IMG/VR virus record: IMGVR_UViG_3300020448_000021
Span: 1 to 32,290 of that record
DNA length: 32,290 nt
Direction: 5' to 3' (one strand)
From: a virus
Positions within the stretch are counted from its first letter, which is position 1. Every line of letters begins with the position of its first letter. The position numbers were made by a program, and so were the translations under genes. Positions 1 through 32,290 of this stretch are shown piece by piece. The notes under the pieces are model-generated. The model did no database searches. It saw nothing but the letters and a program-made list of their open reading frames with translations, and was not told the origin of the DNA.

Positions 1-2
1 GA

Positions 3-704
3 GTTTACGATATGGCAGGTGTCAAAGAAGCAGCTAAACCTGTAGCAAGAGGTAACGCTAGAGATTTTTTAAATACGATTAAAGATATGGAAGATCCAAG
101 TTTTCCAGATGGTCCAACACTATCATCAGTTATGGAATTAGATGATTTAAAATTCATGACAGAAGGTGGAGGTGGTGCACTCGGTGATCCACTATTATTA
201 GTACAAAAGTATTTTGGTCCAAAAGTTGCATCAGCAGTTTCACAATTAGATGGCAGAGAGCAGATAGAAACGTTTGCTAAAAATTTAGTTAGAATAAAAG
301 ATGCAAAAGGAAACACAATAACTGATAGAGCATTTGATCCAACTACAGCTGACTTTGATTTTGCAGATGGTGGTCGTGTACCATTCTTCAGAGGTAGACT
401 TGTAGGCAAGGCCCTAGGTCTTGCAAAGAAAGCTGCAGCAACAGCTAGTGGCGGAAAACAAATGGGATACGGAGACATACGTAAGTATGGTTTAGAAGCA
501 GAAGATATTTCAAGATTATTTAGAAACGTAGCGATGGATAAAAGTTTAGTTGGTAAAGAAAAAACTTTATACATGAAACAATTAAATCAAGTATTAAGAA
601 ATCCTGATGACTATCCAGAAGGTATTAGAGAAATACAACAGCTATTAGGCATTGACCCCATAGGTTTCAAAGGCGGTGGCCTAGCAGAAATCCTGGAGGT
701 GTAA
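3..704 (+). CDS. Virion-associated protein, 5' end cut by window
   Basis: The frame is open to the left edge (V-Y-D precede the first ATG at position 12) and no ribosome binding site precedes that ATG, so the true start is probably outside the window. About 230 residues are visible. The middle is Asp-rich and leads to a DGGRVPFFRG motif (residues 118-127 counted from the ATG). The end carries FKGGGLAEILEV. Glycine-pair motifs of this kind recur in other proteins of this window (6853, 29559 and 30715 genes). No catalytic motif or membrane segment is visible. The stop shares one base with the next start (TAATG), so translation is probably coupled. I infer a virion-internal or structural role from position only; the function is unknown. 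Confidence 0.7.
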   Translation, partial: VYDMAGVKEAAKPVARGNARDFLNTIKDMEDPSFPDGPTLSSVMELDDLKFMTEGGGGALGDPLLLVQKYFGPKVASAVSQLDGREQIETFAKNLVRIKDAKGNTITDRAFDPTTADFDFADGGRVPFFRGRLVGKALGLAKKAAATASGGKQMGYGDIRKYGLEAEDISRLFRNVAMDKSLVGKEKTLYMKQLNQVLRNPDDYPEGIREIQQLLGIDPIGFKGGGLAEILEV

Positions 705-2920
705 TGACTCAAGCAGAAAGTTTTAGAAAATTTGTAAGAGAGTTTTTAGAAACTCCTCAAGGTAAAGACCCTATTTCAATTCCTGAACTAATAAAACTTC
801 ATAATAAAAAATACCCTAAGAATAAAATAAAAATAGGTGTAGGTGGAGCTATCAGTAGCGCAGCTTATAAGGCTTTACAGAAAAAAGATGGGCCAGAGCT
901 TAAAAAAAAGTTAAATCTTATTTCTGGAAACACTGGATTAGATCCTAGTCTTAAAACAAAGATCAGAGCTGAAACTGTTGAACCAGCTATTAAAGTTAGA
1001 ACTTTTACCGACGGCTCTAAAAAATATTATGCTGCTCCTGTTAGAAATGATAAAATATTTCGTCAACCACTTAGAGACTCACTAGAAGACGCAAGAGATG
1101 ATTTAAAAAAATTTGATATAGAAAACCCTAAAGCAAAAACAATCATAGAAAAACAGGCAGAAGCTGTATCTGAAAGAGGAGGAACTTTAGCAGACAATCC
1201 AAAATTAAATAAAGCAATTAAAGATGCAAAATTAGAATTAAACAAAGATTATAAAAAAATAAAAGCAATTCATTTACCTAGCTTTGTAGAAAAATATTTA
1301 GGAAAAAATCCAGAGGTGACTACAGAGGATAAGTTCAAATCCGAAATTGTTCCTGAAATTAGAAAAATAGGAATGGTTAGAACTTCTTCACTAGATGTTT
1401 TTAAGGGTTTAAAAGACTATCGACTTGCTCCCAGTATAAAAATTGGAACTGTTCCAAAAATTGCAGAAAAATATGGTTTAAACAGAAAAGTTTTTGAAGA
1501 TGCAATTAAATCTGCAGACGTAGCAGTTCCTGGTTTTAGAAGAAAGATACCTTTAAAATTTGGTGATAAATATATAAGAAAAAGAGCTTTAGCTAAAAAA
1601 GAGGTTGCTGCTCAAAGAAAATTTAGTCAAGCTACAATGGAAAAATTTTATGCAGGAGCAAAAGATTCTGGAATTCAAAAAAGTCATATGGGTGACAAAT
1701 TTTTTACAGAGGTGACTGCAAGAAATTTAGGTTATGCTCCAGCTGTTATAAACCAAGAAGCGTTAAAAGAATTTGATGAAAAGTTAAGGTCACTAAAAAA
1801 GAAACAGTTAAGCCTTATAAAAAACAAACCAAATAACTGGAGACAACGACTAGAAGAAACAAACGTTAAAGGAATGAGAGTTGCTGCAGAAAGTGGTGGT
1901 TACAAAACCTTTGAAACCATAGACCCATATACTTTAAAAAAATATGAGTATGGTGTTGATTTACGAAAAACAATAGATCCAATGGATTTAACTGAAGGTG
2001 CTAGTTTAAAAGAAATTAAAAAATCGCAAACACTTAGAGATTTAATAGAGTTAAATAGACCTATGTCTATGGAACTTCAAAAGAAAGCAAATCAAATGAT
2101 TAAAGGAGCTGATAAATTATCTAAAAGAGAACAATTAGCTTTGTGTAGTCTATTATCTCGTGGTGGTTTACCTGGAGATTGTAAAGCTGCAATTCAAAAT
2201 GATCCTGTAAAAGCTGCTAAGATATTTGAAGAAGCGCCTGCAACTAGCAGCGCAATGATAAAAGTTAAAAATGCAGCATTAGGATTTTTAAGAAGCCCTG
2301 GAGTAAAAACATTTACATTAGCTGGTGCGGCAGGAACAGTTGGAGCAGCACTTGTAAAAGAATTTAGAAACGATGACCCTACAACTTATTTATCAAATGA
2401 AGATCAACAAAAAAGTATGTTAGTTGCAATGGCAACAGATCCTATAGCTGATGATTTTGAAAGACCAGATATATTAGACTTTCAACTGCCAGCGGCAGGT
2501 GCACTTGTTGCAGGATCTACAGTTGCTGCAGCACCATCAACAATTGCAGCTAGTAAAACAAGAGCACTTGGTATTGAAAAGAAAAGACCAGGTTTAGTGA
2601 AAACAGGTTTTAGAACTTTAGGACGTGGTCTAGGAGTTGCTGCATCTCCGGGACTGTTAGCACCATTAGCTGCTATGGATATTACAGATCAAATTGCAGA
2701 AGGAGATTCACTTGCAGATATTGGAACAGATCCAATGAATTATTTATACCCAGCATTTTCTGGACAAACAACTAAATTAACAAGAGGAATAAATCCAACT
2801 TTAAGAAAAGTGGCTAGTTTAGGATTAGGTAGAGTAGGATTAAAAGCTTTATCAAGAGCAGGTATAGTTGGACTCGCTGCATCTCTCGGTATACAGGGCT
2901 ATAACTTATTGGACGATTAA
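704..2920 (+). CDS. Large Lys-rich virion protein, possibly an ejection (internal) protein
   Basis: 738 residues. The first 500 are rich in Lys and look helical and soluble. The last 200 are rich in Ala and Gly with several moderately hydrophobic stretches (about 534-552, 595-612, 641-660 and 719-735), and the protein ends in GLAASLGIQGYNLLDD. A long basic body with an amphipathic or hydrophobic tail, next to the portal gene, fits proteins stored in the head and ejected to form a channel in the cell envelope, as in podoviruses. That is inference; I recognise no named family. The start overlaps the preceding stop (TAATG), with GGAGGT just upstream inside the preceding gene. The end overlaps the next small gene in the same way. 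Confidence 0.75.
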   Translation: MTQAESFRKFVREFLETPQGKDPISIPELIKLHNKKYPKNKIKIGVGGAISSAAYKALQKKDGPELKKKLNLISGNTGLDPSLKTKIRAETVEPAIKVRTFTDGSKKYYAAPVRNDKIFRQPLRDSLEDARDDLKKFDIENPKAKTIIEKQAEAVSERGGTLADNPKLNKAIKDAKLELNKDYKKIKAIHLPSFVEKYLGKNPEVTTEDKFKSEIVPEIRKIGMVRTSSLDVFKGLKDYRLAPSIKIGTVPKIAEKYGLNRKVFEDAIKSADVAVPGFRRKIPLKFGDKYIRKRALAKKEVAAQRKFSQATMEKFYAGAKDSGIQKSHMGDKFFTEVTARNLGYAPAVINQEALKEFDEKLRSLKKKQLSLIKNKPNNWRQRLEETNVKGMRVAAESGGYKTFETIDPYTLKKYEYGVDLRKTIDPMDLTEGASLKEIKKSQTLRDLIELNRPMSMELQKKANQMIKGADKLSKREQLALCSLLSRGGLPGDCKAAIQNDPVKAAKIFEEAPATSSAMIKVKNAALGFLRSPGVKTFTLAGAAGTVGAALVKEFRNDDPTTYLSNEDQQKSMLVAMATDPIADDFERPDILDFQLPAAGALVAGSTVAAAPSTIAASKTRALGIEKKRPGLVKTGFRTLGRGLGVAASPGLLAPLAAMDITDQIAEGDSLADIGTDPMNYLYPAFSGQTTKLTRGINPTLRKVASLGLGRVGLKALSRAGIVGLAASLGIQGYNLLDD

Positions 2921-3090
2921 TGGTTAAATTAATACCAGGGGGTGGCCCACCACCAAAGAAAGGACCTAACTCACAAGGGTTGAATGTTCCTTTTAAACAG
3001 ACTATACTAGTCAAGAACTCGGAGAAAAAGAATGTCAACAATAGACAAAGCTCTACCAAACGTAGTAGAGAACACAGTAAAAACGCCTAG
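2920..3090 (+). CDS. Small protein overlapping the portal start
   Basis: 56 codons from an ATG that shares a base with the preceding stop (TAATG), ending in TAG inside the portal gene (59 bp overlap). The first 30 residues have a distinctive Pro/Gly/Lys composition, with IPGGGPPPKKGPNSQGLNVP near the N-terminus. The part that overlaps the portal gene is Ser/Lys/Arg-rich and low in complexity, as expected when it is constrained by another frame. The gene fills what would otherwise be an empty 111 bp gap in a genome with almost no gaps, and it contains the portal ribosome binding site. My impression is that a GPNSQGLNVP-type small protein precedes the portal gene in related marine phages, but I cannot verify this. 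Function unknown. Confidence 0.6.
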   Translation: MVKLIPGGGPPPKKGPNSQGLNVPFKQTILVKNSEKKNVNNRQSSTKRSREHSKNA

Positions 3091-5548
3091 CGACGAAGAA
3101 GTTGCAATAGCAGAAGAAAAAGTTCTAGAATCACAAGGTGGTGAAGGTGTAGACGTACAAGAAAACGAAGACGGATCTGTAGATATAAATTTTGAACCAA
3201 ACAAAGTTAATCAACCAAATACAGATTCACACTTTGATAATTTAGCAGATCTATTACCAGAAGATGTTTTAGGTGAGCTAGGTTCCGATCTTTACAACAA
3301 TTACATGAATTACAAATCTTCTCGTAAAGAATGGGAAGACGGATACATAAAAGGTTTAGATCTTTTAGGATTTAAATACGAAGAAAGAACACAGCCGTTT
3401 CAAGGTGCATCAGGTGTAACTCACCCGGTATTAGGAGAAGCGGTAACACAGTTTCAAGCACAAGCTTACAAAGAATTACTACCAGCAAAAGGACCAGTCC
3501 ACACTCAGATTATGGGTGTAGTTGACAGAGTTCGAGAAGACCAAGCAGCTAGAGTAAAAAATTTCATGAACTATCAGCTCATGAATAAGATGAAAGAGTA
3601 TGAACCCGAGTTCGATCAGATGCTTTTTTATCTCCCTCTCAGCGGCTCTGCTTTCAAGAAAGTTTATTACGATGAACTTCTTGACAGAGCCGTATCCAAA
3701 TTCGTGCCGTCTGACGATCTGATAGTTCCATATACAGCAACATCATTAGAAGATGCAGAAGCTGTAATACATAGATTAAAAATTTCAGAAAACGATTTAA
3801 GAAAAAAACAAGTGTCAGGTTTTTACAGAGATATAGAAATACAACCGGCGTACACACAAGAAACAGAAATTGAAAAGAAACAATTAGAAATAGAAGGTGT
3901 TAGAAAAACAAAAGAAGAAAACGATTTTACAATTTTAGAATATCATGTTGATTTAGACCTAGAAGGTTTTGAAGATTTAGATCCAGAAACTGGAGAGAAG
4001 ACAGGAATTAAATTACCATACATTGTAACTTTAGATCAAGGTAGCAAAGAAGTTTTATCTATTAGAAGAAACTATAAGATGGGTGATCCTCTTAGAAAAA
4101 AAATAGATTACTTTGTGCACTTTAAATTTTTACCTGGTCTAGGTTTCTATGGCTTTGGTTTAATACACATGATTGGTGGTTTATCTAAAACTGCAACAGC
4201 AACATTAAGATCTTTGATAGATGCAGGAAGTTTTTCAAACATGCCTGCAGGATTTAAACAAAGAGGAATTAGACTCAGAGACGAAGCTGAAACAATCAAA
4301 CCTGGAGAGTTTAGAGATGTAGATGCACCCGGTGGTAACATCAGAGACGCATTTATGCCATTACCATTTAAAGAACCATCAGCTACACTATTACAATTGA
4401 TGGGTGTTGTTGTATCAGCAGGTCAAAGATTTGCTGCAATCGCTGATATGCAAGTTGGTGATGGTAATCAACAAGCAGCTGTTGGAACTACAATTGCTTT
4501 ATTAGAGCGTGGCTCAAGAGTAATGTCAGCAATACATAAAAGATTATACGCTGCAATGAAACAAGAGTTTAAATTATTGGCTGACGTGTTTGCACAATAT
4601 CTGCCACCAGAATATCCTTATGATGTTGTTGGTGCACAAAGAACAATTAAACAAACAGACTTTGATGATAGAGTAGATATCATACCTGTAGCTGATCCAA
4701 ATATATTTTCACAATCACAAAGAATTAGTTTAGCACAAACAGAACTACAACTTGCGATGTCAAACCCACAAATACACAATATGTATGAAGCATACAGAGA
4801 TATGTACGAAGCTATCGGTGTAAAAAATATTGATCAGATACTTCCACCACCACAACAACCTATGCCGATGGATCCTGCTACTGAAAATATTTTAGCGATG
4901 AGTGGTAAACCTTTTCAAGCTTTCAAAGGTCAAGACCATAGATCACATATTACAACCCATTTAAATTTTATGGCTACTAATTTAGCTAAAAATAACCCTG
5001 CAGTTTTAGGTTCATTAGAAAAAAATATTTTTGAACACATTGCATTCATGGCACAAGAGCAAATTGAAGTAGAATTTATAGAAGAGTTGCAACAATTACA
5101 GCAATTACAAATGGCAGTTCAACAAAATCCAATGTTACAACAAGATCCAAACACTCAACAACAACTTTTAACATTAACTTTAGCTCTTGAGGCAAGAAAA
5201 TCTAAATTGATTGCAGAAATGACACAAGAATTTAAGGAAGAAGAGAATAAAATTATGGGTGATTTTGGAAATGACCCTGTTGCAAAACTAAAAGCAAGAG
5301 AGTTAGACCTTAGAGCAATGAATGATGAGCGAAAAGCAGAGGATGCAGAGCAAAGATTAAGTTTAGATAAGATGAAAGCTATGATGAATCAAGATAATCA
5401 AGAAGAAAAACTTGATCAAAACGAAGAATTAGCTAAATTAAGAGCAAATACGTCTATTGAAAAGACAATTTTAAGTAAAACAATACCATCGGCTCCAAAA
5501 ATGGACAAACCAATAGGTAATGTTGCAATAATTAGAGGAAAAAACTAA
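3032..5548 (+). CDS. Portal protein (P22-like)
   Basis: 838 residues. The portal forms the dodecameric ring at one capsid vertex through which DNA is packaged and ejected. The N-terminal 65 residues are acidic and probably disordered. The core runs from about 70 to 560 and has features typical of P22-type portals: a helix around YKSSRKEWEDGYIKGLDLLG, the segment HPVLGEAVTQFQAQAYKELL, a long beta region, and the conserved NQQAAVGTTIALLERGSRVM helix at about residue 480. The C-terminal 180 residues are Gln/Glu/Lys-rich, probably coiled coil, as expected for the barrel. The start has GGAG seven bases upstream. It overlaps the preceding small gene and lies one base before the holin-like gene. Confidence 0.88.
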   Translation: MSTIDKALPNVVENTVKTPSDEEVAIAEEKVLESQGGEGVDVQENEDGSVDINFEPNKVNQPNTDSHFDNLADLLPEDVLGELGSDLYNNYMNYKSSRKEWEDGYIKGLDLLGFKYEERTQPFQGASGVTHPVLGEAVTQFQAQAYKELLPAKGPVHTQIMGVVDRVREDQAARVKNFMNYQLMNKMKEYEPEFDQMLFYLPLSGSAFKKVYYDELLDRAVSKFVPSDDLIVPYTATSLEDAEAVIHRLKISENDLRKKQVSGFYRDIEIQPAYTQETEIEKKQLEIEGVRKTKEENDFTILEYHVDLDLEGFEDLDPETGEKTGIKLPYIVTLDQGSKEVLSIRRNYKMGDPLRKKIDYFVHFKFLPGLGFYGFGLIHMIGGLSKTATATLRSLIDAGSFSNMPAGFKQRGIRLRDEAETIKPGEFRDVDAPGGNIRDAFMPLPFKEPSATLLQLMGVVVSAGQRFAAIADMQVGDGNQQAAVGTTIALLERGSRVMSAIHKRLYAAMKQEFKLLADVFAQYLPPEYPYDVVGAQRTIKQTDFDDRVDIIPVADPNIFSQSQRISLAQTELQLAMSNPQIHNMYEAYRDMYEAIGVKNIDQILPPPQQPMPMDPATENILAMSGKPFQAFKGQDHRSHITTHLNFMATNLAKNNPAVLGSLEKNIFEHIAFMAQEQIEVEFIEELQQLQQLQMAVQQNPMLQQDPNTQQQLLTLTLALEARKSKLIAEMTQEFKEEENKIMGDFGNDPVAKLKARELDLRAMNDERKAEDAEQRLSLDKMKAMMNQDNQEEKLDQNEELAKLRANTSIEKTILSKTIPSAPKMDKPIGNVAIIRGKN

Positions 5549-5549
5549 C

Positions 5550-5936
5550 ATGGCATGGTTTAGTTTAGCAAAAGTAGCAATTAACGCTGGGACGCACATA
5601 TTTAAAAAGCGTCAAGAGACAAAAATGGCTATGGCAGACGCTCAACACATGCATGCAAAACGTATGGCCGACGGACAGGCCGAATACCAGGGTAAATTAC
5701 TAGAAGCTAGGCAATCAGACTGGAAAGACGAATTTATTTTATTAATTTTGTCGGCGCCTGTAGTAGTTTTGGCCTGGGCAGTGGTATCTGAAGATCCTGC
5801 TGCTATGGATAAAGTTAAATTGTTCTTTGAATACTTCTCACAGCTACCGACATGGTTTACAAATTTATGGATCCTTGTAGTTGCGAGCGTATATGGTATA
5901 AAGGGAACACAGATTTGGAGAAATGGTAAAAAATAA
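5550..5936 (+). CDS. Holin-like two-helix membrane protein
   Basis: 128 residues. A charged helix (about 20-57, rich in Lys, Gln and Met) is followed by two hydrophobic segments, about 61-79 (EFILLILSAPVVVLAWAVV) and 101-118, and a basic tail ending NGKK. This layout resembles the GTA/3TM-type holin proteins found beside phage structural genes, including the charged stretch before a DEF-type entry to the first membrane helix. Holins set the time of lysis by opening the inner membrane. No endolysin gene is nearby in this window, so the role rests on topology alone. It could instead be a membrane-interacting virion protein. It starts one base after the portal stop and ends in a TAATG overlap. 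Confidence 0.55.
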   Translation: MAWFSLAKVAINAGTHIFKKRQETKMAMADAQHMHAKRMADGQAEYQGKLLEARQSDWKDEFILLILSAPVVVLAWAVVSEDPAAMDKVKLFFEYFSQLPTWFTNLWILVVASVYGIKGTQIWRNGKK

Positions 5937-6571
5937 TGAGCAAAAAATCTAGAAAAAGAAACAGAAGATTATTAACAGCATTAGCTGCACTTGGTGGAGC
6001 AGCAATGTTAGCTGGTAGAGGTAAAAAACCTAACATGGATATTCCTGATAGAAACAGAGGGATGATGCCAACAGGTATTGATAAAAAAATGACTGAAGTT
6101 TACCCTGATGCGATTATGAGAGGTGGTTCAGGTGTTAAACCAGCAAGAGTAGTTCCAAGATTAAAAGTAACTGACAGAGGAAACGTTATTAGAGATGGTG
6201 TTGATACTGGTGTTGGAAATATGAAAACAAAATTTGTTGGCGGCGATGGAAAAATTTTTCAAGGCGGTAAACAAGTTGGAGAAGCTGGAGTAACATCTCC
6301 AGGTATTTCTGTAAGAGATGATGGAAGTATTATGGCAAAAGGTGTTTTATATCCAAATAGAAGTGCCTACATGAATAGAAATAAAATGCCCGGTAATTTA
6401 AGTAGTGATATGGGAATGAAAAGAACGCCAGTTATAGATGATTCTTTTTTCAGCGATGCCATGGCTAAAGATGGTGGTAAAATTGTAAAAACTGAAACAG
6501 GTGGAAAAGCAGTAAGAGTTAAAAAGAAAAAAGGAATTCAAGTCCGAGGATTTGGAAAAGCAAGGAGATAA
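5936..6571 (+). CDS. Basic Gly/Lys/Arg-rich protein of unknown function
   Basis: 211 residues. The N-terminus is very basic (MSKKSRKRNRRLL) followed by a short Ala/Gly-rich hydrophobic stretch (about 12-26), which could bind membranes or nucleic acid. The middle has a loose repeat of short Asp/Gly turns (RGNVIRDGVDTGVGN, KFVGGDGKIFQGGKQ, SVRDDGSIMAKGV), suggesting a beta-hairpin or small solenoid domain. The C-terminus is again basic (RVKKKKGIQVRGFGKARR). It is the first of a series of basic proteins up to 8025. I recognise no family. The start is coupled to the preceding stop (TAATG). Confidence 0.68.
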   Translation: MSKKSRKRNRRLLTALAALGGAAMLAGRGKKPNMDIPDRNRGMMPTGIDKKMTEVYPDAIMRGGSGVKPARVVPRLKVTDRGNVIRDGVDTGVGNMKTKFVGGDGKIFQGGKQVGEAGVTSPGISVRDDGSIMAKGVLYPNRSAYMNRNKMPGNLSSDMGMKRTPVIDDSFFSDAMAKDGGKIVKTETGGKAVRVKKKKGIQVRGFGKARR

Positions 6572-6572
6572 T

Positions 6573-6722
6573 ATGCCAGGAACAATGATGAAAAGACCTA
6601 TGATGAAAAAAGGTGGAAAGGCTCTAAAGCCTGTTAAGCCAAATCAAAAGGGTTTAAAAAAGTTACCCAAAAAAGTTAGAAACAAAATGGGTTACATGAA
6701 GAACGGTGGGAAAGTTAAGTAA
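6573..6722 (+). CDS. Very small basic protein (49 aa)
   Basis: 49 residues after a clear ribosome binding site (AAGGAG, about five bases upstream). About a third of the residues are Lys or Arg, and Met is frequent. It ends GYMKNGGKVK, a form of the aromatic-Met-Gly-Gly motif also found in the 6853 and 29559 proteins. The stop overlaps the next start (TAATG). There is no room for a folded domain of usual size. A nucleic-acid-binding or virion-bound peptide is plausible, but that is inference. Confidence 0.6.
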   Translation: MPGTMMKRPMMKKGGKALKPVKPNQKGLKKLPKKVRNKMGYMKNGGKVK

Positions 6723-6853
6723 TGGCCGGTAAGGGCTTATATGCTAACATTCACGCTAAAAGAAAACGTGGAGGCAAGATGAGAAAAAAAGGTGCAAAGG
6801 GTGCACCAAAAGCATCTGACTTCAAAAGAGCAAAACAAACAGCGAGAAAATAA
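6722..6853 (+). CDS. Very small basic protein, GLYANIHAKRKR type (43 aa)
   Basis: 43 residues, coupled at both ends by TAATG. The sequence GLYANIHAKRKR, followed by a Gly/Lys linker, KGAPKASDFKRAKQTARK and the stop, matches a small protein pattern I associate with many marine phage and cyanophage structural regions. I know of no assigned function. More than a third of the residues are Lys or Arg. It is too short for most gene finders, but the distinctive N-terminal motif and the exact fit between neighbouring genes make it credible. Confidence 0.66.
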   Translation: MAGKGLYANIHAKRKRGGKMRKKGAKGAPKASDFKRAKQTARK

Positions 6854-7164
6854 TGACTAAACTATGTCCTAGAGGAAAATCGGCTGCGAAGAGAAAATTT
6901 AAGGTTTACCCGTCTGCATACGCTAATGCATACGCTAGCAAAATTTGTGCGGGTAAAATTAAAGATCCTTCTGGAGTTAAAAGAAAAGATTTTAAAGGAC
7001 GTAAACCTGCTGCTATGGGTGGCATGATGAGACCTGGTTATATGGGTGGTGGACTTGCAGAAGCTACTGCTAGATTAAAAAGACAGGGATTAAAACGTGG
7101 TGGTATAGCTACGGGTTGTGGTAAAGTCATGAAGAATAGAAGAAAGATCACTAAGGTATATTAA
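6853..7164 (+). CDS. Small basic Cys-containing protein (CPRGK...YPSAYANAYA type)
   Basis: 103 residues. The N-terminal half contains CPRGKSAAKRKFKVYPSAYA followed by NAYASKICAGK, a compact motif with two Cys that I associate with a widespread phage small-protein family. The C-terminal half has the MRPGYMGGGLAEATARL motif, related to the end of the first gene in this window (GGGLAEILEV), then KRGGIATGCGKVMKNRRK with a third Cys. The protein is strongly basic. Metal binding by the Cys residues is possible, but no complete four-ligand zinc site is visible. It sits in a run of basic proteins. Function unknown. Confidence 0.72.
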   Translation: MTKLCPRGKSAAKRKFKVYPSAYANAYASKICAGKIKDPSGVKRKDFKGRKPAAMGGMMRPGYMGGGLAEATARLKRQGLKRGGIATGCGKVMKNRRKITKVY

Positions 7165-7168
7165 TGCC

Positions 7169-7450
7169 ATGGCCGGTTTAAAAGAATGGTTCAAGCAAGA
7201 TTGGGTCGATATTGGGAGCAAGCGAAAAGATGGCTCCTTTGCAAAGTGTGGCCGTTCAAAACAAAAGAAAGACGCCAAGAGGAAGTATCCAAAGTGCGTC
7301 CCTGCTGCCAAAGCGGCAAGGATGACAGACTCTCAGAGGCGGAGTGCCGTTGCAAGGAAAAGAAGTAAAGCCCAAGGTGTTGGTGGTAAACCAACTAATG
7401 TTCCAACATTTGCTAAAAGAAAAAAAATGGGTATGGGAGGTTTAGTTTGA
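7169..7450 (+). CDS. Small basic protein (KEWFKQDWVDIGSK type)
   Basis: 93 residues. It begins with LKEWFKQDWVDIGSKRKDGS, then a Cys/Gly/Arg turn, YPKCVPAAKAARMTDSQRRS, and a basic tail with GGKPTNVPTF. I recognise this as a recurrent family in phages and some large eukaryotic viruses, with conserved Trp, two Cys and a basic tail, but I cannot give a function. The two Cys might bind metal with residues from a partner. GGGAGG near the end of this gene (7435-7440) probably serves the next gene. The stop TGA overlaps a possible TTG start of that gene. Confidence 0.72.
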   Translation: MAGLKEWFKQDWVDIGSKRKDGSFAKCGRSKQKKDAKRKYPKCVPAAKAARMTDSQRRSAVARKRSKAQGVGGKPTNVPTFAKRKKMGMGGLV

Positions 7451-7728
7451 GAAAACAAGATAACATGCCTGCCAGAAATAAAAAAAATTTTCGTTCGACT
7501 AAGTCGGGCGCGGGCATGACACGAGCCGGTGTCAAAGCTTATAGAAGAATGAATCCCGGCTCTAAACTAAAAACAGCGGTCACTGGCAAAGTCAAACCAG
7601 GATCAAAAGCTGCCAAACGACGTAAATCATATTGTGCTAGAAGTGCAGGACAAATGAAAAAATTTCCAAAGGCTGCGAAAGATCCTAATTCAAGACTAAG
7701 ACAGGCTCGTAGAAGATGGAAATGTTAA
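7447..7728 (+). CDS. Small basic protein, DUF6321-like
   Basis: 93 residues from a TTG start, or 87 from an ATG at 7465. GGGAGG lies six bases before the TTG, which favours it. Against it, the protein family usually begins near MPARNKK, which favours the ATG. The sequence contains KSGAGMTRAGVKAYRRMNPG, TAVTGKVKPGSKAAKRRKSY, CARSAGQMKKFPKAAKDPNS and a terminal RRRWKC. This is the small Lys/Arg-rich family I associate with DUF6321, present in many phages and giant viruses with no known function. The extreme basic charge suggests contact with DNA or RNA. The next gene starts directly after the stop. Confidence 0.74.
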   Translation: MRKQDNMPARNKKNFRSTKSGAGMTRAGVKAYRRMNPGSKLKTAVTGKVKPGSKAAKRRKSYCARSAGQMKKFPKAAKDPNSRLRQARRRWKC

Positions 7729-8025
7729 ATGGCTGATCCCAAAGTAGGTACAGGTAAAAAACCAAAAGGTTCTGGTAGGAGGTTATACACCGATGAGAAT
7801 CCTAAAGATACTGTTGGAATTAAGTTTGCGACTCCTACTGATGCTCGTAAGACTGTTGCAAAAGTTAAAAAGATATCTAAACCATTTGCGAGAAAAATAC
7901 AAATCCTAACCGTTGGAGAACAGCGTGCCAAGGTTATGGGTAAGACAAAAGTCGCTGCAATTTTTAAGAAAGGTAAGGAGGCTATAAGAAATGCGAAAAG
8001 CAATACTAGAAGCACTAAGGCTTAG
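7729..8025 (+). CDS. Small basic protein (GKKPKGSGRRLYTDENPKDT type)
   Basis: 98 residues beginning directly after the preceding stop. The motif GKKPKGSGRRLYTDENPKDT at residues 9-28, followed by VGIKF, recurs in small phage and giant-virus proteins. A helical Lys-rich half follows. The last 35 bp overlap the next gene, and the C-terminus in that overlap (NAKSNTRSTKA) is of low complexity. Function unknown. It is the last of six strongly basic small proteins in a row. Confidence 0.7.
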   Translation: MADPKVGTGKKPKGSGRRLYTDENPKDTVGIKFATPTDARKTVAKVKKISKPFARKIQILTVGEQRAKVMGKTKVAAIFKKGKEAIRNAKSNTRSTKA

Positions 8026-8188
8026 ATACGAGGCTGAGATAGCAGAAGCAGATGCTACTGCAAATATATATTTAAGTAATTCAGTTGGTATCGGAGAACA
8101 TCCACAACACATTGATGAGGTGGATAAACAGATGAAAAAAATTGCATCTGCAAAAGAAAAAATGAACATATTACAGGAGTTTGAATAA
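7991..8188 (+). CDS. Small helical acidic protein (PVGIGEHPQH type)
   Basis: 65 residues. An N-terminal helix (ILEALRLRYEAEIAEADATA) is followed by SNSVGIGEHPQHIDEVDKQM and a second helix. This helix-turn-helix hairpin with the GIGEHPQH turn recurs in marine phage structural operons. AAGGAGG lies nine bases before the ATG, so the start is well supported despite the 35 bp overlap with the preceding gene. The protein is acidic to neutral, unlike the basic run before it, and could be a small partner of the co-chaperonin or scaffold. That is speculation. Confidence 0.72.
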   Translation: MRKAILEALRLRYEAEIAEADATANIYLSNSVGIGEHPQHIDEVDKQMKKIASAKEKMNILQEFE

Positions 8189-8427
8189 TGGATCAGTTAT
8201 CGCTATTTGAACACTTTATAAAAATACTTAAACAGAGACAGGAGGACGTTAAAGAATTAATGGCCAGAGGAGCTGTTGACAGTATGACTAAATACAATTA
8301 TATGTTAGGACAGATAAGAACCTATGAAGGTTTATTACAGGAAATATCCACCCTGCTAGATAAAAAGGAGCAAAATGAAAAAGGAACAGTCGTCAGTATC
8401 AAATCAAAAAGTGATACTACCAAATAA
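8188..8427 (+). CDS. Small helical protein (RQEDVKELMARGAVDSM type)
   Basis: 79 residues, coupled to the preceding gene by TAATG. Two helices (about 4-30 and 38-66) are separated by the GAVDSMTKYNYMLGQI region. Proteins of this length with an RQE-V-GAVD pattern accompany the GIGEHPQH protein in related phages, in my recollection. The pair may form one complex. The C-terminal 17 residues overlap the co-chaperonin start and are Lys/Ser-rich. No enzymatic motif. Confidence 0.7.
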   Translation: MDQLSLFEHFIKILKQRQEDVKELMARGAVDSMTKYNYMLGQIRTYEGLLQEISTLLDKKEQNEKGTVVSIKSKSDTTK

Positions 8428-8794
8428 AGAACTCGTTGGAGTTAAAAAAGAAATTAACGAATCATCAAAACTACCTAATCCAACAGGTTGGAGAATATTA
8501 GTTTTACCTTTTAAACAAAAAGAAAAAACTAAAGGTGGTTTAATATTAGCTGATGAAACAGTAGAACGATCACAAGTAGCATCGACTTGTGGTTTAGTCT
8601 TATCTATGGGCCCACACTGCTATGATAAAGAAAGATATCCAGAAGGTCCATGGTGTAAAAAAGGTGATTGGATTATCTTTGCAAGATACGCCGGATCACG
8701 AATTAAAATAGATGGGGGTGAGATAAGACTTCTCAATGATGATGAAGTTTTAGCGACCGTGGAAAACCCTGAAGATATATTCCACGAATTTTAA
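8375..8794 (+). CDS. GroES-like co-chaperonin
   Basis: 139 residues. From about residue 35 it follows the GroES (Cpn10) beta-barrel: PTGWRILVLPF as the first strand; a mobile loop at about 47-66 whose GGLIL matches the GG-IVL segment of GroES that contacts GroEL; then CGLVLSMGP, KKGDWIIFARYAG and EIRLLNDDEVLATVENPEDI, matching the barrel end and GroES C-terminus. An N-terminal extension of about 35 residues and an insertion at 80-96 (HCYDKERYPEGPW) are unusual for host GroES. Phages such as T4 (gp31) use such proteins to let host GroEL fold the capsid protein. The place before scaffold and capsid genes fits that role. AAGGAG lies four bases upstream of the start. It overlaps the preceding gene by 53 bp. 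Confidence 0.85.
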   Translation: MKKEQSSVSNQKVILPNKELVGVKKEINESSKLPNPTGWRILVLPFKQKEKTKGGLILADETVERSQVASTCGLVLSMGPHCYDKERYPEGPWCKKGDWIIFARYAGSRIKIDGGEIRLLNDDEVLATVENPEDIFHEF

Positions 8795-8811
8795 CATAGA
8801 GGAGAAAAACT

Positions 8812-9819
8812 ATGCAAGAAGAAGAAAAAACAGTTGATATAGATACATCAGGTCCTGATGTAGATGTGCAACTGCCACAAGAAGAGCCTAAGGAGGAAAC
8901 AAATGAAACAAACCTTAAAGACGGTGGTGTCGCCGTTGATACACCTAAGGAACCTGTTGAGCAGTCTGATGTTAAACCTGAAGAAGAGAAAACATCAGAG
9001 GACGTACAAGCAGTTACTGAAGATGCAGGTGATAAACGACAAGACAACCGTAAGGAAGTTGAAGAATATTCTGAGAGCGTTAAAAAAAGAATAGCTAAAC
9101 TTACCAAAAAAATGCGAGAAGCAGAAAGGCAAAGAGAAGAAGCTTTGCGTTATGCTGACAGCGTTAAAAAAGAAAGAGATGAGTTTAAGACTCAAGCTAA
9201 TACTTTGGACAAAGACTATACTACAGAAATGGAGAATAGAATCTCTGGACAATTAGCTGCTGCACAAGCTAAACTTACAGCTGCAAGACAAGCAGAAGAT
9301 CCAAAAGCTGAAACAGAAGCTTTAACAGCAATCTCACAACTAGGTTATGAACAAGGAAGACTAGCTGAACTTAAAACTCAAAATGAAATGAGAGAAAAGG
9401 CAGCTAAAGAAGAAATAGTTCAGCAACCTGCAACACAACAACAACCAACGCAGGCACCCGATCCAAAGGCTGCCGCATGGGCAGAAAAGAATGAATGGTT
9501 TGGAACAGATTCAGCCATGACTTATACTGCCTTTGATCTTCACAGGAAAATCACAGAGGAAGAGGGTATTGATCCTAAATCCGATGAATATTATGAGGAA
9601 ATAGATAAAAGAATTAGACTTGAATTTCCGCATAAATTTGATAAACCTGTAAACAAACCAGTTAGTAAACCTACACAAACTGTTGCCTCTGCAACGCGTA
9701 GTGCAAAGACTAACGCTAAAACAGTGAGACTCACATCTTCTCAAGTCGCAATAGCGAGAAAATTAGGTGTGCCACTAGAAGAATATGCGAAACAACTTAT
9801 GAACACGAAGGAGGGATAA
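8812..9819 (+). CDS. Capsid scaffolding protein
   Basis: 335 residues. An acidic disordered N-terminus (1-85) leads to a long charged helical region likely to form a coiled coil (about 86-215), a Gln/Pro-rich linker (THQ-type, about 205-220), a small domain with WFGTDSAMTYTAFDLH, and a Lys-rich C-terminus with QVAIARKLGVPLEEYAKQL. Acidic coiled coil plus a basic helical end, directly before the capsid genes, is the usual plan of scaffolding proteins, whose basic C-terminus contacts the capsid protein. GAGGAG precedes the start. No protease is encoded nearby, so the scaffold may exit intact, as in P22. Confidence 0.82.
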   Translation: MQEEEKTVDIDTSGPDVDVQLPQEEPKEETNETNLKDGGVAVDTPKEPVEQSDVKPEEEKTSEDVQAVTEDAGDKRQDNRKEVEEYSESVKKRIAKLTKKMREAERQREEALRYADSVKKERDEFKTQANTLDKDYTTEMENRISGQLAAAQAKLTAARQAEDPKAETEALTAISQLGYEQGRLAELKTQNEMREKAAKEEIVQQPATQQQPTQAPDPKAAAWAEKNEWFGTDSAMTYTAFDLHRKITEEEGIDPKSDEYYEEIDKRIRLEFPHKFDKPVNKPVSKPTQTVASATRSAKTNAKTVRLTSSQVAIARKLGVPLEEYAKQLMNTKEG

Positions 9820-9823
9820 GCAT

Positions 9824-10318
9824 ATGGAAAATAAAGACCAAACTCGTGCGAGCCAAACAAATAAAAGTGATTCAACAAAAGTTGAAACACGAGCTGCAGA
9901 AGTAAAACCTGTAGAACAAAAAAAGGTTTGGACTCCACCATCGTACTTAGATACGCCCAACGCGCCAAATGGATTTAGACACAGATGGGTCAGGACAGAA
10001 ATCCTAGGGTTCGTAGACACTAAAAACATACAAGGACGCTTAAGATCCGGGTATGAACTAGTTAGAGCTGACGAATTTCCCGAAGAGGACTATCCCGCAA
10101 TCGCAGATGGCAAATACGCAGGGGTGATCGGGCACGGAGGCCTTGTGCTGACAAGGGTACCAGAGGAGATCGCGCGGCAAAGAAGTGATTACTACGCTGA
10201 TCAAGCTAGAGATCAACAAGCTGCAATAGATGCCGATCTTGCAAAGGAACAGCATAACAGTATGCCTATCACAGTAGATAGGGATACTCGTGTAACCTTC
10301 GGTGGCAAGAAACGTTAA
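9824..10318 (+). CDS. Conserved pre-capsid protein of unknown function
   Basis: 164 residues. A polar N-terminal tail (1-40) is followed by TPNAPNGFRHRWVRTEILGF, a segment with SGYELVRADEFPEEDYP, then KYAGVIGHGGLVLTRVPEE, a helix, and a C-terminal SMPITVDRDTRVTFGGKKR. This pattern is conserved in marine phages between the scaffold and capsid genes, as I recall it. It may be a head protein or assembly factor; no function is established that I know. AAGGAGGG lies about nine bases before the ATG. The gene has more C and G than its neighbours over 10000-10170, which I note without interpretation. Confidence 0.74.
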   Translation: MENKDQTRASQTNKSDSTKVETRAAEVKPVEQKKVWTPPSYLDTPNAPNGFRHRWVRTEILGFVDTKNIQGRLRSGYELVRADEFPEEDYPAIADGKYAGVIGHGGLVLTRVPEEIARQRSDYYADQARDQQAAIDADLAKEQHNSMPITVDRDTRVTFGGKKR

Positions 10319-10357
10319 GAATTTTTTAACAATTCAAACCAGCGAATAAACTAAACC

Positions 10358-10384
10358 GTACTGGAGGCCCTTCGGGGCAGGTAC
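10358..10384 (+). promoter_or_regulatory. TTCG tetraloop hairpin in the leader of the decoration-like gene
   Basis: GCCC-TTCG-GGGC (10367-10378) forms a stable tetraloop hairpin, flanked by GTAC on both sides (10358-10361 and 10381-10384) that can extend the stem across a small internal loop. No T tract follows, so it is a poor terminator. The ribosome binding site AAGGAG (10389-10394) begins four bases after it. It may protect the 5' end of a processed or newly started mRNA, or mark an RNA cleavage point. Confidence 0.5.
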
Positions 10385-10402
10385 ATATAAGGAGAAACGA
10401 CT

Positions 10403-10975
10403 ATGGCTAACGCGTCAACAACCGGGTTTGGATTCAGACCCATTAAAATGGTTGGTCAAAACATCGATAATGCTGGTTTAAGTGAATACAAGATCGCAGC
10501 TTCTTCTGCTTTAATTTCGCACGGAGCAATGGTGCAATTAACAGCTAATGGAGTTGTTCTTGAGTCATCTAACACAGGGGCTAATAACCTCGGTGTATTA
10601 AACGGCATATTTTTCACAGATGCTGACACCAACAAACCAACGTTTGCAAATTTCTCAAAAGCAAGTAACACTGCTACTGATATAGTTGCATTCGTAAATG
10701 ATGACCCTAGACAGATGTATGAAATCATGTCTGCAGATACAGCGTTCAACCAAAATGAAGTTGGGCATTGTGCTGACCAGGTCCAAGCTGATGGTGTAAC
10801 TCCGTTGTTTGTATCGAGATCAAAAATCTCAGCAACAACAAGTGCTTCATCAACTCAATTAAAAATCCTAGGGGTTTCTAGAGATCCTGATCATTCTGAT
10901 ACTAGCGCTGAGGGCTTTGCTCTTAGAGTTATGATCAATGAACATGTCTTAGGAAACAACGTGGATGGTATCTAA
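10403..10975 (+). CDS. Probable capsid decoration/head protein
   Basis: 190 residues. It begins NASTTGFGFRPIKMVGQNID and contains beta-rich segments with NGIFFTDADTNKP and DIVAFVNDDPRQMYEIM, and ends with LRVMINEHVLG. Proteins of this type lie directly before the capsid gene in many marine phages. The small beta fold, strong leader (AAGGAG and an upstream hairpin) and position suggest an abundant head decoration or cementing protein. That function is inferred; it could also be a minor head protein. A 16-base gap with TAAGGAG separates it from the capsid gene. Confidence 0.75.
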   Translation: MANASTTGFGFRPIKMVGQNIDNAGLSEYKIAASSALISHGAMVQLTANGVVLESSNTGANNLGVLNGIFFTDADTNKPTFANFSKASNTATDIVAFVNDDPRQMYEIMSADTAFNQNEVGHCADQVQADGVTPLFVSRSKISATTSASSTQLKILGVSRDPDHSDTSAEGFALRVMINEHVLGNNVDGI

Positions 10976-10991
10976 TAAGGAGTAATAAACT

Positions 10992-11894
10992 ATGGCGATA
11001 TCACGTAATCAACTAGTCAAAGAACTAGAGCCAGGTTTGAACGCCTTGTTCGGCCTGGAGTATAAATCGTATGACCAAGAGCATGCGGAAATATACACAA
11101 CTGAGTCATCTGACAGAGCTTTTGAAGAAGAAGTAATGTTATCAGGATTCGGTCAAGCTAAAGTAAAACCAGAAGGTTCTGGAGTAGAGTTTGATAGAGC
11201 TCAAGAAACTTTCACAGCAAGATACACTCATGAGACAATCTCTCTAGGGTTTGCTATCACTGAGGAAGCGATTGAGGATAACTTATACGACAGACTTGCT
11301 TCTAGATATACAAAAGCATTGGCAAGATCTATGGCTCAAACAAAACAAATCAAAGCTGCTTCTCCATTGAACAATGGATTTGGAACTTTTAAAGCAGGTG
11401 ATGGCAAAGAATTATTTGCTACTGATCACCCAACTGTTTCAGGTACGTTTTCAAATGAGCTAGCAACTCCAGCAGATTTAAACGAAACTTCATTAGAGCA
11501 GGCAATGATCGACATTGCAGGTTTAACTGATGAAAGAGGTTTAAAAATCGCTGCGAGAGCAACAAAGATGATTATTCCATCAGCGTTACAATTCACAGCA
11601 GAGAGATTAATGAAATCTCAGCAAAGAGTTGGAACTTCTGATAATGACATCAATGCATTAGCGAGCATGGGAATGGTTCCAGGTGGTTATTCAATCAACC
11701 ACTTCTTAACTGATCCAGATGCTTTCTTCTTGATCACTGATGTTCCTAACGGAATGAAACATCTTGAAAGAGCTCCATTGACTACAAAAATGGAAGGTGA
11801 TTTTGATACTGGTAATGTAAGATACAAAGCTAGAGAAAGATACGTATTTGGCGTATCAGACCCTAGAGGTATTTTTGGTTCACCAGGAGCGTAA
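10992..11894 (+). CDS. Major capsid protein (Mu gpT-like, HK97 fold)
   Basis: 300 residues. The N-terminal region has NQLVKELEPGLNALFG. Features shared with Mu gpT-type head proteins follow: ETISLGFAITEEAIEDNLYD at about 80, a helix with YTKALARSMAQTKQ, the LFATDHPT segment at about 140, ERGLKIAARATKMIIPSALQ at about 181, and a C-terminal domain with FLITDVPNG and VRYKARERYVFGVSDPRG. The gene follows the scaffold and decoration genes, has AAGGAG in its leader, and ends before a strong hairpin terminator, as expected for the most abundant virion protein. There is no long N-terminal delta domain, consistent with the separate scaffold gene. Confidence 0.9.
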   Translation: MAISRNQLVKELEPGLNALFGLEYKSYDQEHAEIYTTESSDRAFEEEVMLSGFGQAKVKPEGSGVEFDRAQETFTARYTHETISLGFAITEEAIEDNLYDRLASRYTKALARSMAQTKQIKAASPLNNGFGTFKAGDGKELFATDHPTVSGTFSNELATPADLNETSLEQAMIDIAGLTDERGLKIAARATKMIIPSALQFTAERLMKSQQRVGTSDNDINALASMGMVPGGYSINHFLTDPDAFFLITDVPNGMKHLERAPLTTKMEGDFDTGNVRYKARERYVFGVSDPRGIFGSPGA

Positions 11895-11904
11895 TCAATA
11901 ATTT

Positions 11905-11933
11905 TGAGGCGGGACACAATCCCGCCTCATTTA
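11905..11933 (+). terminator. Hairpin terminator after the capsid gene
   Basis: A perfect 10 bp stem (TGAGGCGGGA with TCCCGCCTCA) with loop CACAA is followed by a short T run (TTT at 11930-11932). It starts 10 bases after the capsid stop codon. The stem is far richer in G and C than the surrounding sequence. The T run is short, so termination may be partial, letting some transcription continue into the connector genes. Confidence 0.75.
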
Positions 11934-11950
11934 AAGAATAGAAAGAAAAA

Positions 11951-12229
11951 ATGCACCCTAAACAATTCAGAGTTCAAATATCAGCATATAATTATTATGT
12001 TGATTTTATAATTGAATGTATTGAATCTCCATTAGACATCGAAAATGCCATAGTTGACAAGCTAGGAAAAGGTGATATAAAATGGGAGTATCTTGGAGAA
12101 ATGCATGATCCAAGGGTAAACCGAATAACCTATGAGGAGGTTATTAATGGAGGTGATAATGCAACATCTGGAAAACCTATACTCTCAAAAGAGAGTTCTG
12201 GATCTAGAATGGGAGCAAGAGCATCTTAA
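11951..12229 (+). CDS. Small protein of unknown function
   Basis: 92 residues. The first 65 are plausible protein (KQFRVQISAYNYYVDFIIEC, then a helix with DIENAIVDKLG and DIKWEYLGEM), compatible with a small alpha/beta fold. The last 25 (NGGDNATSGKPILSKESSGS and on) lie in the overlap with the next gene and look unconstrained, so they may be a read-through tail rather than a conserved part. The start follows AGAAAGAAAAA, a weak binding site, 18 bases after the terminator. Function unknown. Confidence 0.6.
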   Translation: MHPKQFRVQISAYNYYVDFIIECIESPLDIENAIVDKLGKGDIKWEYLGEMHDPRVNRITYEEVINGGDNATSGKPILSKESSGSRMGARAS

Positions 12230-12374
12230 AGAGGGTAGATATACTCTTAACATGGTTAAAATTGACAGAAAAGTCAAAGAAGTTCTTAGCCATATAAGAT
12301 CAGCTGAGGCTAAAAAAGCTCATCTACAAAATAAAATAGATGCAGCAGCTCCTCAAGTTTCAGTAGCTACTTAA
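12159..12374 (+). CDS. Small helical protein (ENLYSQKRVLDLEWEQEH type)
   Basis: 71 residues from the ATG at 12159. Two in-frame upstream ATGs exist (12147 and 12132). The 12159 start has GGAGGTGAT, a nine-base match to the 16S rRNA 3' end, with GGAGG five bases upstream, whereas 12147 has AGGAGGT. The protein is an alpha-helical hairpin: LENLYSQKRVLDLEWEQEHL, a turn with EGRYTLNMVKIDRKV, then a second helix. It overlaps the preceding gene by about 70 bp. Function unknown. Confidence 0.66.
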   Translation: MQHLENLYSQKRVLDLEWEQEHLKEGRYTLNMVKIDRKVKEVLSHIRSAEAKKAHLQNKIDAAAPQVSVAT

Positions 12375-12535
12375 TAAAAAGCTACATCGTTGGAAAAATC
12401 CAATCCACATTACAGGCCCTCTTGCGCTCTATTCAAATCTAATATATAAAATAATAACTATACAATTAATAAAGAATACTGACGAGTATAGTCGATGGCC
12501 TAAAGACAGTATTCGTAATTTAGGAGGATATAATC
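12375..12535 (+). promoter_or_regulatory. Structured non-coding leader before the 12536 gene
   Basis: This 161-base gap is one of the longest without a gene. It holds TTGGA-AAAA-TCCAA (12390-12403) and a set of mutually exclusive pairings. ACTATAC (12457-12463) can pair with GTATAGT (12486-12492). GAATACTG (12474-12481) can pair with CAGTATTC (12507-12514). ATACT (12476-12480) can instead pair with AGTAT (12485-12489). The last arm ends eight bases before the AGGAGG binding site (12522-12527). A promoter or an RNA switch is possible; I cannot identify a clear -35/-10 pair. Confidence 0.4.
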
Positions 12536-12997
12536 ATGGCAAGATCAACGTTTCAAGGTATCGTTAGAACAAACGGCGGTGCTAGAAAAGGAGAGTCAAC
12601 TCCAGGAGTAGTAGCTATTTCTGAAGTTGTTGCATTTAACCCAGTCGGCGCAGGTGCAGCTAATGTAAAAGTTGGAACTTCACACACAACAGGAGAAAAC
12701 TTTATATTACCTGACAATGCAGTACCAATTTCATTTTTAACAATTGGTGGAGCAACAGGTGGTACTAACCCAACTGTTGATATAGGAACAGCTGCTGACC
12801 CGGATGGTTTTTTTAATGAAGTCGATGCAGATACTAAAGGATCTTTAGTAGGAGCTGCTGGTGCATTAGTTGTTGGAGCAGGTATTTCTGGTCCAGTTCA
12901 AGTAACTGCAAACCAAGGTTCTTCTGCTGCAACCGGTGGAACTACTGTTGGTGTATTTACATACACAATAGCTGACGACGGTTCAGAGAGTAATTAA
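12536..12997 (+). CDS. Probable beta-rich virion decoration protein
   Basis: 153 residues, poor in charge and rich in Gly, Ala, Thr and Val, with alternating beta strands. It contains FQGIVRTNGGARKGE at the start and TIGGATGGTNPTVDIGTAAD in the middle, followed by a region with GPVQVTANQG. This resembles phage head-surface or fibre-like proteins that begin STF-G and carry a VSVGT-like strand, but I cannot assign a family firmly. AGGAGG lies eight bases before the start. Its own leader and a following hairpin suggest separately controlled, abundant expression. Confidence 0.7.
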   Translation: MARSTFQGIVRTNGGARKGESTPGVVAISEVVAFNPVGAGAANVKVGTSHTTGENFILPDNAVPISFLTIGGATGGTNPTVDIGTAADPDGFFNEVDADTKGSLVGAAGALVVGAGISGPVQVTANQGSSAATGGTTVGVFTYTIADDGSESN

Positions 12998-12999
12998 TT

Positions 13000-13032
13000 A
13001 ATTTAGTGTGGGGCTTCGGCCCCACGTAAATT
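13000..13032 (+). terminator. TTCG hairpin after the 12536 gene (terminator or mRNA stabiliser)
   Basis: GTGGGGC-TTCG-GCCCCAC (13008-13025) is a perfect 7 bp stem with a stable tetraloop. AATTTA (13000-13005) and TAAATT (13027-13032) extend it across a small internal loop. Only three T residues follow, and the ribosome binding site AAGGAG of the next gene (13034-13039) begins directly after the stem. It may be a weak terminator, a 3' stabiliser, or a translation control element for the next gene. Confidence 0.55.
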
Positions 13033-13045
13033 TAAGGAGAATAAT

Positions 13046-13360
13046 ATGGCAGGCGGTGGATCGTTTGTAAGTGATCAAAAGTTTACTACACTAACAGCAG
13101 ATGGTAATTTTAAAACTATCACTGGTGGAAGTACAAACTTAGGACCATGTCGAGTAACTTACATACAAGCACATAGTGGAACAAACTGTTTAGTAAAACT
13201 ACATGATGGAACCGGAACAGGTGGTCCTGTAGAATTTCAAGCTAAGTTTAGTTCAGAAGGATTAGATATAATGATCCCAGGTTCTGGTATAAGATTTAAA
13301 ACAGGAGTCTATTTAGATTTAACTACTACAGACTCCGTAACAATAGGATACACTGGATAA
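13046..13360 (+). CDS. Small beta-rich virion protein, first of a pair
   Basis: 104 residues with AAGGAG upstream. The protein is all beta by appearance: GPCRVTYIQAHSGTNCLVKL, then HDGTGTGGPVEFQ, then IMIPGSGIRFKTGVYLDL, ending VTIGYTG. The order of a strand, an L-x-DG turn, a Phe-Gln strand, a G-I-x-F strand and a final V-T-V strand is repeated in the next gene, so the two are probably diverged duplicates. The fold is typical of small phage decoration or connector proteins. The stop overlaps the next start (TAATG). Confidence 0.7.
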   Translation: MAGGGSFVSDQKFTTLTADGNFKTITGGSTNLGPCRVTYIQAHSGTNCLVKLHDGTGTGGPVEFQAKFSSEGLDIMIPGSGIRFKTGVYLDLTTTDSVTIGYTG

Positions 13361-13629
13361 TGAAAAGTGATGTAAAAGCAGTTAGAAAAAATTCAACAGG
13401 TTCTGTATTTGCAGGAAGAACTAGATTAAGAGGAATTATTTTAGCCTCATCTGGTTCTGCAGGTTCAGTTACTTTACAAGACGGAAATTCAGTAACTCAG
13501 TTTCAAGTGGATGTTCCAGCAGGTGATGTATTTGCATACAATCTTGCAGAAGATGGAATTGTATTTGAAGGTGGAATGACTGTTTCTGCTTTATCAAATG
13601 CTACTGTAACTGTTATTATTGATAAGTAG
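13360..13629 (+). CDS. Small beta-rich virion protein, second of a pair
   Basis: 89 residues, coupled to the preceding gene by TAATG. It contains RTRLRGIILASSGSAGSVTL, QDGNSVTQFQVDVPAGDV, DGIVFEGGMTVSAL and ends VTVIIDK. The order of elements matches the preceding protein (an L-x-DG turn, a Phe-Gln strand, a G-I-x-F strand, a final beta strand), although identity is low. This family is common in phage head-tail regions without a firm function. It ends eight bases before the connector gene, whose binding site AGGAGG overlaps the stop. Confidence 0.72.
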   Translation: MKSDVKAVRKNSTGSVFAGRTRLRGIILASSGSAGSVTLQDGNSVTQFQVDVPAGDVFAYNLAEDGIVFEGGMTVSALSNATVTVIIDK

Positions 13630-13637
13630 GAGGTTAA

Positions 13638-14369
13638 ATGGCTAATACTACCTCTGGAACATATGTTTTTGAGAAAGACTTTTCTATTGATGAGATAATA
13701 GAAGAAGCATTTCAAAGAATGGGTATCCAAAATGTAACTGGATACCAACTTAAAACTTCAAGAAGAACATTAGATATAATGTTTCAAGAGTGGGCAAACC
13801 GTGGTTTGCATTACTGGGAAGTTCAAAATAATAATATAACTTTAGCTGATGGAACTTCTGTTTATACAATGTTTAGAGCACCTGGAGATGGTACATCTAG
13901 TGCAACAGCAGTTTATGGTGTAGACGATGTATTAGAAGTTAGTTACAGAGATGCAAATAATATAGATGTTCCTCTAACAAAAATTAATAGATCACAATAT
14001 CAAGCATTATCTAATAAAGCATCTAAAGGACAACCCTCACAATATTTTGTACAAAGATTTATAGATAGAGTTACAATAACTTTATATTTAACACCTGGTG
14101 CTACAGAGTCAGGAAATAAAATTAATTATTATTACGTAAGAAGAATACAAGATGCAGGAGCATACACTAATGCAACTGATGTTCCATACAGATTTGTACC
14201 TTGTATGGTGTCAGGATTAAGTTTTTATCTTTCTCAAAAGTATGCACCAAGAAGAACTCAAGAGTTTAAATTATACTATGAAGATGAATTAAATAGAGCT
14301 TTGAGAGAAGATGGTTCTTCATCAAGTACGTTTATCACACCTAACTCTTATTTTTCGGAGACTAGTTAA
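13638..14369 (+). CDS. Head-tail connector (P22 gp4-like tail accessory factor)
   Basis: 243 residues. The N-terminal helical part has FSIDEIIEEAFQRMGIQNVT and RRTLDIMFQEWANRGLHYWE, typical of gp4-like adaptors that bind under the portal ring. A beta domain follows, with GVDDVLEVSYRDANNIDVPL. Then come an insertion with QPSQYFVQRF, the segment NYYYVRRIQDAG, and a C-terminal helix region (PYRFVPCMVSGLSFYLSQKY) ending in a helix and a polar tail. P22 gp4 is the first protein added after packaging to hold the DNA. AGGAGG lies upstream, and the stop overlaps the next gene (TAATG). Confidence 0.8.
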   Translation: MANTTSGTYVFEKDFSIDEIIEEAFQRMGIQNVTGYQLKTSRRTLDIMFQEWANRGLHYWEVQNNNITLADGTSVYTMFRAPGDGTSSATAVYGVDDVLEVSYRDANNIDVPLTKINRSQYQALSNKASKGQPSQYFVQRFIDRVTITLYLTPGATESGNKINYYYVRRIQDAGAYTNATDVPYRFVPCMVSGLSFYLSQKYAPRRTQEFKLYYEDELNRALREDGSSSSTFITPNSYFSETS

Positions 14370-14857
14370 TGGCAATTGGTAAACACGCAAAATTTATTTC
14401 AGATAGATCTGGTCTAGAGTTTCCATATAGCGAAATGGTTATAGAGTGGAATGGATCAAGAGTGCATATATCAGAGTTTGAAAAAAAACACCCACAACTA
14501 GAGCCAAAAAGATTTATGGCAGAACCACAAGGTTTACGTAATGCACGACCTGATAGAGTTGAGCCAGCTGTTGCAAGATTATTAGGATCTAATCCTTTTT
14601 CAATAACTAGTGGATCTACAACTATAACTGTTACAGAAGTAAATCATGGTAGATCAACTAATGATACAGTTAGATTTAGAAATGTAGAGGGATCTCCGGG
14701 AGGAGTAGCAGACTCTGCATATAACGCAGACGCAGGTTTTTCAATAACTGTTACTACTACAGACAACTATACATTTACATTAGGATCAACTCCTAATATA
14801 ACAGAGCAAGCAGGAGGAATGACGGTTACAGCAGGGCCTGTAACTCTAACACCATAG
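14369..14857 (+). CDS. Virion protein with shared beta module
   Basis: 162 residues. The N-terminal 70 (GKHAKFISDRSGLEFPYSEM, then VIEWNGSRVHISEFEKKHPQ, then NARPDRVEP) match a short conserved phage domain I have seen in marine podoviruses without an assigned function. Residues 75-155 form a separate beta module with the motif VNHGRSTNDTVRFRNV. The same kind of module (AHGLSVGDIVQLDSV) is inserted in the nozzle-type protein at 26854, so the two proteins share a domain. The gene lies between two connector genes and is probably part of the neck. It is coupled to the preceding gene by TAATG. Confidence 0.72.
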   Translation: MAIGKHAKFISDRSGLEFPYSEMVIEWNGSRVHISEFEKKHPQLEPKRFMAEPQGLRNARPDRVEPAVARLLGSNPFSITSGSTTITVTEVNHGRSTNDTVRFRNVEGSPGGVADSAYNADAGFSITVTTTDNYTFTLGSTPNITEQAGGMTVTAGPVTLTP

Positions 14858-14858
14858 T

Positions 14859-15539
14859 ATGGCATACACTTTAACAAACATAACAGACGATATTAGAAAC
14901 TACACAGAAGTTGATAGCACAGTTTTAACAACTGCTGTTGTAAATAGATTTATACAAAATGCAGAAAACAGAATTTATAGAGAAGTAGACTCTGATGATA
15001 ATAGACACTATGCTACATCGAATTTAACTTCAGGTAATAGATATGTAACCATTCCATCTGATCTTAGAAATATTAGATACGTTCAATTAAAAGACACTAA
15101 TGTATCTCCAAATGTGCAAGTTTTTTTAGAGAAAAAAGACACAAGTTATATGACTTCTTTTTATGAAACACCTGGAACGGCTCAAGGTCTTCCAAAATAT
15201 TATGCTAACTGGGACGCTAATTTTTGGGTAGTAGCCCCTACACCAAATGCTACTTATGAAATAACTTTAGCGTATATGAAACAGCCAGTCAGTATTACTG
15301 ATGCTACTAAAAGCGGTAGCGGAACTTATTTATCTAACAAATATCAAGACTTACTTTTATACGGAGCGCTCGTAGAAGCATATGGATACTTGAAAGGTCC
15401 AATAGATATGTTACAATACTACGAAGCGTCTTATAAGCGAGCTTTGGCTTCATATTCTATCGAACAAGAAGGTAGAAGAAGACGAGACGAATATCAAGAT
15501 GGGGTTATTCGTAATGTTATCAAATCACCATCACCATAA
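14859..15539 (+). CDS. Second head-tail adaptor (SU10 adaptor-like)
   Basis: 226 residues. The N-terminus is helical, with VVNRFIQNAENRIYREVDSD, followed by a beta segment (YVTIPSDLRNIRYVQLKD), a region with GLPKYYANWDANFWVVAPTP, and YEITLAYMKQPVSI. The C-terminal helical pair contains YLSNKYQDLLLYGALVEAYG, and the protein ends in a basic helix and tail. This plan (helix, beta domain with PKYY, then a YLS-N-Y-DLLLYGAL helix) is that of phage adaptor proteins of the SU10/P22 connector type. With the 13638 protein it probably forms successive rings below the portal. Confidence 0.76.
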   Translation: MAYTLTNITDDIRNYTEVDSTVLTTAVVNRFIQNAENRIYREVDSDDNRHYATSNLTSGNRYVTIPSDLRNIRYVQLKDTNVSPNVQVFLEKKDTSYMTSFYETPGTAQGLPKYYANWDANFWVVAPTPNATYEITLAYMKQPVSITDATKSGSGTYLSNKYQDLLLYGALVEAYGYLKGPIDMLQYYEASYKRALASYSIEQEGRRRRDEYQDGVIRNVIKSPSP

Positions 15540-15553
15540 TAAGGAGATAATGT

Positions 15554-16006
15554 ATGGCAAATATAGTACCAAATTCTTTCAAATCTAATTTGTTAAAAGG
15601 CGTATTTAATTTTGACACTGCGGGTAATGGAGGAAACTCTTTTAAGTGTGCTTTGTATACAGCTATCACTGGTTATAGTACGTCATCAACAACGTACTTA
15701 GCAGGTACAGGAAATAATGAAGTTGATACTTCAGGAACATCTTATTCAACAGGAGGGTTAGCACTAACTAACGCTGGAGTTGATGGGACTTCTGCAACTT
15801 CTTTTATAGATTTTAATGATTTAACTTTTCCTTCTGTTACTTTAACAGCCAGAGGTGCAGCTATTTATAAAGATACTGGAAGTGGTAATGAGCTGGTTCT
15901 AGTTTTAGATTTTGGTGGAAATAAAACAGCAACTAATGGAGACTTTATTATTCAGTTTCCTACTGCTGATGCATCAAATGCTATTATAAGATTAGGCGAC
16001 GCGTAA
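15554..16006 (+). CDS. Conserved virion protein, tail/fibre-associated
   Basis: 150 residues. It begins VPNSFKSNLLKGVFNFDTAG and contains FKCALYTAI, an EVDTSGTSYSTGGLALTNAG segment, FIDFNDLTFPSVTLTARGAA, and ends FIIQFPTADASNAIIRLGDA. This is a well-represented phage family (single beta domain, with the hallmark F-KxxLL-G-FDF start and a FP-ADA-NAIIR end), found near tail and fibre genes. I know no firm function. AAGGAG lies seven bases before the start. It is the first gene of the adhesion region. Confidence 0.76.
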   Translation: MANIVPNSFKSNLLKGVFNFDTAGNGGNSFKCALYTAITGYSTSSTTYLAGTGNNEVDTSGTSYSTGGLALTNAGVDGTSATSFIDFNDLTFPSVTLTARGAAIYKDTGSGNELVLVLDFGGNKTATNGDFIIQFPTADASNAIIRLGDA

Positions 16007-16022
16007 TATTAAGGATTTATAA

Positions 16023-16481
16023 ATGGCTTTTGTATTAAACGACAGAGTTAAACAGACAAGTACGTCTACTGGTACGGCAACAATACAACTATCAACCAAC
16101 CCAGAAGTTGGTTTTGAAAGTTTTGTTACTGGTATTGGTAACGGCAATAATACGTTTTATTGTATATCTCACGATGGTACAGCTGATTTTGAAGTCGGTA
16201 TTGGAACTGTAACAGATGCAACACCTGATACACTTTCAAGAGATACCGTTATCTCCTCTTCAAACTCGGATAGCAAAGTGAATTTTCAAACAGGGACTAA
16301 AACTGTATTTTGTACTTATCCTGCAAAACGTGCTCCGTCTGCAGCTATGACAGCTACAACTTACATTAATACACACGCTTCAACTATTTCTGATGTTCAA
16401 ACAATGGACTCAGGAGTTTTAGCAGGCCCAGTAACAGTATCTAATACTGTTACGGTAACAGGAACATTGGTAATTTTATAA
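16023..16481 (+). CDS. Conserved fibre-base or tail protein
   Basis: 152 residues. The first 105 contain NDRVKQTSTSTGTATIQLST, FESFVTGIGNGNNTFYCISH, ADFEVGIGTVTDATPDTLSR and DTVISSSNSDSKVNFQTGTK, ending in VFCTYPAKRA. This is a recognisable conserved beta domain in marine phage and cyanophage tail regions. A short Ser/Thr/Val tail follows with VSNTVTVTGTLVIL, which resembles the start of a trimeric fibre shaft. The gene is coupled to the following Gly-rich fibre by TAATG. The two probably form consecutive parts of one adhesion structure. Confidence 0.75.
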   Translation: MAFVLNDRVKQTSTSTGTATIQLSTNPEVGFESFVTGIGNGNNTFYCISHDGTADFEVGIGTVTDATPDTLSRDTVISSSNSDSKVNFQTGTKTVFCTYPAKRAPSAAMTATTYINTHASTISDVQTMDSGVLAGPVTVSNTVTVTGTLVIL

Positions 16482-17986
16482 TGAGCCAAATAGAAGTAGA
16501 TAAAGTAATACCTCAATCAGGAACATCTTTACAACTAGGTGAAAATGGTGACACTATTTCAGTACCTGCAGGTGCAACTTTTAACGCATCAGCTGGTACA
16601 TTTACATTACCAGATGGTTCAGTAGTTGAAGCAAAAATTGCTAATAGTGCAGTTACAAACGATAAACTTGCTGGATCAATTGCTAATTCTAAATTAGCAA
16701 ACTCAGCAATTACTATAAATGGTTCATCAGTTTCTTTAGGTGGATCTGTTACAATTTTAACAGGGACTTCTTGGCAATCAGCCATAAAAACTTCAACATT
16801 CACAGCTGCTGCAGGAGAGGGTTATTTTATAAATACATCGGGTGGTGCTTTTGAAGTTGATCTACCTGGATCTCCAAGTGTTGGAGACGTAATAGAATTT
16901 ATCGATTTTTCAAGATCGTTTGCAACTAATGCATTAACATTAGATCAAGGGTCTCTTAAATTTCAAGGGAACACATCACCAAAACCAGTTTACAATACAA
17001 CTGGTCAAGGTATTAGAATAGTTTATTCAGGCACAACACAAGGTTGGATACCAACTTCAGATGATGATGTCACTTTAGAAACACCACAATCATACTCTTT
17101 ACAATATTTAGTTATTGCAGGAGGTGGTGCAGGTGGTGGTGGACATAGGTCTGGAGGAGGAGGTGCAGGAGGATATAGAAATTCTTATGCTTCAGAAACT
17201 TCTGGAAGAAATTCTTCAACTGAAACACCTTGGACAGTAAATCCAGGAACAGTAGTTACAGTCACAGTGGGTGCTGGTGGTGCAGTTTCAAGTGTTGGAA
17301 ATGGTGGCACAGGAGGAACTTCATCTATTGCTGCTAGTGGTCAAACTACAATTACCTCTCATGGAGGAGGTGGTGGTGGAGAATACCAAGCTGATGCAGA
17401 CGCAGGAACTTATGGTTCTGGTGGTGGTGCAGGACATCAAACTAATGCAGCAAAATTTGGTTCAGATGGAACAGCAGGACAAGGATTTGATGGTGGAGAT
17501 ACTAATGTTTCAAATGCTACTCCACAAGGAGGAGCAGGTGGAGGTGCATCAGAAAATGGAGCAGGTGGTGGAACAACATCACCATCAACTGGAGGTGCAG
17601 GTTTATCTTCTTCTATAACAGGTTCAGCAGTCACAAGAGCAGGTGGTGGTGGAGCAGGTTCTTATGGTGCTGGTGGAAAATCTAATGGTGGTTCAGGTGG
17701 AGGTGGAAATGGTGGTCACGATTCTGCAACTGATACTTCTGGTGTAATAGATGGAACTGGAAGTTATTATTATCCTACTTCTGGAACAGACAATACTGGA
17801 GGTGGTGGAGGAGGAACTGCAGGGCCAAATAACTCTACAACTTATGGTAGAGGTGGTTCTGGCGTAGTTATTTTAAGAGTACCATCATCAAGTTATACTG
17901 GTACAACAAGTGGTTCTCCAACAGTTACAACAGTTGGTTCAGATAAAGTAATGGTTTTTAATTCAAGTGGGAGTTATACAACATAA
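16481..17986 (+). CDS. Tail fibre with anchor domain and glycine-rich adhesin tip
   Basis: 501 residues. The N-terminal anchor (1-70) has the pattern VDKVIPQSGTSLQLGENGDT and IANSKLANSAITINGSSVSL, shared almost in order with the 18350 protein. A middle domain (about 95-195) has EVDLPGSPSVGDVIEFIDFS and IVYSGTTQGWIPTSD, a fold also seen in the C-terminal half of the 26124 protein. From about 208, after LQYLVIAGGGAGGGG, the protein is dominated by Gly-rich runs of three to six Gly with Ala and Ser, ending with GRGGSGVVILRVP and a short beta tail. Gly-rich tips of this kind can pack as polyglycine helices and bind receptors, as known for some T4-like adhesins. The DNA of the tip is purine-rich with GGAGGTGGT repeats, which can vary by slippage. 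Confidence 0.82.
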   Translation: MSQIEVDKVIPQSGTSLQLGENGDTISVPAGATFNASAGTFTLPDGSVVEAKIANSAVTNDKLAGSIANSKLANSAITINGSSVSLGGSVTILTGTSWQSAIKTSTFTAAAGEGYFINTSGGAFEVDLPGSPSVGDVIEFIDFSRSFATNALTLDQGSLKFQGNTSPKPVYNTTGQGIRIVYSGTTQGWIPTSDDDVTLETPQSYSLQYLVIAGGGAGGGGHRSGGGGAGGYRNSYASETSGRNSSTETPWTVNPGTVVTVTVGAGGAVSSVGNGGTGGTSSIAASGQTTITSHGGGGGGEYQADADAGTYGSGGGAGHQTNAAKFGSDGTAGQGFDGGDTNVSNATPQGGAGGGASENGAGGGTTSPSTGGAGLSSSITGSAVTRAGGGGAGSYGAGGKSNGGSGGGGNGGHDSATDTSGVIDGTGSYYYPTSGTDNTGGGGGGTAGPNNSTTYGRGGSGVVILRVPSSSYTGTTSGSPTVTTVGSDKVMVFNSSGSYTT

Positions 17987-18357
17987 TGGCATTTTTTTGT
18001 AAAATAGATGAAAATAATATTGTAAAAAATATAGAGGTTGTTGATAATAGTATAGCAACAACAGAAGAAGCAGGTATTGCTTTTCTAAAAGAATTACATG
18101 GACAACAATTTAATTATAAACAAATGGGTTCAGCACCATTTATATCTAATGGAGTTGAAACAACTAGAAACTATGGTGGAATAAATTTTACTTATGATGA
18201 AAGTTTAAATATATTTATTGAACCAAAACCTTTTGATTCTTGGATATTAAATGAATCAACAGGTATATATCATGCACCTGTAGATTATCCTAATGATGGA
18301 AAAGTTTATTCTTGGAATGAAGAAAATCAAACTTGGGATGAAATAAACGATGAGTGA
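17986..18357 (+). CDS. Conserved fibre-linked protein
   Basis: 123 residues. It contains FCKIDENNIVKNIEVVDNSI, EAGIAFLKELHG, ETTRNYGGINFTYDESLNIF, IEPKPFDSWILNESTGIYHA and PVDYPNDGKVYSWNEENQTW. I associate the RNY-GIGYTYD---FIPPKP--SW pattern with a small protein common beside cyanophage and marine phage fibre genes. A role as fibre chaperone or small distal protein is possible; I do not know it. It overlaps the next gene by eight bases (ATGAGTGA) and the preceding gene by TAATG. Confidence 0.74.
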   Translation: MAFFCKIDENNIVKNIEVVDNSIATTEEAGIAFLKELHGQQFNYKQMGSAPFISNGVETTRNYGGINFTYDESLNIFIEPKPFDSWILNESTGIYHAPVDYPNDGKVYSWNEENQTWDEINDE

Positions 18358-19180
18358 AGTAAAAGTAAATAAGATAAGTCCAAGATCAGGAACAAATGTA
18401 CAGCTAGGAGATAGTGGAGATACTATAACTATTCCTGCAGGTGCAACATTTGCTGGAACACAGAACATTGCAAACTCAGCCCTTACAGGATCAGGACAAA
18501 TTACAATCAATGGTCAAGCAGTAGCTCTTGGTGGATCAGTAACTATATCTACAATTGCTAGACCAACTTATAACTCAGGCCAAAGTTTTACAATTCCACC
18601 AACTACAAATACTTCTATAACTATTGCAGGAACTAATTTTCAATCTGTGCCTATTGTTGAAGCAATAAATAATTCAACAGGTGCAATAACAAGAGCAGTA
18701 ACTGTATCTTTTTCAAGTGCATCTTCTATTGCAGCCGTGTTTAATTTAGCTGCAGGATCGTATTTTATTAGAATTGAAAACAATGATGGTGGTGCTGTAA
18801 GATCTACAAATGCAGATTTAACAGCGTCTACTTCACCATCTTGGTCTACATCAGCAGGATCACTAGGTTCATTTAGTGCAGGATCAACTATCTCTGGATT
18901 GAATGTTCAAGCATCTTCTGATAGTAACGTAACTATAACTGAAACAACGTCGGTGTTGACGTCAAACTCAAATACGCCAGCAACGACTATGAATTTAACT
19001 TTGTCTGGAACTCCAGCAAGCAGTGCAACTTATACAATAAGTGGTACGGCACCATCACCTACAAGTGATCAAACGTACAACTTTACATTAAGAGCAACAG
19101 ACGCTGAAGGACAGACCGCTGACAGAGCATTTAGTATTACAATATCTGTTGGTGCTAATAATTCAGGACAGTTTAACTAG
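18350..19180 (+). CDS. Tail fibre A (anchor, IPT/TIG-like, Ig-like)
   Basis: 276 residues. The anchor (1-70) repeats that of the 16481 fibre: VNKISPRSGTNVQLGDSGDT, then IPAGATF, then INGQAVALGGSVTI. Residues about 75-158 form an IPT/TIG-like domain (SITIAGTNFQSVPIVEAINN ... YFIRIENNDGGAV), and 165-272 an Ig-like domain of the He_PIG type ending YNFTLRATDAEGQTADRAFS, with GQFN at the end. It is paralogous to the 21638 protein over both Ig-like domains. It ends in TAG and is in the same frame as the following gene with no other stop between, so read-through would fuse it to the lectin gene. Confidence 0.78.
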   Translation: MSEVKVNKISPRSGTNVQLGDSGDTITIPAGATFAGTQNIANSALTGSGQITINGQAVALGGSVTISTIARPTYNSGQSFTIPPTTNTSITIAGTNFQSVPIVEAINNSTGAITRAVTVSFSSASSIAAVFNLAAGSYFIRIENNDGGAVRSTNADLTASTSPSWSTSAGSLGSFSAGSTISGLNVQASSDSNVTITETTSVLTSNSNTPATTMNLTLSGTPASSATYTISGTAPSPTSDQTYNFTLRATDAEGQTADRAFSITISVGANNSGQFN

Positions 19181-19189
19181 GATAATATT

Positions 19190-20569
19190 ATGGCAAATAG
19201 TTATTTAAGTAAAAGTGCAAGTAGTGGAAATAGCACAACTTTTACAATTTCAGCTTGGATAAAAAGAACTGTTACTGGCACAGCTACACAAATATTTAAT
19301 GCTCATAAAGCTGATAGTATAGCAGGTCATACAAATTTTGGTATTGATTCTAATGATAGATTAGATCTAAGTACATGGAGTGTAAATGTTTTGACTACTA
19401 ATAGAAGATTAAGAGATACTAATGGTTTCTATCATGTTGTTGTTCAAGTTGATTCTACAAACTCAACTGCGGATGATAGGGTAAAAATGTGGATTAATGG
19501 CCAACAGGAAACATCATTTTCTACAAGAAATAATCCAAGTTCTAGTCAAGCATTTTCAGTAAATGATGCTGCTAGTACACATACTGTTGGAGCAGGTAAT
19601 CAGGGCAGTGGTCGAGTTCAATATTTTAATGGTTATATGAGTCATTTCGTTTTAGTAGATGGTAGTGTTGTAGCACCTACAGAGTTTGGTGAAACAGATT
19701 CTACATCAGGTATTTGGAAATTTAAAACACCAAGTGGTGTTACATTTGGCACAAATGGTGTTCATTTAAAATTTGAAAACTCTGCAGCACTTGGCACAGA
19801 TAGTTCTGGTAACTCAAATACATTTACGGTTAATGGAAATTTAAAACAAGCACTTGATACACCATCAAATGTTCATGCTACATTTAATCCTTTAATAAAC
19901 CCTAATGGTGCAACTTTAGCAAATGGTAATACACATTCTAGTAAATCTGGAACCCATGCTATAGTACAAAGCACAATAGCTTGTGGTTATCCAAACGCAC
20001 CATCAACAGCTAAATTTTATTGGGAATGTAAAATGGAAGCAACAGATGGAAGAACTGTTGGTTTAATAAAATCAAATATACAACAAATTTCATCATGGTA
20101 TAATGATTATTTAGGTCAAAATTCTGGTGGAGATGGAATTATAGGTTATTATCTTGGAACTTATGTAGATTCTACAAATAGTACAGTTGCTTATAATGGA
20201 AATGGGTCAGCAATTACTATTTCTACTGGATTTTCAGCAGGAGATATAATGGTTCATGCTTATGATGCTAGTACAGGAAAATACTGGCAAGGTAAAAATG
20301 GAGTATGGTTTACAGTTGGTGGTGGAGTTGGAAATCCTGCAACAGGTGCATATCCTTTAGTTACATTAAACGCAACAGATAGAACACATGATATTTTTCC
20401 TGCCGATAGCTCACTAGATGGAAGATGGTCATGGAATTTTGGTAATGGTTATTTTAAAACAACAGCTATAACTTCTGCAGGTTCAAATGGTAATGGAAGT
20501 TTATTTGAATATGATGTACCATCTGGATATTACGCATTAAATACAAAAAATATTAACACTTATGGATAA
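19190..20569 (+). CDS. Tail fibre B (LamG-like and SPRY-like lectin domains)
   Basis: 459 residues. The first 215 look like a concanavalin A/LamG domain: TTFTISAWIKR, FYHVVVQVDS, VKMWINGQQET, and FNGYMSHFVLVDGS. The second half (about 225-450) resembles a SPRY-type beta sandwich: KFYWECKMEATDGRTVGLI, GKYWQGKNGVWFTVGGGVG, and WSWNFGNGYFKTTAI. Both folds often bind sugars, so it probably recognises cell-surface glycan. The paralogue at 22813 has the same domains. No strong ribosome binding site precedes it (TAGGATAATATT), which fits coupling to or read-through from gene A. Confidence 0.78.
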   Translation: MANSYLSKSASSGNSTTFTISAWIKRTVTGTATQIFNAHKADSIAGHTNFGIDSNDRLDLSTWSVNVLTTNRRLRDTNGFYHVVVQVDSTNSTADDRVKMWINGQQETSFSTRNNPSSSQAFSVNDAASTHTVGAGNQGSGRVQYFNGYMSHFVLVDGSVVAPTEFGETDSTSGIWKFKTPSGVTFGTNGVHLKFENSAALGTDSSGNSNTFTVNGNLKQALDTPSNVHATFNPLINPNGATLANGNTHSSKSGTHAIVQSTIACGYPNAPSTAKFYWECKMEATDGRTVGLIKSNIQQISSWYNDYLGQNSGGDGIIGYYLGTYVDSTNSTVAYNGNGSAITISTGFSAGDIMVHAYDASTGKYWQGKNGVWFTVGGGVGNPATGAYPLVTLNATDRTHDIFPADSSLDGRWSWNFGNGYFKTTAITSAGSNGNGSLFEYDVPSGYYALNTKNINTYG

Positions 20570-20574
20570 AAATT

Positions 20575-21636
20575 ATGGCATATAGTACAATTTCAAAACC
20601 TAGCTTACATTTTACTAGTTTACTAAGAACTGGAACTTATGGAAATGGGCAGACAACAACAGATTTTGCAACATTAGGATTTACACCAGATTGGTCTTGG
20701 ATGAAACCAAGAAATACTGCTGGATCACATGATCAAGCAGATATTGTTAGAGGAGCTGGACAAATGTTAAAAACAGATAGCACTGCTATGCAAACAGCTG
20801 GTGGTGCGGTAACAAGTTTTATTACCAATGGTATTCGTGTTACTACTAATAATGATTGGGGATCAAATATAAATATTGTTCATCATTTTTGGAAGTTGGG
20901 AGGAGCAGCATCTTCAAACTCAGATGGATCTGTAACTGCAAATGTTTCTGCTAATCAATCATCAGGAGTATCTATTGCTAGTTTTACAGGTACTGAAAGT
21001 GCAATAACTGTTGGACATGGTTTAGGTGTAGCACCATCTGTGTTTATAATAAGAAGATATACAGATGATGGTTATTCATCAACTTCAGAGTGGTACTTTT
21101 ATCATAAAAGTTTGGCATCAAATAAATATTTAACTTTACAATCAAGTGCTGCAACAGGAACAAATGATGGTTCTTTGTGGAATACATCAACTCCCGTTAC
21201 TGACTCCGTAATTAATATTGGTAACAATGCAAATTCAAACCATAGTGGTACATCTGTTCTTTTATATTCTTTTGCAGAAAAAAAAGGTTTTTCAAAATTT
21301 GGAAGCTACATAGGAAATGGAAATGCTGACGGGCCATTTATCTACACAGGATTTAAACCTGCGTTTTTAATAACAAAAAATACAAGTAGTGTAAATAATT
21401 GGACTATGTGTGATAACAAAAGAAGTACATTTAATCCTAATAATACAGTATTAAATCCAAATGTAAATTCTGCTGAAGCAACTAATAACCCACAAGATTT
21501 TTTATCTAATGGATTTAAAATAAGAGGAACTGAGGGTAATACAAATACAAGTGGAAATACATATATATACATGGCATTTGCAGAAGAACCTCTTGTGGCA
21601 AACGTAGGACAGAGTATACCAGCAACGGCAAAATAA
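20575..21636 (+). CDS. Tail fibre C (DUF7483-like)
   Basis: 353 residues of beta-rich sequence with the marks of a fibre family I associate with DUF7483: LGFTPDWSWMKPRNTAGSHD, a W-L repeat, VGHGLGVAPSVFIIRRYTD, FAEKKGFSKFGSYIGNGNAD, FIYTGFKPAFLITKNTSS, DFLSNGFKIRG and TYIYMAFAEEP, ending SIPATAK. The half repeats (GFTPDW at residue about 38 and GFKPAF at about 260) suggest an internally duplicated domain. The paralogue at 24204 keeps all these motifs. No ribosome binding site is obvious. It is probably the distal or receptor-binding part of the fibre. Confidence 0.76.
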   Translation: MAYSTISKPSLHFTSLLRTGTYGNGQTTTDFATLGFTPDWSWMKPRNTAGSHDQADIVRGAGQMLKTDSTAMQTAGGAVTSFITNGIRVTTNNDWGSNINIVHHFWKLGGAASSNSDGSVTANVSANQSSGVSIASFTGTESAITVGHGLGVAPSVFIIRRYTDDGYSSTSEWYFYHKSLASNKYLTLQSSAATGTNDGSLWNTSTPVTDSVINIGNNANSNHSGTSVLLYSFAEKKGFSKFGSYIGNGNADGPFIYTGFKPAFLITKNTSSVNNWTMCDNKRSTFNPNNTVLNPNVNSAEATNNPQDFLSNGFKIRGTEGNTNTSGNTYIYMAFAEEPLVANVGQSIPATAK

Positions 21637-21637
21637 T

Positions 21638-22813
21638 ATGAGTTCAATTTTAAAAGTAGATACGATACAAGACCAAAACGGTAATCTTATCATCAGTAAA
21701 GATTCTGGTGGTGGGGGTTTTCTTAGTCCTTATGCATCTGCTTCTGCTCCAATAGTATACACAGTTACTGTTGCAACTAAAACTACAGCACATCCGTATA
21801 GTGGTGTTGGTAGTTCTAATGCATATTTTATAAATGGTATTGAGGCACCTATCATAGAATTAAAAGGTAATGATACAGCAAAGCCATACTATTATAAGTT
21901 TGATCAATCAGACGCTTCTAATGGAAGTGGTGGTGGCCACCCTTTAAGATTCTATAATGATGCTGCTAAAACTACACAATTTACTACAGGTGTAACTACA
22001 TCTGGTACACCAGGCCAAGCAGGTGCACATACAACAATTGCTGTAGATAAAGATACACCTAGCATTTTATATTACCAATGTTCATCACACGCACACATGG
22101 GTAATCACACAATACATAATTCACCAACTATTAACACAGGTGTATTTTTAAAATTACCAACAGCTGATGGTACAGCGAATCAAGTTATATCTACTGACGG
22201 ATCAGGGACTTTGACTTTTTCTGATAGTGTTCTTTTTCCAACAATAGGATCTATTAGTCCAAGTGTTATAGAAAACACACAAACAGCTGTAACAATTACA
22301 GGTACAAATTTTAAAGATAGTTCAACACCACCTTTCGTTGATGCAATCAATGCATCTACTGGTGCAATTGTAACTGCAGACTCAGTATCATTTACAAACG
22401 CAACAACGGTTGTTGCAACATTTACATTACCAGTTGATGGTACATACTTTTTAAGATTAGAAAATAATGATGGTATTGCATGTAGATCAGGAACAGCTTT
22501 ACTTACTGTATCTGATGCACCTGTGTGGACGACTTCTGCAGGTAGTTTAGGAACAGTGGCCGCTACAGGAAGTGTCAACTTTACAGTTGCTGCAACAAAT
22601 GCTACAAGTTTTGCTAAGACAACCGGAAGTTTTCCAGGTGGCGTAAGTATTAATTCAAGCACCGGAGTAATATCTGGAACTGAGTCAGGGTCAACTGCTA
22701 CGACTACGTATACATTTACGATCCGAGCAACGGATGCGCAGGGCCAAACAGCTGATCGTCAGTTTACAATTACAATATCTCACGGCGCGTCGGGAGGAGG
22801 ACAATTTAACTAA
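21638..22813 (+). CDS. Tail fibre A' with cupredoxin-like insertion
   Basis: 391 residues. The N-terminus SSILKVDTIQDQNGNLIISK is a common phage fibre anchor. Residues about 40-160 look like a cupredoxin fold: a beta strand region with NGIEAPIIELKGNDT, then FDQSDASNGSGGGHPLRFYN, and finally ILYYQCSSHAHMGNH. His101, Cys148, His151 and Met154 match the order of blue-copper ligands (His, Cys, His, Met), although Cys-x2-His-x2-Met is two residues shorter than the plastocyanin loop. Then come an IPT/TIG-like domain (about 204-286) and an He_PIG Ig-like domain (about 292-385), both paralogous to the 18350 protein, and the same GQFN end. The start lies one base after the preceding stop with no clear binding site. 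Confidence 0.78.
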   Translation: MSSILKVDTIQDQNGNLIISKDSGGGGFLSPYASASAPIVYTVTVATKTTAHPYSGVGSSNAYFINGIEAPIIELKGNDTAKPYYYKFDQSDASNGSGGGHPLRFYNDAAKTTQFTTGVTTSGTPGQAGAHTTIAVDKDTPSILYYQCSSHAHMGNHTIHNSPTINTGVFLKLPTADGTANQVISTDGSGTLTFSDSVLFPTIGSISPSVIENTQTAVTITGTNFKDSSTPPFVDAINASTGAIVTADSVSFTNATTVVATFTLPVDGTYFLRLENNDGIACRSGTALLTVSDAPVWTTSAGSLGTVAATGSVNFTVAATNATSFAKTTGSFPGGVSINSSTGVISGTESGSTATTTYTFTIRATDAQGQTADRQFTITISHGASGGGQFN

Positions 22814-24204
22814 TGGTTACTAGAATACAAAGAACACAAGGAACAGGCACAAGCACAAAAAAATTTACTTTTTCTGGTTGGATAAAAAAAGCATCTAATA
22901 CAACAAGTAATGACCAAGTTGTTTTTGAAAGTAATAATGATGCTAATAACAGAATAACTACATATTTTAGAGGGTCTACTAATAATACATTTAATATATA
23001 TGGTGCTTTAAGTGGTAGTACAATTATTAATATAGAAACAACTAGACTGTTTAGAGATATTTCAGCTTGGTATCACATAGTTGTAGCTGTTGATACTACA
23101 CAAGGAACAGCAGCCGATAGAGTTAAAATATATGTTAATGGCACACAAGAAACTGCATTTAATTATACTTCAACATATCCAAGTCAAGATGCTAATTTAC
23201 CAATAGGTTCAAGTTCTTATGTCAATACTGTAGGTTATTATGCTCATGGAGGTAGTTCTGCTTTTGATGGTTGTATGAGCCATTTACATTTTATTGATGG
23301 TACAGCTTATTCTGCATCAACATTTGGTTCTACAGATGCCGCTACTGGTGAATGGAGTATAAAAACTGCTCCTAGTGTATCTTATGGAAATAATGGTTTC
23401 TTTATTTTAAAAGATGGTAATTCAGTTACAGACCAATCTGGTAATGGTAATAACTTAACAGTTGCTACTGGTACACTTACAAAAACAGAAGATTGTCCAA
23501 GCAATGTTTTTGCTACATTAAATCCTTTATTTGGTGCAGGGGGTCAATTTCCAACAATGTCAAATGGAAATACAACTAGCTACACTACTAATCTTGGGGT
23601 CGCAGGAACTTCTACACTAGGTGCATCATCTGGAAAATATTATGCTGAATTTAAACATAGTGCTTGTACTTCAGGTGGATCAAGTGAGGGAGCAATTGGT
23701 ATTTGTGATACTTATTTTATAAATAGTAATTCAAATTTAGGTGGAAGTAGCTCATCTGGTTATCAAGAATATTCTATTGCAAATTGGGGATTAAGAAATA
23801 CAAATGGTAGATTTTTTTATTCATCTGGTGGTTCAAAATATACAGCAGACAATCAACATGCAGGTTGGTCACTTGGCAATATTATAATGTTAGCATTAGA
23901 TTGTGATAACAATAGATTATATTTTGGTAAAAATGGTCAATGGTCATCAAGTAATACTTGGTCATCTTCTACACCATCACAATATATAACTATTGACCCA
24001 ACTAATTTTGAGGGAAATTATCATTTTGCTTGTGGCGATAGTAGTGGAGCAAATATTTCTACTTGGCAATGTAACTTTGGCAATGGCTACTTTGGAACAA
24101 CAGCAGTATCTAGTGCAGGAACTAACGCAAGTGGAATAGGAATATTTGAATATGATGTACCAACAGGCTATACTGCTTTATCAACAAAAGGATTAAATTT
24201 ATAA
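22813..24204 (+). CDS. Tail fibre B' (LamG-like and SPRY-like lectin domains)
   Basis: 463 residues, paralogous to the 19190 protein across its whole length. The LamG part has KKFTFSGWIKKAS, WYHIVVAVDTTQGTAADRVK, IYVNGTQETAFN and FDGCMSHLHFIDGTAYSAS. The SPRY-like part has GKYYAEFKHSACTSGGSSEG, LYFGKNGQWSSSNTW, and STWQCNFGNGYFGTTAVSSA. It ends YTALSTKGLNL. Divergence from B is highest in the loops, as expected for receptor-binding surfaces. The start shares a base with the preceding stop (TAATG), and the end overlaps gene C' likewise. Confidence 0.78.
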   Translation: MVTRIQRTQGTGTSTKKFTFSGWIKKASNTTSNDQVVFESNNDANNRITTYFRGSTNNTFNIYGALSGSTIINIETTRLFRDISAWYHIVVAVDTTQGTAADRVKIYVNGTQETAFNYTSTYPSQDANLPIGSSSYVNTVGYYAHGGSSAFDGCMSHLHFIDGTAYSASTFGSTDAATGEWSIKTAPSVSYGNNGFFILKDGNSVTDQSGNGNNLTVATGTLTKTEDCPSNVFATLNPLFGAGGQFPTMSNGNTTSYTTNLGVAGTSTLGASSGKYYAEFKHSACTSGGSSEGAIGICDTYFINSNSNLGGSSSSGYQEYSIANWGLRNTNGRFFYSSGGSKYTADNQHAGWSLGNIIMLALDCDNNRLYFGKNGQWSSSNTWSSSTPSQYITIDPTNFEGNYHFACGDSSGANISTWQCNFGNGYFGTTAVSSAGTNASGIGIFEYDVPTGYTALSTKGLNL

Positions 24205-25226
24205 TGGCATACACAACAATTAATAAATCTACAGATTATTTTAATACTAAACTTTATACAGGTAATTCAACAGCAAAAAATATAACAGGTGTTGGATTTC
24301 AGCCTGACTGGGTCTGGGTAAAAAATCGTACAACTGCTGACACCCATGTTTTATTTGATGCTGTTAGAGGAGCTAATAAAAGATTATCTTCATCAGGCAC
24401 TACAGCAGAACAAACAACATCAAATGAACTAACTGGATTTTTAGCTGATGGTTTTTCTATCGGAGATGGGGATAATGTTAATAGAGGGCCATCTGATAAT
24501 ATTGTATCGTGGAACTGGAAAGCAAATGGTGCAGGTTCATCAAATTCATCAGGTTCTGTATCTGCAACTGTTTCAGCAAATACAACAGCAGGTTTTTCAA
24601 TTTCAACATTTACAACTCCAGCTTCAGGAACATTTACTGTTGGTCATGGTTTAGGTGTTGCACCAAAAATGATTATAGCTAGATGCTATAATATATCTAG
24701 TGATTGGATTTGTGGTCATGATTCTGTAGGTTGGACATACCAATTAACTTTAAATAGCAATGCAGCAAAAGCAGACCAACCTGCCTTTAATGACACTGCT
24801 CCTACAAGTACAGTATGGACAGGAAATACAGCAAATTTTGGTGCAGGTTATACAGGGTTAGCCTACTGCTTCGCAGAGAAAAAAGGCTACTCAAAATTTG
24901 GTTCTTATACTGGCAATGGAAATGCAGATGGAACATTTGTTTACACAGGATTTGCTCCTGCATTTGTTTTACAAAAAAATCATACCGGTGCTAATGATTG
25001 GACTTTAGCTGATAATAAAAGACCAGGGTATAATGAAAACAACAAAAGACTTGTTCCTAATTCTAATGCAGTAGAAGCAACAAATAATGCAATAGATCTT
25101 CTTTCTAATGGTTTTAAATGTAGGCAAGACCAATCAAATGCAAATGGTAGTGGACAAACATATATCTACATGGCATTTGGACAGAGCATAGTTGGCAGTA
25201 ATAATATTCCGGCGACGGCCAGGTAG
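24204..25226 (+). CDS. Tail fibre C' (DUF7483-like)
   Basis: 340 residues, paralogous to the 20575 protein. Shared motifs in order: VGFQPDWVWVKNRTTADTHV, VGHGLGVAPKMIIARCYN, FAEKKGYSKFGSYTGNGNAD, FVYTGFAPAFVLQKNHTGAN, DLLSNGFKCRQ, YIYMAFGQS and the terminal NNIPATAR. The best conserved part is the C-terminal third. The long Ser/Ala-rich linker (NGAGSSNSSGSVSATVSANT) in the middle matches that of C. It ends in TAG six bases before the beta-repeat gene. Together with A' and B' it makes the second copy of the fibre cassette. Confidence 0.76.
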   Translation: MAYTTINKSTDYFNTKLYTGNSTAKNITGVGFQPDWVWVKNRTTADTHVLFDAVRGANKRLSSSGTTAEQTTSNELTGFLADGFSIGDGDNVNRGPSDNIVSWNWKANGAGSSNSSGSVSATVSANTTAGFSISTFTTPASGTFTVGHGLGVAPKMIIARCYNISSDWICGHDSVGWTYQLTLNSNAAKADQPAFNDTAPTSTVWTGNTANFGAGYTGLAYCFAEKKGYSKFGSYTGNGNADGTFVYTGFAPAFVLQKNHTGANDWTLADNKRPGYNENNKRLVPNSNAVEATNNAIDLLSNGFKCRQDQSNANGSGQTYIYMAFGQSIVGSNNIPATAR

Positions 25227-25232
25227 GCCGCC

Positions 25233-25871
25233 ATGTACTTCGGTGCTACACCCTTTTCAGCATCAGCCTTTTCAGATGTAGGCTTCAATCCTAATGCATT
25301 CGTAGGAGTAGAGGGCGTTAGACTAAACGTCGGTATTGGTAATTCAACAATTGTTGGTGACGCTAATTTTTCTGTAACTGGAAATAAAGTTAACATATCT
25401 ACAGGTAATGTAACCATTGTAGGTAAAGCAGTAGAGGTCCTAACAGGACAAGGTCTTGAACTTGGTATTGGTAATGCGCAAGCATCTATACCTAAAGACG
25501 TACCGGTAACTGGTAATGGTTTTGAAATAGATAATGGTACAGTAACCACAAAAGCAGGTGCCGTGCCTCCTATAACGGGGATCAGGGCAAATATAGCAAC
25601 TGGCGCTGTATCAATAATCGGTAAGTGTAATCTAACAGTAACAGGTAGTGGCTTTGAGGTAGCTCTAGGTAACGCTACAGCTAAGGCAAATGCTACAGCT
25701 ATCGTATCTGGTAAAGGATTTACAGTATCTACAAGCGATGTTACTGTAGTTGCAAAAGCAAAAGCTTTACCTTCTGGTGAAGGGTTTAAAATAGGCACAT
25801 CTGATATCACAATAAGACAGTGGGATAAGGTGCCAGTAAACGCAACACAAACCTGGACGGAGTTACCATAA
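25233..25871 (+). CDS. Beta-repeat virion protein with eight units of 22 residues
   Basis: 212 residues. A short N-terminal tag (MYFGATPFSASAFSDVG) is followed by about eight consecutive units of 22 residues (25-200), with a Gly at 28, 50, 72, 94, 116, 138, 160 and 182. A unit reads roughly V-TG-x-G-hydrophobic-x-x-x-x-G-x-V-x-hydrophobic, for example SVTGNKVNISTGNVTIVGKA. The C-terminal cap is IRQWDKVPVNATQTWTEL. Such repeats suggest a beta-solenoid or an elongated trimeric stalk. The next gene encodes a short form with the same tag and cap. No binding site is clear before the start. The function is unknown; a fibre or spike component is likely. Confidence 0.74.
   Translation: MYFGATPFSASAFSDVGFNPNAFVGVEGVRLNVGIGNSTIVGDANFSVTGNKVNISTGNVTIVGKAVEVLTGQGLELGIGNAQASIPKDVPVTGNGFEIDNGTVTTKAGAVPPITGIRANIATGAVSIIGKCNLTVTGSGFEVALGNATAKANATAIVSGKGFTVSTSDVTVVAKAKALPSGEGFKIGTSDITIRQWDKVPVNATQTWTELP
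25305..25832 (+). repeat. Eight tandem 66 bp coding units (22-residue repeat)
   Basis: Protein-level repeats with an exact 66-base period inside the 25233 gene, in-frame throughout. The DNA units are strongly diverged, so the repeat is visible mainly from the spacing of Gly codons and the alternating hydrophobic pattern. No unit is interrupted, and the period is kept without insertions from residue 25 to 200. Confidence 0.7.
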
Positions 25872-26116
25872 TGTTATTCGGAGCAACACCTTTCGCATCA
25901 ACAACATTTGCAGGAGTAGGATCTCAAAATGTGGTTGTTTTAGTTAATGGTAAAAGAGTTAATATTAGTGTAGGTAATAGTGCAGTAGGTTTTGGTGCAA
26001 GGCCATCTGGTAACGGATTTAAACTTGCCAATGGTACCGTTAATGTGGTATCTTGGAACGATATAGATCCAAACGCAACAGGGGTGTGGGTCCCAATAGA
26101 CCCATTGAACCCATAG
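25871..26116 (+). CDS. Short paralogue of the beta-repeat protein
   Basis: 81 residues, coupled to the preceding gene by TAATG. The N-terminal tag MLFGATPFASTTFAGVG matches that of the 25233 protein, and the C-terminal cap VVSWNDIDPNATGVWVPID matches its cap (W-x-x-I/V-x-P/V-NAT-x-x-W). Only about two repeat units lie between (VNGKRVNISVGNS ... RPSGNGFKLANGTVNV), with the second Gly spaced by 20 instead of 22. The two genes thus differ mostly in repeat number, as expected from unequal crossing-over or slippage. A short spike or an end cap for the longer protein is possible. Confidence 0.72.
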   Translation: MLFGATPFASTTFAGVGSQNVVVLVNGKRVNISVGNSAVGFGARPSGNGFKLANGTVNVVSWNDIDPNATGVWVPIDPLNP

Positions 26117-26123
26117 GAGTAAT

Positions 26124-26843
26124 ATGGCATCGAGTTTTTCGACGAATTTAAAATTAGAGTTAATGACTACCGGAGAGAAATCCGGTACTTGGGGTACAAT
26201 AACTAACACCAATCTACAACAATTAGAACAAGCAGCATCAGGATATATATCTGTAGACGTTGCAGCTAGTGACGTAGCTTTGGCCATAAGCAATGGTGCT
26301 GTATCAAATGGTAAAAATTTATACTACAAATTAACTGGTACATTAGCAGCTAATAGAAACGTAACATTACCAGACTCTACAGAAAGAGTTGTTATTGTAG
26401 AAGATAGTACAGCTAGAACATCAAATAATTATACATTAACATTTAAAACTGCATCAGGGACCGGGGTAGTATTACCTGCTGGTTCTAAATCTTTACTATA
26501 TTCAGATGGCACAAATATAAATAAAGGATTAATAAACAAAGGCTATTATACAGTACCAGGAGCGTATACTGCTGTGGATGGAGATCAATTATTAGTAGAT
26601 ACATCAGGTGGTGGTATAAGTAGTTCTGTAACAATAACCCTACCAGCATCACCAGCAATTGGAAACGAAGTGCATTTTATAGATAGCGGTAATAACTTTA
26701 ACTCTAACAATTTAACTATTGCCAGAAACGGATCTAATATTTTAGGTGCAGCGTCTAATCTAGTTGTTAGTGTAAACAGTTCAGCATTTACATTAGTTTA
26801 TGTAAATGCAACTAGAGGCTGGATTTATAAAGATAAAATCTAG
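26124..26843 (+). CDS. Tail fibre protein (STNLKLELMTTGE type)
   Basis: 239 residues with GGAG upstream. The N-terminus SFSTNLKLELMTTGEKSGTW, then NTNLQQLEQAASGYISVDV, is a common phage fibre head domain that binds the fibre to the tail. A beta domain follows (NLYYKLTGTLAANRNVTLPD). The C-terminal half has VTITLPASPAIGNEVHFIDS, NNLTIARNGSNI and FTLVYVNATRGWIYKD, the same small fold as residues 95-195 of the 16481 fibre. It could be a fibre adaptor or a short fibre. It ends in TAG 10 bases before the nozzle gene. Confidence 0.8.
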   Translation: MASSFSTNLKLELMTTGEKSGTWGTITNTNLQQLEQAASGYISVDVAASDVALAISNGAVSNGKNLYYKLTGTLAANRNVTLPDSTERVVIVEDSTARTSNNYTLTFKTASGTGVVLPAGSKSLLYSDGTNINKGLINKGYYTVPGAYTAVDGDQLLVDTSGGGISSSVTITLPASPAIGNEVHFIDSGNNFNSNNLTIARNGSNILGAASNLVVSVNSSAFTLVYVNATRGWIYKDKI

Positions 26844-26853
26844 GGGTTAGGAT

Positions 26854-28815
26854 ATGGCTCTAATAGAATATAGATTCGCACCTGGAATTGATAAACAATC
26901 ATCAGACTCTGGAGCAGAAAATCGTTGGGTAGACTCTGACAATGTAAGATTTAGATATGGTCAACCAGAAAAAGTTGGTGGTTGGTCGTCTCTAGTTACT
27001 AGCACTATTGTAGGTGTTGCAAGAGCTATGCATGCTTTTACCGATCTAACAGGAAATAGATATGTAGCAATTGGTACAGATAAATTTTTACTTATATATT
27101 TTGAAGGTCAATTGTATGATGTTACACCACTTAAAACTACATTAACCTCTGCAACTATTGCAACAACAAATGGATCACCAACTTGTACAATTACAAAATC
27201 TGCTCATGGTTTATCTGTAGGAGACATAGTACAATTAGATAGTGTAACTTTACCAGGTGGTACAGGTTTTAGTAATTCAGATTTTGAAGATAAAAATTTT
27301 CAAGTTATAACTGTGCCTACAAACGGCACGTTTACAATAACACAATCTAGTAATGCAACCGGTACAGTATCTACTGGTGGTAGTTTAAGTTTAAAACCTT
27401 TTGAACCTGTAGGACCAAGAGCACAAACATATGGTTATGGTTGGGGTGTATCATCATGGGGAGGTGGTGGATGGGGCCAAGCTGCATCTGCATCTTCTGT
27501 TGCACTAGAACCAGGACTATGGTCATTGGATAATTTTGGTGAAGTATTAATTGCTACAGTTGCAAACGGTAAAACATTTACATGGAACGGTGGAGCTGCA
27601 TCACCATTAACAAACAGAGCTTCTACTACAACAACTAATTTTTCAACAGCAAACAATCCTACTGCATCAAGAGTTACATTAGTGTCACCGACAACAAGAC
27701 ATTTAATACATCTTGCAACTGAAACAACCATAGGTAACACAGCAACTCAAGATGATATGTTTATTAGATTTTCTAATCAAGAAGGTATTGATACTTATGC
27801 ACCGTCTGCAACAAACACTGCAGGCACACAAAGACTACAAGATGGAACAAAAATTATAGGTGCGTTAAAAGCAAAAGAAAGTATTTTGATATGGACCGAT
27901 AATGCATTGTACACTATGAAATTTATTGGGGCACCCTTTACATTTGGTTTTGAACAAGTTGGTACTAACTGTGGTTTGATAGGTAAGAACGCTGCTATAG
28001 AAATAGATGGTGTTGCTTTTTGGATGTCACCAAAAGGATTCTTTGCTTTTGATGGTACGGTTAGATCACTACCATGTAGTGTCGAAGATCATGTATTTGA
28101 AAACATTGATACTACAAAGGGACAACAAGTAAATGCAGGTTTAAATAATTTATTTACAGAAGTTGTTTGGTATTATCCATCTGCAAGTTCTGAGTATAAC
28201 GATAAGTATGTAATATATAATTATGGTGAATCTTCTTTAACAAAAGTTCCGGGAGGTGTTTGGTATACAGGCACAGAAGCTAGAACAAGTTGGGTTGATG
28301 CAACCATATATCCAAAACCTTTTGCAACTAAATATAATTCAACATCTGACGGTACATTTCCAATAATTGTAGGTCAATCAAGTTTAGGACAAACAACATT
28401 ATTTGAACATGAAATAGGAACAGATCAAGTAAACCCTAATGGTACAACTACGACAGTCACATCATTTATTAAATCTTACGATATAGATTTAGAATCTAGA
28501 ATGAGAAGAACAGCACAAGGTGGTGTTGCTTCTGGAGCTGTAGCCGGTGAATTTTTTTTAGCTTTACGTAGATTTGTACCTGATTTTAAAACACTTGCAG
28601 GTAATTGTAAGATAAGTTTAGGTATAAAAAGATACCCACAAGACAGTCAAACAACTACGGCTTTGAGTCCATTTACGGTTAATTCTAGCACACTTAAAAA
28701 AGATACAAGAGCTAGAGGTAGATTTTTAAATATAAAAATAGAAAATGATGCAGCTAGTGAGTCATGGAGATTCGGCACATTAAAATTAGATTTACAACAA
28801 GATGGTAGAAGATAA
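26854..28815 (+). CDS. Tail nozzle/stopper-type protein
   Basis: 653 residues. The N-terminus LIEYRFAPGIDKQSSDSGAE, then WVDSDNVRFRYGQPEKVGGW, is a conserved start of a large phage tail protein family in marine podoviruses that corresponds in position to P22 gp10 or a T7-like nozzle. Residues about 99-178 are a beta module with AHGLSVGDIVQLDSVTLPGG, inserted in the first blade region and shared with the 14369 protein. The rest (RAQTYGYGWGVSSW, LWSLDNFGEVLIATVANGKT, AFWMSPKGFFAFDGTV) has the repetitive beta-blade pattern of a propeller. It probably closes the tail end until DNA ejection. The call is by family resemblance and position. The stop overlaps the next gene (TAATG). Confidence 0.75.
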   Translation: MALIEYRFAPGIDKQSSDSGAENRWVDSDNVRFRYGQPEKVGGWSSLVTSTIVGVARAMHAFTDLTGNRYVAIGTDKFLLIYFEGQLYDVTPLKTTLTSATIATTNGSPTCTITKSAHGLSVGDIVQLDSVTLPGGTGFSNSDFEDKNFQVITVPTNGTFTITQSSNATGTVSTGGSLSLKPFEPVGPRAQTYGYGWGVSSWGGGGWGQAASASSVALEPGLWSLDNFGEVLIATVANGKTFTWNGGAASPLTNRASTTTTNFSTANNPTASRVTLVSPTTRHLIHLATETTIGNTATQDDMFIRFSNQEGIDTYAPSATNTAGTQRLQDGTKIIGALKAKESILIWTDNALYTMKFIGAPFTFGFEQVGTNCGLIGKNAAIEIDGVAFWMSPKGFFAFDGTVRSLPCSVEDHVFENIDTTKGQQVNAGLNNLFTEVVWYYPSASSEYNDKYVIYNYGESSLTKVPGGVWYTGTEARTSWVDATIYPKPFATKYNSTSDGTFPIIVGQSSLGQTTLFEHEIGTDQVNPNGTTTTVTSFIKSYDIDLESRMRRTAQGGVASGAVAGEFFLALRRFVPDFKTLAGNCKISLGIKRYPQDSQTTTALSPFTVNSSTLKKDTRARGRFLNIKIENDAASESWRFGTLKLDLQQDGRR

Positions 28816-28982
28816 TGACTAAAGTAGTAGTAAGAATACCAGAACCAAAAGAAGAGTATGATGTTTCTACACAAAAACAAATTAACAGATCTTTGACTGG
28901 TATTGTAGAACAACTAAACTCTACATATTTAAATGAAACAAAACAGGAGCAAGAGAGAATTTCTTGGTTTTTAGGTGGCTAA
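28815..28982 (+). CDS. Very small helical protein (55 aa)
   Basis: 55 residues, coupled to the preceding gene by TAATG. It reads TKVVVRIPEPKEEYDVSTQK followed by an amphipathic helix with SLTGIVEQLNSTYLNET, then EQERISWFLGG. The last codons overlap the next gene by eight bases (GTGGCTAA). The pattern (short beta or Pro-rich start, one long helix, ISWF-G end) recurs in marine phages after this tail gene in my recollection. Without this gene, a 160-base gap would exist in a nearly gapless region. Function unknown. Confidence 0.62.
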   Translation: MTKVVVRIPEPKEEYDVSTQKQINRSLTGIVEQLNSTYLNETKQEQERISWFLGG

Positions 28983-29304
28983 CGTATTTACAAACGCAAA
29001 AAAAGATTTAACAACGAACTCAGTTACCACTGTATACACAGTACCTGCGTCTACAACTGGTATAATAAAATCAATAATAGTGTCTGAGGACTCGGGAAAC
29101 GCGGACTCTATAACATTGACGTTGACAGATGCGTCAGCAAACGTCTTTAGTTTGTTTAAAACTAAAGCTATATCTGCTAATGAAACAATAGAGCTGTTAT
29201 CTAGCCCTATTGTACTACAAGAGAGCGAGATAATTAAAGCAACAGCAGCCACAGGAAACAGGTTACATATCGTGCTTTCTGTGCTACAAATAAACAGGGA
29301 ATAA
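28975..29304 (+). CDS. Small beta-rich virion protein (GTG start)
   Basis: 109 residues from a GTG that overlaps the preceding gene. The family usually begins ANVFTNAKKDLTT, so this start is right despite the lack of ATG and of a strong binding site. It contains TTVYTVPASTTGIIKSIIVS, ADSITLTLTDASANVFSLFK, then a segment with SPIVLQESEIIKATAATGNR and LHIVLSVLQI. The fold is a small beta sandwich and resembles decoration or tail-knob proteins. It is conserved in marine phages; its role is not known to me. Confidence 0.74.
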   Translation: MANVFTNAKKDLTTNSVTTVYTVPASTTGIIKSIIVSEDSGNADSITLTLTDASANVFSLFKTKAISANETIELLSSPIVLQESEIIKATAATGNRLHIVLSVLQINRE

Positions 29305-29307
29305 TTT

Positions 29308-29559
29308 ATGGCTTTTACAGAAAAAGGATCAGTAGAATATATTGAAATAGATGGCAAAAAAGTGCCGGTAGTCAAGTGTGAAACAGAAGTTGTTTTACGA
29401 AACAAAGAAACAAACTACGAATATAATTCTGATCAAGAAGCTGAAGACGATATTAACAACCCAGATACTGATACGCAAAGAGAACATGTAACAAGATCTG
29501 TAAAAATTAAAGTAGCAAAAATACCTGCAATAGGTGCAAGCTCAGATAAGGAAGAATAA
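29308..29559 (+). CDS. Small acidic protein of unknown function
   Basis: 83 residues. The sequence GSVEYIEIDGKKVPVVKCET, then NYEYNSDQEAEDDINNPDTD and REHVTRSVKIKVAKIPAIGA, is strongly charged, with beta strands at both ends and an acidic loop in the middle. The acidic loop could bind cations or a basic partner. AGGGAATAA precedes the start. The stop overlaps the next gene (TAATG). No family is recognised. Confidence 0.7.
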   Translation: MAFTEKGSVEYIEIDGKKVPVVKCETEVVLRNKETNYEYNSDQEAEDDINNPDTDTQREHVTRSVKIKVAKIPAIGASSDKEE

Positions 29560-30671
29560 TGTCAATATTTAGTGCACCAAGTTTTTATGGAGCTGCAGAT
29601 AGAGCGATATATGATGCAGGTAATTATTTTATACCGCAAGAACAATATCGTGGTGCATTTACAATGCAAACGCCTCCTGTAACAGGCACTAGTGGAGCTG
29701 CTGCAGCTACAGGTATAAACACAGTTTTAAATCAAGGTGGTGGCGGTGGAGGCAATAATCCATTTAATCCAGACATGAATCAAATAAGAACTGATTTTAG
29801 ACCTGATTATGAATTTAGACGGTTTCAAGATTATAATCCCGAGTTATCTGATCTACAAAATCAAAAAATAATGCAAAACATGGAAAACTTTAAGGGATAT
29901 GATTATTACAATGCACCACCTAAAACAGGAATAGCTGGATTTATGGATAAAGCTATAAATTTCATACCTGGTGCAGGGTTTTTATCAAGAGTAGGACCAT
30001 TTATACAGAACATGTTGCCTGTAAATCAAAGAGCTATTTTAGAAAACCAAGCAAGAGGTAAAGGTATTTTAACTGATGACATTGGTAGAATTGTGGCTGG
30101 TGACGGTATATACAACACACCAGAGGGTGTTATGGCTGGATATAATCTTAACAAAATAACTGATAAAACTTTTGATAAGAGAACAGATAGAATAAGCAAA
30201 ACATTAGGAGATAAATATGGTATAAGTGCTACTGACATACAAGGATTAATTGATGGTACACTTGATGACGATGATATTTCTGCTAAGTATGGAATTACAA
30301 CTAATCTAACTTCTCAAATAAGAAACGTACAATTAGCAAGACAAAATATTCTTGGTGCACAAGCAAAAGCCAAAGAGATAGCTGACTTTAGAGAAACACA
30401 AAGAATACAAGAAAAATTACGAAAAGCTGCTGAAAAAAAATCTAAGGCTGCAGCTTTAAGAGCGATTAGACAACAAGGACGACAGGACTATAATCCTAAT
30501 ATACACGGAAGAACTGACTATGGACGAGATAGTTCAGGTAGACAATCTTTTGATTCTGGACAAGGATTTGGTATTGGTTCAGATGGTGGTCCAGTAAGTA
30601 ATAGAACCGGTAGAGGAAGACAGGGTTATATGATGGGAGGACTAACAGACTTGGTCGATATATATGATTGA
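29559..30671 (+). CDS. Probable virion-internal protein with C-terminal YMMGGL motif
   Basis: 370 residues, coupled to the preceding gene by TAATG. The N-terminal third is Gly/Pro/Asn-rich with NQGGGGGGNNPFNP at about 58-71. A short hydrophobic helix region follows (GIAGFMDKAINFIPGAGFLS), then a helical domain with DKYGISATDIQGLIDGTLDD, a Lys/Ala-rich coiled coil (about 265-305), and a disordered Gly/Arg tail that ends RQGYMMGGLTDLVDIYD. The last motif is close to those in the 6853 gene and the first gene of the window. It is probably a virion protein by position. No enzymatic motif is seen. Confidence 0.68.
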   Translation: MSIFSAPSFYGAADRAIYDAGNYFIPQEQYRGAFTMQTPPVTGTSGAAAATGINTVLNQGGGGGGNNPFNPDMNQIRTDFRPDYEFRRFQDYNPELSDLQNQKIMQNMENFKGYDYYNAPPKTGIAGFMDKAINFIPGAGFLSRVGPFIQNMLPVNQRAILENQARGKGILTDDIGRIVAGDGIYNTPEGVMAGYNLNKITDKTFDKRTDRISKTLGDKYGISATDIQGLIDGTLDDDDISAKYGITTNLTSQIRNVQLARQNILGAQAKAKEIADFRETQRIQEKLRKAAEKKSKAAALRAIRQQGRQDYNPNIHGRTDYGRDSSGRQSFDSGQGFGIGSDGGPVSNRTGRGRQGYMMGGLTDLVDIYD

Positions 30672-30714
30672 TTATAACAATAAAACACGATACAAAGAGA
30701 ATTTAGACTAAATT

Positions 30715-31605
30715 ATGGCAATATCTAGAATGCAAATACCCAGAGAACTAATGGCTGAAGGCGGAATCATGACACTAGAAGAACCTAGACAAGGTTATTT
30801 TCTAGGTAAGATTGTAAAAAAAGCCAAGCGTGCTGTTAAAAAGATAACTAAATCACCAATAGGTAAACTAGCATTAGCAGCAACTGCTGCAAATTTTGCA
30901 CCAATGTTATTAGGTAAACAAACCTTGTTACAACAAGCAGGTGGTTTTAGTGGTTTAGGAAGTCTTATAGGTGGTAAAGTATCAAATCTTTTTAAACCAG
31001 GTTCTTTTTTATCTCCATTAGTTAGAGCTGACAAAGGCATGGGAGCTTTATCTGCAGGTAAGTTAGGTCTTTTAGGTTTAGGTGGAGCTGCAATTGCTGC
31101 ACCATTTTTTATGGGTGGTGATGAAGAAGAAGAAGTTCCAGAAGAATCATTTACAGAAACGCCAGCTAGTATTTCAAACATAGTAGACCAAGCTAGAAGA
31201 CAAGATGCTAGTTTAAGATTTTTACCTAAACCAAAATTTGTAGATAATTTTTATTTAGCTGATGGTGGTATATCTCAAATGGGAGATAGAATGCCTATGC
31301 AAGAAGGTGGTATCATGGATCTTGGTGGTATGGAAAAAGATTATAGAACTGGTGGCTTTGTAGAACTGGGAGCAGAAGAAAGAGCTGATGATGTGCCAGC
31401 AAGATTAAGTAAAAACGAATTTGTATTTACAGCTGATGCTGTAAGAAATGCAGGCGGAGGTGATATAGATAGAGGCGCTGAAGTTATGCAGAACATGATG
31501 GACAATCTAGAGGCAGGTGGTATGATATCTGAAGAATCTCAAGGTATGAATCCTGCACAAGAGATGTTTGATCAAGCACAAATGATGGAGGGTAGACTAG
31601 CATAA
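30715..31605 (+). CDS. Conserved virion-associated protein (PARLSKNEFVFTADAVRN type)
   Basis: 296 residues. The N-terminus has RQGYFLGKIVKKAKRAVKKI, followed by an Ala/Leu-rich helix (about 50-65). Further hydrophobic segments lie at about 72-90 and 112-134, and an acidic loop (GGDEEEEVPEES) follows. The C-terminal third carries GGISQMG, EGGIMDLGG and YRTGGFVELGAEERADDVPA, followed by RLSKNEFVFTADAVRNAGGG and MDNLEAGG. The last region is strongly conserved in marine phages, as I recall it. Membrane-active helices and a conserved hydrophilic end fit an ejected internal protein. The start follows a 43-base gap with only a weak binding site. It is coupled to the next gene by TAATG. Confidence 0.72.
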   Translation: MAISRMQIPRELMAEGGIMTLEEPRQGYFLGKIVKKAKRAVKKITKSPIGKLALAATAANFAPMLLGKQTLLQQAGGFSGLGSLIGGKVSNLFKPGSFLSPLVRADKGMGALSAGKLGLLGLGGAAIAAPFFMGGDEEEEVPEESFTETPASISNIVDQARRQDASLRFLPKPKFVDNFYLADGGISQMGDRMPMQEGGIMDLGGMEKDYRTGGFVELGAEERADDVPARLSKNEFVFTADAVRNAGGGDIDRGAEVMQNMMDNLEAGGMISEESQGMNPAQEMFDQAQMMEGRLA

Positions 31606-32290
31606 TGTCATTACCAGATTATTTAAAAGATACCGCTAAAGATTTTGCCAAACAGTTAACGGCATCTACATCGGTACCAATAAAAACAAGTACATTTACC
31701 GGTAGACAATTTGTTGCTGGTGAAGATCCATTACAAACACAAGCTATTAATTTAGCTAGACAAGGTGTTGGATCGTTTCAACCATTTTTACAAGCAGCAC
31801 AAGGTGCTGTAGGTGCACAAGCAGGACTAACTGGACCAACTGCGTTTAGACAGTTTATGTCACCTTTTCAACAAGATGTTATAGATACAACACTAGCAGA
31901 TTTTGATAGACAAGCAGCGTTAGGTAGACAAAATATTAGGGACCAAGCATTTACTGCGGGAGCTTTTGGTGGTGGTAGAGAGGGTGTTGCTATGGGTGAG
32001 TTTGAAGCTGGTAACTTAAGAAACAGAGCTAGCTTACTTGCACAATTACAACAACAAGGATTTACACAAGCATCAAATTTAGCACAACAAGCATTTGGTA
32101 ACCAAGGTAATTTAGCAGCTCAACAAATGGGACTGTCTAATTTCTTGAGAGGATCTACTGGTCAAGATATTTCTGCACTAGGAAATCTTGGTGCATTCAG
32201 ACAAGGATTAACACAATCACAGTTACAAGCAGATAGACAAGCAGCACAAACTGCAGCATTTGAACCACAACAAAGACTACAACAGTTTGG
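31605..32290 (+). CDS. Virion protein with Gln/Ala-rich helices, 3' end cut by window
   Basis: 228 residues are visible before the window ends, with no stop. After LPDYLKDTAKDFAKQLTAST it has TGRQFVAGEDPLQTQAINLA, then PFQQDVIDTTLADFDRQAAL, DQAFTAGAFGGGREGVAMGE and a long run of Gln/Ala-rich helices (LLAQLQQQGFTQASNLAQQA). The pattern SPFQQ-VIDT-L-DFDRQ and AFGGGREGV is common in marine phage proteins found after the tail genes. The long helical repeats suggest an internal virion or tail-associated protein. The start shares its base with the preceding stop (TAATG). Confidence 0.74.
   Translation, partial: MSLPDYLKDTAKDFAKQLTASTSVPIKTSTFTGRQFVAGEDPLQTQAINLARQGVGSFQPFLQAAQGAVGAQAGLTGPTAFRQFMSPFQQDVIDTTLADFDRQAALGRQNIRDQAFTAGAFGGGREGVAMGEFEAGNLRNRASLLAQLQQQGFTQASNLAQQAFGNQGNLAAQQMGLSNFLRGSTGQDISALGNLGAFRQGLTQSQLQADRQAAQTAAFEPQQRLQQF

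Follow-up and report, generated by a model that had tools for sequence, protein, structure and literature searches.

A predicted cupredoxin domain with a complete type-1 ligand set in a phage tail fibre

The virus record IMGVR_UViG_3300020448_000021 (32,290 bases), whose full length is the window analysed here, encodes a 391-aa tail-fibre-type protein. We consider it rather probable that residues 38-160 of this protein are a cupredoxin with the complete type-1 ligand set in an amicyanin-type loop, and that they act as a copper-stabilised structural or adhesive module of the fibre. Electron-transfer proteins and oxidases are the known settings of type-1 copper sites, and we found no report of such a site in a phage structural protein. 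A cupredoxin-like domain inside a tail fibre had been proposed in a preliminary description of this DNA, and the proposal is now supported by the predicted fold, by the invariance of the ligands and by profiles of a bridging sister branch, termed A7, and of cellular PF00127 proteins.

The fibre protein and its genomic setting

Pelagiphages including HTVC023P and HTVC027P are relatives of the record at the DNA level, with partial matches over structural genes. The record encodes an SU10-like portal, a major head protein and a long series of tail- and fibre-type genes, and a phage-encoded GroES-like co-chaperonin lies at 8375-8794 (PF00166, E 1.2e-12). Because of the pelagiphage relatives and this set of portal, head, co-chaperonin and tail-fibre genes, SAR11 bacteria are the likely hosts. 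The tail genes of the cultured relative HTVC023P (L287, 35275-40225) have three genes for 2OG-Fe(II) oxygenases and one for a putative ferrochelatase in their vicinity. The window also holds two adjacent genes that are related to each other, 25233-25871 and 25871-26116 (41% over 63 aa). The product of the first contains internal repeats, and two parts of it are matched by the product of the second. The features of the fibre region, all on the plus strand, are as follows.

18350..19180, plus strand: paralogous fibre without cupredoxin domain (45% identity to aa 207-391 of the 21638 protein)
21638..22813, plus strand: tail-fibre-type protein, 391 aa (open reading frame; phrog_30742; PF05345; full-length AlphaFold2 model)
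21638..21736, plus strand: N-terminal segment, aa 1-33 (SSILKVDTIQ...; pLDDT 41-51 for residues 1-30)
21749..22117, plus strand: predicted cupredoxin domain, aa 38-160 (AlphaFold2 model, Foldseek and VIA matches, 126 viral relatives)
21938..21940, plus strand: His101, candidate N-terminal His ligand (GHPLRF; invariant in alignments A1, A4 and A6)
22079..22081, plus strand: Cys148, candidate thiolate ligand (sole conserved Cys of the protein)
22088..22090, plus strand: His151, candidate C-terminal His ligand (conserved; both His codons among relatives)
22097..22099, plus strand: Met154, candidate axial ligand (conserved in the alignments)
22127..22219, plus strand: beta linker, aa 164-194, containing LKLPTADGTANQVISTDGSGTLTF (short strands in the AlphaFold2 model)
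22235..22510, plus strand: beta domain, aa 200-291 (high-confidence strands in the AlphaFold2 model)
22550..22780, plus strand: He_PIG (putative Ig) domain, aa 305-381 (PF05345, E 1e-10)
22813..25226, plus strand: two fibre-type genes downstream (phrog_27411/SPRY-like; DUF7483), with family matches and shared gene order

Similarity to a fibre family, relatives annotated as tail fiber and fibre-type gene neighbours identify the product of 21638-22813 as a tail fibre protein; its residues 32-359 match phrog_30742, 'tail fiber protein', with E 1.7e-29. The full-length AlphaFold2 model (mean pLDDT 84.9) runs from a disordered N-terminus through the cupredoxin domain and the beta linker to a TIG/IPT-like region and the He_PIG Ig domain. 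Residues 1-33 are presumed to be an attachment head. The TIG/IPT-like character of residues 200-291 was assigned by eye from the sequence, and a Pfam search of this region gave no match.

The fibre gene heads a cassette of three genes, in the order cupredoxin fibre, phrog_27411/SPRY-like and DUF7483, which is found in the window and in many related loci. A cassette of this type (Ig fibre, phrog_27411/SPRY-like, DUF7483) stands in tandem at 18350-21636 and 21638-25226, with 33-47% protein identity between the copies, and the duplicated order is common to many relatives. In the window, the cupredoxin domain is confined to the second copy. The preliminary description had noted that the paralogous fibre at 18350 lacks the domain and had regarded the domain as the unit that was gained or lost. 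The domain is indeed absent there, but homology between the two proteins is confined to residues 207-391 of the 21638 protein and the whole N-terminal half differs, not the cupredoxin domain alone. The putative exchanged unit therefore comprises at least the head and the cupredoxin domain. Other relatives have the domain farther from the N-terminus, at about residue 105-126, on varied leading segments.

Predicted fold and similarity to copper proteins

A domain model (21734-22135) was computed by AlphaFold2 with alignment A4 as input. It is nearly all beta (mean pLDDT 93.8, pTM 0.88), and its predicted fold is a cupredoxin beta barrel, in line with the eight-stranded Greek-key barrel that defines the superfamily. 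A comparison with known cupredoxins had been suggested in advance, and Foldseek indeed returned cupredoxin folds throughout the top PDB matches, rusticyanin first (E 7.6e-4), followed by laccases, CuNIR, plastocyanin, nitrosocyanin and amicyanin. A VIA alignment to the cupredoxin domain of the Hyphomicrobium CuNIR 2dv6 gave Z 9.3 and an rmsd of 2.7 over 100 residues. The TM-scores to the structural matches were modest (0.4-0.5), perhaps due to an extra N-terminal stretch (aa ~50-66). In the model, His101 lies directly before a strand, Cys148 at a strand end, and His151 and Met154 in the loop preceding the last strand, a placement corresponding to the type-1 copper layout. The candidate ligands likewise follow the pattern His ... 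Cys-x(2-4)-His-x(2-4)-Met of type-1 copper proteins. Matches to the domain fold were also seen in BFVD among predicted 'beta-sandwich' proteins of giant viruses (Pithovirus LCPAC302/304, Marseillevirus LCMAC201/202; E 2.7e-8 and weaker).

Direct sequence comparisons gave much less. The window domain alone found nothing significant among PDB sequences, the 391-aa protein had no PF00127 match at the Pfam cut-off, and NCBIfam yielded plastocyanin at E 0.1 in one member and otherwise nothing useful. Sub-threshold matches to PF25489 (At5g54830-like), a domain that differs from the fibre domain in being named after a plant protein, occurred in 27 of 92 members, and that of the window member spans the ligand region. 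With the A4 profile, pseudoazurin ranked first in the PDB at no better than E 0.33, the Cys and His being aligned. The weakness of the direct Pfam and PDB matches is what could be said for a chance resemblance, in which the fold would be a generic beta-sandwich and its conserved residues unrelated. We give this reading hardly any credence, as it is contradicted by the structural results and by the profile-profile and bridging-family results that follow.

The bridging family A7 is a sister branch found in cyanophage structural proteins (P-HM1 and 30 contig relatives), and it keeps all four ligands. In a profile-profile comparison, A4 and A7 matched with a probability of 96.1 and E 3e-9, the H, C, H and M being aligned. 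All 31 A7 members match PF00127 (best E 2.8e-5). Against the PDB, A7 found CuNIR (2dv6; 6e-5), plastocyanin (6.5e-5) and amicyanin (about 0.01-0.02). The proteins of this branch (L310-L389, P-HM1-type) are plastocyanin-like, and most of their annotations read hypothetical or tail protein. A second bridge is provided by L267 and L270, cellular PF00127 proteins above the family cut-off that come from the same bacterial genomes as copies of the module. A4 matched them with a probability of 95 and E 3.9e-8, His, Cys and His being in register; the sequence of L270 reads HPFYIKT...YYYQCSLHNGMYG. Thus, His101 aligns with the His of PF00127 proteins as well as with that of A7. A third bridge is a single member that by itself matches the plastocyanin of PDB 1b3i (E 5.7e-5). 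With hhalign, A4 did not match the PF00127 proteins L263, L264, L269 and L271, which are azurin-like and have longer loops.

Conservation of the candidate ligands and distribution of the module

Relatives of the domain were collected from viral contigs (126) and bacterial assemblies (17 loci). Wider scans of viral contigs gave at least 590 (A2) and at least 552 (A3) relatives; the A2 patterns exclude the ligands, and the A3 pattern includes part of the Cys-His loop and is biased accordingly. The domain had been placed at residues 40-157 (21755-22108) with His101, Cys148, His151 and Met154 as ligands, and this placement and numbering are correct, the four residues being invariant positions in the full-length alignment A6.

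H and C-x2-H-x2-M-G are kept in 265 of the 269 related domains of the fetched loci. Two of the four exceptions are without the loop, frame or contig ending early; L208 has a loop longer by two residues, and L120 has lost two of the four ligands (His to Asp and Met to Leu). In 85 representatives selected at an 80% identity cut and without motif filter, all four ligands are 100% conserved. A4 (92 sequences, down to 30% identity), whose rows were pre-filtered for C..H..MG, is invariant at H, C, H, M and the next glycine and at no other column. The loop positions between the ligands are variable, position 153 being G, Y, L, H, N, A or F. Hence His, Cys and Met do not vary freely among homologues, and the ligand set first recognised from the sequence is not a product of chance. 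Both His codons are used by relatives at both His positions, which therefore points to purifying selection and not to recent copying. A disulphide within the protein was rejected as an explanation of Cys148, there being no second conserved Cys.

All four ligands are absent in the distant bacterial relatives L299, L301 and L302. The candidate ligands are retained or lost together, L120 being a partial exception, and this is predicted by a metal site and not by a packing role. Among very large cyanophage proteins, L296 (P-SSM2) and L297 (Bellamy) are cupredoxin-like and miss all four ligands.

These patterns bear on a competing reading, in which a genuine site is occupied in nature by another metal (Zn, Fe, Ag) or stays empty, the conserved residues serving loop packing and stability only. 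Cytoplasm, where the virion is assembled, holds very little free copper, and cupredoxin folds without copper exist; phage fibres, moreover, reportedly bind iron via HxH motifs (PMC11705849). On the other hand, it is the exact type-1 His-Cys-His-Met set that is invariant while its neighbours vary, the ligands are missing as a set where they are missing, and packing would not require a free Cys and Met. Thus, we judge another metal or a packing role to be unlikely, though the strongest of the competitors, and prefer a copper site.

Among 50,697 phage records, 22 match the window domain and 203 match a more central member. The tallied matches are all marine, from Synechococcus and Prochlorococcus phages, pelagiphages (Mosig, Baldr) and methylophages Melnitz, so that among phage records the module was found only in marine phages, namely cyanophages and phages of SAR11 and OM43. 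The plasmid collection held no match to the module, and a search of HTVC023P, the isolated relative, found no cupredoxin domain. The carriers of the module include phages of unrelated hosts, and it matches baseplate families as well as fibres. Among the bacterial copies, one (L095; contig C44 of G004, ~519650) comes from the single-cell genome of a Bacteroidetes, where it lies in a frame of 5,494 aa together with DUF285, FG-GAP and many Ig-like repeats. As this copy sits among Ig-like and other repeats, the module is predicted to serve cellular surface-type proteins, too.

The breadth of this distribution is relevant to the idea that a copper-loaded domain docks on a metal-uptake or redox protein of the host surface, a Trojan-horse adsorption. 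A precedent is the azurin of P. aeruginosa, a secreted protein that binds OprC, a TonB-dependent transporter of copper (PMC6907878), and a Ferrojan Horse idea already exists for phage iron. Against docking, the module is shared by phages of unrelated hosts and by baseplate as well as fibre families, and the loop residues beside His151 vary freely. Furthermore, of 31 genomes searched from one SAR11 genus, just 6 had a TonB-dependent receptor barrel, which makes such a role a poor fit for SAR11. Exploitation of a metal uptake system, raised in the preliminary description, is weakened by this count, and we consider docking improbable.

Proposed role and comparison with known systems

For the preferred copper-stabilised module, we infer copper occupancy, timing of loading, exposure and role as follows. 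The fibre would fold in the host cytoplasm with its metal site empty, and copper would enter from lysate, periplasm or seawater as the virion leaves. The bound metal would rigidify the His loop and the Cys-His-Met loop of an exposed module that has the N-terminal attachment segment on one side and the distal TIG/Ig domains on the other. Such a module would thus be a metal-stabilised structural or adhesive domain whose loop face may contact the host surface, a role that we favour for its parsimony. Another reading is a redox function, by which the domain would transfer electrons or deal with reactive oxygen. Type-1 sites in well-studied cupredoxins are electron carriers, and amicyanin is a case in point (PMC12723479). 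However, neither the fibre protein nor the cassette has a recognisable second redox centre, and the same module occurs in many unrelated structural proteins, which makes a redox function very improbable.

Hundreds of ocean virus sequences carry the module, which suggests that many marine phage tails may bind copper. More tentatively, and with less confidence than in the structural module itself, we propose that abundant marine phages, those of SAR11, Prochlorococcus, Synechococcus and OM43, possess functional type-1 copper sites on their tails that are metallated only outside the host and needed for fibre stability or adsorption. If so, virions would constitute a protein-bound pool of ocean copper and host recognition would be copper-dependent. 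Should the sites bind copper, the metal would be present on a large class of ocean virions. It could then influence the stability of the phages and their infection of hosts, and virions would act as seawater copper ligands, a role already suggested for them with iron. Both the small domain (~13 kDa) and cultured phages lend themselves to an easy test of this prediction. In virion proteomics, we found no proteome with a ligand-bearing member; S-CREM2, the one proteome that was checked, gave only a weak partial match, in one ORF. Cupredoxins in phage tails or virions were not described in the open-access literature that we searched, most subscription journals lying outside its scope.

Among known systems, amicyanin (type-1, PF00127) has the fold and the order and spacing His then Cys-x2-His-x2-Met in common with the fibre domain. 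Its ligands are His53, Cys92, His95 and Met98, which is exactly the spacing that had been regarded as shorter than that of the class, so that the loop is not unusual (PMC12723479). The same C-x2-H-x2-M spacing is present in 2vmj, one of the PDB matches, a CuNIR with a grafted CTPHPFM loop according to its entry title. In contrast to the fibre domain, amicyanin is a single-domain electron carrier without fibre context; it serves methylamine dehydrogenase, and no such partner is expected for a fibre. Moreover, His101 is followed by Pro, whereas Asn or Ser is adjacent to the His in amicyanin and rusticyanin (Asn in amicyanin). Plastocyanin and L267/L270 (HPFY...CS.H..MxG) have the ligand set, the HP motif at the first His and profile similarity in common with the fibre domain. 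L267 is small and L270 part of a large protein, both are cellular, and the fibre domain differs in its extra N-terminal stretch. Rusticyanin and the N-terminal cupredoxin domain of 2dv6 are the best structural matches, but the former is an electron-transfer protein and the latter an enzyme domain, with 12-17% identity to the fibre domain. Metal in a phage fibre has a precedent in iron sites with HxH motifs, reported in T4 gp37 and proposed for Alteromonas phage R22Y (PMC11705849). Like the site predicted here, they are metal sites in a phage tail fibre. The HxH site, however, is octahedral, formed by His only and occupied by iron, whereas the fibre domain is a predicted cupredoxin with Cys and Met among its candidate ligands.
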